From Limnohabitans curvus (GTDB lineage: Bacteria > Pseudomonadota > Gammaproteobacteria > Burkholderiales > Burkholderiaceae_C), in assembly GCF_003063475.1 (NCBI RefSeq), contig NZ_NESP01000001.1:2108001-2172000 (forward strand): a stretch of 64,000 nucleotides of DNA. The letters run 5' to 3'. This document shows, piece after piece, positions 1 through 64,000 of the stretch (position 1 is the stretch's first letter; each line of letters opens with the position of its first letter). The notes beneath the pieces were generated by a model. It was not told the DNA's origin and did no database searches. It worked only from the letters and a program-made list of their open reading frames with translations. The translations under genes were made by a program, and so were the position numbers.

Positions 1-258
1 GTGATGGCCGCCATGCTGAGCTTTGCGCACACGGTGGGCGAGTTTGGTGTGGTGCTGATGATTGGCGGCAACATCCCCGACAAAACGCGTGTGGTGTCCA
101 CCCAAATCTACGGTCATGTTGAAGCGATGGAATACAGCCAAGCGCATGGCTTGGCCGGTGTGATGTTGGTCTTTTCGTTTGTGGTGTTGTTGGGTCTGTC
201 GTGGTTCAACCGTCGACCTCATCGTCATGCCACGCGACATCCAAAGGCGAGCGCATGA
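1..258 (+). CDS. modB: Molybdate ABC transporter permease ModB, C-terminal part (5' end outside window)
   Basis: Inner-membrane permease that moves molybdate (possibly tungstate) across the cytoplasmic membrane. Only the last 85 residues are visible and the reading frame is open to base 1, so the true start lies upstream. The piece contains the permease cytoplasmic loop with EFGVVLMIGGNIP, typical of ModB/CysT-like permeases, followed by the last membrane helix (about residues 47-67) and a short basic tail. Its stop codon overlaps the modC start (ATGA at 255-258), so the two are translationally coupled. Uptake of Mo/W would serve the formate dehydrogenase encoded at 28320-32936, an inference from cofactor need. 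Confidence 0.85.
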   Translation: MMAAMLSFAHTVGEFGVVLMIGGNIPDKTRVVSTQIYGHVEAMEYSQAHGLAGVMLVFSFVVLLGLSWFNRRPHRHATRHPKASA

Positions 259-1343
259 ACATCCACTTGCAGCTAGACCTCGCGCGTGCCGACTTTGATG
301 TGTCGGTCGATGTGCTGTTGCCCGCGCATGGCATCACCGTCATTTATGGTCCCTCGGGCTGTGGCAAAACCACCTTGCTGCGTTGCGTCGCTGGGCTAGA
401 GCCCTCGGCGCGTGGCGTGGTGCAACTGGGCCACGAGGTGTGGCAAGACGATGCAAACCATGTGCGCCTGCCCACGCACCAACGTGCCTTGGGTTATGTG
501 TTTCAAGAGGCGTCGTTGTTTGACCATTTGGATGTGGCAGGCAACTTGGCCTATGGCCACCAACGTGCTGAAAAGCAGAGCCGCAACGCGATGAGCCAAG
601 CCGTGGTGCAACAAACCATTGAGCTGTTGGGCATCGGCCACTTGCTCAAACGCCGCAGCCACGAGCTGTCGGGCGGCGAGCGCCAACGCGTGGCCATTGC
701 CCGCGCCTTGGTCACGCAGCCGCGCTTGCTGTTGCTCGACGAACCTTTGGCCGCGCTCGACCACGCGCGCCGACAAGAGGTGCTGCCGTGGTTAGAAAAG
801 CTGCGAGACGACCTCAACATTCCCATGCTCTACGTCACCCACGCTGTGGACGAAGTAGCCCGCTTGGCCGACACACTGCTGGTGATGAACGCAGGTCGTG
901 TGCAAGCCAACGGCCCTGTGGCCGAAGTGCTGACCCAAGCCGAACTGCCCGTGGTGGTGGGCGAAGATGCAGGCGCGTTGCTGACCGGCATCGTGTTGAA
1001 CATCGACAGCCAATGGCACTTGGCCCAAGTGGGCTTTGCCGGTGGTGCGCTGTGGGTGCGCGACAGTGGGTTAGTGGTTGGCCAAACCGTGCGCCTGCGC
1101 GTGCTGGCCCGCGACGTGAGCGTGACTTTGCATGAGGCCACTCACACCAGCATTCAAAACCACGTGCCCTGCGTGGTGGACGCCATCACGCCGGAGGCAC
1201 ATCCGTCACAAGTGCTGCTGCGTTTGCGTTGTGGCGACACCGTGCTGCTGGCGCGCGTCACGGCGCGTGGGGTGTATGAGCTGGGCTTGCAGGTGGGCAT
1301 GCCTGCGTGGGCGCAGGTGAAGTCTGTCGCGCTGGTCAAGTAA
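255..1343 (+). CDS. modC: Molybdate ABC transporter ATP-binding protein ModC
   Basis: ATPase subunit of the molybdate importer, 362 residues, normal for ModC. Visible motifs are Walker A GPSGCGKTT near residue 33, the ABC signature LSGGERQRVAIARAL, Walker B LLLLDEPLAALD, and a C-terminal TOBE/MOP-like region from about residue 290 that in this family binds oxyanion and gates transport. I chose the ATG at 255 because it overlaps the modB stop, as is usual for mod operons; an in-frame upstream start at 201 would lie inside modB. It ends 3 bases from the convergent lrgB gene. Assignment to molybdate rather than sulfate rests on the TOBE region and the ModB neighbour. Confidence 0.9.
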   Translation: MNIHLQLDLARADFDVSVDVLLPAHGITVIYGPSGCGKTTLLRCVAGLEPSARGVVQLGHEVWQDDANHVRLPTHQRALGYVFQEASLFDHLDVAGNLAYGHQRAEKQSRNAMSQAVVQQTIELLGIGHLLKRRSHELSGGERQRVAIARALVTQPRLLLLDEPLAALDHARRQEVLPWLEKLRDDLNIPMLYVTHAVDEVARLADTLLVMNAGRVQANGPVAEVLTQAELPVVVGEDAGALLTGIVLNIDSQWHLAQVGFAGGALWVRDSGLVVGQTVRLRVLARDVSVTLHEATHTSIQNHVPCVVDAITPEAHPSQVLLRLRCGDTVLLARVTARGVYELGLQVGMPAWAQVKSVALVK

Positions 1344-1346
1344 GCG

Positions 1347-2087
1347 TTAAAACCACCAAGCCACCGCTTGCGGAATCACCACCGCACCCACAATGCCGTG
1401 CAAGCCCATACCCAGGCTGGCGTAGGCGCCTGCTTCGGGGTGTACGCTGAAAGCGCGTGAGGTGCCTATGCCGTGTGCCGCTACGCCTAAGGCAAAACCG
1501 CGTTGCCACCATGCGGTCGCGCGCAAGGCATCCAACACGTAGCGGCCCAGCACGGCGCCCAAGATACCGGTGCTCACCGCAAAGATGGCGGTCAAGGTGG
1601 GCGAGGCTTGCACGCGTTCGGCAATACCCATCGCAATGGGCGCGGTGACCGACTTGGCCACCAAGCCGCGCACCAACGATTCGTCCACACCCAACCAACG
1701 CGCCATGCCCACCGCGGTGAACACCGAGGTGACGCCGCCCGCCACCAGCGACAGCAGCAACACGCCCATGCGGCCCTTGAGCGACGCAAAACCTTTGTAG
1801 ATCGGAATGGCCAGCGACACAGTGGCCGTGCCCAGCAAGAAGTGCACAAACTGCGCGCCCTCGAAATATTTGGCATACGGCATGTCGAGCACGCTGATGC
1901 TGAACGTGACCACCACCACCGCAATCAACACAGGGTTGGCCAGCGGGTTGCGCTGGCTGCGCTCGTACAGCGTGAGGCCCAGCAAATACGCGCTCAGCGT
2001 CAGCACCAAAGCCAGCAGCGGGCTGCCCGAGAGATACACCCAAATTTCAGAAATCGGCGGCAGGTGCGTTTGAAATTCATTACTCAT
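1347..2087 (-). CDS. lrgB: LrgB/CidB-family membrane protein
   Basis: Polytopic inner-membrane protein of 246 residues in the LrgB family. Family members work with LrgA and have been linked to control of murein hydrolase activity and, in some bacteria, to pyruvate or glycolate transport. The sequence is almost entirely hydrophobic helices separated by short loops, and carries the conserved stretch KSVTAPIAMGIAERV near residues 145-160 and GIGTSRAF near the C-terminus. Its start lies inside the end of lrgA (8-base overlap), so the pair is co-translated. The actual substrate here cannot be read from sequence. Confidence 0.85.
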   Translation of the reverse strand: MSNEFQTHLPPISEIWVYLSGSPLLALVLTLSAYLLGLTLYERSQRNPLANPVLIAVVVVTFSISVLDMPYAKYFEGAQFVHFLLGTATVSLAIPIYKGFASLKGRMGVLLLSLVAGGVTSVFTAVGMARWLGVDESLVRGLVAKSVTAPIAMGIAERVQASPTLTAIFAVSTGILGAVLGRYVLDALRATAWWQRGFALGVAAHGIGTSRAFSVHPEAGAYASLGMGLHGIVGAVVIPQAVAWWF

Positions 2088-2430
2088 GCGTCGGCTCCTT
2101 CTTGGCCAACACCTTGAGTAAACCCGCCGTCACCGCCACCGTGGCCACCACGCTCACCACCAGCGCCGCGCTGATGGCCCATGCGTTGGCCTGCAACACG
2201 GGCAAGTAAAGCACCACGCCCACCGACGCGGGGATGAACAACAACCCCAAGTGCTGCAGAACGCTGCCGCCCACCAAATCAATCGCCGCAGGCACGTGAC
2301 CGCGCACGCTGAGATACGCCAGCAACAACACCAAGCCCAACACAGGGCCAGGGATGAAGGGTAGGGCGAACTTAGACACCAGCTCGCCGAGCGCTTGAAA
2401 GATGAAGAGTTGAACGAGGCCTTGAATCAT
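2080..2430 (-). CDS. lrgA: LrgA/CidA-family holin-like membrane protein
   Basis: Small four-helix membrane protein (116 residues), partner of LrgB encoded directly downstream. Family members are holin-like and have been tied to cell lysis control or three-carbon acid transport. Seen: hydrophobic segments at about residues 5-25, 28-48, 60-85 and 88-108, with the family-typical PGPVLGLVLL in the second. I placed the start at the ATG (MIQGLVQ) ending at 2430; a GTG two codons upstream is also possible. The upstream 204 bases to the divergent MFS gene presumably hold both promoters, but I could not define them. Confidence 0.8.
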   Translation of the reverse strand: MIQGLVQLFIFQALGELVSKFALPFIPGPVLGLVLLLAYLSVRGHVPAAIDLVGGSVLQHLGLLFIPASVGVVLYLPVLQANAWAISAALVVSVVATVAVTAGLLKVLAKKEPTHE

Positions 2431-2634
2431 GACCACAGTGTAGACAACACAAGCTATGACATTAAGTTAAAACAGTTCAACCCAACGTCTCTGCCAAGAT
2501 CACGGGTGTTGCCATCAAACTAACAATCGCGTCCACCATTTGTGTCTGGAACATCTCAATTTGCCCATCCACAAGCCGCGCGCTAACGAGGTTCACGTCA
2601 CAATTGAGAGCCAATCGACGCAGAAAATTTACCG

Positions 2635-3837
2635 ATGTCTGAATCTGTCAAAAAAATTCCACCAGGTATTTGGGTACTGGGATTTGTCAGCATGCTCATG
2701 GACATCTCTTCGGAGATGATTCATAGCTTGTTGCCCATGTTTCTTGTTGGCGTGCTTGGGATGAGCGTTTTTACCGTCGGCATCATCGAAGGATTGGCGG
2801 AGGCTACTGCTTTGATCGTCAAGGTGTTCTCAGGTGCCTTGAGTGATTATTTGGGCAGACGCAAGGGCTTGGCGCTCCTCGGCTATGCATTGGGTGCTTT
2901 GACCAAACCGTTATTTGCGATTGCCTCAGGCACCGGTCTTGTCATCGCTGCAAGATTGATGGACCGTGTGGGCAAAGGTATTCGCGGTGCACCGCGCGAC
3001 GCTCTGGTGGCGGATATTGCAGCACCAGACATGCGCGGTGCCGCTTTTGGTCTGCGTCAATCGCTCGACACCGTGGGTGCTTTTGTCGGACCATTGCTGG
3101 CTGTGGGCTTGATGCTGCTTTGGGCTAACGACTACCGTGCCGTTTTTTGGTTCGCTGTGATTCCCGGGGTAATGGCGGTGCTCTTGTTGCTGTTTGGCGT
3201 TCAAGAGCCGGAACGGCATATGCATCACAAGCGAACAAACCCCATTCAACGCGACAACTTACGTCGCCTTGGCGCATCGTATTGGTGGGTGGTTGCGATT
3301 GGTGGATTGTTCACATTGGCTCGGTTTAGCGAAGCGTTTTTGGTGCTTCGCGCTCAGCAATCCGGTGTGGCCGCAGCGTTTGTTCCACTGGTGATGGTGG
3401 CCATGAATCTTGTTTACGCGGGGTCAGCCTACCCGTTTGGATGGCTTTCAGATCGCATGAGTCACACCAAATTACTGGCGTTGGGGTTGATCGTTCTGAT
3501 TGCGGCAGATGTCGTGTTGGCCAGTGGACATCACTGGTGGACGGTCCTCATTGGCGTCAGCTTGTGGGGTGTTCACATGGGCATGACCCAGGGACTCTTA
3601 GCGACGATGGTTGCTGATAACTCACCCGCCGACCTTCGAGGTACGGCGTATGGTGTGTTTAATCTCATCAGCGGCATTGCCATGCTGGTGGCAAGTGGCT
3701 TTGCGGGGTGGTTGTGGGACCAATACGGCGCCGAAACAACCTTCTATGCCGGGGCCATCTATTCTTTGATTGCCTTGTTGGGGCTTGCTGTTCGGTGGCG
3801 ATCGATGGTCGACAACCCGATAGATGTACCTCGCTGA
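2635..3837 (+). CDS. Major facilitator superfamily transporter
   Basis: Inner-membrane secondary transporter, 400 residues with about 12 predicted helices. The MFS loop motif between helices 2 and 3 is present as GALSDYLGRRKGLALLG, and a conserved basic stretch RVGKGIRGAPRDAL follows helix 4. A central cytoplasmic loop (about residues 190-215) separates the two six-helix halves. The substrate is not deducible; the general pattern is that of drug/metabolite:proton antiporters. It stands alone, divergent from lrgA and convergent with the deaminase gene. Base composition is slightly more AT-rich than the mod genes, which is weak evidence of separate ancestry. Confidence 0.75.
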   Translation: MSESVKKIPPGIWVLGFVSMLMDISSEMIHSLLPMFLVGVLGMSVFTVGIIEGLAEATALIVKVFSGALSDYLGRRKGLALLGYALGALTKPLFAIASGTGLVIAARLMDRVGKGIRGAPRDALVADIAAPDMRGAAFGLRQSLDTVGAFVGPLLAVGLMLLWANDYRAVFWFAVIPGVMAVLLLLFGVQEPERHMHHKRTNPIQRDNLRRLGASYWWVVAIGGLFTLARFSEAFLVLRAQQSGVAAAFVPLVMVAMNLVYAGSAYPFGWLSDRMSHTKLLALGLIVLIAADVVLASGHHWWTVLIGVSLWGVHMGMTQGLLATMVADNSPADLRGTAYGVFNLISGIAMLVASGFAGWLWDQYGAETTFYAGAIYSLIALLGLAVRWRSMVDNPIDVPR

Positions 3838-3875
3838 ACACACTGAAACGTGACGGTGTGTGTTCATGTGTTGAA

Positions 3876-5318
3876 TCACTTTGCCCCCAACGTCAACTGC
3901 AAAGCCAGTTGGTTATGCCTCTCAATCAACGGCCCCATATCCACCGTGGCAATTTCACCCTTGCGCACCACCACGCGGCCATTCACGATGGTGTAGTCGG
4001 CGTTGTCGCTGGCGCACAGCAGCAGCGCGCCCACGGGGTCGTGCACTGCGCCACCGGCCATGCTGAGTGTGTCGGTGCGGAACATGGCGATGTCGGCGCA
4101 ATAGCCCTCTTTGATTTGTCCCAGCTCGTGCGCACGGCCCAGCACTTCTGCGCCGCCACGTGTGGCTAGGCGCAGGGCGTCGCGGGGTGTCATCTCAGAT
4201 GGGCCGCGGTCACAGCCGAATACGGTATGCCCGTCTTCGACGCGCGGGTCGTCTAGTGCTCGGCCCACGCGTGCCAACAGCATGGCTTGGCGGGCTTCGT
4301 TCAGCAGATGCGAACCATCATTGCTGGCGCTCCCATCTACGCCCAAACCAATGGGCACACCGGCATCTAGCATTTTGCGCAGGGGCAAGATGCCGCTGGC
4401 CAAGCGCATGTTGCTGCACGGGCAGTGGGCAATGCCTGTGCGCGTGCGTGCAAACAAATACGTGCCTTCGTCGTCCAGCTTCACGCAGTGGGCGTGCCAC
4501 ACGTCGTGGCCCACCCAGCCGAGGTCTTCGGCGTATTGCGCAGGCGTGCAGTTGAATTTTTCTTTGGTATACGCGATGTCATGGTCGTTCTCGGCCAAGT
4601 GCGTGTGCAGGCGCACCTTGTGTGCGCGGGCCAGTTTGGCGGATTCGCGCATCAAGTCTTGGCTCACGCTAAAGGGCGAGCAAGGAGCCACGGCCACGTG
4701 CGTCATAGCGCCAAAGCTGGCGTCGTGGTACGTCTCAATCAGGCGTTGAGTTTCTTTGAGGATGAAGGCTTCTTTTTCCACCACGCGGTCGGGCGGCAGG
4801 CCGCCTTGGCTTTCGCCCACGCTCATGCTGCCGCGTGTGGCCGTAAAGCGCATGCCAATGGTGTGCGCGGCTTCAATGCTGTCGTCCAGTCGCACGCCGT
4901 TGGGGTAGATGTACAGGTGGTCGCTGCTGGTGGTGCAGCCGCTCAGCAGCAGCTCGGCCATCGCCACTTGGTTAGACACCAGCACCATCTCGGGTGTGAG
5001 CCCCGCCCAAATGGGGTACAGCCCTTTGAGCCAGCTGAACAGCTCGGCGTTTTGCACTTGCGGCACGGCACGCGTGAGACTTTGCACCATGTGGTGGTGC
5101 GTGTTGATGAGGCCGGGCACCACCACATGGCGGCGGGCGTCAATCACTTCGTCGACTTGCTTCAGCAGTTCGCTCATTTCGGCGTCTGTGTTTTCGCCAG
5201 CAGGAATGATGCGTTCAATACGGCCATCCCGCAGCAGCAGCGAGGCGTCGTTGAGTTCGGTGTTGGCATCGTCTTGCGTGGCGATGCAACGTGCGCGGTG
5301 GATGAGCAGGGTGGTCAT
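3876..5318 (-). CDS. 8-oxoguanine deaminase-like amidohydrolase
   Basis: Cytosolic metal-dependent deaminase of the amidohydrolase superfamily, 480 residues. Family members related to Pseudomonas PA0142 convert 8-oxoguanine to urate; others act on hydroxyatrazine-like or guanine-like rings. Seen: the metal site motif HHHMVQSLTR (about residues 75-84), HTHLAEN near 240, an Asp-Gly-Ser-Ala-Ser-Asn-Asp segment (DGSASNDGS) near 330, and the family word YPIWAGLTPE. The start is the ATG at 5318; a TTG two codons upstream is less likely. It faces nucleoside uptake and adenosine deaminase genes, which supports a purine role. Exact substrate is uncertain among guanine, 8-oxoguanine and related rings. 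Confidence 0.75.
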   Translation of the reverse strand: MTTLLIHRARCIATQDDANTELNDASLLLRDGRIERIIPAGENTDAEMSELLKQVDEVIDARRHVVVPGLINTHHHMVQSLTRAVPQVQNAELFSWLKGLYPIWAGLTPEMVLVSNQVAMAELLLSGCTTSSDHLYIYPNGVRLDDSIEAAHTIGMRFTATRGSMSVGESQGGLPPDRVVEKEAFILKETQRLIETYHDASFGAMTHVAVAPCSPFSVSQDLMRESAKLARAHKVRLHTHLAENDHDIAYTKEKFNCTPAQYAEDLGWVGHDVWHAHCVKLDDEGTYLFARTRTGIAHCPCSNMRLASGILPLRKMLDAGVPIGLGVDGSASNDGSHLLNEARQAMLLARVGRALDDPRVEDGHTVFGCDRGPSEMTPRDALRLATRGGAEVLGRAHELGQIKEGYCADIAMFRTDTLSMAGGAVHDPVGALLLCASDNADYTIVNGRVVVRKGEIATVDMGPLIERHNQLALQLTLGAK

Positions 5319-5411
5319 GGTCAAACTTTAACCTTTGTTGTATGGCTTACTTGTGTCACCCAAGTGGTTTCCACAGGGGCTAGGCCGCATCAGGCACGGC
5401 ACAATTTGGGG

Positions 5412-6740
5412 ATGCAAGAAGCAAGCCCACCTATTCCTAGCCCGTCCATCCATCCCGACGCATTTTTAGCCATGCTCTACCAAGCCGCCGTCAAGCGAGC
5501 TTTGCCACTGCACAACACCGCGGCTTATTTGCCCAAGTCCCCCAAGGGCCGCACCGTGGTGCTGGGCGCTGGCAAAGCCGGTGGTGCGATGGCGCAAGCG
5601 GTTGAAGCGCTGTGGCCTGCTGACAAGCCGTTGTCGGGCTTGGTGGTCACGCGCTACCACCACACGCCACCGCGTCCTGCGGGTTTGCCTGAGCGTATTG
5701 AGGTGGTCGAGGCGTCGCACCCCGTGCCCGATGCGGCAGGCTTGGCCGCTGCCGAGCGCATCTTGCAACTCACCCAAGGGCTGACCGCTGACGACTTGGT
5801 GTTGTTCTTGATTTCTGGCGGTGGCTCGGCCTTGCTGACGCTGCCCGCTGATGGCTTGACGCTGGAAGACAAGCAGCGCATCAACCGCGATTTGCTCAAC
5901 AGTGGCGCTGGCATTGGCGAGATGAATTGCGTGCGCAAACACCTCTCGCGTATCAAAGGCGGTCGCTTGGCCGCCGCTTGCGCGCCGGCCCAAGTGGTCA
6001 CGCTCACCATCAGCGATGTGCCGGGTGACGACCCCTCTGTCATTGCCAGCGGCCCCACGGTGCCCGACGTCACCACCTGTGCAGATGCTCTGGCCATTTT
6101 GAAACGCTACAAGATCGAAGTGCCTGCCGCCATTGAAGCCGCGCTGAACGTGGGCGCACTAGAAACACCCAAACCCAGCGCTGAATGGGCCAAGCAGCCC
6201 GTGCATTTGATCGCGACACCGCAGCAGTCGCTAGACGCTGCCGCCGAGTTGGCCCGTGCCGCAGGCCTGAATGCTTACGTGCTGAGCGACGAGCTAGAAG
6301 GCGAGTCACGCGAAGTCGGCAAAGTACACGCCGCCTTGGCGCGCGCCGCGGCGCAGGGCAAAGGGCCTTTCCAAAAACCATGCGTCATTTTGAGCGGTGG
6401 CGAAACCACGGTGACCATTCGCAAGCAGACAGCGGGTACGCCTAAAGGTCGAGGCGGCCGTGCCGGTGAGTTTTGTTTGGGCCTCGCCGTGGCCTTGCAA
6501 GCACAAGCTGGCGTGTGGGCCATTGCCGCCGACACCGATGGCATTGATGGCATCGAGGACAACGCAGGTGCCCGCGTCACACCCGATACCTTGTCCCGTG
6601 CCGAGGCCCACGGTGTGAAAGCGGCGGACTGTCTAGACCGAAACGATGCCTACGGTTTTTTCGAGGCCGTGGGTGACTTGGTGGTCACGGGCCCCACACA
6701 CACCAATGTCAACGACTTCCGCGCGATGTTGGTGCTTTAA
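5412..6740 (+). CDS. Glycerate 2-kinase (GckA/TtuD, MOFRL family)
   Basis: Phosphorylates D-glycerate to 2-phosphoglycerate, linking glyoxylate/tartronate or hydroxypyruvate metabolism to glycolysis. The 442-residue protein has the DUF4147 N-terminal domain (VVLGAGKAGGAMAQA near residue 41, SGGGSALL near 138) and a C-terminal MOFRL domain with ADTDGIDGIEDNAGA. A continuous upstream reading frame reaches back across the opposite-strand deaminase, but the ATG at 5412 gives the family's normal length and N-terminus. The gene is divergent from the deaminase and ends 4 bases before the convergent thioesterase gene. The glycerate source may be purine (glyoxylate) breakdown, an inference from neighbours. 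Confidence 0.85.
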   Translation: MQEASPPIPSPSIHPDAFLAMLYQAAVKRALPLHNTAAYLPKSPKGRTVVLGAGKAGGAMAQAVEALWPADKPLSGLVVTRYHHTPPRPAGLPERIEVVEASHPVPDAAGLAAAERILQLTQGLTADDLVLFLISGGGSALLTLPADGLTLEDKQRINRDLLNSGAGIGEMNCVRKHLSRIKGGRLAAACAPAQVVTLTISDVPGDDPSVIASGPTVPDVTTCADALAILKRYKIEVPAAIEAALNVGALETPKPSAEWAKQPVHLIATPQQSLDAAAELARAAGLNAYVLSDELEGESREVGKVHAALARAAAQGKGPFQKPCVILSGGETTVTIRKQTAGTPKGRGGRAGEFCLGLAVALQAQAGVWAIAADTDGIDGIEDNAGARVTPDTLSRAEAHGVKAADCLDRNDAYGFFEAVGDLVVTGPTHTNVNDFRAMLVL

Positions 6741-6744
6741 ACCT

Positions 6745-7173
6745 TCATTCGCACAAGCTGCGAATCGACGGCGGAATCGGCACGGCACGAATGCCTGGCT
6801 GCGGATCGCCCACGGCGGCGCGGTGGGCGGCAAAGATACGTACTTCGTCGCATTCCATGATCAGGTCGCCCCCGCGACGAATTTGGTACTGCGTCACAAA
6901 GCTCTTGGTGCGCCACTCGGTGATGGTGACGTGAATGTCCAACACATCGCCGTAACTGGCCGTATTGATGAAGCGCGCATGCGTGTCCACGATGGGGGTG
7001 CCCAAGACACCCAAGGTCTTTTCGGTTTCATGCCAGGGCGGAACGCCACATTGCACAAAGAAGTTGCGCGAGGCGGCATCAATCCAACGAAAGTAGTTGG
7101 GGAACCAGACAATGCGTGCGGGGTCGCAGTCGCCAAACTCGACCTTCTGCTTGTAAACAATGGTTTTGCTCAT
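6745..7173 (-). CDS. 4-hydroxybenzoyl-CoA thioesterase-family protein
   Basis: Hot-dog fold acyl-CoA thioesterase of 142 residues. The N-terminal segment VEFGDCDPARIVWFPNYFRW contains the catalytic Asp (in DPARIVWF) typical of class I 4-hydroxybenzoyl-CoA thioesterases. A longer version starting at 7254 exists in frame, but the ATG at 7173 (MSKTIVYKQ) gives the normal family N-terminus. It is divergent from the nucleoside ABC transporter operon across 89 bases. There is no aromatic-degradation gene nearby, so the acyl-CoA substrate is unknown and the name should be read as a family label. Confidence 0.75.
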   Translation of the reverse strand: MSKTIVYKQKVEFGDCDPARIVWFPNYFRWIDAASRNFFVQCGVPPWHETEKTLGVLGTPIVDTHARFINTASYGDVLDIHVTITEWRTKSFVTQYQIRRGGDLIMECDEVRIFAAHRAAVGDPQPGIRAVPIPPSIRSLCE

Positions 7174-7262
7174 TTTCAAATTATCAGGCACGTTGCTTGC
7201 AAGAAGATGTACAGCTTGTGCTGCTAACCTAGCCCCCTTTTCGCTTACCCCCAATTTTTGCG

Positions 7263-8810
7263 ATGCCCCAACCCCGACTGCAACTGACCCACATCACCAA
7301 GCGCTACCCCGCGGTAGTGGCCAACGATGCCATCCACCTCACGGTGCAGCCGGGTGAAATTCACGCCGTGTTGGGCGAGAACGGCGCGGGTAAATCCACG
7401 CTGATGAAAATCATCTACGGCGCGGTCAAGCCCGATGCGGGCGAGATTCGCTTCAACGGCGAGCTGGCCCAGATTCGCAACCCGCAAGAAGCACGGCGAC
7501 TGGGCATCAGCATGGTGTTTCAGCACTTCAGCTTGTTTGACACGCTCAGCGTGGCCGAGAACGTGTGGTTGGGCCTGGACAAATCGTTCAGCTTGGCTGA
7601 GGTGACGCAGCGCATCACCGACACTGCCGCGCAATACGGCCTCGACATTGACCCCGCCCGACCCGTGCACACGCTGGGTGTGGGCGAGATGCAGCGCGTG
7701 GAAATCATCCGCGCTTTGCTGACCAACCCGCAGCTGCTCATCTTGGACGAGCCCACCTCGGTGCTGACCCCGCAAGCGGTGGAAAAACTGTTTGTGGTGT
7801 TGCGTCAACTCGCCAGTGAAGGCCGCAGCATTTTGTACATCAGTCACAAGCTGCACGAAATTCGTGCGCTGTGTACCGCTTGCACCGTGATGCGTGCAGG
7901 CCGCGTGACCGGCGTGTGCGACCCGCGCCAAGAAACCAATGCCTCGCTGAGCCAACTGATGATTGGCAGCTTGCCCCCCGAGCTGCATGTGCGCGAGCAC
8001 AAGCCCGGCGCTGCTGTGCTGAGCGTGCATGATTTGGCGCTAAAAGCCGACGACCCGTTTGGCGTGGACTTGAACGGTGTGAACCTGCAAGTGCGTGCCG
8101 GCGAAGTGGTGGGCATTGCCGGTGTGTCGGGCAACGGCCAACGCGAGCTGCTGTTTGCGTTGTCGGGTGAAGACATGCGCGCGGCGGCTGACAGCATTCA
8201 ACTCAGCGGCCAAGGCATGGGCCAGCTCAACCCTGACCAACGCCGCGACCTCGGCCTGCACTTTGTGCCTGAAGAACGTTTGGGTCGAGGCGCAGTGCCC
8301 AGCCTGAGCCTTGCACAAAACCTATTGCTGACTCGCCATGACGCGGTGGCCTCCAAAGGTGTGGTGGGTGCTTTGGGTTGGCTTAATTTGAAAACGCTGC
8401 ACACCCAAGCGGCCCACATCATTGCCAAATACCACGTGAAAGCGGGCGGGCCCGATGCGGCTGCGCGTTCGCTGTCGGGTGGCAATTTGCAAAAGTTTTT
8501 GGTGGGCCGCGAGATTGAAGCCGCGCCCAAGTTGCTCATCGTGTCGCAGCCCACATGGGGTGTGGACGTGGGCGCTGCCGCGCAAATACGCGCCGCACTG
8601 TTGGCCCTGCGCGATGCAGGCTGCGCCGTGCTGGTGGTGAGTGAGGAGTTAGACGAATTGTTAGAACTGTCAGACCGCCTGCATGTGATGGCCGAAGGCC
8701 GCTTGTCGCCCGCGCTCACACGCGAAGAAGCCAGTGTGTCGCGCATCGGCGCGTGGATGAGTGGCTTGTGGGACAAGTCCACAAAGGAGGTGAACCATGC
8801 TGCGTCTTGA
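7263..8810 (+). CDS. Nucleoside-type (BMP family) ABC transporter ATP-binding protein
   Basis: Cytoplasmic ATPase subunit with two fused nucleotide-binding domains (515 residues), like Bacillus NupO or RbsA. The first half carries a full Walker A, GENGAGKST near residue 40, and Walker B LLILDEPTSVLTP. The second has a degenerate Walker A (GVSGNGQREL, no Lys) but a full signature LSGGNLQKFLVGRE. Such asymmetry is normal in this family. It overlaps the first permease by 14 bases, with AAAGGAGG at 8783-8790 serving the next start. With two permeases, a BMP lipoprotein and a Tsx-like porin downstream, import of purine nucleosides is the likely job. Confidence 0.85.
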   Translation: MPQPRLQLTHITKRYPAVVANDAIHLTVQPGEIHAVLGENGAGKSTLMKIIYGAVKPDAGEIRFNGELAQIRNPQEARRLGISMVFQHFSLFDTLSVAENVWLGLDKSFSLAEVTQRITDTAAQYGLDIDPARPVHTLGVGEMQRVEIIRALLTNPQLLILDEPTSVLTPQAVEKLFVVLRQLASEGRSILYISHKLHEIRALCTACTVMRAGRVTGVCDPRQETNASLSQLMIGSLPPELHVREHKPGAAVLSVHDLALKADDPFGVDLNGVNLQVRAGEVVGIAGVSGNGQRELLFALSGEDMRAAADSIQLSGQGMGQLNPDQRRDLGLHFVPEERLGRGAVPSLSLAQNLLLTRHDAVASKGVVGALGWLNLKTLHTQAAHIIAKYHVKAGGPDAAARSLSGGNLQKFLVGREIEAAPKLLIVSQPTWGVDVGAAAQIRAALLALRDAGCAVLVVSEELDELLELSDRLHVMAEGRLSPALTREEASVSRIGAWMSGLWDKSTKEVNHAAS

Positions 8811-9867
8811 GCCGCGTGCCCAGCCTTCGACGCTGTGGCGTTATGCCTCGCCCTTGCTGGCGCTGGCCATCACGGTGGTGTTGGGTGTGATTCTTTTTGT
8901 TGCGCTCGGCAAAGACCCCGTGCGTGGGTTGGGTGTGTTCTTTTGGGAACCCATCAAGAGTGTGTATGCCTTGTCTGAGTTGATTGTCAAAGCCACGCCG
9001 CTGTTGTTGATTGCCTTGGGGCTGGCCGTGTGCTTTCGCTCCAACGTTTGGAACATCGGAGCAGAAGGCCAGTTTGTGATGGGCGCGGTGTTTGCCTCTG
9101 GCGTGGCGCTGATGGCCGATGCCAACACGGGCGCAGGCTTTTGGGTGCTCATCTTGCTTGCGGGTATTGCAGGCGGCATGGTGTGGGCGGGCATCACCGC
9201 GTTCTTGCGGGACCGTTTTCACGCGAGCGAAATTTTGGTCAGCTTGATGCTGGTGTACGTGGCCATCATGGCACTCAACTTCATGGTGTACGGCCCGTGG
9301 AAAGACCCGTTGGGCTACAACTTTCCGCAAACCAAAACCTTTGATGCCATCACCCAAATCCCCAAACTCATCAGCGGCACACGCGTCAACATAGGTGTGT
9401 TGCTGGCGTTGGCAGGGGCGGGGGCTCTGTGGGTGTTTTTGTTTCGCACGCACGCAGGGTTTGCGCAGCAGGTGGGCGGATTGGCCCCTGATGCCGCGCG
9501 CTATGCGGGCTTCTCGTCACGCAAGGCCTTGTGGCTGGCGCTGCTCACCTCGGGCGCTGCCGCTGGTTTGGCGGGTGCTTTAGAGGTGGCTGGGCCGCTG
9601 CGTCAGCTCACGCCGTTTGTGCCAGTGGGCTATGGCTTTGCCGCCATCATCGTGGCCTTTGTGGGGCGCTTGCACCCCGTGGGCATGGTGCTGTCGGCAG
9701 TGTTGATGAGCATGTTCTATATCGGCGGTGAGCTGGCGCAATCGCGCTTAGGGTTGCCGCGTTCACTCACGGGCGTGTTTCAAGGTTTGTTGTTGTTCAC
9801 CCTGTTGGCATGTGACACCTTGATGCAATACCGCGTGCGTTGGGTATCGAAAGTGGAGGCACTGTGA
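8797..9867 (+). CDS. Nucleoside-type ABC transporter permease (NupP/YufP-like)
   Basis: Inner-membrane permease, 356 residues, of the BPD_transp_2 family used by ribose and nucleoside importers. About 8-10 hydrophobic helices are visible, with the conserved loop CFRSNVWNIGAEGQFVMGAV (about residues 73-92) that matches permeases paired with BMP receptors. A strong Shine-Dalgarno sequence lies inside the preceding ATPase gene. Its stop overlaps the next permease start by one base (TGATG at 9865-9869). It forms a heterodimer with that permease in the family model. Confidence 0.85.
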   Translation: MLRLEPRAQPSTLWRYASPLLALAITVVLGVILFVALGKDPVRGLGVFFWEPIKSVYALSELIVKATPLLLIALGLAVCFRSNVWNIGAEGQFVMGAVFASGVALMADANTGAGFWVLILLAGIAGGMVWAGITAFLRDRFHASEILVSLMLVYVAIMALNFMVYGPWKDPLGYNFPQTKTFDAITQIPKLISGTRVNIGVLLALAGAGALWVFLFRTHAGFAQQVGGLAPDAARYAGFSSRKALWLALLTSGAAAGLAGALEVAGPLRQLTPFVPVGYGFAAIIVAFVGRLHPVGMVLSAVLMSMFYIGGELAQSRLGLPRSLTGVFQGLLLFTLLACDTLMQYRVRWVSKVEAL

Positions 9868-10784
9868 TGGAGACTTACGCACTGTTATGGGCCTCCACTA
9901 TGAACGCAGGCACTGTTTTGGCGCTGGCTTCGCTTGGCCTTTTGATCAACGAAAAAGCAGGCATTGTGAATTTGGGGGCCGAGGGCATGATGCTGTGCGC
10001 CGCCATCGCCGGCTTTGCCACCGTAGCCACCACGGGCAGCGACACACTGGGCTTTTTGGCAGGCATGGGCGCAGGCGCGCTGATGGCTGCATTGTTTGGC
10101 GTGTTGGTGATTTGGATGAACACCAACCAATACGCCACAGGCCTCGCACTTAGCTTGTTTGGCGGCGGTTTTTCGGCCTTTGTTGGCGTGGGCTTTGTGC
10201 AGGCCAAGCTGCCTGAGCGCGTGCAGTTTGAAGTGCCACTCTTGGCTGACATTCCCTTAATTGGTTCCGCTTTGTTCAAACACCACCCCTTGGTGTACGG
10301 CGCGATTGCGCTGGCTTTGGGTTTGATTTATTTCCTTTACCGCACCCGCGCTGGCTTGGTGTTGCGTGCCGTGGGCGAGTCGCCCGAGTCAGCCCATGCG
10401 TTGGGTTACCCCGTGCGCCGCATCCGCTTGTTGGCGGTGGTCGTAGGCGGTGCCTTGTGCGGTTTGGCAGGCGCTTACATCTCCATCATCTACACGCCGC
10501 TGTGGGTGGAAGGCATGATCGCGGGCAAGGGTTGGATCGCTTTGGCGCTCACCACCTTCGCCACATGGCGCCCGGCACGCGTATTGCTTGGTGCATATCT
10601 GTTCGGTGGGGTAACCATGCTGCAGTTCCATTTACAGGCCACGGGCGTGGATGTGCCCAGCCAGTTTTTGAGCATGCTGCCCTACCTGTCCACCATCGTG
10701 GTGCTGGCGCTGATTTCTAAAAATCCGCGTTGGCTCAGGGTAAACATGCCCGCCTCGATTGGTAAACCGTTTTATCCCGGTTGA
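9867..10784 (+). CDS. Nucleoside-type ABC transporter permease (NupQ/YufQ-like)
   Basis: Second permease of the importer, 305 residues. It carries the sister motif INEKAGIVNLGAEGMML near residues 27-43 and about 8 membrane helices. I chose the ATG at 9867 because it overlaps the upstream stop codon by one base; a GTG/TTG-type start further upstream would overlap the first permease more. Forty-two bases separate it from the receptor gene, which has its own Shine-Dalgarno sequence (AGAAGGG). Confidence 0.85.
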   Translation: METYALLWASTMNAGTVLALASLGLLINEKAGIVNLGAEGMMLCAAIAGFATVATTGSDTLGFLAGMGAGALMAALFGVLVIWMNTNQYATGLALSLFGGGFSAFVGVGFVQAKLPERVQFEVPLLADIPLIGSALFKHHPLVYGAIALALGLIYFLYRTRAGLVLRAVGESPESAHALGYPVRRIRLLAVVVGGALCGLAGAYISIIYTPLWVEGMIAGKGWIALALTTFATWRPARVLLGAYLFGGVTMLQFHLQATGVDVPSQFLSMLPYLSTIVVLALISKNPRWLRVNMPASIGKPFYPG

Positions 10785-10826
10785 TAATTTCCCCGCTTTT
10801 TTTGTTCTCTTTTAGAAGGGTTTTTG

Positions 10827-11969
10827 ATGACTAATTTGTTGAAACGTCGTTGGTTGCAAGCCGCAGCCTTGACCGCAGTCTCTGCGGCTGTGTTGGTGGG
10901 TTGCGGTAAAAAAGAAGAAGCCAAGCCTGCGGATGCGCCTGCTGCCGCAGCCAAGGCCGAGCCTTTGAAAATTGCATTCGCCTACGTTGGCCCTGTGGGC
11001 GACGGTGGTTGGACATTCGCCCATGACAACGCACGCAAGGCGTTGGAAAAAGAATTCGGCGACAAAATTCAAACCTCATTCGTTGAAAACGTGCCTGAAT
11101 CGGCTGATGCTGAACGCGTGATTCGCGACATGGTGGGCCAAGGCAACAAGCTGATTTTCGGCACCACCTTTGGTTACATGGAGCCCATGCTCAAAGTGGC
11201 CGCCGACACCAAAGACGTCAAGTTTGAACATGCCACCGGCTACAAACAAGCCGACAACATGCGCACCTACGACAGCCGCACCTACGAAGGCGCGTACATG
11301 GCTGGCGTCATTGCAGGCAAGATGACCAAGAGCAACACCTTGGGCGTTGTCGCTTCAATCCCAATCCCTGAAGTCATCCGCAACATCAACAGCTTCACCT
11401 TGGGCGCTCAGTCCAGCAACCCCAAAGTCAAAACCAAAGTGGTGTGGGTCAACGAGTGGTTCAACCCACCGAAAGAAACCGAAGCCGCCACATCGCTCAT
11501 CAATGGCGGTGCTGACATCTTGTTCCAAAACACCGATTCACCTGCTGTGCTGAAGACAGCCCAAGACAAAGGCAAGCGCGCTTTTGGTTGGGACTCAGAC
11601 ATGACCGCCTACGGCCCCAAAGCTCACTTGGCATCTGCTGTCATCAACTGGACGCCTTACTACATCAACGCCACCCGCGCAGCCTTGGAAGGCAAGTGGA
11701 CCGGCGGTGCACACACATGGTCTGGCGTGAAAGACGGTGCGATCGACATCGTGTCCATCGCTGACGATGTGCCCGCCGACACCAAAGCCAAAGTGGCCGA
11801 AGTCAAAGCAGGTTTGAAAGACGGCAGCTTCGCCATCTGGAAAGGCCCCTTGGTCGACAACACGGGCAAAGAAGTGTTGAAGAAAGACGAAGTCGCTGAC
11901 GACAAGCTCTTGAGCGGCATTAACTTCTACGTCAAAGGCGTGGAAGGCAAAGTGCCGGGCGCTAAGTAA
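10827..11969 (+). CDS. BMP-family nucleoside ABC transporter substrate-binding lipoprotein
   Basis: Periplasmic receptor, 380 residues, probably anchored to the membrane as a lipoprotein. The N-terminus has a basic n-region, a hydrophobic stretch and a lipobox ending LVGC near residue 26, followed by an Ala/Lys/Pro-rich tether. The mature part begins with IAFAYVGPVGDGGWTFAHD, characteristic of the Bmp/PnrA (TmpC) purine nucleoside receptors. ATG at 10827 is preferred over a TTG one codon earlier. A hairpin terminator follows at 11979-12007, so the Tsx-like gene downstream may have its own promoter. Confidence 0.88.
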   Translation: MTNLLKRRWLQAAALTAVSAAVLVGCGKKEEAKPADAPAAAAKAEPLKIAFAYVGPVGDGGWTFAHDNARKALEKEFGDKIQTSFVENVPESADAERVIRDMVGQGNKLIFGTTFGYMEPMLKVAADTKDVKFEHATGYKQADNMRTYDSRTYEGAYMAGVIAGKMTKSNTLGVVASIPIPEVIRNINSFTLGAQSSNPKVKTKVVWVNEWFNPPKETEAATSLINGGADILFQNTDSPAVLKTAQDKGKRAFGWDSDMTAYGPKAHLASAVINWTPYYINATRAALEGKWTGGAHTWSGVKDGAIDIVSIADDVPADTKAKVAEVKAGLKDGSFAIWKGPLVDNTGKEVLKKDEVADDKLLSGINFYVKGVEGKVPGAK

Positions 11970-11978
11970 TTAAAAAAA

Positions 11979-12007
11979 GCAGATGCTGGTTTTCTGGCAT
12001 CTGTTTT
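11979..12007 (+). terminator. Rho-independent terminator after the nucleoside ABC operon
   Basis: Inverted repeat CAGATGC (11980-11986) and GCATCTG (11997-12003) with a 10-base loop, preceded by an A run and followed by TTTT. It lies 10 bases after the receptor stop codon. Confidence 0.7.
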
Positions 12008-12044
12008 GCATACCTATTTTTTTAACCTTGAAGGAAACTTAAAA

Positions 12045-12932
12045 ATGAAAAAGAAAATTGCTCTCGTTGCATTAGCTGTTGCTGCAGTTGGCGTGCAAGC
12101 TGCTGAGTGGAGCGATACGTCTATTAGCTTGCGTCATGGTACAAATTTTTCTGAACCATACGATTCAAACAATGCGATTACAAAAAATATCATTGGTTTG
12201 ACTCACGCTAGCGGCTATACCTATGGCACTAACTTTTTCAATGTCGACCTTTTGTTGTCTAACGAAAAAGACCCAGCTTTTAAAGATGGAAAAACAGGTG
12301 CTCACGAAGTTTATGCGGTGTATCGCAATACAGTTGACTTTGAAAAAGTAACTGGAAAGTCTTTCAAGACAACAGGCGTTCGTGGCCTAGGTTTTACAGG
12401 TGGCTTTGACTTCAATACAAAAACTGATACTGGCTACAACTCTAAAAAAGAGATGTTAGTTCTTGGCCCAACAGTGATGGTTGATGTGCCTGCTGGTTTC
12501 TTGAATGTGAGTCTGTTGCAATTGTGGGAAAGCAATGCACCTTCTGGCTGGAGTTACCTCAATAGTGCTTATTACGGCGTTGAGCGCTACCACTATGACG
12601 CACATCCAATGTTGAGCGCATCTTGGGCTATCCCCTTTAACGTTGCCTCGTTACCTTTGTCATTTGAAGGTTTTGCAAACTACATTGCACCTAAAGGTAA
12701 AAATGAATTTGGTGGCGATACAGCTGCTGAAACCAATATTGACATGCAAGTTATGTATGACATGAGCGGCGCAGTTGGTTCTAAAGCTAAAACTTTTAAA
12801 GTTGGCGTTGAGTACCAATATTGGAAAAATAAATTTGGTAACCCAACTACTGCAACAGTCGTCTCAGGCAGCCAAGCTGGTCAAGGCGCTACTGCTCGTA
12901 CCCCAATGGTCCGCGCCGAATACCACTTCTAA
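12045..12932 (+). CDS. Tsx-like outer-membrane nucleoside channel
   Basis: Predicted outer-membrane beta-barrel of 295 residues. A cleavable signal peptide is clear (MKKKIALVALAVAAVGVQA), and the chain ends in an aromatic residue with an alternating pattern (VRAEYHF), typical of barrel insertion. The arrangement of short amphipathic strands and motifs such as LRHGTNFSEP and GVEYQYWKNKFGNP fits the Tsx/nucleoside-channel superfamily annotated in Comamonadaceae, though I rely partly on its position beside the nucleoside importer. The ATG at 12045 has AAGGAAAC upstream. The gene is visibly more AT-rich than its neighbours, which may reflect high-expression codon choice or transfer. Confidence 0.6.
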   Translation: MKKKIALVALAVAAVGVQAAEWSDTSISLRHGTNFSEPYDSNNAITKNIIGLTHASGYTYGTNFFNVDLLLSNEKDPAFKDGKTGAHEVYAVYRNTVDFEKVTGKSFKTTGVRGLGFTGGFDFNTKTDTGYNSKKEMLVLGPTVMVDVPAGFLNVSLLQLWESNAPSGWSYLNSAYYGVERYHYDAHPMLSASWAIPFNVASLPLSFEGFANYIAPKGKNEFGGDTAAETNIDMQVMYDMSGAVGSKAKTFKVGVEYQYWKNKFGNPTTATVVSGSQAGQGATARTPMVRAEYHF

Positions 12933-12947
12933 TCAAGTGTGATGCCC

Positions 12948-12979
12948 AAAAAAAGGCCACCCTCGGGTGGTCTTTTTTT
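12948..12979 (+). terminator. Terminator between Tsx-like gene and cupin gene (likely bidirectional)
   Basis: An A-run, stem GGCCACC/GGTGGTC with a CTCG loop and a run of seven T. It overlaps the stop codon of the convergent cupin gene and can serve both strands. Confidence 0.8.
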
Positions 12980-13427
12980 ACTTCACCCAAGGTGTGATCT
13001 GAGGTACCGCACACGGCCCTTCGACAGGGATGGACTCAAAGTCTGCAGGGCCCACAATTTCCAAATACTCCATGTCAGGCGAGTAGTCGAACAAGTAATG
13101 GATGATGCCCGGGCGCTGATGTACGCAGTCGCCCGCCGACACCAGCGTGGGTGTTTCGCCGTACATAAACCGCGCCCAGCCTTTGAGCATGATGACGATC
13201 TGAAACTCTGCCACGTGATAGTGCCAGCCTGTGCCGTTGTCGGGTGGCATATTGGCTTTGGCGATGTGTGCAATCACCTTGCCGCGTGTGGCAGCGGCGA
13301 CGCCGAGGTCGCGATACACAAAGAAGTCGCGCAAGCCACCGGGTAAAAACTGGGTATCTTCGGGTTTGACGTGAGAGAAGTCGGTGTTGCTCTCGTAGGC
13401 AATGGTTTTAGAAACAGCGGTACTCAT
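12978..13427 (-). CDS. Cupin-domain protein
   Basis: A 149-residue single-domain cupin. The central part shows the metal-binding cupin motif, GTGWHYHVAEFQIVIMLKG (about residues 61-80), with two His and a Glu, and the second motif GDCVHQRPGIIHYLF with a further His. A short N-terminal segment precedes the barrel. Such proteins can be small dioxygenases, isomerases or ligand sensors, and the sequence does not decide between them. It starts 2 bases before the end of the GST gene, so the two leftward genes are probably one transcript. Confidence 0.7.
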   Translation of the reverse strand: MSTAVSKTIAYESNTDFSHVKPEDTQFLPGGLRDFFVYRDLGVAAATRGKVIAHIAKANMPPDNGTGWHYHVAEFQIVIMLKGWARFMYGETPTLVSAGDCVHQRPGIIHYLFDYSPDMEYLEIVGPADFESIPVEGPCAVPQITPWVK

Positions 13428-13429
13428 GG

Positions 13430-14086
13430 TTAAAACTCCACTTCAAGTTCTTCAATATCGTCAGGCTCTGCAGTTGCGGCTGCCATCCACTCCTTCATCT
13501 CGGGCATCGACAAAATGTGTTGGCAGTACTTTTCGCACACGGGGTCGAGCGCAATGCCATAGGTGATGAAGCGCGTCACCACCGGTGCAAACATGCAGTC
13601 GGCCAGTGTGGGTTGCTTGCCAAATAAGTACGGACCTTTGTAAGTAGACAGGCAGTCGCGCCAAATGTAGAGCACGCGGTCAATGTCGAGCTGTGCTTTA
13701 GACCACACTTTGAATTTGCTGAATTTGGCTTTGATGTTCATGGGCAGCGAGGCACGCAGGGCTGAAAAGCCCGAATGCATTTCGCCGCAAATGGACCGGC
13801 AATGTGCACGGTGCACCGCGTTGGTGGGCAGTAGGTTTGCTTTTGGTGCGATTTCGTTGAGGTACTCGCCAATCGCCAGCGTGTCCCACACGCGCGCGCT
13901 GCCGTGGTTGAGGCAAGGTACAAGAATGGAAGGGGAGAGCAGCAACAGCTCGGCACGTGCGTCCACGTTGTCGGTGGACACGGGTGTTTCCTCGAAGGGA
14001 ATGCCCGAAAGCTTGACCATGAGCCAGCCTCGCAATGACCAAGACGAGTAATTCTTGCTGCTGAGTGTGAGCGTGGTTTTGGCCAT
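13430..14086 (-). CDS. Glutathione S-transferase family protein
   Basis: Cytosolic protein of 218 residues. The N-terminal thioredoxin-like half begins TLTLSSKNYSSWSLRGWLMVKLSG, where the SSWSLR serine is in the place of the usual GST catalytic Ser, followed by the cis-Pro region (ILVPCL). The C-terminal helical half contains PTLADCMFAPVVTRF, the GST helix-capping region. ATG at 14086 (MAKTTLTL) is chosen over an upstream in-frame start at 14164, which adds an unlikely leader. It is divergent from phaZ. Substrate unknown. Confidence 0.8.
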   Translation of the reverse strand: MAKTTLTLSSKNYSSWSLRGWLMVKLSGIPFEETPVSTDNVDARAELLLLSPSILVPCLNHGSARVWDTLAIGEYLNEIAPKANLLPTNAVHRAHCRSICGEMHSGFSALRASLPMNIKAKFSKFKVWSKAQLDIDRVLYIWRDCLSTYKGPYLFGKQPTLADCMFAPVVTRFITYGIALDPVCEKYCQHILSMPEMKEWMAAATAEPDDIEELEVEF

Positions 14087-14209
14087 GGTTGCCTTCTGGT
14101 GCATCTGTGTGCGGTGCAACTCACATTGCAAGAGATATGCCATCCCGTGGCACGCGTCTTGCACTTCTCATTGCATCAAGACAACGCTGCAAGGCGTGGA
14201 GACGCTGCG

Positions 14210-15427
14210 ATGATTTATCACAACTACCAAACGGTGGCCGATGTGTCAGACCCGATTCGAAAATTTGCCGAACATGCGCGCGAGATCAGTTTGAATTGGT
14301 TTGATGACAAGCGCATCACGCCTTTACAACGCATGGCTGCGTATTACGAACAGGTGGCTTTGCTGGGCTTCACGCACACGCGGCCTTCTTTCAACATTGC
14401 GAGCGTGTTGAACACCCAAGGTCAACGCGTGCCTGTGATGGAGACCACAAGTTTTAGAACGCCGTATTGCGACTTGGTTCGCTTTTGCCGCGAAGACGCG
14501 AAAGACTTGCCCAAGCTGTTGCTCGTGGCGCCTATGTCGGGGCACTTCGCCACCTTGTTGCGTGGCACCGTGCAGACGTTGGTGCAAGACCACGAGGTGT
14601 ATGTGACGGACTGGCGCAACATCCGTGACATTCCGATGAGCGAGGGTGAGTTTGGTTTAGACGAGTACGTCGAACACATCATTTGGTTCATGCAGCACCT
14701 TGGGCCCAATGCGCATTTGATGGGTGTGTGTCAGCCCACGGTTGCGTGCTTGGCGGCCACGGCCGTGTTGGCCGAAGACCGCAGCGATTGCCAACCTGCT
14801 TCGCTGACCTTGATGGCCGGCCCCATCGACACACGTGTGAACCCCACGGGGGTGAATGAGCTGGCCATGAGCAAACCGATTGAATGGTTTGAAGCCAATT
14901 TGATCGGCATGGTGCCGCTGCACTTCAAGGGCGTGGGGCGTCGCGTGTACCCAGGCTTCATGCAGCTGATGGCGTTTTTGAATATGAACATGGATCGCCA
15001 TCGTCAATCGTTCAAATCACTTTATGAACACCGCGTGAATGGTGAGGACGAAAAAGCCGACGTGATTCGCGATTTCTACAAAGAGTATTTCGCCATCATG
15101 GATCTGTCGGGCCCGTTTTATTTAGAGACCGTCAAACAAGTGTTTCAAGAGCACACCTTGCCCACCGGCAAGATGACTTACCGTGGCCGTCCTTTGAATT
15201 TGCAGGCCATTCGCAAAACCTTTTTGCTCACCGTCGAGGGCGAGCGTGATGACATCTGCGGCATGGGCCAAACTTTGGCTGCGCAAGATTTGTGCAGCAT
15301 GTTGCCCGCGTATCGAAAAACGCACCATTTGCAATCGGGCGTGGGCCACTATGGGGTGTTCAATGGCAAGCGCTGGGATGCGCAAATTTATCCCGTGGTG
15401 CGCAACCTGATTCGTTCAGCGCACTAA
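14210..15427 (+). CDS. phaZ: Intracellular polyhydroxyalkanoate depolymerase PhaZ
   Basis: Mobilises stored poly-3-hydroxybutyrate granules inside the cell. The 405-residue protein matches the PhaZ1 type of Cupriavidus. The nucleophile motif reads GVCQPTVA with Cys174 where esterases normally have Ser, as in that subfamily, and the C-terminal PHB_depo_C region contains GHYGVFNGKRW with the catalytic His. I took the ATG at 14210 (MIYHNYQTV), which matches the family N-terminus; an upstream in-frame ATG at 14099 would run into the GST leader. It indicates that this organism makes PHA granules. Confidence 0.88.
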   Translation: MIYHNYQTVADVSDPIRKFAEHAREISLNWFDDKRITPLQRMAAYYEQVALLGFTHTRPSFNIASVLNTQGQRVPVMETTSFRTPYCDLVRFCREDAKDLPKLLLVAPMSGHFATLLRGTVQTLVQDHEVYVTDWRNIRDIPMSEGEFGLDEYVEHIIWFMQHLGPNAHLMGVCQPTVACLAATAVLAEDRSDCQPASLTLMAGPIDTRVNPTGVNELAMSKPIEWFEANLIGMVPLHFKGVGRRVYPGFMQLMAFLNMNMDRHRQSFKSLYEHRVNGEDEKADVIRDFYKEYFAIMDLSGPFYLETVKQVFQEHTLPTGKMTYRGRPLNLQAIRKTFLLTVEGERDDICGMGQTLAAQDLCSMLPAYRKTHHLQSGVGHYGVFNGKRWDAQIYPVVRNLIRSAH

Positions 15428-15464
15428 AAACTTGGGTAGCATGAAGTCTTGTTAGGAGACTGCC

Positions 15465-16517
15465 ATGTTCAAAGTTCACGCTGTTGCCACCGTCAATTTG
15501 CCCAAGCTCTTGCGCGAAATGCCCAAGGCTGAGTTGCACATTCACATCGAAGGCTCGTTAGAGCCTGAACTCATCTTTGCGCTGGCCGAGCGCAATGGCG
15601 TAAAGCTGCCTTACGCCAATGTCGAAGCCTTGCGGGCGGCCTATGCCTTTACCAACCTGCAAAGCTTCCTCGACATTTACTACGCAGGTGCAAGCGTGCT
15701 GCTGCACGAGCAAGACTTTTATGACATGGCCTGGGCCTACCTGCAACGCGCAGCAGCAGACCACGTGGTGCATACCGAAATCTTCTTTGACCCGCAAACC
15801 CACACCGAACGCGGTGTGCCCATGGCCACGGTCATCAACGGCTTGCACCGAGCGTGTGCGGATGCCCAGACTCAGTTAGGTGTGAGTGCGCAGCTCATCT
15901 TGTGTTTCTTGCGCCACTTGAGCGAAGAGGCTGCCTTGCATACTTTCCAAGAGGCGTTGCCCTTCAAAGACAAGTTCATTGGCGTGGGTTTGGACTCTAG
16001 TGAAGTGGGTCACCCACCCGAGAAATTTAAAAATGTGTTCGCCTTAGCGCATGCGCATGGCTTGCACCTTGTGGCCCACGCAGGCGAAGAGGGGCCCCCT
16101 GCCTACATGTGGAGCGCCTTGGATGTGCTGCGCGTCGAACGCATCGACCACGGCGTGCAAGCCGTGCACGATGCCGCGTTGATGGCGCGTTTGGCCAAAG
16201 ACCGCACGCCACTGACGGTGTGCCCCTTGTCCAACCAAAAGCTGTGCGTGTTCCCTGATTTGAAAGATCACAACATTGGCCAGCTCCTAGACGCGGGCTT
16301 GTGTGTGACCATCAATTCAGATGACCCCGCCTACTTTGGCGGCTACATCAACGACAACTTTGTGCAAACCTTTGAAGCTGCGGGCCTCACCGCCCAGCAC
16401 GCCTATGTGTTGGCACGCAACAGTTTTGAGGCCAGCTTTGTGACCGAAGCCCAACGTCAAAAGTGGATCCATGAGCTCAAGCTGTGTTTTGAGCGCTTCG
16501 CCGAGGGCGATCACTAA
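15465..16517 (+). CDS. Adenosine/adenine deaminase
   Basis: Cytosolic zinc deaminase, 350 residues, converting adenosine to inosine or adenine to hypoxanthine. Seen: the first metal motif [12 protein letters not shown] (about residues 25-36), [12 protein letters not shown] near 105, HAGEEGPP near 205 with the catalytic Glu, HGVQAV near 230, and [12 protein letters not shown] near 285 with the metal-binding Asp. The EGSLEPEL form and GHPPEKF are typical of the subgroup that includes fungal and Pseudomonas adenine deaminases, so adenine is a serious alternative substrate. A good Shine-Dalgarno sequence (TTAGGAGA) precedes the start. It is followed after 18 bases by dcd. Confidence 0.85.
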
Positions 16518-16535
16518 CCCCTCTAAAATGACGCC

Positions 16536-17111
16536 ATGAGTATCAAATCAGACAAATGGATCCGCCGTATGGCGCAAGAGCACGGCATGATCGAGCCCTT
16601 CGAGCCAGGCCAGATTCGTCAGAACGCCGCTGGCGAAAAAATCGTGAGCTACGGCACCAGTAGCTACGGCTACGACATCCGCTGCGCGCCCGAGTTCAAG
16701 GTGTTCACCAACATCTACAGCACGGTGGTGGACCCCAAAAACTTTGATCCCAAGAGCTTTGTGGACATCGAATCTGATGTCTGCATCATCCCGCCCAACA
16801 GCTTTGCGCTGGCCCGCACGATGGAGTACTTCCGTATTCCTCGCAACGTGTTGACCGTGTGTTTGGGCAAGAGCACTTATGCCCGCTGCGGCATCATCGT
16901 CAACGTCACGCCGTTTGAGCCCGAGTGGGAAGGCTATGTGACCTTGGAGTTCTCCAACACCACACCGCTGCCCGCCAAGATTTACGCAGGCGAGGGCTGT
17001 GCCCAAGTGTTGTTCTTTGAGAGCGACAAAGACGATGTGTGCGAAACCAGCTACAAAGACCGTGGCGGTAAGTACCAAGGCCAAGTGGGCGTCACACTGC
17101 CCAAGACCTAA
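16536..17111 (+). CDS. dcd: dCTP deaminase
   Basis: Deaminates dCTP to dUTP, the main source of dTTP precursors in many Gram-negative bacteria. Length (191 residues) and motifs are standard: [15 protein letters not shown] near residues 41-55, the active-site region [10 protein letters not shown] near 112, and [17 protein letters not shown] near 128 with the catalytic Glu. It sits between adenosine deaminase and a dehydrogenase-like gene whose TTG start follows its stop codon immediately, so the three may be one transcript. Confidence 0.93.
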
Positions 17112-17945
17112 TTGAAGACATTCAACGTCATCGGCTGTGGCCGCGTGGGTCAAACCCTCGCGGCCTTGTTACATCAGCACGCCCAAGTGCAGGTGCAAGA
17201 CCTGTATTCCCGCAGCTTCAGCAGTGCCGAGCAAGCGGTGCAGCTTGTTGGCTCGGGAGCGGCTGCCACGGAGCTGGCTCAGATGCGTGCCGCCGATGTG
17301 TGGCTGCTCAGCGTGCCCGATGCTCAAGTGGCTGTGGCCGCGCAGGCTTTGGCCGAGGCGCAGGGGGCCTATCTAAAAGGCGCTATCGTTTTTCATAACA
17401 GTGGTTTTTTAAGTGCTGCCGTGCTGCAGCCCTTGCAGGCTTTGGGCTGCCATGTGGCCAGTGCGCACCCCGTGCTCAACTTTGCTTCTCCCCACACGGG
17501 CGTGCGCCAGTTTGCAGGCACGCCGTGCGGGCTAGAGGGCGATGCGCCCGCTCTGGCTTGGTTGCACACCGCGCTCACCGCCATTGGCGGGCGCTGCTTT
17601 GAGATTGCCAGTGCCGACAAACCGCTGTACCACGCAGCAGCGGTGTTCAGCAGCAACTTCACCGTGGTGTTGCAAGGCATCGCGCAAGACGCTTGGCGCA
17701 GCGCCGGTGTGCCGCCCGAGCTGATGCGCCCATTGACCGAGGCCTTGCTCAAAAGCACAGTCGACAACGTGTTGGCTATGGGGCCCGCGCAGGCGTTGAC
17801 TGGCCCAGCCGCCCGTGGCGACACAGCGGTGGTGCAGGCGCAAGGGGCGGTGGTGAAGGATTGGAGCGCGCCTGCTGGCGAGGTGTACAAGACCCTGAGT
17901 GCGCTAGCGGCCAAGCTCAAGCAAGACGGTCACACACAGCCCTGA
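17112..17945 (+). CDS. Rossmann-fold/DUF2520 protein
   Basis: Predicted NAD(P)-binding protein, 277 residues. The N-terminus FNVIGCGRVGQTLAALL is a dinucleotide-binding Gly motif, and the region from about residue 130 on matches the DUF2520 C-terminal domain (AHPVLNFASPHTG, YHAAAVFSSNFTVVL). Relatives resemble ketopantoate or pyrroline-5-carboxylate reductases but lack an agreed function. The start is a TTG directly after the dcd stop codon with no gap; no ATG exists nearby in frame, so translation is probably coupled. Confidence 0.75.
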   Translation: MKTFNVIGCGRVGQTLAALLHQHAQVQVQDLYSRSFSSAEQAVQLVGSGAAATELAQMRAADVWLLSVPDAQVAVAAQALAEAQGAYLKGAIVFHNSGFLSAAVLQPLQALGCHVASAHPVLNFASPHTGVRQFAGTPCGLEGDAPALAWLHTALTAIGGRCFEIASADKPLYHAAAVFSSNFTVVLQGIAQDAWRSAGVPPELMRPLTEALLKSTVDNVLAMGPAQALTGPAARGDTAVVQAQGAVVKDWSAPAGEVYKTLSALAAKLKQDGHTQP

Positions 17946-18027
17946 GCGAGTCGCATCAGGCCTCGGCAGCGGGGCAAAACCCTGGTTTTGGCCGCACCCG
18001 CCCACAATGCGACAATATGCCCCAGAC

Positions 18028-19527
18028 ATGACGACCTCTTTTTCTAATTTGCAGCTGGCCCCCGCGCTGGCACGTGCCGTAGCCGAAATGGGCTACGAAT
18101 CCATGACCCCCATCCAAGCCCAGGCCATTCCCGTGGTTCTGACTGGCCAAGACGTGATGGGCGCCGCGCAAACCGGCACCGGTAAAACGGCCGCGTTCTC
18201 GCTGCCTTTGCTGCAACGTTTGCTCAAACACGAAAACAGCTCCACCTCGCCAGCACGCCACCCCGTGCGCGCACTGGTGCTGTTGCCCACCCGCGAGCTG
18301 GCCGACCAAGTGGCCCAGCAAATCAAACAGTACGCTGTGCACACCAACCTGCGCAGCATGGTGGTGTTTGGCGGCATGGACATGAAGCCCCAAACCCTCG
18401 AGCTGAAAAAAGGCGTCGAGGTCTTGGTGGCCACGCCCGGTCGTTTGCTCGATCACATCGAAGCCAAGAACGTGGTGTTGAACCAAGTTGAATATGTGGT
18501 GCTCGACGAAGCCGACCGCATGTTGGACATCGGCTTCTTGCCCGATTTGCAACGCATCTTGAGCCACTTGCCCAAGCAGCGCACCACGCTGTTGTTCTCA
18601 GCCACGTTCTCGACAGAGATCAAACGCTTGGCTGGCAGCTATTTGCAAAACCCCGTCACCATCGAAGTGGCGCGTCCTAACGAGACTGCAGCCACCATCA
18701 CGCAGCAGTTCTACAGCGTGAGCGTGGACGACAAATACAACGCCTTGCGCCACCTCATCAAAGCCAACGGCATGAAGCAAGCCTTTGTGTTTTGCAACAG
18801 CAAGCTCGGCTGCGCCCGTTTGGCCCGCTCGTTGGAGCGCGATGGTTTTCGCACCAGCGCTTTGCACGGCGACAAGAGCCAAGACGAACGCCTGAAAGCC
18901 CTCGAAGGCTTCAAAAAAGGCGAAGTCGATTTGCTCGTCTGTACCGATGTGGCCGCACGCGGCTTGGACATCAAAGATGTGCCAGCCGTGTTCAACTTTG
19001 ACATCCCCTTCAACGCCGAAGACTATGTGCACCGCATTGGCCGCACAGGCCGCGCCGGTGCTTTGGGCCACGCCATCAGCTTTGTGTCGGGCAGCGACCA
19101 ACGCTTGGTGGGCGACATTGAAAAATTGCTCAAAACCAAGATCACGCTAGAAACCGTGAGCGTCGAGCAAGACCGTTCGCGCGAGCGACGTGAGCCTCGC
19201 AATGATTCACGCAATGATTCTCGCGAACAGCGTGGTGACATGCGCAGCGAATCGTCCGCTGGTGGTGAGCGCCGCGAGTTCAGCCGTCCCCGTGAAGGCT
19301 ATGCCTCACGCGATGCACGCCCCCGCGAGCAAGACAGCCGCCGCAGCCGCGAAGTGGGCTACGTGCCCGCACCGCGCATCAAGAACGACCCGTTCTTTGA
19401 CAAACCCTACGAAGCGCCTGTGCGCAGCGCAGAGGCAGCAGCACCTGCCGCACCCGACCCATTGCGCAAGTCGGCCAACATCAAACCCAAGCGGGTGATG
19501 GCGGCTTTGTTCAAGTCGACTACTTAA
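18028..19527 (+). CDS. rhlE: DEAD-box RNA helicase, RhlE type
   Basis: ATP-dependent RNA helicase of 499 residues, likely in ribosome assembly or RNA decay. In order: Q motif MTPIQAQAIPV (about residue 27), Walker A AQTGTGKTAAF (about 50), PTRELA, VLDEADRMLD, SATFS, and HRIGRTGRAG. The tail from about residue 380 is rich in Arg, Asp, Glu and Ser with repeated RNDS/SREQR units, a disordered RNA-binding extension common in RhlE. The ATG at 18028 (MTTSFSNLQL) matches the family; one seven codons upstream is also possible. It ends at a strong terminator that marks the edge of the accessory island. Confidence 0.88.
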   Translation: MTTSFSNLQLAPALARAVAEMGYESMTPIQAQAIPVVLTGQDVMGAAQTGTGKTAAFSLPLLQRLLKHENSSTSPARHPVRALVLLPTRELADQVAQQIKQYAVHTNLRSMVVFGGMDMKPQTLELKKGVEVLVATPGRLLDHIEAKNVVLNQVEYVVLDEADRMLDIGFLPDLQRILSHLPKQRTTLLFSATFSTEIKRLAGSYLQNPVTIEVARPNETAATITQQFYSVSVDDKYNALRHLIKANGMKQAFVFCNSKLGCARLARSLERDGFRTSALHGDKSQDERLKALEGFKKGEVDLLVCTDVAARGLDIKDVPAVFNFDIPFNAEDYVHRIGRTGRAGALGHAISFVSGSDQRLVGDIEKLLKTKITLETVSVEQDRSRERREPRNDSRNDSREQRGDMRSESSAGGERREFSRPREGYASRDARPREQDSRRSREVGYVPAPRIKNDPFFDKPYEAPVRSAEAAAPAAPDPLRKSANIKPKRVMAALFKSTT

Positions 19528-19532
19528 AAGAA

Positions 19533-19560
19533 AACGCGCCAAAAATGGCGCGTTTTTTTT
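19533..19560 (+). terminator. Rho-independent terminator of rhlE
   Basis: AACGCGCC and GGCGCGTT arms with a six-base A-rich loop, followed by eight T. It begins 5 bases after the stop codon. Confidence 0.9.
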
Positions 19561-19617
19561 GGTCCACCAGCCACTGCTCAGCGCATTCAGCCTAAGGTGG
19601 CGCACTATTTCCGCGCC

Positions 19618-20382
19618 CTACTCTCTCTTGGCCGGCTTTTTGCGAATACGTGTTTTTGGCTTCGCTGGTTGTGCGGGCGTCATGTCAGCAAGCAAATCGG
19701 GTGTGCTTGGCGCGGCCAAGTAGTTGGTTTTACTCACCACTTTCTTGCCCGTCTTGGCCTCTAGCGCTTTGCGGGCGTTACCGGCAATCTTGCCGCCCTC
19801 TTTGGCGGAGGTGCGGTTCTCATCAAAACCCTGTGCGTCGCTGCGGCGGGCGATCTCGGTGGTGCTGGCTTCGCCCAGCATGGTGAAGATCAACTCTAGG
19901 TCGGTCATGTGGTCGCGCAGGTTGTTGCCAGTATTCACCACATCCAGGCCCTTAAGCTGGCTGTGTTCGCCGGGCGTCACGCCAAAGGTAGCGCGGGCAA
20001 TTTCGGGGTTTTCTATTTCTTTGACACGCTCGTAACCCACTTGTGCCAGCCAGCGTTTGAAAGGCTCGGCCTTGGGTGAGGGGATGGCCTGGATGATGCG
20101 GAACAGGCCTTCGGTGTTAGCGCAATCCGTTTCGCGCTGTTTGCCGTCTGAGGCCGTTAGTTTCAACCCATGACAAAACGTCACGGGTTGGCCACCCTCT
20201 GCATTGAGCCGCTGTTTGAGTTTGCGCCAATAGGCACCGGCATCTGGGCTAGCGGTCAAGGTGGCGCAAACATCCACCACGGAAAACCACCATTCCGCGT
20301 TGTGCCAGACACGGCGAATGGTGGTTTCCTGGAATACCGCGATGTGGTGTGTGGGATCGTTTGGGGTGGTGATTTTCTTCAT
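19618..20382 (-). CDS. Bro-N/DinD-like protein under a LexA box
   Basis: A 254-residue protein. The N-terminal 110 residues form a Bro-N-like domain (RRVWHNAEWWFSVVDVCATL near 18-37, GLFRIIQAIPSPKAEPFKRW near 100), as in phage antirepressors. The following part (LKGLDVVNTGNNLRDHMTDLE, then EGGKIAGNARKALEAKTGKK) aligns in layout with the C-terminal half of E. coli DinD, a LexA-regulated protein reported to act on RecA filaments. The C-terminus is Lys/Pro-rich. A perfect LexA-type box lies 17 bases upstream of the start, strongly suggesting SOS induction. It is the first gene of the accessory island. The biochemical role is unknown. Confidence 0.72.
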   Translation of the reverse strand: MKKITTPNDPTHHIAVFQETTIRRVWHNAEWWFSVVDVCATLTASPDAGAYWRKLKQRLNAEGGQPVTFCHGLKLTASDGKQRETDCANTEGLFRIIQAIPSPKAEPFKRWLAQVGYERVKEIENPEIARATFGVTPGEHSQLKGLDVVNTGNNLRDHMTDLELIFTMLGEASTTEIARRSDAQGFDENRTSAKEGGKIAGNARKALEAKTGKKVVSKTNYLAAPSTPDLLADMTPAQPAKPKTRIRKKPAKRE

Positions 20383-20398
20383 ACGGCTCCCATAAAAA

Positions 20399-20414
20399 CT
20401 GTAATTCTATACAG
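20399..20414. promoter_or_regulatory. LexA (SOS) box
   Basis: CTGT-N8-ACAG with an AT-rich centre (CTGTAATTCTATACAG), flanked by A and T in symmetry. This equals the Enterobacteria/Betaproteobacteria LexA consensus. It sits 17 bases upstream of the leftward DinD-like gene and 76 bases upstream of the rightward Xre fragment, so it could control either strand; the spacing favours the DinD-like gene. Confidence 0.8.
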
Positions 20415-20489
20415 TTGTTTAGAATTGTGGCAACCGCTATTTCTTTCCTACGCGATAGAAACCGCATTGAAACGCTTGGAGGAATCGAC

Positions 20490-20702
20490 ATGAAAAGCCT
20501 AAAAGACGTGAAAGCAAAACTGCTGACCAACTCTGCCGTTCGCCAAGCCTACGACGCACAAGCGCCCGAGTTTGAGCTGGCTCGTGAACTGATTGCAGCT
20601 CGCAGGCAAGCGGGCCTCACGCAAGGCGATGTGGCCGCACTCATGGGCACAACCCAAAGCGACCCATTCACAGTCAAGACATCAGTCCCAATTTGGGACT
20701 AA
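20490..20702 (+). pseudogene. Truncated Xre-family antitoxin
   Basis: A 70-residue reading frame starting MKSLKDVKAKLL with a Shine-Dalgarno sequence (GGAGG) at 20479-20483. It reads like the N-terminal half of HigA/Xre antitoxins: APEFELARELIAARRQAGLTQ followed by GDVAALMGTTQS. That is the first part of a helix-turn-helix; the recognition helix and the rest (about 30 residues) are replaced by an unrelated tail that ends in the palindrome just upstream of higB. No toxin gene accompanies it. I read it as a deletion remnant, although a functional short protein cannot be excluded. Confidence 0.65.
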
Positions 20703-20705
20703 AAT
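20685..20705 (+). promoter_or_regulatory. Palindromic operator and -10 box of higBA
   Basis: GTCCCAA-T-TTGGGAC (20685-20699) is a perfect 7-base inverted repeat, followed at once by a TAAAAT -10-like hexamer (20700-20705), 6 bases before the higB start. HigA antitoxins bind palindromes in this position. No convincing -35 was found. Confidence 0.6.
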
Positions 20706-20711
20706 ACCGTC

Positions 20712-21020
20712 ATGCGTGTCATTGCCGTATCCACTCTCAAGACATTTTGGGAAAAATCTGGGCGTACAGATTCAGAAGAGCCTTTGAAAACTTGGTACGG
20801 TGAGGCATGTCGCGCCGAATGGAAGTCCCCAGGCGATGTGAAAGCTCAATACGGAAACGCCAGCATTGTTGGCAACAACCGGATCGTGTTCAACATTGCA
20901 GGTAACAAATATCGGCTCATCGTCGCCTTTGCCTATCGCATGCAAATTGCCTACATCAAGTTTGTAGGCACCCATGCCGAGTACGACAAAGTCGATGCGG
21001 CCATAGTGGATCAGTCGTGA
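20712..21020 (+). CDS. higB: HigB-type mRNA interferase toxin
   Basis: A 102-residue RelE-fold toxin of the HigB_toxin family. Family members cleave mRNA on the ribosome. Seen: the N-terminal MRVIAVSTLKTFWEKSGRTDSEEPL and the central NRIVFNIAGNKYRLIVAFAYR, followed by YIKFVGTHAEYDKVDA, the core beta strands and the conserved His-Tyr-Asp near the end. The toxin gene comes first and the antitoxin gene follows after 17 bases, the usual HigBA order. An operator-like palindrome lies directly upstream. Confidence 0.85.
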   Translation: MRVIAVSTLKTFWEKSGRTDSEEPLKTWYGEACRAEWKSPGDVKAQYGNASIVGNNRIVFNIAGNKYRLIVAFAYRMQIAYIKFVGTHAEYDKVDAAIVDQS

Positions 21021-21037
21021 GCGTTAAGGAGAACATC

Positions 21038-21427
21038 ATGGAAATCACACCTATCCGTACAGAGAAAGACTACCGTGCAGCACTGCGCGTGGTGTCAACA
21101 CTGGTGGATCAAGATCCATCGCCTGACACGCCAGAAGGCGAACGCTTGGATGTGCTCTCTACCTTGATTGAGGCCTATGAGCGCAAGCACTACCCGATTG
21201 ATTTGCCAGATCCGGTGGAAGCCATCAAGTTCCGCATGGACCAAGCAGGGCTGTCGGTGAAAGATCTGGAGCCCATGATCGGCCAGCCCAACCGTGTGTA
21301 TGAAGTGCTCAACCACAAACGCCCGCTGACGCTGCGCATGATCCGAAACTTGAACAAAGGCTTGGGTATCTCTGCCCAAGTTCTGATTGCGGAAAACGAC
21401 AACACGCCCCGATCAGCAGCGGCGTGA
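21038..21427 (+). CDS. higA: HigA-type antitoxin
   Basis: A 129-residue antitoxin that would neutralise HigB and repress the operon. The N-terminal half is acidic and helical (toxin binding), and the C-terminal half is a helix-turn-helix (VEAIKFRMDQAGLSVKDLEP through VYEVLNHKRPLTLRMIRNL). AAGGAG at 21025-21030 favours the ATG at 21038. The beginning of the helicase reading frame overlaps its 3' end. Confidence 0.82.
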   Translation: MEITPIRTEKDYRAALRVVSTLVDQDPSPDTPEGERLDVLSTLIEAYERKHYPIDLPDPVEAIKFRMDQAGLSVKDLEPMIGQPNRVYEVLNHKRPLTLRMIRNLNKGLGISAQVLIAENDNTPRSAAA

Positions 21428-23537
21428 TTGCACCGTATCGCTCCCTTTCCCATTCCCTTTGGCTGACCAAGACCCGACCCCCGCTACCCCTTGCGCTGTT
21501 CAACACACTGTTCAACGTGATGTTCAACATGAGTTACGCCATGTGCGTGCCCTCATGCAATTGGAGCAAAAGGAAGATCAAGCGCAGTTCAAACTCAAAA
21601 ATGCCAGTGCCAGCATCAAAGAGCGCCGTCGGCGTGGCCTGACTTGGTACCCCGTCACCATCACCCAAGAAGACATTGGTTTTGGTGGCAAGGTGGTGTT
21701 GGAGCTAGAGCGCCCAGCGCATCGGCAAGACCTGCATTTGTTTCAGGTGGGCAAGAACGCTTCGCTGTTCAGCAATGCAGCAGGCCAATCGTCAGGCCAT
21801 AAGGAATCTGACAGGCCCACGCTCAGCGGTGTTGTCACCAGCGTGCGGCGCAACAAGCTGGTGCTGACCACCACCAAAGAAGCGCTGCCCGACTGGGTGC
21901 TGGACGGCAGCACCCTCAACGGCAGCACCCTCGGCATTGACCTGACGTTTGACGAGGTTAGTTACCGCGAGATGAACCAAGCCATGAGCGCGGTCATGGT
22001 CGCACACGGCAACCGCTTGGCCGAACTGCGCGACGTGCTGCTGGGCGTGAGGCAAGCCAGCTATCGCGAGCCCCAAGCCGACGACTTGTTTTACCCCAGT
22101 GCGCTTAACGACTCGCAGCTGGTGGCGGTGCGCCATGTGATCTCGGCGCAAGACGTGGCCATCATCCACGGCCCGCCCGGCACGGGCAAAACCACCACGC
22201 TGGTCCAAGCCATTTTGGAAACCATCCGGCGTGAGCGGCGCGTGCTGGTGTGCGCCCCCTCCAACACCGCCGTGGACTTGCTGACCGAAAAGCTGGCCGA
22301 GCGCGGTGTGAACGTGATCCGCATGGGCAACCCCAGCCGCGTGTCGGAGCTGCTGCTTCAGCACACTCTTGATGCTGGTGTGATGGCCCACCCCAGCTAC
22401 GCCAAGATGCACGCGATGCGCCAAACCGCTGAGCAGCACCGAGACACGGCTAACGAACACGTTCGCCATTTTGGTTTTGAGGAGCGACAGCACCGCCAAT
22501 GGCTGCGTGAAGAAGCGCGTACGCTGCGCCAATCCGCCGACGACTTAGAGCGCTTCATGACCGAGGACGTGCTCGAATCGGTGCAGGTCATCACTTGCAC
22601 GCTGGTGGGTGCCAGCCATCGCCACATGCGTCACCTGAGCTTTGAGACAGTCTTTATCGACGAAGCCGCCCAAGCCTTGGAGCCGGGTTGCTGGATACCC
22701 ATTGCCAAGGGCCAGCGCATTGTGTTGGCGGGCGATCACCTCCAACTGCCGCCCACTGTGAAAAGTGAACAAGCCGCCCGCGAAGGCCTGCGCGAAACCC
22801 TGTTTGAAAAGTGCATCCAGCGCCAACCCAACACGGCCCGCATGCTCACCACGCAATACCGTATGCACGAGCACATCATGGGCTTCAGCTCCGAGAAGTT
22901 TTATGGCGGCCAACTGGTGCCGCACGCCAGCGTGCGCCACGCTGGCCTAGAGGCTTATGACCTGCGTTTTGCACCCGACCTGCCAGTGGAATTCATCGAC
23001 ACGGCGGGCTGCGGTTATCAAGAAGTGGCCATTCCCGAAAGCCGTTCAACCGCCAACCCCGAAGAAGCCCACTTGCTGCTGGAGCGCCTGGCTCAGCTGC
23101 TGGCGCTGGGGGAGCCCACCGACCCAGACCAGCGCCCGCTGACCATTGGCGTGATTGCACCGTACCGCGCCCAAATCAACTATTTAAAAGACGCCATCGA
23201 AGACACCGAAGTGCTGAATGGTTTGCTGCTGCAACGCAGGCTCAGCGTGGGCACCGTCGATTCGTTTCAGGGCCAAGAGCGCGACATCATTGCCATCACA
23301 TTGACGCGCAGCAACCCCCAAGGCGAGATCGGCTTTCTGTCTGACATCCGCCGCATGAACGTGGGCATGACCCGCGCACGGTGCAAGCTATTGCTGGTGG
23401 GCGATTCGTCCACGCTTTGCAGCCATCCGTTTTTTGTGGAGTTGTTGGCTTATGTGAAGGGAGTGGGGGGCTACCGTACAGCCGATCAGATGGCTGACAT
23501 TGACCCAAACCTGCGGATACTTTTCTATGGAATTTAG
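21387..23537 (+). CDS. Upf1-like superfamily 1 DNA/RNA helicase
   Basis: A protein of up to 716 residues, resembling IGHMBP2/Upf1-type SF1B helicases. Walker A GPPGTGKTTTLVQA begins near residue 262, APSNTAVDLL follows, motif II is DEAAQALEP near 425, then GDHLQLPPTV (motif III), TQYRMHEHIM (motif IV), and VDSFQGQERDIIAITLTRS with NVGMTRARCKL (motifs V-VI). A long helical insert (about 325-395) fits the 1B stalk. The start is uncertain: the frame opens with a TTG inside higA, TTG 21462 and GTG 21543 are alternatives, and the first ATG is 21555. It is possibly co-transcribed with higBA. Such helicases recur in bacterial accessory islands with unclear roles. Confidence 0.8.
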   Translation: MRKTTTRPDQQRRDCTVSLPFPFPLADQDPTPATPCAVQHTVQRDVQHELRHVRALMQLEQKEDQAQFKLKNASASIKERRRRGLTWYPVTITQEDIGFGGKVVLELERPAHRQDLHLFQVGKNASLFSNAAGQSSGHKESDRPTLSGVVTSVRRNKLVLTTTKEALPDWVLDGSTLNGSTLGIDLTFDEVSYREMNQAMSAVMVAHGNRLAELRDVLLGVRQASYREPQADDLFYPSALNDSQLVAVRHVISAQDVAIIHGPPGTGKTTTLVQAILETIRRERRVLVCAPSNTAVDLLTEKLAERGVNVIRMGNPSRVSELLLQHTLDAGVMAHPSYAKMHAMRQTAEQHRDTANEHVRHFGFEERQHRQWLREEARTLRQSADDLERFMTEDVLESVQVITCTLVGASHRHMRHLSFETVFIDEAAQALEPGCWIPIAKGQRIVLAGDHLQLPPTVKSEQAAREGLRETLFEKCIQRQPNTARMLTTQYRMHEHIMGFSSEKFYGGQLVPHASVRHAGLEAYDLRFAPDLPVEFIDTAGCGYQEVAIPESRSTANPEEAHLLLERLAQLLALGEPTDPDQRPLTIGVIAPYRAQINYLKDAIEDTEVLNGLLLQRRLSVGTVDSFQGQERDIIAITLTRSNPQGEIGFLSDIRRMNVGMTRARCKLLLVGDSSTLCSHPFFVELLAYVKGVGGYRTADQMADIDPNLRILFYGI

Positions 23538-23697
23538 ACGCTGAAGATAGAAGTTATTTACTTAAAATGTATTAAAACTTGCAGAGTGTTAATTAGGTGA
23601 GTTGGCTACGTGATGTTGTGGGTGAGGGTTCATTGCTACCTAGTCATTTACCGATTTACTTGCTCTAATTTTTGTTCTCACTCCAAATAAGTCCCCC

Positions 23698-25299
23698 ATG
23701 CATCTGCTCAATTGCCAAATCAAACAGTTCCGCAAATTTTTTGATCTCACTATCAGCGACATTCCAGCCAGTGCCAAATTGGTCATTCTTGCTGGTCCCA
23801 ATGGCTCAGGCAAGTCCTCCCTCTTCGATGCTTTACTTTTGAAATACCGTATGGACACATCGTCCGGATGGAATAACGATACCAACTACTACGATCGGCC
23901 TCAGCAAAATGCAAGTGGCCTAAGCTCCAGAATCTCCCTTGCTACTGACGCCGACGCCAAAGGTAAATTTACTCGTGGCAGCCTTTACGTGCGCAGTGCG
24001 TACAGGAATGACCATGAATTCAGTACCAGTACTCTTAAACGTCAGGGTGCCATCCTAGACAACATTACCTTGAGCCGGCTGATCGAGCCAGACGCAACGG
24101 TTAGCAATAATTACCAGCGACTTGCCTCCCAAGCAATGGAGGATGTATTCGTTAACGAAGCGGTTACAACGACCATGGGCGATTACCGCGAAAAGCTGAT
24201 CGGCGAGGTCCAAGAGCCGCTTAAGCGGTTATTCCCGGATCTAACTTTCACCGGTATCGGTAACCCTCTAGACAATGGTACTTTCCAATTCGATAAGGGT
24301 ACTTCGAAGGGCTTCGACTATAAAAATCTTTCTGGAGGTGAGAAGGCTTCCTTTGATCTGATACTTGATTTCGTAGTCAAGCGGCGCAGTTATATGGACA
24401 CAATTTACTGTATCGACGAACCGGAAAACCACATGAATACGCGGCTGCAGGGTGCGCTCTTGGGCGAACTCGTTAGCCTACTTCCAGGCAACTCTCAGCT
24501 CTGGATTGCATCCCACTCGATTGGGATGATGCGTAAGGCGCGTGAAATGTACGATGCCGACCCGGCCACGGTAGCCTTTATAGATTTCAGTGGTCATGAC
24601 TTCGACCATGTAGTTACGCTCTCGCCAAGCAAACCGACTCGAGCCTTTTGGCAAGGAGTGATGCACATCGCACTTGACGATCTATCCTCACTAGTAGCTC
24701 CGAAGCAAGTGATCATCTGCGAAGGCAATCCTACGGGTGCGGTGCCAGGGAAGAACGCAGAGCACGATGCGCGCATTTACGGATCGATCTTCGGCAACGA
24801 AATTCCCGACGCCACTTTCATTTCTGCCGGTAACTCGAAAGAAGTGCAGAACGATTTCATTGGGCTTGCCACTGTGCTGCCGAAGCTCGCATCGGGCATG
24901 AAAATCATCCGTCTGATTGACTTAGACGACCACGCTCCAAATGATGTACTAGCCTTCAAGAATGAGGGCATTACCGTTCTGAGCCTACGGCATCTAGAGG
25001 CCTACCTTTATGACGATGAGGTGTTGACTGCCCTCTGCATATCGTTGGGGAAACCCGAGAAGGCGGCAGATTTGATCGCAGCCAAGAACGTTGCGATTGA
25101 TAGCGTAAAGAGTCAGGGTCATCCTGCGGATGACATTAAGAAGGCTGCAGGCGCAATCTATGTTGAGGCTAAGAAAATATTGTCGTTAACGCAGGTTGGT
25201 AATGATGCCCCAGCATTCGCACGTAATACTCTGTCGAAATTAATAAAACCGGGAATGACTATCTATGAAAAGTTGCGCATGGACGTATTTGGGGTTTGA
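23698..25299 (+). CDS. AAA ATPase with C-terminal TOPRIM/DUF4435-like nuclease domain (PARIS/OLD-like)
   Basis: A 533-residue two-domain protein. The N-terminal ABC/SMC-like ATPase has Walker A GPNGSGKSS (33-41), signature LSGGEK (211-216), Walker B with Asp240-Glu241 (CIDEPEN), and a switch His (ASHSIG, His273). From about residue 335 a TOPRIM-like domain follows: VIICEGNP with Glu342, IDLDD with Asp408/Asp410, and RHLEAYL with Glu434. The last is a DUF4435-type motif. This matches the AriA ATPase plus AriB TOPRIM pair of PARIS, or an OLD nuclease, in one chain. It is lower in GC than its neighbours, with a weak ribosome site. No partner gene follows. Family call is strong for the domains, moderate for the system. 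Confidence 0.75.
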   Translation: MHLLNCQIKQFRKFFDLTISDIPASAKLVILAGPNGSGKSSLFDALLLKYRMDTSSGWNNDTNYYDRPQQNASGLSSRISLATDADAKGKFTRGSLYVRSAYRNDHEFSTSTLKRQGAILDNITLSRLIEPDATVSNNYQRLASQAMEDVFVNEAVTTTMGDYREKLIGEVQEPLKRLFPDLTFTGIGNPLDNGTFQFDKGTSKGFDYKNLSGGEKASFDLILDFVVKRRSYMDTIYCIDEPENHMNTRLQGALLGELVSLLPGNSQLWIASHSIGMMRKAREMYDADPATVAFIDFSGHDFDHVVTLSPSKPTRAFWQGVMHIALDDLSSLVAPKQVIICEGNPTGAVPGKNAEHDARIYGSIFGNEIPDATFISAGNSKEVQNDFIGLATVLPKLASGMKIIRLIDLDDHAPNDVLAFKNEGITVLSLRHLEAYLYDDEVLTALCISLGKPEKAADLIAAKNVAIDSVKSQGHPADDIKKAAGAIYVEAKKILSLTQVGNDAPAFARNTLSKLIKPGMTIYEKLRMDVFGV

Positions 25300-25335
25300 A
25301 ATGGCCTATGGGGCAATGGCGGCCAGACTACTTGG

Positions 25336-26193
25336 CTAGGCCAACGGATCCATCGTCTGCGGGCACTTCACGCCGACTCGCTGCCACGCAGGTGCATCAG
25401 CCACGCTCAAATGCGTGTCTTTGGCTTCCAGCTTCGCCGCACTCAAGCACCCACCCCACACACACCCATCGTCTAGGCACACCACGTCTGGGCGGTCTTC
25501 AATGTGCACGGTAGACCAATGGCCAAAGGCCATCCGCACATCAGCGGTCAATCGGCCAGGCACATCAAACCACGGCATCAAATGCGCAGGCGCTTTGTCT
25601 GCACCTTCTTTCACGCTGAAATCCATCGCGCCTTGCGCATCGCAAAAGCGCAAGCGGGTGAGGGCGTTGACGATCACGCGCAAGCGGTCTGCGCCCTCTA
25701 GGTCATCACGCCACACATTCGGCAGGCCGCCATACATCTGCGGCATGAAGTGCACCCAGTCGTCGCTGCGCAGCACGGCCTCTACTTCTCCAGCCAGTGC
25801 CATGGTGTGCGCCGCTGTCCATTGCGGCAGCACGCCCGCATGCACCATCAGCACTTGGCCCACTTGCATGGCCATGTTTTGGTGGCGCAGCCAGTGCAAC
25901 AACTCGTGGCTGTCGTGCGCGGTCAAGATGTCTTGAATGGTGTCTTGCTTGTTGGGTTGGCGCACGCCGCGTGACACAGCCAGCACATGCAAATCGTGGT
26001 TGCCCAACAAACATTGCGCGCTGCTGCCGAGCGCCATCAAACGCCGCAGCACGCCCACGTTGTTGGGGCCACGGTTGACCAAGTCGCCCAGTAAATAGAG
26101 TGTGTCGCGGCTGGGGGAGAACGCGAGGTGGGTTAACAAACGTTCTAAGGCTTCGTCACAGCCTTGCACGTCGCCAATCAAGTAAAGTGCCAT
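25336..26193 (-). CDS. apaH: Symmetrical bis(5'-nucleosyl)-tetraphosphatase ApaH
   Basis: Hydrolyses Ap4A to two ADP and can remove Np4 caps from RNA. The 285-residue protein is a metallophosphatase: IGDVQGCDEAL at the start, LYLLGDLVNRGPNNV near 32, LLGNHDLHVLA near 64, and MVHAGVLPQW near 122, with FGHWSTV near 230. The ATG at 26193 gives the exact family N-terminus (MALYLIGDVQG); a longer in-frame extension would be antisense to the next gene. It is divergent from the CNNM gene, 13 bases away, and marks the right edge of the island. Confidence 0.92.
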   Translation of the reverse strand: MALYLIGDVQGCDEALERLLTHLAFSPSRDTLYLLGDLVNRGPNNVGVLRRLMALGSSAQCLLGNHDLHVLAVSRGVRQPNKQDTIQDILTAHDSHELLHWLRHQNMAMQVGQVLMVHAGVLPQWTAAHTMALAGEVEAVLRSDDWVHFMPQMYGGLPNVWRDDLEGADRLRVIVNALTRLRFCDAQGAMDFSVKEGADKAPAHLMPWFDVPGRLTADVRMAFGHWSTVHIEDRPDVVCLDDGCVWGGCLSAAKLEAKDTHLSVADAPAWQRVGVKCPQTMDPLA

Positions 26194-26206
26194 GTAGGAG
26201 ATTGTG

Positions 26207-27508
26207 ATGGATGTTTTACTGATTGTTTTCTTAACGCTGCTCAATGGCGTGTTTGCCATGTCTGAGATGGCTTTGGCCTCCAGCCGCAAAGCACGCTTGG
26301 CGGCGTTGGCCGAGACGGGCGACAGTGGTGCGCAAGCCGCGCTGCGTTTGATGGCGCAGCCCACACAGTTTTTGTCTACGGTGCAAATTGGCATCACCTC
26401 CATTGGCGTGCTCAACGGCATCGTGGGTGAGGCCGCCTTCAGTGATGATTTTTCGTATTGGCTGTTGGCCCAAGGCGTGCCTGAAAACCTCGCCTCAGGT
26501 TTGGCCACGGCGTTTGTGGTGACCCTCATCACCTTCAGCACCATTTTGTTTGGCGAGTTGGTGCCCAAGCGCATTGGTCAGTTGTTTCCCGAGTCGGTGG
26601 CGCGTGTGGCTGCCCCCGTGATGTTGGCCTTGGCCACTTTGGCCAAGCCCTTTGTGCATTTGCTGTCTGCCAGCACCAGCGGTATGTTGAAGTTGCTGCG
26701 CATTGATGTGCATGGTGCCCGCACGGTGACGGAAGAAGAAATTTCGGCCAGCTTGGTCGAAGGCGTAGACGCCGGTGTGATCGAACAGCACGAACACCAA
26801 ATGGTGCAAAACGTGTTCAACCTCGATGACCGTCCGCTCACCTCCATCATGGTGCACCGCTCTGACATTGAGTGGCTCGATGCCAAGCTGCCCGTGCCCC
26901 AAGCCTTGGCGCAAGTGGGTGCCAGCGGCGCGCACTCGTGGTATCCCGTGTGCCGTGGTGACTTAGACAATGTGGTGGGCGCGGTCAGTGTGTCTCAGCT
27001 CTTGCGTTTGCCACCCGGCACCGACATGACGGTCGAGGCTTTGGCCAAGCCTGTGGCTTTTATTCCTGAAACTTTGAGTGGTTTGGATTTGCTGGAGCAA
27101 TTCCGCAAACCCGCCGAACGCGCCACAGCACACGGCCGCATGGTGCTGGTGGTGGACGAGTATGGCGTGGTGCATGGCTTGCTCACGCCACGCGATTTGC
27201 TAGAAGCCATCACGGGTGAACTGCTGCAAGCCACGCCCACCGATGAAGCGTGGGCCAAGCAGCGCGAAGACGGTTCTTGGTTGGTCGATGGCTTGATGCC
27301 AGTGAGCGAATTCAAAGCGCGTTTGACCATCAAAGAATTGCCCGATGAAGACCGTGGCATTTACAACACGGTGGCCGGTTTGGTCATGGCCATTTCGGGT
27401 GAGCTGCCCGCCGTGGCTGATGTGGTGGCTTTTGGTGAGTGGCGTTTTGAAGTGCTCGACCTCGATGGCCGCCGCATCGACAAACTCTTGGTCAGCCGCG
27501 TCGGTTAA
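26207..27508 (+). CDS. CNNM/CorC-family membrane protein with CBS domains
   Basis: A 433-residue membrane protein, often labelled hemolysin-like, with roles in Mg2+ or Co2+ handling in relatives. Residues about 1-170 form the DUF21/CNNM transmembrane domain with three to four helices. Then come paired CBS domains (about 200-325; DRPLTSIMVHRSDIEWLD opens them and VVDEYGVVHGLLTPRDLLEAI closes them), and the C-terminal CorC_HlyC domain begins at GSWLVDGLMPVSEFKARL. AGGAG at 26196-26200 supports ATG 26207, one codon after a GTG. Its end overlaps the convergent methyltransferase gene by 17 bases. Confidence 0.85.
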   Translation: MDVLLIVFLTLLNGVFAMSEMALASSRKARLAALAETGDSGAQAALRLMAQPTQFLSTVQIGITSIGVLNGIVGEAAFSDDFSYWLLAQGVPENLASGLATAFVVTLITFSTILFGELVPKRIGQLFPESVARVAAPVMLALATLAKPFVHLLSASTSGMLKLLRIDVHGARTVTEEEISASLVEGVDAGVIEQHEHQMVQNVFNLDDRPLTSIMVHRSDIEWLDAKLPVPQALAQVGASGAHSWYPVCRGDLDNVVGAVSVSQLLRLPPGTDMTVEALAKPVAFIPETLSGLDLLEQFRKPAERATAHGRMVLVVDEYGVVHGLLTPRDLLEAITGELLQATPTDEAWAKQREDGSWLVDGLMPVSEFKARLTIKELPDEDRGIYNTVAGLVMAISGELPAVADVVAFGEWRFEVLDLDGRRIDKLLVSRVG

Positions 27509-28232
27509 ACGGCACTTGGTACATCCACACCGGGCGGCCATCGCGGCAGGTGAGGATGGCGCTGGGAATCAGCTCTCGCGCTTCAAACTCTAAGCTCACC
27601 AGCCAAGCGCCACGGCGCAATTCGGCTTCTGCTTTTTCGACGGCGCGGGGCATGCTCTCAGGGCGTTGAAACAGGTAGACCATGTCAAAGCTGCGCCAAT
27701 CCACCAGCCAAATATCGCCTTGGCGAATGCGCGCAAACGAGCAGCGCATGGCGCTGAGCACGCGCAACGGCCAGCTCATTTCGACGCCGTGAAGTTCGGC
27801 ACGCGGGAACGCATCGCGCAGCGCCAACAAACCATCACCCATGCCACTGCCTGCGTCCAAAATGCGTGCGCCCGCGGGCAGCACGATGTGTTGCTGCAAT
27901 TCGCGCAGTGCTTTTTTAGGCGTGGGGAACAAGGGCGCATCGCGCCATGCTTTGCGTGGGTAAACCAAAACAATTAAGCCCAACAAGAACAACCAACCAA
28001 TCGGCGGCACGTTCAGGGTAGACGAAGACGCAGCCATGGAGAGCGGAAAACCCAACACGATCAAGGCTTTACGCATGGGGGTGTGTGCCAGCGCACTTAA
28101 AAAACCACCCAAACACGTGGCGACGATGAAGGCAATGGCTTCGCTCAAACCGACCAGTTGCAGGCCTTTGAAGATGAGCCAAGACGAACCCCAAGCAAGC
28201 AGGGCGGGAACGGGCCAAGTCATGAATTTCAT
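27492..28232 (-). CDS. Membrane-anchored class I SAM-dependent methyltransferase-like protein
   Basis: A 246-residue protein with an unusual layout. The first about 90 residues contain three to four hydrophobic helices, then a short cytoplasmic linker leads to a Rossmann methyltransferase core: motif I is ILDAGSGMGDGLLALRDAFP, followed by ELHGVEMS with the acidic residue that would bind the SAM ribose, and VDWRSFDMVYLFQRPESM. The substrate is unknown; a membrane lipid or quinone-like molecule would fit the anchor, but that is inference. It overlaps the CNNM gene at the 3' ends and is divergent from the formate dehydrogenase operon. Confidence 0.72.
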   Translation of the reverse strand: MKFMTWPVPALLAWGSSWLIFKGLQLVGLSEAIAFIVATCLGGFLSALAHTPMRKALIVLGFPLSMAASSSTLNVPPIGWLFLLGLIVLVYPRKAWRDAPLFPTPKKALRELQQHIVLPAGARILDAGSGMGDGLLALRDAFPRAELHGVEMSWPLRVLSAMRCSFARIRQGDIWLVDWRSFDMVYLFQRPESMPRAVEKAEAELRRGAWLVSLEFEARELIPSAILTCRDGRPVWMYQVPFNRRG

Positions 28233-28319
28233 GAGGAGGAATCATAGAGCCAACGTGACAGCTTATTCAGGTGGATTTGACTGAGAATCAAAGCCAATGG
28301 AATCCGTTCACAAGCTCAC

Positions 28320-30017
28320 ATGACTCAGTCCGCCACACACACGCTCAGCACCGTTGACCAGATGCGAGACACGCTTCGCCGCATCAGCCACCTCAAAGGG
28401 CGACAGCCCGATGTGCAGTCGCTGCAAGAGGTGCGGTCCTTGGTGCATGCGTTTGAGCGACGCGATTTGTTGATCGAGCATTTGCATGCGCTGAACGACG
28501 CTTACCGTGGTTTGTTTGAGCGCCACTTGGTGGCCTTGGCGCATGAGATGAAGCTGCCCATGGCCGAGGTGTTTGAGGTGGCCACGTTCTATCACCACTT
28601 CGAGGTGTTGCCCAATGACGCCACGCAGGCGGCCTTGACGGTGCGCGTGTGCGATGGCCTGAGCTGCGAGATGGGCGGTGCCAAACAGCTGCTGGCCAAG
28701 TTGCCCGCCCTCTTGGGTGCAGAGGTGCGCGTCATCCGTGCGCCTTGCGTGGGCCGTTGCGAACAAGCCCCTGTGGCCGTGGTGCACCAGAACGCTGTGC
28801 CGCACGCCACGCCCGACAAAGTGAAGGCTGCGGTGCAAGCCGGTCACACCCAACAAGCTTTGCCCGACTATGTGGACATGGCCGCCTATCTGGCCGATGG
28901 TGGCTATGCCTTGGCTGCCTCGCTGTCAAAGGGCACAGCCCAAACAGAGGATGTGTTGCAAGCCATGGAGGCCTCGGGTCTGCGTGGCTTGGGTGGGGCG
29001 GGCTTTCCGGCAGGGCGCAAATGGCGCATCGTGCGCGAGCAAACCGCACCGCGCGTGATGGCTGTCAACATTGACGAGGGTGAGCCTGGTACTTTCAAAG
29101 ACCGCACGTATTTAGAGCGTGACCCGCATCGGTTTTTAGAAGGCATGCTGGTGGCTGCGCAAGTGGTGGGCATAGAGGCCATCTACATCTACCTGCGCGA
29201 TGAATACCACGGCTGCCGCGCGTTGCTGCAACACGAGCTGGCTGCTTTGCAAGCTAACCCACCTTGCCCGCTGCCACACATCGAATTGCGCCGTGGCGCG
29301 GGTGCGTATGTGTGTGGCGAAGAGTCCGCCATGATTGAAAGCATCGAAGGCAAGCGCGGCGAGCCACGCATGCGCCCGCCTTACATTGCGCAAGTGGGTT
29401 TGTTTGGCAAACCCACCCTCGAACACAACTTTGAAACGCTCTATTGGGTGCGTGACATCGTGCAAAAAGGCTCACAGTGGTTCACCAGCTTTGGTGCCAA
29501 TGGTCGCGTGGGTTTACGCAGCTTCAGTGTGAGTGGCCGCGTCAAACAGCCGGGTGTCAAGCTTGCACCGGCGGGCATCACGGTGCAGGCCTTGATTGAC
29601 GAGTATTGCGGAGGCATGTTGGAGGGCCACACGCTCTATGCCTATTTGCCGGGCGGGGCATCGGGGGGCATCTTGCCTGCGCGGCTCAACCAAATTCCTT
29701 TGGACTTTGACACGCTGCAAGCACACGGTTGCTTCATTGGCTCCGCTGCCGTGGTGGTGCTGAGCCAGCACGACACCGCGCGTGATGCAGCGCTCAATGC
29801 CATGGCGTTTTTTGCACACGAGAGCTGTGGCCAATGCACACCCTGCCGCGTGGGCACTGTTAAAGCGGTGCAGCTGATGCAAGCGCCCACCTGGGACAAC
29901 GCCACGCTAGAAGACTTGAACGAAGTGATGGTGGACGCATCCATTTGTGGCCTCGGTCAAGCTGCGCCCAACCCCGTGCGTTGTGTGCAAACCTATTTTC
30001 CACACGAGGTGGCTTGA
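28320..30017 (+). CDS. NAD-dependent formate dehydrogenase beta subunit (NuoE-NuoF fusion)
   Basis: Diaphorase subunit, 565 residues, passing electrons from the alpha subunit to NAD+. The N-terminal part (to about 170) is NuoE-like with four 2Fe-2S cysteines (CDGLSCEMGG and RAPCVGRCEQAP). The rest is NuoF-like: RGLGGAGFPAGRKW binds NADH, EGEPGTFKDRTYLERDP the FMN region, and ESCGQCTPCRVGT with CGLGQ the 4Fe-4S cluster. The E-F fusion matches Methylorubrum FDH1 beta, rather than the separate FdsG/FdsB proteins of Cupriavidus. Its stop codon directly abuts the alpha subunit ATG. Confidence 0.85.
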   Translation: MTQSATHTLSTVDQMRDTLRRISHLKGRQPDVQSLQEVRSLVHAFERRDLLIEHLHALNDAYRGLFERHLVALAHEMKLPMAEVFEVATFYHHFEVLPNDATQAALTVRVCDGLSCEMGGAKQLLAKLPALLGAEVRVIRAPCVGRCEQAPVAVVHQNAVPHATPDKVKAAVQAGHTQQALPDYVDMAAYLADGGYALAASLSKGTAQTEDVLQAMEASGLRGLGGAGFPAGRKWRIVREQTAPRVMAVNIDEGEPGTFKDRTYLERDPHRFLEGMLVAAQVVGIEAIYIYLRDEYHGCRALLQHELAALQANPPCPLPHIELRRGAGAYVCGEESAMIESIEGKRGEPRMRPPYIAQVGLFGKPTLEHNFETLYWVRDIVQKGSQWFTSFGANGRVGLRSFSVSGRVKQPGVKLAPAGITVQALIDEYCGGMLEGHTLYAYLPGGASGGILPARLNQIPLDFDTLQAHGCFIGSAAVVVLSQHDTARDAALNAMAFFAHESCGQCTPCRVGTVKAVQLMQAPTWDNATLEDLNEVMVDASICGLGQAAPNPVRCVQTYFPHEVA

Positions 30018-32936
30018 ATGATTGAATTCAAACTCAACGACCAATCGGTTCAAGCGTATGAAGGCGAGAGCATCCTCAAAGCCGCACAACGCAATGGCGT
30101 TGACATTCCGCACCTCTGCTACACCGACGGTTTGCGTGCCGATGGCAACTGCCGCGCGTGTGTGGTCGAGATCAAAGGCGAGCGCACTTTGGCACCTAGC
30201 TGCTGTCGCACGGCGACGGCGGGGCTGGAGGTGTTGGTGAGTGACCGCGCTATCAAGAGCCAGAAGATGGTTCTTGAAATGCTACTATCGGATATGCCTG
30301 ATGTTGGGTACAAGTGGAACGATGCTTCTTCTCTCGCTGTTGCGACGGAGGATACGCCAGGCTCCTTATGCGGCGAGCCAAAATCGTCACCCGGCGCATC
30401 CCCCATCGCAGCAGGTGCTAGCGATGGCGGCGCTGTTGGTCAACATGGTGAGTTGAGTGACTGGGCTTCTCGCATGGGTGTCACCGTGCGACCTGCATTG
30501 CGTGCACTGCGTCGCGAACAACCCGCGTGTGATGTGTCCCACCCGGCGATGGCAGTGAATTTGGATGCTTGTATTCAGTGCAACCGCTGTGTGCGTGCCT
30601 GCCGTGAAGAGCAGGTCAACGATGTGATTGGCTACGCGCACCGTGGCGCGCAGGCGCAAATCGTGTTTGATTTGAACGACCCGATGGGGTTGAGCAGCTG
30701 CGTGGCTTGCGGCGAGTGCGTGCAGGCGTGCCCGACGGGCGCGTTGATGCCCAAAACACAAATTGGCTCGCAAGTGGTCGATCAAAAAGTGGATTCGGTG
30801 TGTCCGTTTTGCGGTGTGGGTTGCTTGCTGACCTACAACGTGAAGGACAACCACATCGTCAGCGTCGACGGGCGCGACGGCCCGGCCAACCACAGCCGTT
30901 TGTGCGTCAAAGGCCGTTTCGGGTTTGACTACATCCACAACCCACAACGGCTGACGGTGCCGCTGATTCGCAAAGCGAGCGTGCCCAAAGACCCAGACGC
31001 GTTGAACGCGCTCAACATCAACGCCTCCGATTGGTCGCAGGTGTTTCGTGAAGCCACGTGGGTAGAAGCCCTAGACCTGGCCGCATTCCAACTCAAACAC
31101 GTGCGCGACACGCATGGCAAAAAAGCGCTGGCCGGTTTTGGCTCGGCCAAAGGCAGCAACGAAGAAGCGTATTTGTTCCAAAAATTGGTGCGCACAGGTT
31201 TTGGGTCTAACAACGTGGACCACTGCACACGCTTGTGCCATGCGTCTAGCGTGGCGGGGTTGTTAGAGGGCGTGGGCTCGGGCTCGGTGACCAACCAAGT
31301 GAACGATGTCGAGCACTCAGACTTCATCTTCGTCATCGGCTCTAACCCCACATCCAACCATCCTGTGGCGGCCACGTGGATGAAGAACGCAGCCAAGCGT
31401 GGCGCCAAGATTGTGGTGGCCGACCCGCGCGGCACAGACCTTGGCAAACACGCGTGGCGTACCTTGCACTTCAAGGCCGACACCGATGTGGCCATGCTCA
31501 ACGCCATGCTGCACGTCATCATTGAAGAAGGCTTGGTGGATGAGGCGTTCATTCGTGACCGTGCCAACAACTACGACGCGCTCAAAGCCAACGTCAAAAA
31601 CTTCAGCCCCGAGGCCATGGCCCCGATTTGCGGCATTGACGCACACACCTTGCGCGACGTGGCGCGTGCCTACGCCACCGCCAAAAGTGCCATGATTTTG
31701 TGGGGCATGGGCGTGAGCCAACACGTGCACGGCACCGACAACGTGCGCTGCCTGATTGCCTTGTCGTCCATCACCGGCCAAGTGGGCAAGCCCGGCTCGG
31801 GCCTGCACCCCCTGCGCGGCCAAAACAACGTGCAGGGCGCGAGTGACGCGGGCCTCATTCCCATGATGTTTCCCAACTACCAACGCGTGATCAACGCCGA
31901 TGCGCATGCGTGGTTTGAAAAGTTTTGGGACACACCGCTTGACGACAAGCCCGGCTACACCGTGGTGGAAATCATGGGCAAGATATTGGCCGACGAGACC
32001 GACCCACACAAGATCCGCGGCATGTACATCATGGGCGAGAACCCCGCCATGAGCGACCCCAACCTCAACCATGCGCGTCATGCGCTGGCGTCGCTAGAGC
32101 ACTTGGTGGTGCAAGACATCTTCATGACCGAAACCGCGTGGCTGGCCGATGTGGTGCTGCCCGCCACGGCATGGCCCGAAAAAACAGGCACGGTCAGCAA
32201 CACCGACCGCATGGTCCAGCTCGGCTTGCAAGCCATTGACCCACCGGGTGATGCGCGTGCTGACTTGTGGATCATTCAGCAAATCGCACAACGCATGGGC
32301 CTGAGTTGGCACTACGCAGGCGAGCACCATGGGGTGGCCGAGGTGTATGACGAAATGCGTCAAGCCATGCATGCGGCCATCGGCGGCATCACATGGGAAC
32401 GCTTGCAACGCGAAAGCAGCGTGACCTACCCCTGCCACTCCGAGGACGACCCGGGCGAGCCCACGGTGTTCAAACATCACTTCGCCACCGACGATGGCCG
32501 CGTGCACTTGGTGCCTGCAGGGTTGATCTCGGCCAACGAACAACCCGACGCGCAGTACCCGTTTGTCCTCATCACCGGTCGTCAACTCGAGCATTGGCAC
32601 ACCGGCAGCATGACGCGTCGCGCCGCGGTTCTGGATGCGATTGAACCCACAGCCACGGCCTCGATGTGCAGCGCCGACTTGCAAGCCTTGGGTGTGCAAG
32701 CGGGTGATGTCATGACCGTGGCATCGCGGCGCGGCCAAGTGAGCCTGCGTGTGCGTTTGGACGAGGGTACGCCACAAGGCGCGGTGTTCATCCCCTTCGC
32801 CTACCAAGAAGCCGCGGCCAACTTGCTGACCAATCCCGCGCTGGACCCCTTTGGCAAGATTCCCGAGCTCAAATACTGCGCTGTGTCCGTGACAGCGGGC
32901 GGTCAGTTAGCGCACCCCGCTGGTTTTAAAATCTAA
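30018..32936 (+). CDS. NAD-dependent formate dehydrogenase alpha subunit (Mo/W-bis-MGD)
   Basis: Catalytic subunit, 972 residues, oxidising formate to CO2. In order: a NuoG-like 2Fe-2S ferredoxin domain (CYTDGLRADGNCRAC), two 4Fe-4S motifs (CIQCNRCVRAC and CVACGECVQAC), the molybdopterin-domain 4Fe-4S motif (CPFCGVGCLL, then CVKGRFG), and the bis-MGD domains. The metal ligand is Cys407 followed by His408 (RLCHASSV), so no selenocysteine codon is needed. The C-terminal dinucleotide-binding fold includes ITGRQLEHWHTGSMTRR. Residues about 103-145 contain an Ala/Gly/Ser/Pro-rich stretch that looks longer than in relatives. Together with the beta subunit it matches FDH1-type soluble enzymes; Mo or W cannot be told apart. 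Confidence 0.88.
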   Translation: MIEFKLNDQSVQAYEGESILKAAQRNGVDIPHLCYTDGLRADGNCRACVVEIKGERTLAPSCCRTATAGLEVLVSDRAIKSQKMVLEMLLSDMPDVGYKWNDASSLAVATEDTPGSLCGEPKSSPGASPIAAGASDGGAVGQHGELSDWASRMGVTVRPALRALRREQPACDVSHPAMAVNLDACIQCNRCVRACREEQVNDVIGYAHRGAQAQIVFDLNDPMGLSSCVACGECVQACPTGALMPKTQIGSQVVDQKVDSVCPFCGVGCLLTYNVKDNHIVSVDGRDGPANHSRLCVKGRFGFDYIHNPQRLTVPLIRKASVPKDPDALNALNINASDWSQVFREATWVEALDLAAFQLKHVRDTHGKKALAGFGSAKGSNEEAYLFQKLVRTGFGSNNVDHCTRLCHASSVAGLLEGVGSGSVTNQVNDVEHSDFIFVIGSNPTSNHPVAATWMKNAAKRGAKIVVADPRGTDLGKHAWRTLHFKADTDVAMLNAMLHVIIEEGLVDEAFIRDRANNYDALKANVKNFSPEAMAPICGIDAHTLRDVARAYATAKSAMILWGMGVSQHVHGTDNVRCLIALSSITGQVGKPGSGLHPLRGQNNVQGASDAGLIPMMFPNYQRVINADAHAWFEKFWDTPLDDKPGYTVVEIMGKILADETDPHKIRGMYIMGENPAMSDPNLNHARHALASLEHLVVQDIFMTETAWLADVVLPATAWPEKTGTVSNTDRMVQLGLQAIDPPGDARADLWIIQQIAQRMGLSWHYAGEHHGVAEVYDEMRQAMHAAIGGITWERLQRESSVTYPCHSEDDPGEPTVFKHHFATDDGRVHLVPAGLISANEQPDAQYPFVLITGRQLEHWHTGSMTRRAAVLDAIEPTATASMCSADLQALGVQAGDVMTVASRRGQVSLRVRLDEGTPQGAVFIPFAYQEAAANLLTNPALDPFGKIPELKYCAVSVTAGGQLAHPAGFKI

Positions 32937-32959
32937 CCCTCATTTTTGGAGACTTGTTC

Positions 32960-34141
32960 ATGCACGCTTTTCGCCGTTCTTTGATTGCCCTGAGTTTGGG
33001 CTTGGCTTGCGCATCTGGTTTTGCGCAAAACGACGCGACTGTGAAGGTCGGTTTGCTCAGCACCTTGTCAGGCCCCGGCGCGGGTTTGGGCGTGGACATC
33101 CGTGACGGCTTCCAGCTCGCGGTCAAGCTCTCGGGTGGCAAGTTCAGCGGTAAGGCCGTGGACGTCATCGTGGCCGATGACCAAGCCAGCCCCGATGTGG
33201 GTCGCCAAACCGCAGATCGTTTGGTCAAGCGCGACAAAGTCGACTTCATGACCGGCATCGTGTTCTCCAACGTCATGCTGGCGGTGGGTGCGCCCACCTT
33301 TCAATCGAAAACCTTTTACATCAGCGCCAACGCTGGCCCCTCGCAATACGCGGGCGAGCAGTGCAACCCCTACTTCTTCAGCGCGTCCTACCAAAACGAC
33401 AACATGCACGAAGCCGTGGGCAAAGTGGTGACAGACAAGGGGTTTAAGAAGGTCGCATTGATTGCGCCTAACTACCCTGCAGGCAAAGACGCGATTGCTG
33501 GCTTCAAGCGTTTCTTCAAAGGCGAAGTGGCGTCAGAGACCTACACCGCTTTGAACCAACTCGATTACGGCACCGAGCTTTCCAAGTTGCGCGCCACCAA
33601 GCCTGATGCGGTGTACATCTTCTTGCCCGGCGGCATGGGTATCAACTTCATCAAGCAGTTTGTGGGCGCTGGTTTGTCGAAAGACATCACCTTGTTTGGC
33701 CCCGGCTTCTCAGGCGATGAAGACGTGATCAAAGCGGTGGGTGAACCCATGCTCGGCATGTTCAACACCTCGCAGTGGGGTCACGACATGGACAACGCGG
33801 CCAACAAAAAGTTTGTGGCCGAGTTTGAAAAGGCCTATGGCCGCTTGCCCACGCTGTACGCAGCCCAAGGCTACGACGCTGCACGCTTGATCGAAGCCGC
33901 CGTGCGTGACAGCAAAGGCAACTTGGAAGACAAAGCAGCCGTGCGCAAAGCGTTGGAGGCTGCCAAGTTTGATTCGGTGCGTGGTGCCTTCAAGTTCAAC
34001 AAGAACCATTTCCCGATTCAAGACTACTACTTGCGCGTCATCACCAAAGACGCCAAAGGCCGCGTGACCAACCGCACCTTGAGCCCCGTGTTCAAAGCCC
34101 ATGCGGATGCGTATGCAGCCAGCTGCAAGATGCCCAGCTAA
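32960..34141 (+). CDS. Liv-type ABC transporter substrate-binding protein
   Basis: Periplasmic receptor of 393 residues in the leucine/isoleucine/valine-binding (Peripla_BP_6) family. A signal peptide is clear (MHAFRRSLIALSLGLACASGFAQ). The mature part starts VKVGLLSTLSGPGAGLG, as usual. Ligands of such proteins include branched-chain amino acids, amides, urea and aromatic acids; the sequence shows relatives used for aromatic acids but does not settle it. It begins 23 bases after the formate dehydrogenase alpha stop codon and heads a complete importer. TTTGGAG precedes the start. Confidence 0.85.
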   Translation: MHAFRRSLIALSLGLACASGFAQNDATVKVGLLSTLSGPGAGLGVDIRDGFQLAVKLSGGKFSGKAVDVIVADDQASPDVGRQTADRLVKRDKVDFMTGIVFSNVMLAVGAPTFQSKTFYISANAGPSQYAGEQCNPYFFSASYQNDNMHEAVGKVVTDKGFKKVALIAPNYPAGKDAIAGFKRFFKGEVASETYTALNQLDYGTELSKLRATKPDAVYIFLPGGMGINFIKQFVGAGLSKDITLFGPGFSGDEDVIKAVGEPMLGMFNTSQWGHDMDNAANKKFVAEFEKAYGRLPTLYAAQGYDAARLIEAAVRDSKGNLEDKAAVRKALEAAKFDSVRGAFKFNKNHFPIQDYYLRVITKDAKGRVTNRTLSPVFKAHADAYAASCKMPS

Positions 34142-34150
34142 GGCGTTTTG

Positions 34151-35071
34151 ATGGATGGTATTTTGCTGTTCGAGCAATCGCTCAACGGCTTGCAGTTTGG
34201 GTTGATGTTGTTCTTGCTGGCCGCGGGCTTGACGCTCGTGTTCGGCATCATGGACATGATCAACCTCGCGCATGGCTCGCTCTACATGGTGGGCGCCTAC
34301 CTGATTGCCACGGTGGCTGCGGCCACCGATTCTTTTTGGCTGGGGCTGGGCGCAGGTGTGGCCGGTGCTGCGCTGTTTGGTGTGTTACTTGAAGTGACTA
34401 TCCTGCGTCGCCTGTATGAGCGCGACCACCTCTCACAAGTGCTGGGCACGTTTGCCATTCTCTTGATGTGCAACGAAACCGTGCGCTTGATTTGGGGCGC
34501 ACAGCCCATCACGCTCAACCCTCCGGCGGCGCTCAGCGGCCCTGTGGAGTTGGTGAGCGGATTTTTCTATCCCGCGTATCGCTTGTTCATCATCGGCGTG
34601 GGTTTGGCCGTGGCTTTGTTTTTGTATGTGCTCATCACGCGCACACGCGTGGGCATGCAAGTGCGTGCAGGCGCGGCCAACCGCGAAATGGCCTTGGCCA
34701 TGGGCAGCAACGTGACGCGTTTGTTCACAGCGGTGTTTGGTGTGGGTGCTGCGCTGTGCGCCATTGCAGGTGGCATGCTGGGCCCGCTGTTGGCCGTGCA
34801 AGTGGGCATGGGGGAGAGCATTTTGATTTTGGCGTTTGTGGTCATCGTCATCGGTGGCATTGGCTCGATACGCGGCGCGTTCTTGGGCGCGATGTTGGTG
34901 GGCGTGGTCGACACCGCAGGGCGCACCTTGGTGCCCATGGTGTTTGACTCGCTGCTCAGTGCCGAGGCTGCATCCAGTGCAGGCCCCGCTGTGGCATCTA
35001 TCTTGATTTACATGCTCATGGCCACGGTGTTGTTCTTCAAGCCGCGCGGGTTGTTTCCGACACACGGTTAA
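34151..35071 (+). CDS. livH: Liv-type ABC transporter permease (LivH-like)
   Basis: Inner-membrane permease, 306 residues with about 8 helices. Family words are LVFGIMDMINLAHGSLYMVGAY near the N-terminus and VIVIGGIGSIRGAFLGAMLVG near residue 235, the conserved LivH cytoplasmic loop. The ATG at 34151 is preferred over an adjacent TTG. It pairs with the LivM-like permease encoded next. Confidence 0.87.
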   Translation: MDGILLFEQSLNGLQFGLMLFLLAAGLTLVFGIMDMINLAHGSLYMVGAYLIATVAAATDSFWLGLGAGVAGAALFGVLLEVTILRRLYERDHLSQVLGTFAILLMCNETVRLIWGAQPITLNPPAALSGPVELVSGFFYPAYRLFIIGVGLAVALFLYVLITRTRVGMQVRAGAANREMALAMGSNVTRLFTAVFGVGAALCAIAGGMLGPLLAVQVGMGESILILAFVVIVIGGIGSIRGAFLGAMLVGVVDTAGRTLVPMVFDSLLSAEAASSAGPAVASILIYMLMATVLFFKPRGLFPTHG

Positions 35072-35112
35072 GCAACGCACGACTTAGCAATACACAGCAC
35101 AACAAATTTCCC

Positions 35113-36087
35113 ATGGCCCATTCACCTCGCTCCACATCTTTAGACCACTCTTTGCAGTGGCGCTGGAGCGTGCCTGCGTTGCTGCTGCTATTGGCTTTGC
35201 CATTCATTGCCAATGCAGTGGGCGAAGGTTTTTACATTGCCTTGGCCAGTCGCATTTTGATTTTTGCGTTGGCCGCGACCAGCCTCAATTTCATTTTGGG
35301 TTTTGGTGGCATGGTCAGCTTTGGCCATGCCGCGTTTGTGGGCGTGGGCGCGTACAGCGTCGCCATGCTCACACAAATGGGCATCACCGACGCGTGGGTG
35401 TTGTGGCCAGCGGCGATGGTGGTGAGTGCTTTGTTTGCTTTGCTGATTGGCGCGATCAGCCTACGCACGCAAGGCGTGTACTTCATCATGATCACGCTGG
35501 CGTTTGCCCAGATGATTTACTACCTCACCATTTCCATCAAAGCCTATGGCGGTGACGATGGGTTGTCGTTGGCCACTCGTTCGCAAATTCCGTTGGTGGA
35601 CATCAATGACGAGACCTCGTTTTATTACGTGGTGCTCGCTGTGTGTGTGGCTTCCATCTACGCCGTGGCCCGTGTGTTGAACGCACGCTTTGGCCACGTG
35701 CTGCAAGCCATTCGTGAAAACGAAGTGCGCATGCAAGCGCTGGGCTATGCGGTGTACCGCTACAAGCTGGCGGCGTTTGTGATGGCGGGTGCGTTGGCTG
35801 GTTTGGCCGGTGCGCTGCTGGCCAACCAAGGTGGCTTTGTCAGCCCCGCGCTCATGCAGTGGAGCCAATCGGGCTTGTTGATGATGATGGTCATCTTGGG
35901 TGGCGTGGGTCATTTGTATGGCGGTGTGTGGGGCGCAGTGGTGTTCTTGCTGCTGGAAGAAACCTTGAGCCACTTCACCATCCATTGGCAACTGGGCTTA
36001 GGTGCTTTGTTGCTACTGGTTGTGCTGCTGGCCCCCAACGGTTTGACCAGTGTGTTGCAACGCCTGCAGCGAAAGGACACGCCATGA
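35113..36087 (+). CDS. livM: Liv-type ABC transporter permease (LivM-like)
   Basis: Second permease, 324 residues. It contains NFILGFGGMVSFGHAAFVGVGAY near residues 60-82 and a loop with AIRENEVRMQALGYAVYRYKL near 200, both typical of LivM. About ten hydrophobic segments are visible. The stop codon overlaps the start of the ATP-binding protein gene (ATGA at 36084-36087). Confidence 0.87.
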   Translation: MAHSPRSTSLDHSLQWRWSVPALLLLLALPFIANAVGEGFYIALASRILIFALAATSLNFILGFGGMVSFGHAAFVGVGAYSVAMLTQMGITDAWVLWPAAMVVSALFALLIGAISLRTQGVYFIMITLAFAQMIYYLTISIKAYGGDDGLSLATRSQIPLVDINDETSFYYVVLAVCVASIYAVARVLNARFGHVLQAIRENEVRMQALGYAVYRYKLAAFVMAGALAGLAGALLANQGGFVSPALMQWSQSGLLMMMVILGGVGHLYGGVWGAVVFLLLEETLSHFTIHWQLGLGALLLLVVLLAPNGLTSVLQRLQRKDTP

Positions 36088-36842
36088 GCGCGCCTTTGCT
36101 GCACGTAGATAACTTGGTCAAACGCTTTGGCGGTTTGGCCGCAACCGACCACGCCACGCTGCAAGTGCAGCGCGGTGAAATTCATGCGCTCATTGGCCCC
36201 AACGGCGCGGGTAAGACCACGCTCATTCATCAAATCTCGGGTGCGTTAGCGCCCGATGAAGGTCGCATTGTGTTTGATGGGGCAGACCTCACACACACGG
36301 CCATGCACCAGCGTGCGCATTTGGGCTTGGTGCGGTCTTATCAAATTACCAGTGTGTTCACGCGCCTCACTGTGCAGGACAACTTGGCGTTGGCTATCCA
36401 AGCGGGCAATTCGCAAGCTGTGGAAACTAGCTTCAAGTTTTGGCGTGCCGCACGCAGCGAGCATGCGCGTTATGCACGCGCCGCCGAGGTGGCCGAGCGT
36501 GTGGGATTGCAAGCGCAGCTCATGCAGTCCGCAGGTGCGCTGTCGCACGGCGAGCAACGCCAGTTGGAAGTGGGCTTGGCTTTGGCCACAAGTCCTAAGT
36601 TGATGCTGCTCGACGAGCCTATGGCTGGCATGGGCCCTGATGAATCTGAGCGCATGGTGCAACTGCTGCAAAGCTTGCGTGGTGACACCACGCTGCTGCT
36701 GGTCGAGCATGACATGGATGCGGTGTTTCGCTTGGCCGACACCATCTCGGTGTTGGTGTCGGGCCAAGTCATTGCGTGTGGCACGGCAGAGAAAATTAAA
36801 AACGATGCGGCTGTGAAGCGCGCTTACCTAGGCGACGAATAA
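36084..36842 (+). CDS. livG: Liv-type ABC transporter ATP-binding protein (LivG-like)
   Basis: ATPase of 252 residues. Walker A is GPNGAGKTTLI near residue 37, the signature is the LivG-typical LSHGEQRQLEVGLAL, and Walker B is LMLLDEPMAGM. ATG 36084 overlaps the livM stop; longer in-frame extensions lie inside livM and were discarded. It is followed after 3 bases by LivF. Confidence 0.88.
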   Translation: MSAPLLHVDNLVKRFGGLAATDHATLQVQRGEIHALIGPNGAGKTTLIHQISGALAPDEGRIVFDGADLTHTAMHQRAHLGLVRSYQITSVFTRLTVQDNLALAIQAGNSQAVETSFKFWRAARSEHARYARAAEVAERVGLQAQLMQSAGALSHGEQRQLEVGLALATSPKLMLLDEPMAGMGPDESERMVQLLQSLRGDTTLLLVEHDMDAVFRLADTISVLVSGQVIACGTAEKIKNDAAVKRAYLGDE

Positions 36843-36845
36843 ACC

Positions 36846-37556
36846 ATGAGCGCCTTGTTAGAAGTTCACGACTTGCACAGCGGCTACGGCAGCAGCCAAG
36901 TGTTGTTTGGCATCAGCCTCAGCATTGAAGTGGGTGGCGTGTCTACTTTGCTGGGCCGCAATGGCATGGGTAAAACCACGACGGTGCGTTCCATCTTGGG
37001 CCTCACGCCTGCGTTGTCTGGCACGGTGCGTTTTTGTGGCGAACGTGTCGAAGGCTACAGCCCAGACCGTATTGCACGTATGGGGCTGGCGGTGGTGCCC
37101 GAAGGTCGACAAATTTTCCCGACGCTCTCCGTGCAAGAAAACCTGTTGGCCTTTGCGGCCAACCGCAACAGCAGCACCCACCCGTGGGCGCTAGAGCGTG
37201 TGTATGCCTTGTTCCCACGTTTGGCTGAACGCCATCGCCACATGGGCAACCAGCTTTCGGGCGGTGAACAACAAATGCTGGCCATTGGCCGCGCCCTGAT
37301 GACCAATCCACACTTGTTGGTATTGGACGAAGCCACAGAAGGTTTAGCTCCGCTGGTGCGTGAAGACATTTGGCGCTGCCTGCACACCTTGCGCGGTCAA
37401 GGCCAAAGCATTTTGGTGATCGACAAGTATGTGCAAAAGCTGGTCAAGCTGGCCGACCAGCACACCATCATCGAACGTGGGCAGGTGGTGTGGCAGGGCG
37501 CGTCTGCTGCGCTAGAGGCGGACCACAGTTTGTGGCATCGCTACATCGGGGTTTGA
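36846..37556 (+). CDS. livF: Liv-type ABC transporter ATP-binding protein (LivF-like)
   Basis: Second ATPase, 236 residues. Walker A is GRNGMGKTTTVRSILG, the signature is LSGGEQQMLAIGRALM, and Walker B is LLVLDEATEGLAPLV. It ends at an inverted repeat and closes the five-gene importer, which is transcribed with, or directly after, the formate dehydrogenase genes. Confidence 0.88.
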   Translation: MSALLEVHDLHSGYGSSQVLFGISLSIEVGGVSTLLGRNGMGKTTTVRSILGLTPALSGTVRFCGERVEGYSPDRIARMGLAVVPEGRQIFPTLSVQENLLAFAANRNSSTHPWALERVYALFPRLAERHRHMGNQLSGGEQQMLAIGRALMTNPHLLVLDEATEGLAPLVREDIWRCLHTLRGQGQSILVIDKYVQKLVKLADQHTIIERGQVVWQGASAALEADHSLWHRYIGV

Positions 37557-37566
37557 TTCAAACCCC
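37548..37566. terminator. Inverted repeat at the end of the liv operon
   Basis: GGGGTTTGA and TCAAACCCC are a perfect 9-base inverted repeat around a single central base, and the left arm includes the livF stop codon. There is no T run, so it could be a weak bidirectional terminator or a protein-binding site between convergent genes. Confidence 0.4.
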
Positions 37567-37572
37567 ACACGT

Positions 37573-37854
37573 TTAAGCGGCCAGTGCCAACCTTTGAATC
37601 TTAGGGCGCTTCATTTTGCTGGCCATGTACAAGTCGTACTGAAGTTGCATACCTGCCCACAGTTCAGGGCTTGTGCCAAATGCGCTGCCTAGACGGTACG
37701 CCATATCAGCGGATATGCCAGAGCTGCCAGAGATCACGCGTGACAGCGTGACGCGATTGACGTTCAGTTTTGATGCTGCTTCAGTCACAGTGATGTCACC
37801 CAAATATTCCCGAAGGACTTCGCCTGGGTGGGGCGGGTTATGCATTCTTGTCAT
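37573..37854 (-). CDS. higA: HigA-family addiction-module antitoxin
   Basis: A 93-residue helix-turn-helix antitoxin. Seen: the family opening NPPHPGEVLREYL, the HTH (VTEAASKLNVNRVTLSRVISG) and WAGMQLQYDLYMA. The ATG at 37854 is chosen; a longer in-frame leader would run into the toxin gene. It lies downstream of the toxin gene, in the usual HigBA order with 7 bases between. It is a different subtype from the HigA at 21038: here the HTH occupies the N-terminal half. Confidence 0.88.
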   Translation of the reverse strand: MTRMHNPPHPGEVLREYLGDITVTEAASKLNVNRVTLSRVISGSSGISADMAYRLGSAFGTSPELWAGMQLQYDLYMASKMKRPKIQRLALAA

Positions 37855-37861
37855 ATCTACC

Positions 37862-38140
37862 TCAGTGGTAATCCATGTAGTCAACCAGCACAGCATCCGT
37901 ACCTTCAAACGTGAACACCATGCGCCAATTGCCATTCACTGTCACGGCCCAATGCTTTTTCAGGTCGCCCTTCAACGGGTGTAGGGCCCATGACGGTGCA
38001 GACAGGTCTTCTGGACTTGTTGCCTGATCAAGTGCTGCTAACTGAAGGCGAAGCTTGGTGGCATGGGTTGCTTGAATTCCAGCTTTGCTGCCTGTTTCAA
38101 AAAACCGTTGCAAACCTTTGTGTCGGAAACTTTTGATCAT
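37862..38140 (-). CDS. higB: HigB/RelE-type killer toxin
   Basis: A 92-residue RelE-fold mRNA interferase of the plasmid-maintenance killer family. Typical words are MIKSFRHKGLQRFFETGS at the start and LKGDLKKHWAVTVNGNWRMVFTF, with the catalytic-type Arg in NWRMVF, then YMDYH at the end. It sits as an isolated module between the liv operon and fbp, with a recognisable promoter and palindrome upstream. Confidence 0.9.
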   Translation of the reverse strand: MIKSFRHKGLQRFFETGSKAGIQATHATKLRLQLAALDQATSPEDLSAPSWALHPLKGDLKKHWAVTVNGNWRMVFTFEGTDAVLVDYMDYH

Positions 38141-38148
38141 TCCGAATT

Positions 38149-38177
38149 ATTGTACTGTGTAGTGTATAGCGCTACAA
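38149..38177 (-). promoter_or_regulatory. Promoter and likely operator of the second higBA
   Basis: On the minus strand: TTGTAG (-35), 17 bases, TACAAT (-10), ending 8 bases before the higB start. The spacer contains the palindrome TAGCGCTA (38167-38174), inside a wider inverted repeat TGTAG-N9-CTACA, a fitting binding site for HigA autoregulation. Confidence 0.6.
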
Positions 38178-38300
38178 GTTGTAATTTCAAATTGTGCGAG
38201 TTTTTGAATAAATGGCTCAGTCGCCAAGCTTGTGCTAGGTCTCTTCAATGGCTGCCTCTGTGTGTTTTATTTCCGTAGATTACACAAGCAGCTGAAACGA

Positions 38301-38340
38301 CAAAGGCCCGCCCCTTGAATTCAAGAGGCGGGCCTTTGTT
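38301..38340. terminator. Terminator downstream of fbp
   Basis: Long near-perfect hairpin: AAAGGCCCGCC and GGCGGGCCTTT arms, continuing with CTTGAATTCAAG in the loop. It is A-rich on the left and T-rich on the right, so it works for the leftward fbp transcript and the opposite strand. Confidence 0.85.
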
Positions 38341-38356
38341 TGTGAATCGTAAAAGA

Positions 38357-39370
38357 TTACTTTTGTGCGTGATAGCTCGTCACACGTTCCACTTCGTTCT
38401 TAGAACCCAAGACCACGCTCACACGTTGGTGTAGTTGTGTGGGCTGGATGTCCAAGATGCGTTGCTGACCGTTGGTGGCGGCGCCACCGGCTTGCTCGAC
38501 CAACCAGCTCATGGGGTTGGCTTCGTACATCAGGCGTAGCTTGCCGGCTTTGCCTGGCTCGCGCTTGTCCCAGGGGTACATGAACACGCCGCCACGGGTC
38601 AAGATACGGTGCACGTCGGCCACCATGGAGGCAATCCAACGCATGTTGAAGTTCTTGCCGCGTGGGCCTTCTTCACCTTGCAAGCACTCGTCGATGTAGC
38701 GCTTCACGGGCTCGTCCCAGTGGCGCATGTTGCTCATGTTGATGGCGAACTCTTTGGTGTCGGCAGGGATGCGCACGTTCTCTTGGGTCAACACAAACGA
38801 GCCTTGCTCGCGGTCCAAGGTGAACATGGCCACGCCATCACCCACGGTCAGCACCAAGGTGGTTTGTGGGCCGTACACGCAGTAGCCAGCGGCCACTTGT
38901 TGGGTGCCGGGTTGCAAGAAGTCGTCTTCGCTCACGCCTTTGCTGGGGTCTACTTTTTTGAGCACGCTGAAGATGGTGCCAATGCTCACGTTGACTTCGA
39001 TGTTGCTCGAGCCATCGAGTGGGTCAAACATCAACAGGTATTCGCCTTGGGGGTAACGGTTGGGCACGACGTGGATGCTGTCCATTTCTTCGGACGCCAT
39101 GGCAGCCAAATGGCCGCCCCATTCGTTGGCTTCAATCAACACATCGTTGGCGATGATGTCGAGTTTCTTTTGCACTTCGCCTTGCACGTTTTCGCTGCCG
39201 GCGGAACCCATGACATCGCCCAGTTCGCTGCCCAAGGCGCCTTTGTTCACAGCATGGCTGATGCTTTTACAAGCACGTGCCACGACTTCGAGCAACAAGC
39301 GCAGTTCAGAAGGGATGAGGCCTTTGGCGCGTTGTTGTTCGACCAGATAGCGGGTAAGAGATACAGACAT
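38357..39370 (-). CDS. fbp: Fructose-1,6-bisphosphatase class 1
   Basis: Gluconeogenic enzyme that dephosphorylates fructose 1,6-bisphosphate. At 337 residues it has the standard class 1 length. The metal-binding motif [21 protein letters not shown] (about residues 118-138) and the substrate region [14 protein letters not shown] near 290 are present. It lies 9 bases downstream of pepN and ends the prfB-pepN-fbp group. Confidence 0.93.
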
Positions 39371-39379
39371 GGCGAGTCC

Positions 39380-42097
39380 TTAGTTGGAGAGCGCGCGTGA
39401 GACCACCTCACGCACGTCGTTGCTTAAATCAGTTTTGGCAGCGATGCGTTTGATGGCTTCGTGCGCAGCGGTGCGGTAGGGCTCGGCCAGTTTGCTCCAA
39501 CGGTCCAAGGCGCGTGCCAAACGGGCGGCGACTTGGGGGTTGATGGCGTCGAGCTCCAACACGCGTTCGCTCCAGAACACATAGCCCGCCGCATCGCTGC
39601 GGTGGAATGCGCCGGGGTTGGCACTGCAGAAACTGAAGATCAGGCTGCGTGCGCGGTTGGGATTTTTGATGTGGAAATCGGGGTGCAGCATGAGGTTGCG
39701 CACCAGCGACAAGATGTTGCCACCACGGTCGGTGCTGCCGGCTTGCAAGGCAAACCATTTGTCCATCACCAAGGCTTCGTTGTGGAACAGGTTGTAGAAG
39801 CGTTGCAGCGCATCGCCTGCCAATTCAAGACCCGAGCCCACCAAAGCGCTCAAAGCATTGAAGCGGTCGGTCATGTTGTGCGCGTCTTTGAAACACTGGT
39901 AGGTGCGGCCTGGCCAAACTTCATCGCCCGTGGTGCGTGCATCCAGACACAACATGGTGAGGGCCATGCCGCTCAATGCGCGGCGGCCACTCGACACGGG
40001 GTCGGGGCTGAAAGCGCCGTTTTCGCTGTGAGCTTCAAAAGCCCAAGCCCAATCGTCGTGCAACTCGCGAGCCAGTTGCGCACGCATAGATTCACGCACG
40101 GCGTGGATGCGCTGAGGGTCCACCACTTCGAGCTGTTCAGCGATGTAGGTTTCAGAAGGCAAGGTGAGCACCAAGTCTTTGAACGCGGCATCTAAAGCAG
40201 GGTTGCGCAGCACGGTGCGCAGGGCTTGCACCAAGGCGGCATCCAACACGTGCGTGGGTGCGTCGCTGGCCGCCACGGCGGTGAGTGCGGCGTTCAGGCA
40301 CAGGCGTTGCGCTGCTTCCCATTGGTTGAACGGGTCGGTGTCGTGCGCCAACAGCGTGAGCAGTTGGGTGGCTGTGAAGTCTTTTTCCAGCACCACAGGG
40401 GCGCTGAAGCCTCGGAGGATAGAAGGTACAGGCTCTTCGCCTGCTTGCAGTGACAAGTCCTTGAACTCGAAGCTTTGCGTGGCTTCGGTCAATACCAAGA
40501 GTTGCGTGGACAGCACCTCGCGGCCATCGGCACCCAGCAAACCAAATTGCACCGGAATGACAAACGGTTCTTTGTGGTCTTGGCCGGGGCTGGGTGGGCA
40601 GCTTTGGCTCATGCTCAGTGTGTACGTGCGAGTGTCGGCGTTGTAGCTGCCAGAGGCTTGCACGCGGGGTGTGCCCGCCTGTGCGTACCAGCGCTTGAAC
40701 TGCGTCAAGTGTGTGGCGAGTGCTGAGCCTGGGTTGGCATCAGCAATGGCTTGTGCGAAATCGTCACACGTCACCGCTTGGCCATCGTGGCGCTCGAAGT
40801 AGAGCGACATGCCTTTGGCGAAGCCTTCACGACCTGAAATATTGGAAGCTGGCGTTGCCGCCAGGGTCTGCATCATGCGCACGACCTCAGAGCCTTTTTC
40901 GTAAATCGTGACGGTGTAGAAGTTGTTGATCTCTACATAGCTGTCAGGACGCACTGGGTGGGCCATGGGGCCTGCGTCTTCTGGGAACTGCGCGGTGCGC
41001 AACAAGCGCACGTCTTCGATGCGCTTGACGGCTTTGGCTGAGGCGGCAGCTGTTGGGTTGTCTTTCAACGCTTCAGCAGCCAAGTCTTGGCTGAACTCTT
41101 GGTCGCGGAAAACCGTCAGGCCTTCTTTGAGTGAGAGTTGGAACCAGTCGCGGCAAGTCACGCGGTTGCCCGTCCAGTTGTGGAAGTATTCATGGCCGAC
41201 CACGCTTTCGATGTTGGCGTAGTCCATGTCGGTGGCGGTGGCGGAGTTGGCCAACACAAACTTGGTGTTGAAGATGTTGAGGCCCTTGTTCTCCATCGCG
41301 CCCATGTTGAAGTCGCTGGTGGCGACGATCATGAAGCGCTCTAAGTCGAGGCTCAAGTTGAAACGCTGCTCGTCCCACTTGATGCTGGCCATGAGTGAGT
41401 TCATGGCGTGTTCGGTTTTGTCCAAATCGCCGGAGCGCACAAACACCTGCAGCAAATGCTCTTTGCCCGACGGTGCCTTGACGCGCTGTTCGCGGCATAC
41501 AAATTGGCCCGCCACCAAGGCAAACAAGTAGCAAGGCTTTTTGTGTGGGTCGACCCAACGGGCGAAGTGACGACCGTCTTCCAGCGTGCCTTCGTCCACC
41601 AAATTGCCGTTGCTCAGCAGCACGGGGAAGGCCTTTTTGTCGGCGCGCAGCGTGACGCTGTAGTTCGACATCACATCGGGGCGGTCTAAGAAATAGGTGA
41701 TGCGGCGAAAGCCTTCAGCCTCGCACTGCGTGAAGAACGAGTCGTTGCTCACATACAAGCCCATGAGCTTGGTGTTCTTCGCAGGGTTGCAGGTGGTGAA
41801 GATTTCCAGGTCAAAAGCCTCGTGGCCTTCAGGCAAGTTCTCCAGCACCAACTGGCTGCCGTCCATCTTGAACGAGGTGCCTTGGCCGTTGACCAACACA
41901 CGCGCGAGGTTGAGCTCGTCGCCGTCCAAACGCAAAGGCTGAGCCGCCACGTCGGGGTTGCGGCGCACGCGCATTTGGTTGAGCACGCGGGTCTTGGCGG
42001 GGTCCAAGTCAAACGTCAGATCGACGGTGTCAATCCAAAACGCGGGCGCTGTGTAGTCGGCGCGTTGGATTAGTTGGGCTGTGCCTTCACGGTACAT
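39380..42097 (-). CDS. pepN: Aminopeptidase N
   Basis: Cytosolic M1 zinc aminopeptidase of 905 residues, E. coli PepN type. The exopeptidase motif GAMENKGLNIFN is followed by the zinc site HEYFHNWTGNRV (HExxH), with the third ligand Glu in LSLKEGLTVFRD. The N-terminal beta domain and a long helical C-terminal domain complete the fold. It lies 8 bases after the prfB stop codon, so co-transcription is likely. Confidence 0.95.
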   Translation of the reverse strand: MYREGTAQLIQRADYTAPAFWIDTVDLTFDLDPAKTRVLNQMRVRRNPDVAAQPLRLDGDELNLARVLVNGQGTSFKMDGSQLVLENLPEGHEAFDLEIFTTCNPAKNTKLMGLYVSNDSFFTQCEAEGFRRITYFLDRPDVMSNYSVTLRADKKAFPVLLSNGNLVDEGTLEDGRHFARWVDPHKKPCYLFALVAGQFVCREQRVKAPSGKEHLLQVFVRSGDLDKTEHAMNSLMASIKWDEQRFNLSLDLERFMIVATSDFNMGAMENKGLNIFNTKFVLANSATATDMDYANIESVVGHEYFHNWTGNRVTCRDWFQLSLKEGLTVFRDQEFSQDLAAEALKDNPTAAASAKAVKRIEDVRLLRTAQFPEDAGPMAHPVRPDSYVEINNFYTVTIYEKGSEVVRMMQTLAATPASNISGREGFAKGMSLYFERHDGQAVTCDDFAQAIADANPGSALATHLTQFKRWYAQAGTPRVQASGSYNADTRTYTLSMSQSCPPSPGQDHKEPFVIPVQFGLLGADGREVLSTQLLVLTEATQSFEFKDLSLQAGEEPVPSILRGFSAPVVLEKDFTATQLLTLLAHDTDPFNQWEAAQRLCLNAALTAVAASDAPTHVLDAALVQALRTVLRNPALDAAFKDLVLTLPSETYIAEQLEVVDPQRIHAVRESMRAQLARELHDDWAWAFEAHSENGAFSPDPVSSGRRALSGMALTMLCLDARTTGDEVWPGRTYQCFKDAHNMTDRFNALSALVGSGLELAGDALQRFYNLFHNEALVMDKWFALQAGSTDRGGNILSLVRNLMLHPDFHIKNPNRARSLIFSFCSANPGAFHRSDAAGYVFWSERVLELDAINPQVAARLARALDRWSKLAEPYRTAAHEAIKRIAAKTDLSNDVREVVSRALSN

Positions 42098-42105
42098 GAT
42101 GTTCC

Positions 42106-43210
42106 TTAAATACCTTGCTTGAGTGACGCTTCGATGAAAGCATCGAGGTCGCCATCCAAGACTTTTTGTGTGGCCGAGATCTCAACGTTGGTACGCAAAT
42201 CTTTGATGCGGCTGTTGTCCAACACGTAGCTGCGAATTTGGTGACCCCAGCCCACATCGGTTTTGGTGTCTTCGAGCTTTTGCTGTTCTTCTTGGCGCTT
42301 GCGCATCTCGTGGTCATACAAGCGCGAGCGCAGGCGTTTCCAAGCCACGTCACGGTTGCTGTGCTGGCTACGGCCGTCTTGACACTGCACCACGATGCCG
42401 GTGGGCATGTGGGTCAAGCGCACGGCAGAGTCGGTTTTGTTGATGTGCTGACCACCCGCGCCCGAGGCGCGGTAGGTGTCGGTGCGCACGTCCGAGGGGT
42501 TGATGTCGATTTCGATCGAATCGTCAATTTCGGGGTACACAAACACCGAGGCGAACGAGGTGTGGCGGCCGCCCGAGCTGTCGAACGGTGACTTGCGCAC
42601 CAAGCGGTGCACGCCAGTTTCGGTGCGCAACAAGCCAAAGGCATATTCGCCTTCGATCTTGATGGTGGCGCCTTTGATGCCAGCCACGTCGCCCGCAGAT
42701 TCGTCTTCCACCGTGGTTTTGAAGCCTTTGCGTTCGGCGTACTTGAGGTACTGGCGCAGCAACATGCTGGCCCAATCGCAGGCTTCGGTGCCACCGGCAC
42801 CGGCTTGGATGTCGAGGAAGCAATTGAGCGGGTCCGCTTCGTTGCTGAACATGCGGCGGAATTCGAGCTCTTCGATGGTTTTGACCAAGCCTTGGGTGTC
42901 GGCTTCGATGGTGAGCAAGCCGTCTTCGTCGTTGTCGGCTTTGCTCATTTCAAACAACTCGGCGTTGTCTGCCAACTCTTGGGTCAAGCGGGTGAGGGTG
43001 ACGACCACGCCGTCAAGGGCTTTCTTTTCACGACCCAGCTCTTGCGCTTTTTTGGGGTCGTTCCAAATGGTGGGGTCTTCTAGCGAGGCGTTGACGGTGC
43101 GCAGGCGTTCAGATTTGGCATCGTAGTCAAAGATACCTCCGGAGATCCACCGTGCGGACGCTCAGGCCGGCAAGTGTGGATCCAATGAGGTTGATGCGTT
43201 CTGCTTCCAT
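42106..43210 (-). CDS. prfB: Peptide chain release factor 2, with programmed +1 frameshift
   Basis: Recognises UGA and UAA stop codons; 367 residues if the frameshift is read. The first 26-27 codons ([11 protein letters not shown]...) end at an in-frame TGA (43127-43129). Shifting +1 after CTT (43130-43132) continues as Asp-Tyr-Asp-Ala and runs to 42106. The shift site has the classic GGAGG-TAT-CTT-TGA-C arrangement. Downstream are the SPF tripeptide ([11 protein letters not shown]), specific for RF2, and GGQ (GAGGQHINK). A GTG-started shorter frame at 43008 is only part of this gene. Autoregulation by RF2 level follows from known biology. Confidence 0.95.
43126..43140 (-). promoter_or_regulatory. 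prfB +1 frameshift site
   Basis: Minus strand GGAGGTATCTTTGAC: an internal Shine-Dalgarno sequence three bases before the slippery CTT, then TGA and C. It is the same layout as in E. coli prfB. Confidence 0.93.
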
Positions 43211-43271
43211 GATGCGGTCTTCTTTATGTGTCTGGGGGAAACCGCAGATTTTCTCACGTTCAGACCGGTTC

Positions 43272-43823
43272 TTAGAAGCTGCGAGCGTAGGCAAACAAAA
43301 CGCCAGCGTTGCCGAGCAAAAAGACCTGCGCTGAGTCTTTAGGTGTGAAGGCGTAGCCCAGCGAGGGAATGATGGCCGGCGCAATGCCGTAGTTGTTGAA
43401 TGGGATTTTTTCTTTGTATGCGCCGCGGTAGCCGTAGAGCAAACCCGCAGAGACTTTGGTGAACAGCTTGGGGTTGCCCAAAATGCCATCCCACTGTTTG
43501 CCCACATAAGCGTAAGCCGAGCCCTGGCCAAAGGAGTTGGTGAACAAGGCCAAGCCGCAGAAACGGCCACCGCTGACGTGGCTGTCAAGCGCTACCAGAA
43601 TGACTTGCTTGTGCTCTGGGTTGTTGGACCAGTGGTGGGTGTAAGGGGAAATGGTGAGGTCCCATTTTTTGGTGGGCTGTGCGCCGCCCTCAACTGCCAA
43701 GCTGTCGGGGCAAGGCTGCCAGTCGTAGAGATCGTTGTCTGCGGCTTGGGCCGACGTGGCTCCCAAAGCGCCTGCCAACACAGTGGAGAGCAGCAGGGCG
43801 CGTAAGTTATATGGAAAATGCAT
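43272..43823 (-). CDS. Exported PagP-like outer-membrane barrel protein, function unproven
   Basis: A 183-residue protein with a clear signal peptide (cleavage near AQA-AD, residue 27). The mature part looks like a small beta-barrel. The order of features recalls PagP, the lipid A palmitoyltransferase: DLTISPYTHHW at the first strand with a His, a GLALFTNSFGQ segment with Asn-Ser near the middle, and a closing run of alternating residues ending in Phe. This is a by-eye comparison without alignment, so treat it as a hint. It is single and leftward, starting 50 bases from the hydrolase end and ending 61 bases from the prfB start. Confidence 0.5.
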   Translation of the reverse strand: MHFPYNLRALLLSTVLAGALGATSAQAADNDLYDWQPCPDSLAVEGGAQPTKKWDLTISPYTHHWSNNPEHKQVILVALDSHVSGGRFCGLALFTNSFGQGSAYAYVGKQWDGILGNPKLFTKVSAGLLYGYRGAYKEKIPFNNYGIAPAIIPSLGYAFTPKDSAQVFLLGNAGVLFAYARSF

Positions 43824-43873
43824 TCGTTTGGCTTAATTTCTAAAAATCGAATTTTATCTTCTTTAGCAAACCA

Positions 43874-44791
43874 TCACGTTTTCAAAAAATCTTCTATGAA
43901 TTGCGCCAGTTGTTCGGGTTGGTCGTGGTGCAGCATGTGGCCCGCATTGTCGATGACGGCGTGGGTGATGTTGGGCACGGCGGCAATGCGTTGCATGAAT
44001 TCGGCCAAGGTATAGCTGTCTTTCCACCACTGGCCCATGCTGTCGGTGCTGGCCACCACGCAGAGCATGGGCGCGGTGATGCGTTCGTAAATGGCTTGGG
44101 TCTCATCGGTTTTGAACAACTGGGCGTTGACGACCTTGTGTGCCGCATGACCCAGGATGCGCCATTCACCTTGGTCGTTGGCGCGCGCCCAATGCTGAGC
44201 CAGCCAATGGGCTTTGTCTGAGCCCAAGCGCGGGTTGGTTTTGATGAGGCGCTGCGCCACGGCTTCAAGGCTGGCGTAAGGTTTAAGGGCCATCTCGTCG
44301 CGTTGCAAAGCTTTGAGCTCGTCCATCCACTTGGCCAAGCGGCTTGGTGCTTGGGCTGGGCGAGTGGCGGGCATGCCAAAGCCTTCGAGGTTGATGAGCT
44401 TGTGGATGCGTTCAGGGCGAATGCCCGCATACATCGTCGCTACATGACCACCCATGCTGTGGCCCAGCAGGTGGATTGGGCGTTCTCCCACGTAATGGTC
44501 AAGCAGTTGGTCCAAGTCAGCCAGATAGTCGGGGAACCAGAAGTTGTCGGTGTGGGGTGTTTCGGTCAGGCCAAAACCACGCCAGTCGGGGGCGATGACC
44601 CAGTGATCGTCTTGCAGTGCGTCGATGACAAACTGAAATGAGGCGGCCACATCCATCCAACCGTGCAGCATGACCAGTGGCGTTTTGTCGGGTGATGGCG
44701 TGCCCCACTGCCGCACGTGATAACGCAGGTGGCGGATGGGGATAAATTCGCTGCGCGAAGGGTGTTGGATGGGGTACATGGCTTGGATCAT
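43874..44791 (-). CDS. Alpha/beta hydrolase
   Basis: A hydrolase-fold enzyme of about 305 residues. Oxyanion-hole motif MLHGWMDVAASF near residue 40, nucleophile elbow GHSMGGHVATMYAG with Ser near 113, and the C-terminal catalytic His in NAGHMLHHDQPEQL. The layout resembles epoxide hydrolase/esterase families; substrate unknown. I took ATG 44791; another ATG lies four codons further in, and neither has a strong ribosome site on this strand. It is divergent from the aldo/keto reductase gene. Confidence 0.78.
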   Translation of the reverse strand: MIQAMYPIQHPSRSEFIPIRHLRYHVRQWGTPSPDKTPLVMLHGWMDVAASFQFVIDALQDDHWVIAPDWRGFGLTETPHTDNFWFPDYLADLDQLLDHYVGERPIHLLGHSMGGHVATMYAGIRPERIHKLINLEGFGMPATRPAQAPSRLAKWMDELKALQRDEMALKPYASLEAVAQRLIKTNPRLGSDKAHWLAQHWARANDQGEWRILGHAAHKVVNAQLFKTDETQAIYERITAPMLCVVASTDSMGQWWKDSYTLAEFMQRIAAVPNITHAVIDNAGHMLHHDQPEQLAQFIEDFLKT

Positions 44792-44882
44792 AAGGAGGCG
44801 TGACACGGCAAAGTTAAACGACGGCTGGGGAGGCTTTAGACTTGTCAGGTTTTGACAAGCCTTGACGGCTGGAGTAATTCGG

Positions 44883-45950
44883 ATGACTTTTCCTCTCGTT
44901 CAGCTGGGCACCAGCGATTTGCACGTCACACCCATTTGCTTGGGCACCATGACCTTTGGTGAGCAAGTCAACGAAGCCGATTCACATGCCATCCTCGACC
45001 ACTCGCTGGCGCGTGGTGTGAATTTCATCGACACCGCCGAGATGTATTCGGTGCCGCCTAAGGCCGAGACCTGTGGCCACACCGAAACCATCATTGGCAA
45101 CTGGTTTGCCAAGAACCCAGGCGCGCGTCAAAAACTGGTGGTGGCCACCAAAGTGGCAGGCCCGTCACGCGGGATGCCTTGGATTCGCGACCACATGGGT
45201 TTGACCGTGAAAGATTTCGTCACTTCGTGCGAAGGCAGCTTGCGCCGCTTGCAAACCGATGTGATTGACCTCTACCAAATTCACTGGCCCGAGCGCCATG
45301 TGCCTGCTTTTGGCGGTGTGTATTACGACCCCCAAAAAGAAACGTCTGAGACGTCCATTCATGCCCAGCTCGAAGCGCTGGCGCAGTTGGTGAAGGCGGG
45401 CAAAGTGCGCCACGTGGGCTTGTCCAACGAAACGCCGTATGGCGTGCATGAGTTTGTGCGCTTGGCCGAGCAGCACGGCTTGCCACGCGTGGCCACCACA
45501 CAAAATCCGTATTGCCTGATCAACCGCACGTATGAAAACGGTTTGGATGAAACCTGCCACCGCTTGAATGTGTCGTTGCTGGCCTATTCGCCGCTGGGCT
45601 TTGGTTTGCTGACTGGCAAGTACGACGCCAGCGGCATCACTGGCCCAGACGCACCCAAAGGCGCACGCATCTCTGGCTATGAAAGCGTGCGCAAGCAACG
45701 CTGGGGTCGTCCTGAGTCGTTGGTGGCGGCACGCCGCTACAACGCATTGGCGCAAGAAAATGGCATGACGCCCACGCAAATGGCGCTGGCGTTTTGTTAC
45801 ACCAAGTGGCAAGTGGCCAGCACCATCATTGGTGTGACGTCGCTCGCGCAACTCGATGCCGATTTGGACGCATGGGGCACCACTTTGTCGCCCGAAGTGT
45901 TGGCCGCGATCGATGCGATTCGTTGGGAAATGCGCGACCCTGCGCAATAA
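44883..45950 (+). CDS. Aldo/keto reductase, Tas-like
   Basis: NADPH-linked oxidoreductase of 355 residues in the Tas/YajO branch. The catalytic region FIDTAEMYSVPPKAETCGHTE contains the Asp-Tyr pair, with Lys in VVATKVAGPSRGMPWIRDH and His in QIHWPERHVPAFG. ATG 44883 has GGAG at a good distance; a longer in-frame start at 44862 lacks one. It precedes plsY by 12 bases. Confidence 0.85.
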   Translation: MTFPLVQLGTSDLHVTPICLGTMTFGEQVNEADSHAILDHSLARGVNFIDTAEMYSVPPKAETCGHTETIIGNWFAKNPGARQKLVVATKVAGPSRGMPWIRDHMGLTVKDFVTSCEGSLRRLQTDVIDLYQIHWPERHVPAFGGVYYDPQKETSETSIHAQLEALAQLVKAGKVRHVGLSNETPYGVHEFVRLAEQHGLPRVATTQNPYCLINRTYENGLDETCHRLNVSLLAYSPLGFGLLTGKYDASGITGPDAPKGARISGYESVRKQRWGRPESLVAARRYNALAQENGMTPTQMALAFCYTKWQVASTIIGVTSLAQLDADLDAWGTTLSPEVLAAIDAIRWEMRDPAQ

Positions 45951-45962
45951 AAGGAAAGATAG

Positions 45963-46604
45963 ATGTTTGCTGATTCTTCTGTGGTGGTGTTGCTCACCTT
46001 GGGCGCGTATTTGGTGGGCTCCTTGTCCTTCGCGGTCATCGTGAGCCGCCTGATGGGCTTGGACGATCCACGCACCTATGGCAGTCAAAACCCAGGCGCC
46101 ACCAACGTGCTGCGTTCGGGCAACAAACAAGCGGCCGTGGCCACTTTGTTGTTTGATGCGCTCAAGGGCTACTTCCCTGTGTTGCTGGTCAAGTTGTATG
46201 GCCCAACTTTTGGCTTGGACGACCGGGCGGTGGCTTTGGTGGCCATCTCGGCATTCATTGGCCACTTGTGGCCTGTGTTCTTTGCCTTCAAAGGTGGCAA
46301 GGGCGTGGCCACAGCCGCTGGTATTTTGTTTGGTGTAGAGCCCTTGCTCGGCGCTGCGGTGATGGGCACATGGCTGATCGTGGCGTTTTTCTTTCGTTAC
46401 TCGTCACTGGCCGCTTTGGCGGCATCGCTGTTTGCACCGGCCTACTATTTGTTTGGCAATCAAATTGCATGGCAGACCAGCGACGCAGAGTTGTTGGCCG
46501 TGGCGGTGATGAGCGCTTTGCTACTGATGCGTCACAAAGACAACATCGCTCGCTTGGTGTCTGGTCAAGAGACCAAGATTGGCGCGAAAAAAGACGCGTC
46601 TTAG
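45963..46604 (+). CDS. plsY: Acyl-phosphate:glycerol-3-phosphate acyltransferase PlsY
   Basis: Membrane enzyme that adds the first acyl chain to glycerol-3-phosphate from acyl-phosphate. The 213-residue protein has about five helices and all three PlsY loop motifs: [16 protein letters not shown], then FKGGKGVAT, and a last one near FFRYSSLAA. It is followed by the convergent yajQ gene, with which it overlaps by 4 bases at the stop codons. Confidence 0.92.
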
Positions 46605-47086
46605 TCGCGGAAGTTGTTGAACGACAAAGGCAAGTCGGTCATGTCTTTGCGAATCAAGGCCATGGCGGCTTGCAGGTCGTCGCGCTTGGTGCCGCTGACG
46701 CGCACGGCGTCGCCCTGAATGGCGGCTTGCACCTTGATCTTGCTGTCTTTGAGCAAGCGCTGAATTTTCTTGGACACTTCGGTTTCGATGCCGTTGCGGA
46801 TTTTGATGACTTGCTTGACCTTGTCGCCGCCCACTTTTTGCACATCGCCTTTGTCGAGGAAGCGCACGTCCACTTCGCGCTTGGTCAGTTTGTTGCGCAA
46901 CACGTCTTCGACTTGCACCAACTGAAAGTCGGCATCGCCAAACATGGTGATCTCTTTGTCTTTGAGTTCAACGGCAGCAGACGTGCCTTTGAAGTCAAAG
47001 CGTGTGGCGATTTCTTTGGCCGTGTTTTCAACGGCGTTTTTAACTTCGACCAAATTGGGTTCGAGGACGGTGTCAAAAGAAGGCAT
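46601..47086 (-). CDS. yajQ: YajQ-family nucleotide-binding protein
   Basis: A 161-residue member of the UPF0234/YajQ family, RNA or nucleotide binding; relatives in Xanthomonas bind cyclic di-GMP. Diagnostic words are [20 protein letters not shown] at the start, RFDFKGTSA, and [17 protein letters not shown] near the end. Divergent from murB over 39 bases, which must hold both promoters. Confidence 0.9.
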
Positions 47087-47125
47087 GGCAGTCGGCTTTC
47101 AAATTCAGAATGAGACAATTGTCCT

Positions 47126-48178
47126 ATGTTAGTGGAACCCAACACCCCCCTTCAAGCGCACAACAGCTTTGGCATTTCAGCCAAAGCCCTGCAACTGGTG
47201 CGCGTGCGCACCGAGGCCGATGTGCAAGCCGTGCTGGCCGATGCAGCCTTGCGCGATGTGCCTAAGTTTGTGCTGGGCGGCGGCAGCAACATTGTGCTGA
47301 CGGGCGATGTGAAGCCCTTGGTGCTGAAGGTGGAAATCAAAGGCATGCGCTTGGTCGAAGAGACCGACAAGGCTTGGGTGGTCGAAGCCGCCGCTGGCGA
47401 AAAGTGGCATGACTTGGTGGCTTGGACACTGGACAACGGCTGGCCCGGTCTAGAAAACATGGCGCTCATCCCCGGCAGCGTGGGCGCATCACCCGTGCAA
47501 AACATTGGCGCGTATGGCGTAGAGCTGCAAGACCGGTTTCATTCGTTGGACGCCATTGACCTGACCACCGGCCAAACTTTCAGCCTTGATGCTGCGCAAT
47601 GCGCGTTTGGCTACCGTGACTCGGTGTTCAAGCACGAGAGCAGTGGACAGAATGGCCTGGGCTTGGCAGGCAAAGCGCTCATCACCCGCGTGCGTTTTTT
47701 GCTGCGCAAAGATTGGAAGCCCGTGCTGGGCTACCTCGACCTCGAACGCAAAATGGCCGAGACCGGCATCAGCCAACCCACGGCCCAGCAAATCTTTGAA
47801 TGGGTCTGTGCCATTCGCCAAGCCAAGCTGCCAGACCCAGCGATCATTGGCAACGCCGGCAGCTTCTTCAAAAACCCCACCGTCACGCAGGACCAGTGCG
47901 ACGACATCATCGCGCGCGAGCCCAAGGTGGTTCACTACCTGTTAGACGATGGCCGGATCAAACTGGCGGCAGGCTGGCTGATCGACGCTTGCGGGTGGAA
48001 AGGCAAAACCGTGGGCAATGCCGGCGTGTACGACAAACAAGCCTTGGTGTTGGTCAACGTCGGTGGCAAAGAGCACCCCTGTACAGGCGGCGAGGTAATG
48101 ACCTTGGCAAAAGCCATTCAAACCAGCGTGTACGAGCGTTTTGGCATTCGCCTAGAACCAGAACCCGTCGTGGTTTAA
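47126..48178 (+). CDS. murB: UDP-N-acetylenolpyruvoylglucosamine reductase MurB
   Basis: FAD enzyme of peptidoglycan precursor synthesis, reducing UDP-GlcNAc-enolpyruvate to UDP-MurNAc. The 350-residue length matches the type I (E. coli-like) MurB. FAD-binding GGGSNIVLTGD near 52, PGSVGASPVQNIGAYGVE near 116, catalytic region NAGSFFKNP with Ser, and final LEPEP with Glu are all present. Its end is closed by a terminator shared with argG. Confidence 0.93.
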   Translation: MLVEPNTPLQAHNSFGISAKALQLVRVRTEADVQAVLADAALRDVPKFVLGGGSNIVLTGDVKPLVLKVEIKGMRLVEETDKAWVVEAAAGEKWHDLVAWTLDNGWPGLENMALIPGSVGASPVQNIGAYGVELQDRFHSLDAIDLTTGQTFSLDAAQCAFGYRDSVFKHESSGQNGLGLAGKALITRVRFLLRKDWKPVLGYLDLERKMAETGISQPTAQQIFEWVCAIRQAKLPDPAIIGNAGSFFKNPTVTQDQCDDIIAREPKVVHYLLDDGRIKLAAGWLIDACGWKGKTVGNAGVYDKQALVLVNVGGKEHPCTGGEVMTLAKAIQTSVYERFGIRLEPEPVVV

Positions 48179-48241
48179 GTCACAAAAATACCAACCGAAG
48201 GCGCAGCGTATGCCGTCATGTGCCTTCAGCGAGAGAAGTGC

Positions 48242-48275
48242 AATAAAAAAGCGACCCGAAGGTCGCTTTTTTATT
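48242..48275. terminator. Bidirectional terminator between murB and argG
   Basis: AAAAAAGCGACC and GGTCGCTTTTTT with a CGAA tetraloop. It is A/T symmetrical, so it serves both convergent transcripts. Confidence 0.9.
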
Positions 48276-48290
48276 GGCGCAAAGAAGGCT

Positions 48291-49971
<1,681 letters not shown>

Positions 49972-50026
49972 GGTGTGCGTATCAGTAGGAATTGCAAAAC
50001 CATAGATTTTAGGTGACCCAAAACGA

Positions 50027-50051
50027 CAAAAGCCGCGGAGCGCGGCTTTTG
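50027..50051. terminator. Terminator between glycine-zipper gene and ppnP
   Basis: AAAAGCCGCG and CGCGGCTTTT arms with a three-base loop. It follows the leftward glycine-zipper gene and precedes ppnP. Confidence 0.8.
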
Positions 50052-50087
50052 CTTGCAATCAGCGCCCGAAGTGACGCATGGACGGGT

Positions 50088-50630
50088 TTAGTAGCGAGGT
50101 GCAGAGCCTGCTGGTGGCACACCATAGCTAGTGTTGGCGGGCGTTGTGGGGGCCATCGGGGTGATTTGCAAGCGCACGGTAGGGCCTGGGTCTTGTGGCA
50201 TTTGCACGGTGTATTGTTTGCCGGCAAACTCATAAATCACGTTGTAAGCCATGGTGCGGTTCTCGTAAAACATTTGCTGGCTGCAGTTTTGAACGTTTTT
50301 CACTTCAGGTGTACCTGGGCCTTCGATGTTGTCACCCAAAATAGCGCCGCCAAAGAGGCCCGCCATGGTGGCCAAAGCGCGGCCAGAGCCGTTGCCGATT
50401 TGGTTACCAATTGCGCCACCGGCGATGGCACCCATCGCAGCACCTGCGCCAGACTTTTGACCACCGGTGACCACTTGTTGGTTGTTACACACTTGGCGTG
50501 GCACAGCTACTTGTTGAATGATGGGCGTGCTGGAGATAACTTTGCCAACTTCTTGGGCTTGCACAGAGGCAGAGGCCAACACAGCCATCAGCCCGGCGAG
50601 CAATGTGGTTTGAATCGTGATCTTTTTCAT
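50088..50630 (-). CDS. Exported glycine-zipper 2TM-domain protein
   Basis: A 180-residue cell-envelope protein. Signal peptide at residues 1-26 (ends SVQAQ). A glycine-zipper segment GAGAAMGAIAGGAIGNQIG through FGGAILGDNIEG (about residues 60-100) is typical of SlyB/Rickettsia 17-kDa-like surface proteins. The C-terminal part contains NRTMAYNVIYEFAGKQYTVQ, a beta-rich region, and a Pro/Thr-rich tail. Its function is not known; relatives influence envelope integrity. Confidence 0.75.
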   Translation of the reverse strand: MKKITIQTTLLAGLMAVLASASVQAQEVGKVISSTPIIQQVAVPRQVCNNQQVVTGGQKSGAGAAMGAIAGGAIGNQIGNGSGRALATMAGLFGGAILGDNIEGPGTPEVKNVQNCSQQMFYENRTMAYNVIYEFAGKQYTVQMPQDPGPTVRLQITPMAPTTPANTSYGVPPAGSAPRY

Positions 50631-50717
50631 GGGAAATCCCTTTTTTAACTTGGCAGAAGTGTAGTGCTTGGTTTGTTTTTATCTGTAAAGCGTGGGTAAA
50701 ACCTGCGCTGAATGGAC

Positions 50718-51077
50718 TTAGCCTACAACGCGCGCCCAAGCCTCAGGGTTGACGCCCACGATGACGGTTGCACCTTTGACCACCACGGGGCGCTTGATGA
50801 CGCTGGCGTGTTCCAGCATCAAGGCGCGGGCTGATGCGTTGTCCACCACGCTGGCTTGGAGTGCAGGGTCCAGCTTGCGCCAAGTCGTGCCTTTGCGGTT
50901 GACCAACACGTCCCAGCTCACGTGTTGGAGCCACAGGTCTACGGCTTCGGGCGGTACGCCTTGTTTTTTGAAATCGTGAAACACATAGTCCACGCCATGG
51001 TCGGTCAGCCACACACGGGCTTTTTTGACACTGTCGCAGTTGGGAATGCCATAAACGGTGATGGTTGTTTTGCTCAT
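50718..51077 (-). CDS. ArsC/Spx-family reductase-like protein (YffB type)
   Basis: A 119-residue thioredoxin-fold protein. The N-terminus TVYGIPNCDSVKKARVWL has one active-site Cys followed by Asp-Ser-Val, and KRPVVVKGATVIVGV near the end is the typical glutaredoxin-like Pro loop. This pattern fits the YffB branch of the ArsC family, which is not arsenate-specific. ATG 51077 is the family start. It is divergent from folC. Confidence 0.8.
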   Translation of the reverse strand: MSKTTITVYGIPNCDSVKKARVWLTDHGVDYVFHDFKKQGVPPEAVDLWLQHVSWDVLVNRKGTTWRKLDPALQASVVDNASARALMLEHASVIKRPVVVKGATVIVGVNPEAWARVVG

Positions 51078-51132
51078 AGGGTGAATCATGCCGCAAACCC
51101 AATGGCCTGCAGCGGTGGGCGACAATCGAACG

Positions 51133-52431
51133 ATGAATTCACTCGATAGCTGGCTCGCGCATTGCGAGCGTTTGCACCCCAAAAACATCGACATGGGCCT
51201 AGAGCGCGTGCGCACTGTGGCCGAGCGCATGGCGCTCAAGTTTGATTGCCCCGTCATCACCGTGGCGGGCACCAACGGCAAGGGCTCGACCTGTGCGATG
51301 TTGGAAGCCTGTTTGCTTGAAGCGGGTTATCGCCCCAGCGTGTACACCTCGCCGCATTTGGTGCATTTCCAAGAACGCTGCCGCGTGCATGGCGAAACCG
51401 TGCAGCCTGACGACTTGCTGCCACATTTTGAAAAAGTAGAAGCCGCTCGCACCCAAGGCGGTGAGGTGTCGCTCACTTACTTCGAGTTCACCACCTTGGC
51501 GATTTTGAGTTTGATGGCCTCATCACCCATTGACGTGGCCATCCTCGAAGTGGGCTTGGGTGGTCGTTTAGACGCAGTCAATGTGATTGAGCCCACATGT
51601 TCCATCATCACCAGCGTCGACTTGGACCACATGGATTTTTTGGGTCATGACCGCGAAACCATTGGCCGCGAGAAGGCGGGCATCATGCGCACGGGCCGCC
51701 CCGTCATCGTGAGCGACCCCGTGCCGCCGCAAAGCGTGATTGACCACGCCACCGAAATTGGCGCAGACCTGTGGCTGTTTGGCCGTGACTTCAACTTCAC
51801 GGGCGATAAGCAGCAGTGGGGCTGGGCAGGGCGTGGCCGTCGTTACAGCGGCTTGGCGTATCCCGCGCTGCGTGGTGCCAACCAGTTGGTCAATGCCAGC
51901 GGTGTGTTGGCCGCACTCGAGGCCTTGCGTAGCGAGATGCCCGTGACGGCGCAAGCGATTCGCAATGGTTTGGCCATGGTCGAGCTGCCTGGACGTTTTC
52001 AAATCGTGCCGGGCCAGCCGGCCTTGGTGTTTGACGTGGCGCACAACGCCCACGCCGTGGCGGCACTCACTGAAAACCTCGATGCCATGGGCTTTTATCC
52101 CACCACCCACGTCGTATTTGGTGCGATGGCAGACAAAGACGTGGCACCCATGCTGGCGCGTGTGGGCCCCTTGGTGGACCGTTGGTACTTTTGCGATTTG
52201 CCCACTGAGCGTGCTGCCAAAGCCACTCAGTTGCAAGACGTTTGGCAAGCGGGCAACGCACGCAAAGATGTTCAATCCAGCACCCACGCCAACCCCCAAG
52301 CCGCGCTGGACGCGGCCGTGGCTGCGGCAGACCCCGCTGATAGAATCGTGGTCTTCGGATCGTTCTTCACGGTCGGGGGGATTTTGGCGAATGGCATCCC
52401 CCGTTTAGACGCCCCACATTTGAGCTCCTGA
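51133..52431 (+). CDS. folC: Bifunctional dihydrofolate/folylpolyglutamate synthase FolC
   Basis: Adds glutamate to dihydropteroate and then to folates. The 432-residue Mur-ligase-like protein has the P-loop AGTNGKGSTCAML (about residues 46-58), VGLGGRLDAVNVI near 142, and VFDVAHNAHAVAAL near 300. ATG 51133 (MNSLDSW) is the family start; an upstream in-frame ATG at 51088 is less likely. It heads the conserved folC-dedD-cvpA-purF group. Confidence 0.92.
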   Translation: MNSLDSWLAHCERLHPKNIDMGLERVRTVAERMALKFDCPVITVAGTNGKGSTCAMLEACLLEAGYRPSVYTSPHLVHFQERCRVHGETVQPDDLLPHFEKVEAARTQGGEVSLTYFEFTTLAILSLMASSPIDVAILEVGLGGRLDAVNVIEPTCSIITSVDLDHMDFLGHDRETIGREKAGIMRTGRPVIVSDPVPPQSVIDHATEIGADLWLFGRDFNFTGDKQQWGWAGRGRRYSGLAYPALRGANQLVNASGVLAALEALRSEMPVTAQAIRNGLAMVELPGRFQIVPGQPALVFDVAHNAHAVAALTENLDAMGFYPTTHVVFGAMADKDVAPMLARVGPLVDRWYFCDLPTERAAKATQLQDVWQAGNARKDVQSSTHANPQAALDAAVAAADPADRIVVFGSFFTVGGILANGIPRLDAPHLSS

Positions 52432-52443
52432 GACCCCATTCAC

Positions 52444-53172
52444 ATGGCTTTTTTCAAGTTTCGATTGCCTGGTCAAGCTACCAGTGAGCCCCAAGGCAAC
52501 ACCAGCAATTCTCCCGCCGAGAGCGTAGATGCCATGCGTCGCCGCGCCCGCCACCGTTTGATTGGCGCTTCGGTGTTGGTCGTGTTGGGTGTAGTCGGTT
52601 TCCCCTTGCTGTTTGACACCCAGCCGCGCCCTGTGTCGGTGGACATTGCGGTCGATATTCCAGACCGCGCGACCGCCAAGCCTTTGGTGGATACATCGAC
52701 GCCCAAACCTTTGTCGGCTGCGGCGGGTTTAGATGCCAAAGAGGAAGTGGTGCCTGACACCAAACCCGAACCCAAGGCAGAAGCAAAGCCGAAGCCAGAA
52801 GCAGCTGTGGCGGCTGCCGCTGCGGTGGCTGCTGTGGTGCCCAAAGCTGAAACCAAGCCCGAGCCTGCCAAGGTCGACACAAAGCCAGCTGCCAAGCCGG
52901 AAGTTAAACCAGACGCCAAGCCCAGCGATAGCAAGGACGCAGGGTCTCGCTTTGTGGTGCAAGCGGGTACGTTTTCAGACGAGAACAAGTTGCGCGAAGT
53001 GCGCAGTAAGCTTGAAAAAGCAGGCATCAGCACTTACACCCAAGTCATTGAGAGCAAAGAAGGTCGTCGGGTGCGCGTGCGCGTCGGACCATTCACCAGC
53101 CGCGATGAAGCCGACAAAGTGGCTCGCAAGATCAAGCAGTTGCAATTGCAACCGCAAGTCTTGACACTCTAA
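52444..53172 (+). CDS. dedD: SPOR-domain protein, DedD-like
   Basis: Divisome protein, 242 residues, that binds denuded septal peptidoglycan. A single membrane helix at about residues 36-58 follows a basic cytoplasmic N-terminus. A long Ala/Lys/Pro/Glu-rich linker (about 80-160) spans the periplasm. The SPOR domain occupies the last 80 residues, beginning RFVVQAGTFSDENKLREV and ending with RVRVGPFTSRDEADKVA. Position between folC and cvpA is as in E. coli. Confidence 0.88.
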   Translation: MAFFKFRLPGQATSEPQGNTSNSPAESVDAMRRRARHRLIGASVLVVLGVVGFPLLFDTQPRPVSVDIAVDIPDRATAKPLVDTSTPKPLSAAAGLDAKEEVVPDTKPEPKAEAKPKPEAAVAAAAAVAAVVPKAETKPEPAKVDTKPAAKPEVKPDAKPSDSKDAGSRFVVQAGTFSDENKLREVRSKLEKAGISTYTQVIESKEGRRVRVRVGPFTSRDEADKVARKIKQLQLQPQVLTL

Positions 53173-53179
53173 GCCCCAG

Positions 53180-53674
53180 ATGCAGACGTTTTCGGCCGTA
53201 GATTGGATTCTGCTGGCCGTTTTGGGCCTGTCGTTTCTGCTTGGCCTTTGGCGTGGCATTGTGCAAGAGGTGTTGTCACTGCTGGGTTGGGTGGCCGCGT
53301 TTTATGTGTCGCAGATGTACGCACCACTTGCCGCCGCTTGGCTACCCATGGCGGGCAGCAGCCAGATGTTGCGCTATGCCGCGGGCTTTGTGGTGGTGTT
53401 CATTGCAGTATTGGTGGCCACGGTGTTGGTCAGCTGGGTTGTGAAAAAGCTGGTGTCAGCGGTGGGCCTTGGGCCTTTAGACCGATTGCTTGGCAGCTTG
53501 TTTGGATTGATGCGCGGTGTGGTCATTTTGTTGGCCGTGACCGTGCTGGTGGGCATGACGCCCATGCGTGACACCGAAGCTTGGAAGCAAGCGCAGGGCA
53601 CGCAATGGTTGCAACAGTTTTTGCATGTGTTGAAGCCGGTGTTACCGGCTGATTTTGGAAAGTACCTCCCCTAA
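53180..53674 (+). CDS. cvpA: CvpA-family membrane protein
   Basis: A 164-residue inner-membrane protein with four helices. E. coli CvpA is needed for colicin V production and for resistance to bile stress. The N-terminal VDWILLAVLGLSFLLGLWRG is conserved, and the helix around residue 80 ends before a VSAVGLGPLDRLLGSLFGL loop. Its stop codon overlaps the purF start by one base, so purF is translated after it. Confidence 0.88.
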   Translation: MQTFSAVDWILLAVLGLSFLLGLWRGIVQEVLSLLGWVAAFYVSQMYAPLAAAWLPMAGSSQMLRYAAGFVVVFIAVLVATVLVSWVVKKLVSAVGLGPLDRLLGSLFGLMRGVVILLAVTVLVGMTPMRDTEAWKQAQGTQWLQQFLHVLKPVLPADFGKYLP

Positions 53675-55188
53675 TGTGTGGCATCGTCGGCGTTGCAAGC
53701 AACGCACCTGTGAACCAGTTGATTTATGACGCCTTGTTGCTCTTGCAGCACCGAGGCCAAGATGCCGCTGGCATCGTCACCCAGCTGGACCGTAAATTCT
53801 TCATGCACAAAGCCAAAGGCATGGTGCGTGATGTGTTTCGCACCCGCAACATGCGCGCCTTGCCTGGCAACAACGGTTTGGGCCAAGTGCGTTACCCCAC
53901 CGCAGGCAATGCGTTCAGCGAAGAAGAGGCCCAGCCTTTTTATGTGAACGCACCGTTTGGTTTGGTGTTGGTGCACAACGGCAACTTGACCAACGCGCAT
54001 GCGCTGAAGGCGGAGTTGTTCTCTGAAGACCACCGCCACATCAACACCGAGAGCGACTCTGAAGTCTTGCTCAACGTGCTCGCCCACGAGATTGACAAAG
54101 CCACGCGTGGCTTGCCGCTCAAGCCTGACGATGTGTTTGAGTCGGTGCGCCGTGTGCACCGCCGCATCCAAGGTTCGTATGCGGTCATTTCGATGATTGC
54201 AGGCCACGGCTTGTTGGCTTTCCGCGACCCCTTTGGCATTCGCCCTTTGTGCATTGGCCGTGGCGCGGATGGCACTTACATGGTGGCCAGCGAATCGGTG
54301 GCTTTGGATGGCACGGGTCATGTGTTTGAGCGCGACATCGCGCCGGGCGAAGCGGTGTTCATTGACTTGGCAGGCAAAGCGCATTTCATGCAATGTGCCG
54401 ATGCACCACAGCTCAAGCCCTGTATTTTTGAATACGTGTACTTGGCCCGTCCTGACTCCACGATGGATGGCATCTCTGTCTACCAAGCGCGTTTGAACTT
54501 GGGTGAGACCTTGGCCAAGCGCGTGGTGTCCATGGTGCCGCCAACCGACATTGACGTGATCATTCCGATCCCTGAATCCAGCCGCCCCAGCGCCACACAG
54601 CTGGCGCATTTGTTGGGTGTGCCTTACCGCGAAGGGTTTGTGAAAAACCGTTACGTGGGCCGCACCTTCATCATGCCGGGCCAAGGCGTGCGTAAAAAGT
54701 CCGTGCGCCAAAAGCTCAACGTGATTGCCAGCGAATTCAAAGGCCGCAACGTGCTGTTGGTGGATGACTCCATCGTGCGCGGCACCACCAGCAAAGAGAT
54801 TGTGCAAATGGCCCGTGATGCCGGTGCACGTAAGGTGTACTTGGCCAGTGCGGCGCCGCCTGTGCGCTTTCCTAACGTCTACGGCATCGACATGCCCACG
54901 CCCGAAGAGTTGGTGGCGCACAACCGCACCATCGACGAAGTGCGTGACCTCATTGGCTGCGACGCCTTGATTTACCAAGACGTCGACGCCATGAAGCAAG
55001 CCGTGCGTGCGGCCATGGCCAGCGATGCGCCTGCGCTTGACGGCTTTGATGCGTCGTGCTTTGACGGCGTGTATGTGACCGGCGATGTGTCTGCGGGCGA
55101 CATCGTGCGCTTGAATGAAAAACGTGTGGGCACAGAAGAGGGCGCCGAAGACAACTCGCGCCTCGCTTTGCCCAACCCATCGGAGTGA
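53674..55188 (+). CDS. purF: Amidophosphoribosyltransferase PurF
   Basis: First committed enzyme of purine synthesis, transferring ammonia from glutamine to PRPP. It has 504 residues. The N-terminal nucleophile Cys2 follows the initiator Met (MCGIVGVASNAPVNQL), and QHRGQDAAGI is the glutaminase loop. The PRPP-binding motif VLLVDDSIVRGTTSKEIV lies near residue 365. Directly downstream of cvpA and 7 bases upstream of metZ. Confidence 0.94.
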   Translation: MCGIVGVASNAPVNQLIYDALLLLQHRGQDAAGIVTQLDRKFFMHKAKGMVRDVFRTRNMRALPGNNGLGQVRYPTAGNAFSEEEAQPFYVNAPFGLVLVHNGNLTNAHALKAELFSEDHRHINTESDSEVLLNVLAHEIDKATRGLPLKPDDVFESVRRVHRRIQGSYAVISMIAGHGLLAFRDPFGIRPLCIGRGADGTYMVASESVALDGTGHVFERDIAPGEAVFIDLAGKAHFMQCADAPQLKPCIFEYVYLARPDSTMDGISVYQARLNLGETLAKRVVSMVPPTDIDVIIPIPESSRPSATQLAHLLGVPYREGFVKNRYVGRTFIMPGQGVRKKSVRQKLNVIASEFKGRNVLLVDDSIVRGTTSKEIVQMARDAGARKVYLASAAPPVRFPNVYGIDMPTPEELVAHNRTIDEVRDLIGCDALIYQDVDAMKQAVRAAMASDAPALDGFDASCFDGVYVTGDVSAGDIVRLNEKRVGTEEGAEDNSRLALPNPSE

Positions 55189-55195
55189 CTTCGGT

Positions 55196-56407
55196 ATGAG
55201 CCAGCATCCTTTGCCCCATGACCTGCATTTGGAAACTTTGGCCGTGCGTTTGGCCGCTGATCGCAGCCAGTATGGTGAAAACTCAGAAGCCCTGTACCTG
55301 ACCAGCGGTTATGTGCAGCCCTCGGCCGAAGCCTCGGCTCGCCGCTTTGCGGGCGACGAAGACGGTTACACCTATGGCCGCTCGGGCAACCCCACGGTGA
55401 GCAGTTTTGAAATGCGCTTGGCTGCCTTGGAAGGCAGCGAGGCTTGCTTGGCCACGTCGTCCGGCATGTCTGCCGTGATGCTGATGTTGTTCAGCTTGCT
55501 CAAAGCGGGTGACCATGTGGTGTATTCGCAGTCGATGTTTGGCTCGACCTTGAAGCTGATTGGCTCCGAGTTCGCACGCTTTGGCGTGGAGTCGACCGTG
55601 GTGCCGCAAACCGATTTGGCCGCTTGGAAAGCCGCCATTCGTCCCAATACGAAAATTTTGTTTGCCGAGACGCCCACCAACCCCTTGACCGAGGTGTGCG
55701 ACATCGCTGCCTTGGCCGACATGGCGCACAACGCGGGCGCTTTGCTGGCGGTCGACAACTGTTTTGCCACGCCTGTGTTGCAGCGCCCCATGGGCATGGG
55801 CGCAGACATCGTCATGCACTCGGGCACCAAGTATTTGGATGGCCAAGGCCGCGTGATGGCGGGCGCTTTGTGTGCCAGCGAAAAGCTCATCAAAGAAAAA
55901 TTGCTGCCTGTCATGAAAAACAGCGGCATGGTGTTGTCGCCCTTCAATGCATGGGTGGTGCTCAAAGGTTTGGAGACACTCGACATTCGCATGCGCGCGC
56001 AAAGCGCACGCGCACACGAGTTGGCCCAGTGGTTGGAGCAGCATCCTGCGGTGTCGCGCGTGTACTACCCAGGCTTGGCATCGCACCCGCAGCATGCCTT
56101 GTCGATGAAACAAATGTCGGGCATGGGCGGTGCGGTGTTGTCGTTTGATGTGAAGGCGGCTGACCCGCAGCAAGCTCGCACACGCGCCTTTCATGTGCTC
56201 GATAGCTTGCGCGTCCTGTCCCTTTGCACCAACTTGGGCGACACCAAAACTTTGCTCACACACCCCGCCAGCACGTCACACGGCAAGCTGTCGGAAGACC
56301 AACGCCAAGCCGCAGGCATTGGCCAAGGCATGATTCGCTTGGCCGCGGGTCTTGAGCACTTAGACGACATGAAGGTCGATCTATTGCGCGGCCTCGACAC
56401 CCTTTGA
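55196..56407 (+). CDS. metZ: O-succinylhomoserine sulfhydrylase MetZ
   Basis: PLP enzyme forming homocysteine from O-succinylhomoserine and sulfide. The 403-residue Cys/Met metabolism enzyme shows [17 protein letters not shown] near residue 62, [13 protein letters not shown] near 185, and the PLP-lysine motif [12 protein letters not shown] near 205. Start ATG 55196 follows purF closely. A cystathionine gamma-synthase label cannot be fully excluded without alignment, but the betaproteobacterial purF-metZ neighbourhood supports MetZ. Confidence 0.88.
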
Positions 56408-56420
56408 TTTTTCTTTCCGC

Positions 56421-57809
56421 ATGACCAAAATTCGTACCCGTTTCGCGCCATCTCCCACTGGCTTTATCCACCTCGGCAACATCCGTTCGGCCTTGTACCC
56501 ATGGGCGTTTGCACGCGCCACGGGGGGCGACTTTATTCTGCGCATTGAAGACACCGACCTTGAGCGTTCGAACCAAGCCTCGGTGGACGTCATCATTGAG
56601 GGCATGAAGTGGTTGGGCCTCGACCACGACGAAGGCCCGTTCTACCAAATGCAGCGTATGGACCGCTACAAGGCCGTGTTGGAAGTGCTCAAAGCCGGTG
56701 GCCATGTGTACCCCTGCTACATGAGCATGGAAGAGCTCGATGCCCTGCGCGAACAGCAAATGGCGAACAAAGAAAAGCCACGCTACAACGGCACATGGCG
56801 CCCCGAGCCAGGCAAGACCTTGCCAGCCATTCCTGAAGGCGTGAAGCCTGTGTTGCGCTTTAAAAACCCACAAGGCGGTTCGGTCGTGTGGGAAGACAAA
56901 GTCAAAGGTCGCATCGAAATCAGCAACGACGAGTTGGACGATTTGGTCATAGCGCGTCCCGACGGCACACCCACTTACAACTTCTGCGTGGTGGTGGACG
57001 ACATCGACATGGCCATCACCCACGTCATCCGTGGTGACGACCATGTGAACAACACACCGCGCCAAATCAACATCTTCAAAGCCCTGGGCAAGGAGATTCC
57101 GGTTTACGCCCACTTGCCCACCGTGCTCAACGAGCAAGGCGAGAAGATGAGCAAGCGCAATGGTGCGAAGGCCGTCACGCAATACCGCGACGAAGGCTAT
57201 TTGCCTGATGCGATGGTGAACTATTTGGCCCGTTTGGGCTGGAGCCACGGCGATGATGAGATTTTCAGCCGCGCTCAGTTTTTAGAATGGTTCAACCTCG
57301 ACCATTTGGGCCGCAGCGCTGCACAGTTTGACGAAGCCAAACTTAAGTGGGTGAACGCACAGCACTTGAAAGCAATGGCCGATGATGCGCTGGCACCCTT
57401 GATCAGTGCCGAGTTGGCCAAGCGCGGCATTGTGGCTGATGACCGCTTGCCCGCCATTTGCGGTTTGTTCAAAGACCGCTGCGACACCTTGTTGGTTTTG
57501 GCCGATTGGTCTGCTGCGTTTTACAACGACGTCACCCCGCAAGCCGATGATGTGGCCAAGCACATCACACCTGCTGTGTTGCCAGCTTTGGACGCCTTGG
57601 CTGCCAAGCTCAATGCCATCGTTGAGTGGAGTACAGCTAACGTCAGCGCAGCATTCAAAGAAGTGTTGACTGAACAAGGCCTGAAGATGCCCCAACTGGC
57701 CATGCCCGTTCGCGTGCTGGTGATGGGGACGCCTCAAACGCCATCGGTCGATGCTGTTCTTTTCCTTTGCGGCAAAGAAAAAGTTTTGGCTCGTTTGACC
57801 AAACGCTGA
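56421..57809 (+). CDS. gltX: Glutamyl-tRNA synthetase
   Basis: Class I synthetase of 462 residues charging tRNA-Glu. The HIGH-type signature is [18 protein letters not shown] at residues 7-24 and the KMSKS-type motif is [12 protein letters not shown] near residue 240. GWMHDDE-like [17 protein letters not shown] is present. The end of the gene contains the -35 hexamer of the following tRNA operon, whose second member is tRNA-Glu. Confidence 0.94.
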
Positions 57810-57825
57810 AAAGCTTGCTATACTA
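57796..57825 (+). promoter_or_regulatory. Promoter of the tRNA-Ala/Glu/Asp operon
   Basis: TTGACC (57796-57801), an 18-base spacer and TATACT (57820-57825), ending 18 bases before the first tRNA. The -35 box lies inside the last codons of gltX, so the tRNAs can be made independently of it. A GC-containing stretch follows the -10, as often seen in stable-RNA promoters. Confidence 0.72.
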
Positions 57826-57843
57826 TCGCTCTCGACACCCAAC

Positions 57844-57919
<76 letters not shown>

Positions 57920-57958
57920 AAAATGTCGAGAAGGTTCGAAAGAGCCAGTCCAGGTTAT

Positions 57959-58034
57959 GACCCTATCGTCTAGAGGCCTAGGACATCACCCTTTCACGGT
58001 GAGTACCGGGGTTCGAATCCCCGTAGGGTCGCCA
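57959..58034 (+). tRNA. tRNA-Glu (anticodon TTC)
   Basis: A 76-base cloverleaf starting GACCCTATCGTC; the anticodon stem CACC/GGTG encloses TTC in the loop. It ends GGGTCG with an encoded CCA. It lies 39 bases after tRNA-Ala. Confidence 0.96.
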
Positions 58035-58092
58035 AGTTTTGTAGCACTTGGCTTTGATTGCTCAGGCAATTAAGCAAAAGTTACAGCTACCA

Positions 58093-58169
58093 GGAGTGGT
58101 AGTTCAGTTGGTTAGAATACCGGCCTGTCACGCCGGGGGTCGCGGGTTCGAGTCCCGTCCACTCCGCCA
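58093..58169 (+). tRNA. tRNA-Asp (anticodon GTC)
   Basis: A 77-base cloverleaf: GGAGTGG pairs with CCACTCC, the anticodon loop CTGTCAC carries GTC, T arm GGTTCGAGTCC, encoded CCA end. It is followed by a strong terminator. Confidence 0.97.
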
Positions 58170-58172
58170 AAT

Positions 58173-58207
58173 AAAAAGCCTAAGTAGTTCGCTACTTAGG
58201 CTTTTTT
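58173..58207 (+). terminator. Terminator of the tRNA operon
   Basis: AAAAAGCCTAAGTAG and CTACTTAGGCTTTTTT with a TTCG tetraloop. It starts 3 bases after tRNA-Asp. Confidence 0.92.
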
Positions 58208-58249
58208 CTTTTCTGCTTTTAATTCAATTTTTGCGAGTTCGTTTAAATC

Positions 58250-58277
58250 AAAAAAGGGGACGCTAGGTCCCCTTTTT
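58250..58277. terminator. Terminator of the VHL-beta protein gene
   Basis: AAAAAAGGGGAC and GTCCCCTTTTT with a five-base loop, 10 bases beyond the stop codon of the leftward gene; symmetrical, so also active on the plus strand. Confidence 0.82.
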
Positions 58278-58287
58278 CATATTTTCA

Positions 58288-58764
58288 TTAACGAATCTCA
58301 GCAATGCCTGATGGTTGATTCGAGACATAAATGTTGAGACATTTATCGCGTTGGTCCGTCACGACCCAAGGATGGGTCTGGAAGGTCGGTTGTGTGTATT
58401 GGCCGTGTGGCGGAATGGCTTTATAGAAAACTCGTCGACCGCTGTAATCTAACCAATAGGTGCGAACTTCTTGGTTGCTGTTGTTCAAGAACTTCATGCT
58501 GGTGTGCACATTGCCCTGTAAGGAGCGCAGGTTGCGTTCGTCATTGCATGTGCTTGAGCCGTTTGATTCACCGTGATGCTCGGTTTTATGGCCTTGTTCA
58601 TGGCGGTTGCGATGCTCATTTGCATGCTCTTTGCCGCGTTGCTGATGCTTGTCAATTTCTTGGTTGATTTGCTCAAGCGGGTTGGCCGCCTGGGCGACAC
58701 AAGCTAAAGATAGGACGGAGACGAAACCCAAAATCATCAGGGGCTGCTTAGCCTTGAACTGCAT
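58288..58764 (-). CDS. Exported protein with a VHL-beta-like domain
   Basis: A 158-residue protein. The signal peptide (residues 1-27, ending AQA) sends it to the periplasm or outside. A highly charged His/Glu/Lys/Gln-rich segment follows (about 33-68). The last 75 residues resemble the beta domain of the von Hippel-Lindau protein: MKFLNNSNQEVRTYWLDYSG, then an IPPHGQ turn, HPWVVTD, and a final strand, matching the human pattern NRSPxxVxxxWLNFxG...LPPGT...GHLWLFRD. The bacterial role of such domains is not known. A hairpin covers its ribosome site. ATG 58764 is chosen because the signal peptide starts there. Confidence 0.68.
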   Translation of the reverse strand: MQFKAKQPLMILGFVSVLSLACVAQAANPLEQINQEIDKHQQRGKEHANEHRNRHEQGHKTEHHGESNGSSTCNDERNLRSLQGNVHTSMKFLNNSNQEVRTYWLDYSGRRVFYKAIPPHGQYTQPTFQTHPWVVTDQRDKCLNIYVSNQPSGIAEIR

Positions 58765-58771
58765 GGTGTGC

Positions 58772-58798
58772 TTTCTTTCTAAAGTGACTAGAAAGAAA
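58772..58798 (-). promoter_or_regulatory. Hairpin over the ribosome site of the VHL-beta gene
   Basis: TTTCTTTCTA (58772-58781) and TAGAAAGAAA (58789-58798) form a 10-base perfect inverted repeat with a 7-base loop. On the mRNA the purine-rich arm nearest the start ends 7 bases before the ATG, so pairing would hide the likely ribosome-binding sequence. Confidence 0.5.
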
Positions 58799-58858
58799 GA
58801 AACGCTTGATGATTTGTTTTGGTTTACTTTTTGGTGGAAATTAATACTATTTATTAAT

Positions 58859-59371
58859 TTAAGACAGCAAGCTACGTGGCATCGCAGGTGCTCGGTGTGC
58901 CGACAGCGCATTGATGAGCAGGCAACAGACAGCGAGAAATCTCAACACAATTAAGCCAGTCATCCATTGGAGTGGATTTTCACTAAGGTAAACGTAAGCG
59001 TTGAAATAATCCATCACCAAAGCGGTCATGGCGATGCCCACATAGAGCAAAGAAACTTTTTCGAAGTACCAGTTTTTCAAATAACTGAAGAGATAGAACG
59101 CGCTGATTGCGATCACAAAGCAAGCGCGAAATACGAGATAACGCTCAAAAGCTTGAGGGTCTAGCGCACCAAGTTCAAAGTTTCCAATGGCCAAATGTGA
59201 GAAAAATAAGAGCTTGACCACTTGCGAAATGACCACCGCCAACAAAAACAAGTTGCGGTATTTGAACCACACATCGGTGTCATTGTTTGCAGGCACATCT
59301 TGACCCATGAGGGCATTGAGCTCCTCATCGGTGATCAACGGCTGGCCTGCGTGGAAGTTGCGCATTGGCAT
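58859..59371 (-). CDS. Small integral membrane protein, unknown
   Basis: A 170-residue protein I do not recognise. After a hydrophilic N-terminal 38 residues come four hydrophobic helices (about 39-58, 76-97, 107-122 and 133-155). A second ATG two codons in is possible. No known domain motif stands out. It is flanked by the VHL-beta gene and an 81-residue orphan, all leftward; composition is AT-rich compared with the housekeeping genes. Confidence 0.55.
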   Translation of the reverse strand: MPMRNFHAGQPLITDEELNALMGQDVPANNDTDVWFKYRNLFLLAVVISQVVKLLFFSHLAIGNFELGALDPQAFERYLVFRACFVIAISAFYLFSYLKNWYFEKVSLLYVGIAMTALVMDYFNAYVYLSENPLQWMTGLIVLRFLAVCCLLINALSAHRAPAMPRSLLS

Positions 59372-59415
59372 ATCTTTCGACTTGATTAAATTTCAAGTTC
59401 GAAAAATTTTAAGTC

Positions 59416-59441
59416 TCACACATTTTCAGTGTGTGATTTTT
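59416..59441 (+). terminator. Hairpin with T run, orientation unclear
   Basis: TCACACA and TGTGTGA with a seven-base loop, followed on the plus strand by TTTTT. No plus-strand gene lies upstream, so it may simply stop read-through or act on an unannotated transcript. Confidence 0.45.
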
Positions 59442-59491
59442 CGATGAAGTTCTGTAAAGACTATGGTTATTTTTTGATAAGTAAGCGCGGT

Positions 59492-59737
59492 TTACTGAGC
59501 TTGCGTAGCTTCGTGTACCCAGTCTAGGCCTTGCGCGAGGGCGTAGTTGGCGGCGTCATCGTGGGTGGCGAAGTCGTCGATAAAGCTCATCACTCGGGCG
59601 GTGCTTGCGCTGCCACGACCACTGGCCACAGAAACGTGTGCTGCAAAGCGGCCGCTGGGCAGTGCGCGTGGGCAGGCGGCAATGCGGTATTTGCCAAGGG
59701 TGATGGCATTGTCTTGAATATGAATAGCGGGAATCAT
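59492..59737 (-). CDS. Small hypothetical protein (81 residues)
   Basis: Unrecognised. The chain begins MIPAIHIQDNAITLGKYRI and contains FAAHVSVASGRGSASTARV and a C-terminal acidic helix (DDAANYALAQGLDWVHEA), giving an alpha/beta look without signal peptide or membrane segment. Codon use is in line with coding sequence, but no other support exists, so confidence is moderate. Confidence 0.5.
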   Translation of the reverse strand: MIPAIHIQDNAITLGKYRIAACPRALPSGRFAAHVSVASGRGSASTARVMSFIDDFATHDDAANYALAQGLDWVHEATQAQ

Positions 59738-59930
59738 GAAAAATCTTAGAAAAATAAAACGACAAAACAGAGCCCTGAAAGGGCTTGTTGAAATACGCGA
59801 AGAAGTGGGAATTTACTTAAACGCCCCTCTGCTGAGGGGCTGCACGGCAATGTAGAGGTGCGTGCTAGAAGTCGACTAAAGCGATACGTGAATGTAACAG
59901 GTTTAGCACTTTCGTGCTGAACACCAGTAT
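59738..59930. other. Hairpin-rich intergenic stretch
   Basis: This 193-base gap has no convincing gene but three strong hairpins: AGCCCT/AGGGCT (59771-59785), GCCCCTC/GAGGGGC (59823-59840), and TTAGCAC/GTGCTGA (about 59903-59920). A further 12-base inverted repeat AAGTCGACTAAA (59869-59880) and TTTAGTCGACTT (59930-59941) encloses the last one and reaches into the stop codon of the Bug gene. It may hold a small RNA or complex 3' end; no promoter was identified. Confidence 0.45.
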
Positions 59931-60908
59931 TTAGTCGACTTTGCCAATGCGCTGTACCAGCCCCGCCATGTCTTTGGCATCGGTTTGTACATAGCGTTCG
60001 AACTCGGGCATGTCTTGGAACATAAACGAGGTGCCTGCTGCAACCATGGCTTGGTTGGCACGTGCATCCGATGCGGCAAATTTGGCGGCTTGGCGTAACT
60101 TGTCAACCACTGCGGTGGGCGTGTTGGCCGGTACAAACAAGCCAGACCATTGTGCGTAAGTGATGGACACGCCCAGCTCTTTCAAACTCGGAACATCTGG
60201 CAATGCCGCTAAACGGCCTTCTCCCCAATGTGCCAATGCGCGTAGTTTTCCCGCTTTGATTTGCTGCGCCACACTGGCTGGGCCTGTAGAGAGCGCTTCA
60301 ATTTGTCCTGAGAGCAAGGCCATGACCGCGGGCCCTGCGCCCGTGTAGGGCACATGCAGCATGTGACTCGAGGTGGCAACCTTGAGCTGCTCCATGGGCA
60401 CGTGCATGGTGCCGTAGTTGCCGGACGAACCAAATGACACTTTGGCTGGATTGCTTTTCACATACGCCATGAATTCGGCGTAGGTTTTCCATGGGCTGTC
60501 CGCGTTGACCACGAGCACCGTAGGGTCTGCGCTGAAGCGGGCAATGGGTTTGAGTTGGTCTAGCTGAAACATGGGCGCACGTTTGAGCACTTTGTCCGCT
60601 TCTGGTAGCACCACCAGGGACGACAACGCCATGAGCATCGTGTAGCCATCAGGTTTGGATTTGGCCACTTGTGCCATACCAATGCCTCCGCCCGCACCGC
60701 CTTTGTTTTCTACCACCACAGATTGCTTGAGGTAGCGGCCCATGGCCTCTGCCACAGGGCGACCGACCGCATCGGCCACACCGCCCGGTGGAAACGGCAC
60801 CAGCATGGTGATGGGGCGTGTGGGGTAGTCCTCTTGTGCAAATGCGGTGAGTGCGGAGGTTGCAGCCACCAAGGCCCATGTTTTGAGGAGGGCGATGCGT
60901 CGTGTCAT
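59931..60908 (-). CDS. Tripartite tricarboxylate transporter receptor (Bug/TctC family)
   Basis: Periplasmic solute-binding protein of 325 residues. Signal peptide at residues 1-25 (ends AFAQ). Family words are YPTRPITMLVPFPPGGVADAVGR at the mature start, VVENKGGAGGGIGMAQVAKSKPDGYT, and PDVPSLKELGV. Many Comamonadaceae carry dozens of such receptors without dedicated membrane partners; none is seen here. It lies 20 bases downstream of the FAH-family gene, so the two are probably co-expressed and the ligand may be that enzyme's precursor. Confidence 0.88.
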   Translation of the reverse strand: MTRRIALLKTWALVAATSALTAFAQEDYPTRPITMLVPFPPGGVADAVGRPVAEAMGRYLKQSVVVENKGGAGGGIGMAQVAKSKPDGYTMLMALSSLVVLPEADKVLKRAPMFQLDQLKPIARFSADPTVLVVNADSPWKTYAEFMAYVKSNPAKVSFGSSGNYGTMHVPMEQLKVATSSHMLHVPYTGAGPAVMALLSGQIEALSTGPASVAQQIKAGKLRALAHWGEGRLAALPDVPSLKELGVSITYAQWSGLFVPANTPTAVVDKLRQAAKFAASDARANQAMVAAGTSFMFQDMPEFERYVQTDAKDMAGLVQRIGKVD

Positions 60909-60928
60909 AAAAACCCCTTGGTGAAAAC

Positions 60929-61801
60929 TTAAACGAACTTGTTTTCGATGTGGCCAATGCCATCAATCTCGACACGCACCACATCGCCTTTTTGCAAATA
61001 GCGAGGTGGCTTCAGCCCCATGCCAACACCCGCGGGCGTTCCAGTGGCGATGATGTCGCCTGGGTACAGCGTGATGCCGCGTGAGATGGTTTCGATCAGC
61101 GTGGGAATATCAAAAATCATGTTCTCAGTGGGGCCGTCTTGGCGTTGTTCGCCGTTGACGACACCGCGCACACGGGTGTGTGTGCCATCCATCTCATCTG
61201 CAGTCACCAGCCATGGACCCATGGGGCAGAAGGTGTCGAACGATTTACCCATGTCCCATTGCTGGTGGCGCATTTGCACATCGCGGGCGGTCACATCGTT
61301 GACGATGGTGTAGCCATAAATGTGTTTCATGGCATCTGCGGCTTTGATGTTTTTGCCACCGTGGCCAATGATGACGGCCAACTCTGATTCGTAATCGATT
61401 TGATCGGAGATGGCAGCACCCGGCAATTGCACATCGTCAAACGGGCCGACCACACATTCGGGCACTTTGGTGAAAACGATGGGCCACGCTTGCGTGTTGG
61501 TATTGCTGTCTTTGAACACTGAAGTTGACAGCTCTTTGGCGTGTTCATGGTAGTTGCGACCCACGCACCAAATGTTGCGACGAGGTACTGGAATAGGGGC
61601 TTCTAAATGCACATCTGCCACGGCGACGGTGTGGCTGCTCAAGGCGGGCAATGTGCCACCAGCCATGACGGCTTCAATTAGGCGCAGTGCGCCGTGGTGG
61701 GCCACATCAGGTGTCACATCAAATGCGGTGATGTGCAGGCCATCGGCAGACACTTGGCCGACGTGACGTTGGTTGTGATGGCGGTAAGTGGCAATGCGCA
61801 C
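60929..61801 (-). CDS. Fumarylacetoacetate hydrolase-family protein
   Basis: A 290-residue metal-dependent hydrolase/decarboxylase of the FAH superfamily. The active-site metal region is present (IWCVGRNYHEHAKEL near residue 78, and DYESELAVIIGHGGKNI near 130), with GDIIATGTPAGVGMGLKPP near 252. The start is a GTG at 61801 with GGGAG upstream; a longer frame to 61879 has a non-family leader. Relatives act on fumarylpyruvate, oxaloacetate or acylpyruvates; the specific substrate is unknown. It is followed by the Bug receptor. Confidence 0.82.
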   Translation of the reverse strand: MRIATYRHHNQRHVGQVSADGLHITAFDVTPDVAHHGALRLIEAVMAGGTLPALSSHTVAVADVHLEAPIPVPRRNIWCVGRNYHEHAKELSTSVFKDSNTNTQAWPIVFTKVPECVVGPFDDVQLPGAAISDQIDYESELAVIIGHGGKNIKAADAMKHIYGYTIVNDVTARDVQMRHQQWDMGKSFDTFCPMGPWLVTADEMDGTHTRVRGVVNGEQRQDGPTENMIFDIPTLIETISRGITLYPGDIIATGTPAGVGMGLKPPRYLQKGDVVRVEIDGIGHIENKFV

Positions 61802-61894
61802 AGAGAGCTCCCAGATGAATGTTGAATCTGGGGCGCATGCTAAGGCGTGAGGCGGCGCTTGAGAAGCGCCACCTGTCATCTGTATGACTAGGGT

Positions 61895-62797
61895 TTAGCC
61901 GGTGTGTCGACGCCCCACCAAGCCCGAGGCCAGTGCAGTGCCCAACACGATCACCAAAGCGCAGCCCATCATCCAGTGCGTGACCACTTCGTCTAAAAAC
62001 ATCACACCAAACAGGTTGGCGAACACCGGAATCAAATACGTGACGGTCATGGCGCGCGCAGGGCCGGTGCGCGTCATCAAGCGGAAATACAGCACGTAGG
62101 CCAAGGCCGTGCACAGCAGACCTGCAATCCCCAGCGCCCCCCACGCATGCAGCGACGGCGCTTCGCTGGGCCACGTCAGTAAGGCTGGAATGGTCAGGCC
62201 AATGCTTGCACCCCACAGACTGCCTGTGGTGGTGACGAGCGAAGGCACATTCTGCAAATAGCGCTTGGTGAAGCTGCCTGCAATACCGTAGCAAAACGTG
62301 GCAACCAAGCACGCCACCACAGCCAGCCCCGAGCCGCCAGATTTGAATGAAATGCCACCCGGCACATCGCTGGCCAGTAACACCACCCCCGTGAAACCCA
62401 AAGCCAAACCTGCAGCGCGCGTGGCGTTGAGTGTGTCGCCTAGCCAAACCCACGCGATGAGCGCGCCAAACAGCGGGGTGGTGGCGTTCAAGATGGAGGT
62501 CAGGCCCGTGTTGATGTGCATCAACGCATAGGCGTAGCACGCAAAGGGAATGCCCGCATTGAGCAAGCCCGATGACAACGTGGGGCGCCAATGCTGTTGC
62601 AGCACGGTGACTTCTCGGCGCCATATCAGTACCGGCGTGAGCATGAGAGCCGCCAGCGTGATGCGCACCCAAGCTGTCGGGAATGCGCCAAAGGCATGCG
62701 CACCTTCACGCATGAACAAAAACGAAGAGCCCCATAGCAGTGCCAGCAGCACAAACTCAGGCACCCATTCACGCCAAGGCAGGTGCGTTTCGGTCAT
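61895..62797 (-). CDS. EamA/DMT-family transporter
   Basis: Inner-membrane exporter of the drug/metabolite superfamily, 300 residues with ten helices in two EamA repeats (about 15-140 and 160-285). Typical features include SSFLFMREGAHAFGAFPTAWVRI in the first repeat and FLDEVVTHWMMGCALVIVLGTAL in the last helices. Substrate unknown. Its start overlaps the ogt stop codon by 4 bases, so it is translated with ogt. Confidence 0.82.
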   Translation of the reverse strand: MTETHLPWREWVPEFVLLALLWGSSFLFMREGAHAFGAFPTAWVRITLAALMLTPVLIWRREVTVLQQHWRPTLSSGLLNAGIPFACYAYALMHINTGLTSILNATTPLFGALIAWVWLGDTLNATRAAGLALGFTGVVLLASDVPGGISFKSGGSGLAVVACLVATFCYGIAGSFTKRYLQNVPSLVTTTGSLWGASIGLTIPALLTWPSEAPSLHAWGALGIAGLLCTALAYVLYFRLMTRTGPARAMTVTYLIPVFANLFGVMFLDEVVTHWMMGCALVIVLGTALASGLVGRRHTG

Positions 62798-63300
62798 GCG
62801 TGCGCGGCCTCAAGTGCGAGCAAATATTTTTTGCGGTCTAAGCCGCCCGCAAAACCTGTGAGTGAACCGTTCGTGCCCAACACCCGGTGGCACGGCACGA
62901 TGATGCTGTGTGGGTTCTGGCCAATCGCGGCGCCCACAGCGCGAACTGCTTTTGGATTCGCAATGTCGCGGGCAATGTCGCCATAAGTGCTGGTGTGGCC
63001 GTAGGGGATGCGTTGCAAGGCCTGCCACACGGCACGTTGAAATGGTGTGCCCCAAGCGGGGTGAAGCTGAATTTCAAAGGTTTGACGTTGGCCTTGAAAG
63101 TACTCGCTCAGTTGCAGTGCTGCAGCCAGCAAAGTAGCGTGCGTGTCATCAGTGACCCATCGGCTGCAGTCAGGCAGATGCTCTTGTTGGTGCACAAACC
63201 ACACACCTGCCAAGCCCTGTTCAGTCGCTGCCAGCATCACATCACCCAAAGGTGAGTTGACATGGCTTTGATAAATGGGGCTTGCGGGCTTGGAGGACAC
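62794..63300 (-). CDS. ogt: Methylated-DNA--protein-cysteine methyltransferase
   Basis: Suicide repair protein that removes O6-alkylguanine and O4-alkylthymine damage. The 168-residue chain carries the active-site motif IIVPCHRVLGTNGSLTGFAGG with the acceptor Cys in PCHR, and AVGAAIGQNPHS before it. The likely start is GTG 63300; a later ATG would cut off the conserved N-terminal strand. It is divergent from the phosphomannomutase gene across 84 bases and is co-transcribed with eamA. Confidence 0.88.
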   Translation of the reverse strand: MSSKPASPIYQSHVNSPLGDVMLAATEQGLAGVWFVHQQEHLPDCSRWVTDDTHATLLAAALQLSEYFQGQRQTFEIQLHPAWGTPFQRAVWQALQRIPYGHTSTYGDIARDIANPKAVRAVGAAIGQNPHSIIVPCHRVLGTNGSLTGFAGGLDRKKYLLALEAAHA

Positions 63301-63384
63301 GTTGAAATCGGCGGTGAGGCTAGGTTTTACCGATCATAGTGGGCCAGTCAAAGGAGGCGCTTGGCTCTCTACAATCTCATCACT

Positions 63385-64000
63385 ATGCAAGTTAACGCCT
63401 CCATCTTCAAAGCCTACGACATCCGCGGTGTCGTTCCCTCCACCCTCAATGTCGACGTGGCCGAAGCCTTGGGCCGTGCCTTTGGCACACACGCCGCAGC
63501 CTCTGGCGAAAGCACGGTGGCAGTGGGGCGCGATGGTCGTTTGAGTGGCCCTTCTTTGGTGGAAGCACTGATTCGCGGCTTGGTGGCTGCGGGTGTGCAG
63601 GTGATTGATGTGGGCGCGGTGACGACACCGATGCTGTACTTCGCGGCCAGCACGCTGTGCAAGAGCGGCATTCAAGTCACGGGCAGCCACAACCCTAAGG
63701 ACTACAACGGTTTCAAGATGGTCCTCGGTGGCCGTGCCATTTATGGCGACGAAATTCAAGGCCTGCGCCACATCATGGAAGCCGAAAGTTGGACGCTCAA
63801 AGCGGGCGGCAGCGTCAAGCAGCTTGATGTGACCGATGACTATGTGGCCCGCATCGTGGGCGATGTGCGCTTGAGCCGTCCTATGAAAGTGGTGGTTGAT
63901 TGCGGCAACGGCATTGCAGGTGCCACCGCTCCCGGCATCTTCCGCGCCTTGGGCTGCGAGGTGATTGAGCTGTTCAGCGAGGTGGACGGCAACTTCCCTA
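63385..64000 (+). CDS. Phosphomannomutase/phosphoglucomutase, N-terminal part
   Basis: Only the first 205 residues are in the window; the frame is open to the end. The start MQVNASIFKAYDIRGVVP is that of AlgC/ManB-type enzymes, and the catalytic phosphoserine loop is TGSHNPKDYNGFKMV near residues 93-107. The enzyme interconverts hexose 6- and 1-phosphates for LPS, exopolysaccharide and alginate-like precursors. The Mg-binding DGD and sugar-binding motifs must lie beyond base 64000. Confidence 0.88.
   Translation, partial: MQVNASIFKAYDIRGVVPSTLNVDVAEALGRAFGTHAAASGESTVAVGRDGRLSGPSLVEALIRGLVAAGVQVIDVGAVTTPMLYFAASTLCKSGIQVTGSHNPKDYNGFKMVLGGRAIYGDEIQGLRHIMEAESWTLKAGGSVKQLDVTDDYVARIVGDVRLSRPMKVVVDCGNGIAGATAPGIFRALGCEVIELFSEVDGNFP

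Follow-up and report, generated by a model that had tools for sequence, protein, structure and literature searches.

Introduction

In the PARIS system of E. coli, a hexamer of AriA holds three copies of AriB, and binding of Ocr frees AriB, which then dimerises and cuts tRNA (PMC12409363; PMC11455837). The system needs the catalytic residues of both the ATPase and the Toprim domain and does not require EcoKI, according to PMC9122126. Although PARIS is usually encoded by two genes, ariA and ariB (8ux9, 8v46), single chains that unite the ATPase with a DUF4435 domain are already part of the original description, so being fused is not in itself unusual (PMC9122126). These single-gene AriAB fusions (PADLOC PDLC02981 and PDLC02982; Rousset et al. 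2022) consist of an ABC ATPase followed by an AriB-type Toprim.

Several other systems share this layout. Class 1 OLD proteins, such as P2 Old and the T. scotoductus OLD (6p74), are encoded by solitary genes and join an ATPase to a Toprim. HEC-04/IbfA is likewise a one-gene ATPase-Toprim, similar in length to the protein described here, for which phage defence is reported in PMC12111858. PMC12839542 uses the OLD name broadly and counts the ATPases of PARIS among the OLD-ABC ATPases. A review asks whether fused AriAB proteins form a separate OLD class, or differ mechanistically from Class 1 OLD (PMC10568477).

Here we describe a gene that appears to unite, in a single compact protein, both parts of a known anti-phage alarm: the ATP-driven sensor and the domain that cuts nucleic acid. 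It lies in the window, the 64,000-nucleotide stretch of Limnohabitans curvus DNA that we analysed, and its product is called P0001 below.

A conserved single-chain ATPase-Toprim gene

The gene is an intact open frame whose coordinates and motifs agree with the initial annotation, made from the sequence alone (Table 1). The ABC/AAA15-type ATPase head named there was borne out by Pfam, where AAA_21 scored 61.4 (cut-off 27) and AAA_15 scored 33.9 (cut-off 32.1). The same Pfam scan named no domain past residue 286 at E ≤ 1. Two separate structure predictions give a Toprim fold for the C-terminal region, as that annotation had supposed from an acidic triad and an RHLEAYL motif.

Table 1. Positions in the window of the P0001 gene, its domains and motifs, and the insertion that holds it.
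Feature	Position	Strand	Basis or remark
Insertion holding the P0001 gene, between a DEAD-box RNA helicase gene and apaH	19534..25337 (edges approximate, ~5.8 kb)		empty sites in same genus
Bro-N protein	19618..20382	-	PADLOC PDC-S13, 294 bits (candidate system)
Short HTH frame, 95 aa	20415-20702	+	ends soon after the helix-turn-helix
HigB-like toxin	20712-21020	+	Pfam HigB_toxin, 113.5 bits; PADLOC PD-Lambda-2_A, 131.6 bits
HigA-like antitoxin	21017-21427	+	PADLOC PD-Lambda-2_B, 163.5 bits
IGHMBP2-type SF1 helicase	21387..23537	+	TIGR00376, 430.8 bits (cut-off 348.9)
Single-chain ABC ATPase-Toprim protein, PARIS-like (P0001)	23698..25299	+	open frame, 533 aa and stop
ABC/OLD-type ATPase head, about residues 1-310	23698..24627	+	
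Walker A, G33-S41 (GPNGSGKSS)	23794..23820	+	G33, G36, G38, K39 invariant, 69 rows
ABC signature LSGGEK, residues 211-216	24328..24345	+	L211, S212, G214, E215, K216 invariant, 69 rows
Walker B, residues 237-241, with D240-E241	24406..24420	+	D240, E241 invariant, 69 rows
H273	24514-24516	+	invariant, 69 rows
Toprim domain (predicted), about residues 335-437	24700..25008	+	
E342, by analogy the presumed Toprim catalytic glutamate	24721..24723	+	invariant, 69 rows
D408-x-D410, by analogy the presumed Toprim metal-binding pair	24919..24927	+	D408 invariant, D410 at least 90%, 69 rows
RHLEAYL motif, R431-L437, with E434	24988..25008	+	E434 invariant, 69 rows
C-terminal helical part, residues 438-533	25009..25296	+	shorter than in fused AriAB and most AriB

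At E ≤ 0.001, 2397 of 7999 scored candidates were relatives of P0001, and of the best 120 among the 2397 most span the full length, at 62-96% identity; 74 of these 120 were aligned separately (alignment A1). Such sequence conservation indicates that the gene is real and conserved. By scanning for two conserved peptides in one genome per species, we located at least 80 loci in many phyla. A second alignment (A2) of 69 rows at 30-81% identity comprises P0001, 12 listed proteins and 56 of the 80 loci; 7 near relatives, 12 loci that were partial or on short contigs and 5 with stops were left out. Every ATP-binding and other ATPase residue marked in Table 1 is invariant in this alignment, as are E342, D357, D408 and E434 in the Toprim part, while D410 is kept in at least 90% of the rows. 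The acidic triad and the RHLEAYL motif are therefore real, conserved features.

The predicted Toprim is nearer to AriB than to OLD

The initial annotation had left three options, a fused PARIS variant, an OLD-family protein or a new class. For comparison, Pfam DUF4435 and OLD-like_TOPRIM searches supplied 11 two-gene loci, 10 fusions and 16 PF20469 proteins (OLD, GajA and their kin). A profile of the family Toprim found nine of the ten fusions and two of the 11 AriB proteins by hmmsearch at E ≤ 10, and none of the 16 OLD or the two HEC-04 proteins. Profile-profile alignment with hhalign agreed, the C-terminal part of the family giving 98.8 against fused AriAB, 95.8 against AriB and 11.8 against OLD. 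The AriB and OLD Toprims are not sharply distinct, since they match each other weakly at 70.3. At full length the family gave 99.9 against fused AriAB and 99.6 against OLD; the OLD match comes largely from the common ATPase head, because the C-terminal part by itself reaches only 11.8. The order of conserved acidic residues is the same as in the AriAB fusions, which are the best match of the family. While the E342 column holds a glutamate in every fused, two-gene and OLD row, E434 is present in all 29 family, all 10 fused and all 11 two-gene rows and in 9 of 16 OLD rows.

The predicted structure points the same way. In a VIA ranking of the C-terminal model, AriB structures scored 10.8 and 9.7 against 7.7 and below for OLD; the VIA comparison of the whole model covered mainly residues 1-330. 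Foldseek with the C-terminal model returned nothing at E ≤ 0.001, and the C-terminal profile found no Toprim among the sequences of solved structures (best E 0.046, a ribosomal protein). Because neither search gave a Toprim, the structural assignment rests on the VIA ranking together with the profile results.

Domain profiles gave a more mixed picture. DUF4435 (PF14491), which the RHLEAYL motif had suggested, has no match on P0001 at E ≤ 1 and none in its own genome. Of the 69 family rows, 20 match it at E ≤ 1 (best 2.3e-6) and 49 do not. A PADLOC AriAB model did match P0001, at 91.4 bits; six reference fusions, each taken with its best AriAB model, reach 179-683 bits. Models for PtuA, mad3, NsnB and other ATPases also match 69 of 69 family rows, so the PADLOC matches come largely from the ATPase head. 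In the genome of P0001 there were no matches at E ≤ 0.001 to OLD-like_TOPRIM PF20469 (5 candidates scored) or to the HEC-04 profile PDLC04149 (39 candidates scored). We rejected a HEC-04 identity on the latter result. The two HEC-04-matching proteins are themselves nearer to OLD than to the P0001 family (hhalign 98.3 and 97.9 versus 96.5 and 96.0).

The strongest competing explanation places P0001 with Class 1 OLD, as a solitary ATPase-Toprim protein that would work as a DNA nuclease on phage or damaged DNA, by a mechanism unrelated to PARIS. Its gene is solitary, as PMC10568477 describes for that class, the order of the two domains is identical, and OLD 6p74 and GajA are among the Foldseek matches of the whole model, in line with the high full-length hhalign value. 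Against this stand the failure of the Toprim profile on all PF20469 proteins, the rank of AriB above OLD in the structural comparison, and the still higher full-length value of fused AriAB where the OLD match is largely ATPase head. We consider a Class 1 OLD mechanism unlikely, and a classical OLD identity was rejected, with no PF20469 match in the genome of P0001 at E ≤ 0.001 and the predicted Toprim nearer to AriB. The OLD option thus fails in this narrow sense and stands in the broad sense of PMC12839542. By profile, profile-profile and predicted-structure comparison, the fused PARIS variant is the best supported of the three options.

A compact clade with its own proportions

We next placed 29 of the 69 family rows in a tree of 66 rows, built by a quick search. 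The family formed one clade with starred support of 100. Together with the fusions and two-gene PARIS it stood opposite OLD, at an SH-aLRT of 81 that was not starred and among many long branches, which call for caution with this grouping. The fusions did not form one clade on this tree.

Spacings counted on one MAFFT alignment also set the family apart. From Walker A to the signature there are 170-192 residues in the family (173 in P0001), as opposed to 135-159 in the fusions (one with 275), 204-359 in the 11 two-gene loci and 196-330 in OLD. The tail after E434 measures 81-99 residues in the family, 153-180 in the fusions, 119-218 in two-gene AriB and 17-155 in OLD. As these proportions match neither the fusions nor the two-gene set, the family looks like a compact third form. 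By sequence the family is a clade apart, well supported and distinct in its proportions, but its design is a variant of a known one, and the third option, a new class, holds only in part. With single-chain PARIS in print since 2022, the P0001 clade is ordinary in kind and distinct in detail, being compact and widespread. Our literature search found no description of this compact clade, which does not prove that there is none.

Neighbouring genes and restriction-modification loci

A scan of 112 of the 118 neighbour ORFs, from 18 of the 19 close-clade loci, revealed no recurrent partner gene, in agreement with the absence of a neighbouring effector in the initial annotation. In each scan, the 25 commonest families were mostly housekeeping or transport genes; the rest were two RepB-family proteins, a phage tail tube protein, an Mrr-type enzyme, an N6 methylase and mad2/mad3 matches. 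At the plasmid locus (L005), an annotated type I R subunit lies about 8 kb from the family gene. In two related Prevotella-type loci, the family gene shares its last few bases with the frame of a 285-aa protein (L032:3332-4189 and L038:9601-10458; 95% identical to each other).

Some loci of the whole family have restriction-modification (R-M) genes nearby. In flank pieces of unequal length (about 3-18 kb each), searched with R-M profiles seeded from neighbours of the P0001 family, strong matches (E ≤ 1e-60) occurred at 18 of 80 family loci, 6 of 15 PF20469 (OLD/GajA-type) loci (15 of the 16 being used), 1 of 10 fused DUF4435 loci and 1 of 11 two-gene PARIS loci. At E ≤ 1e-6 the counts were 23 of 80, 6 of 15, 1 of 10 and 2 of 11, respectively. 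Ten neighbours, picked for their R-M look, were all R-M proteins by Pfam. The gene order is hsdM-hsdS-gene-hsdR in L020 and L022 and hsdM-gene-hsdS-hsdR in L062 and L068; in L041, L069 and L070 an N6_N4-kind methylase overlaps the family gene by 4 bases. Since the PF20469 control reaches 6 of 15, this association is not special to the family, and we rejected R-M embedding as its mark. It is also known in kind, because OLD-ABC modules with Toprim are described in BREX and R-M-like systems (PMC12839542). In our controls, OLD/GajA-type genes lay near or inside R-M loci in L170, L172, L175, L177 and L178.

Some distant relatives of P0001 occupy hsd operons as prrC does in the ecoprrI locus. PrrC is an ATPase and tRNase in one chain. 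Its nuclease is of the HEPN kind, not a Toprim (PMC12409363). By this precedent (PMC12707154), the family might sense, in cis, that a partner R-M enzyme is inhibited, and the strong matches described above, several of them inside operons, fit such a guard. However, the OLD/GajA-type control does as well at the same threshold, and in the close clade a type I gene is nearby only at L071 and L005. The P0001 gene, unlike prrC, has no R-M gene beside it: Pfam, PADLOC and TIGR profile scans found none in the insertion, and the sole match in its own genome to HSDR_N, the R-M family searched there, is 0.56 Mb away. A guard of this type therefore seems a rather improbable role for the family.

The insertion and the distribution of the family

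The site of the insertion that holds the P0001 gene is variable (Table 1). In other genomes of the genus, the DEAD-box gene adjoins apaH (3-96 bases apart) at 16 of 19 fetched loci; an apaH match was found in 34 such genomes, a few of these matches being weak. At the remaining three loci, the DEAD-box gene was absent from the short piece fetched, and two of these, followed further, have other cargo of about 7 and 11 kb separating the DEAD-box gene from apaH. Both cargo loci (G033 and G011; L201 and L202), which differ from the window in content, encode a 932-aa protein that, judged from its sequence, resembles a DNA methyltransferase. Sequence comparison thus suggests that the site is likely an insertion hotspot in the genus.

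The toxin-antitoxin-like pair and the helicase that the initial annotation had placed in an island were both found, and so was its lower GC, at 0.51 around the gene against 0.54-0.62 across most of the window, although GC is no higher in two other stretches, at about 11-14 kb and 57-61 kb. The HigA-like frame covers positions 1-124 of the 402 in PD-Lambda-2_B, the remainder being absent from it, and the 95-aa HTH frame may be a truncated antitoxin or regulator. The helicase also matches MkoA at 318 bits. Apart from a HigA-like neighbour in L059 (and in L082 by a chain of similarity), the other insertion genes recur near no relative at the 80 loci. G011 shares two stretches with the window at and near the Bro-N gene, with the middle of that gene missing. 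A near copy of the helicase occurs only in G011 among the 36 other same-genus genomes, on a contig other than that with apaH. The Bro-N protein has relatives at about 41% identity immediately after one AriAB fusion (L134/L182; L182:8741-9574) and near the OLD-type locus L169.

The distribution of the gene is patchy. The 36 other genomes of the genus, many of them incomplete, hold no relative save one 89-residue, ATPase-only match (E 2.1e-6), and 369 other genomes of the class yielded none at E ≤ 1e-20, with up to three candidates scored per genome. No match was present in 50,697 phage records, and 2 of 72,556 plasmid records matched, one partially at 26% identity and the other over its full length. 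Full-length relatives were also present in three contigs of a viral collection. Close relatives thus sit at scattered sites, on chromosomes, one plasmid and viral-collection contigs, with mostly ordinary neighbours. The initial annotation had asked after core sites and defence neighbours: the sites are not consistently core, but the defence-island signal is weaker than hoped, with few defence neighbours.

The abundance of housekeeping genes among the identified close-relative neighbours, and the precedent of the archaeal OLD-class ATPase Cran1 (PMC12796447), would fit a cellular, non-defence role as a chromosome or cell-cycle ATPase-nuclease. We judge this role very unlikely, as the gene was not found in nearly all sampled near relatives, has full-length copies on a plasmid and in viral-collection contigs, and lies in an insertion. 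A Gabija-like pair, with P0001 as GajA and the helicase gene that lies on the same strand 160 bases upstream as GajB, is scarcely credible and was rejected, since Gabija needs a UvrD/PcrA/Rep-like GajB and this helicase is of the IGHMBP2 type (GajB models reach 19.9 bits or less), has a homologue among the neighbour ORFs of 0 of 80 relatives, and occurs in G011 (89% identical) without an ATPase-Toprim gene.

Proposed function

From sequence and predicted structure, P0001 is probably a PARIS-like abortive-infection system made of one protein. As P0001 keeps the residues that correspond to those required in PARIS, it reads most naturally as a Toprim nuclease controlled by ATP. A phage product, perhaps an anti-restriction protein, would be sensed by the OLD/ABC ATPase head, which would restrain the AriB-type nuclease under ATP control through their covalent link. 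Once triggered, the nuclease would arrest the cell under infection, with RNA as the most likely target of its cutting. By analogy with E. coli PARIS, tRNA would be a guess at the substrate; since the tail is shorter than in the fusions and most AriB proteins, a shared substrate is not implied and tRNA should not be assumed. Unlike AriB, which is freed from AriA, this nuclease is tied to its own chain, so our guess is that rearranged ATPase oligomers would bring two Toprim domains together.

More tentatively, the family may be a third, compact PARIS architecture with an inseparable sensor and AriB-type nuclease. Its distant members that lie within R-M operons, much as prrC does, would then guard in cis against anti-restriction. 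We regard this extended proposal as possible but doubtful. If sensor and nuclease cannot separate, the protein must be activated by another route than the one in which AriA lets go of AriB.

Many members of this AriB-type Toprim clade, which spans many phyla, go undetected by the DUF4435 profile, and PARIS counts that need the profile may therefore overlook such proteins. The family also raises the question of how a nuclease that is unable to leave its sensor is switched on. With its 533 residues and no recurrent partner in the close clade, P0001 makes the question posed for fused AriAB proteins testable with a single construct.
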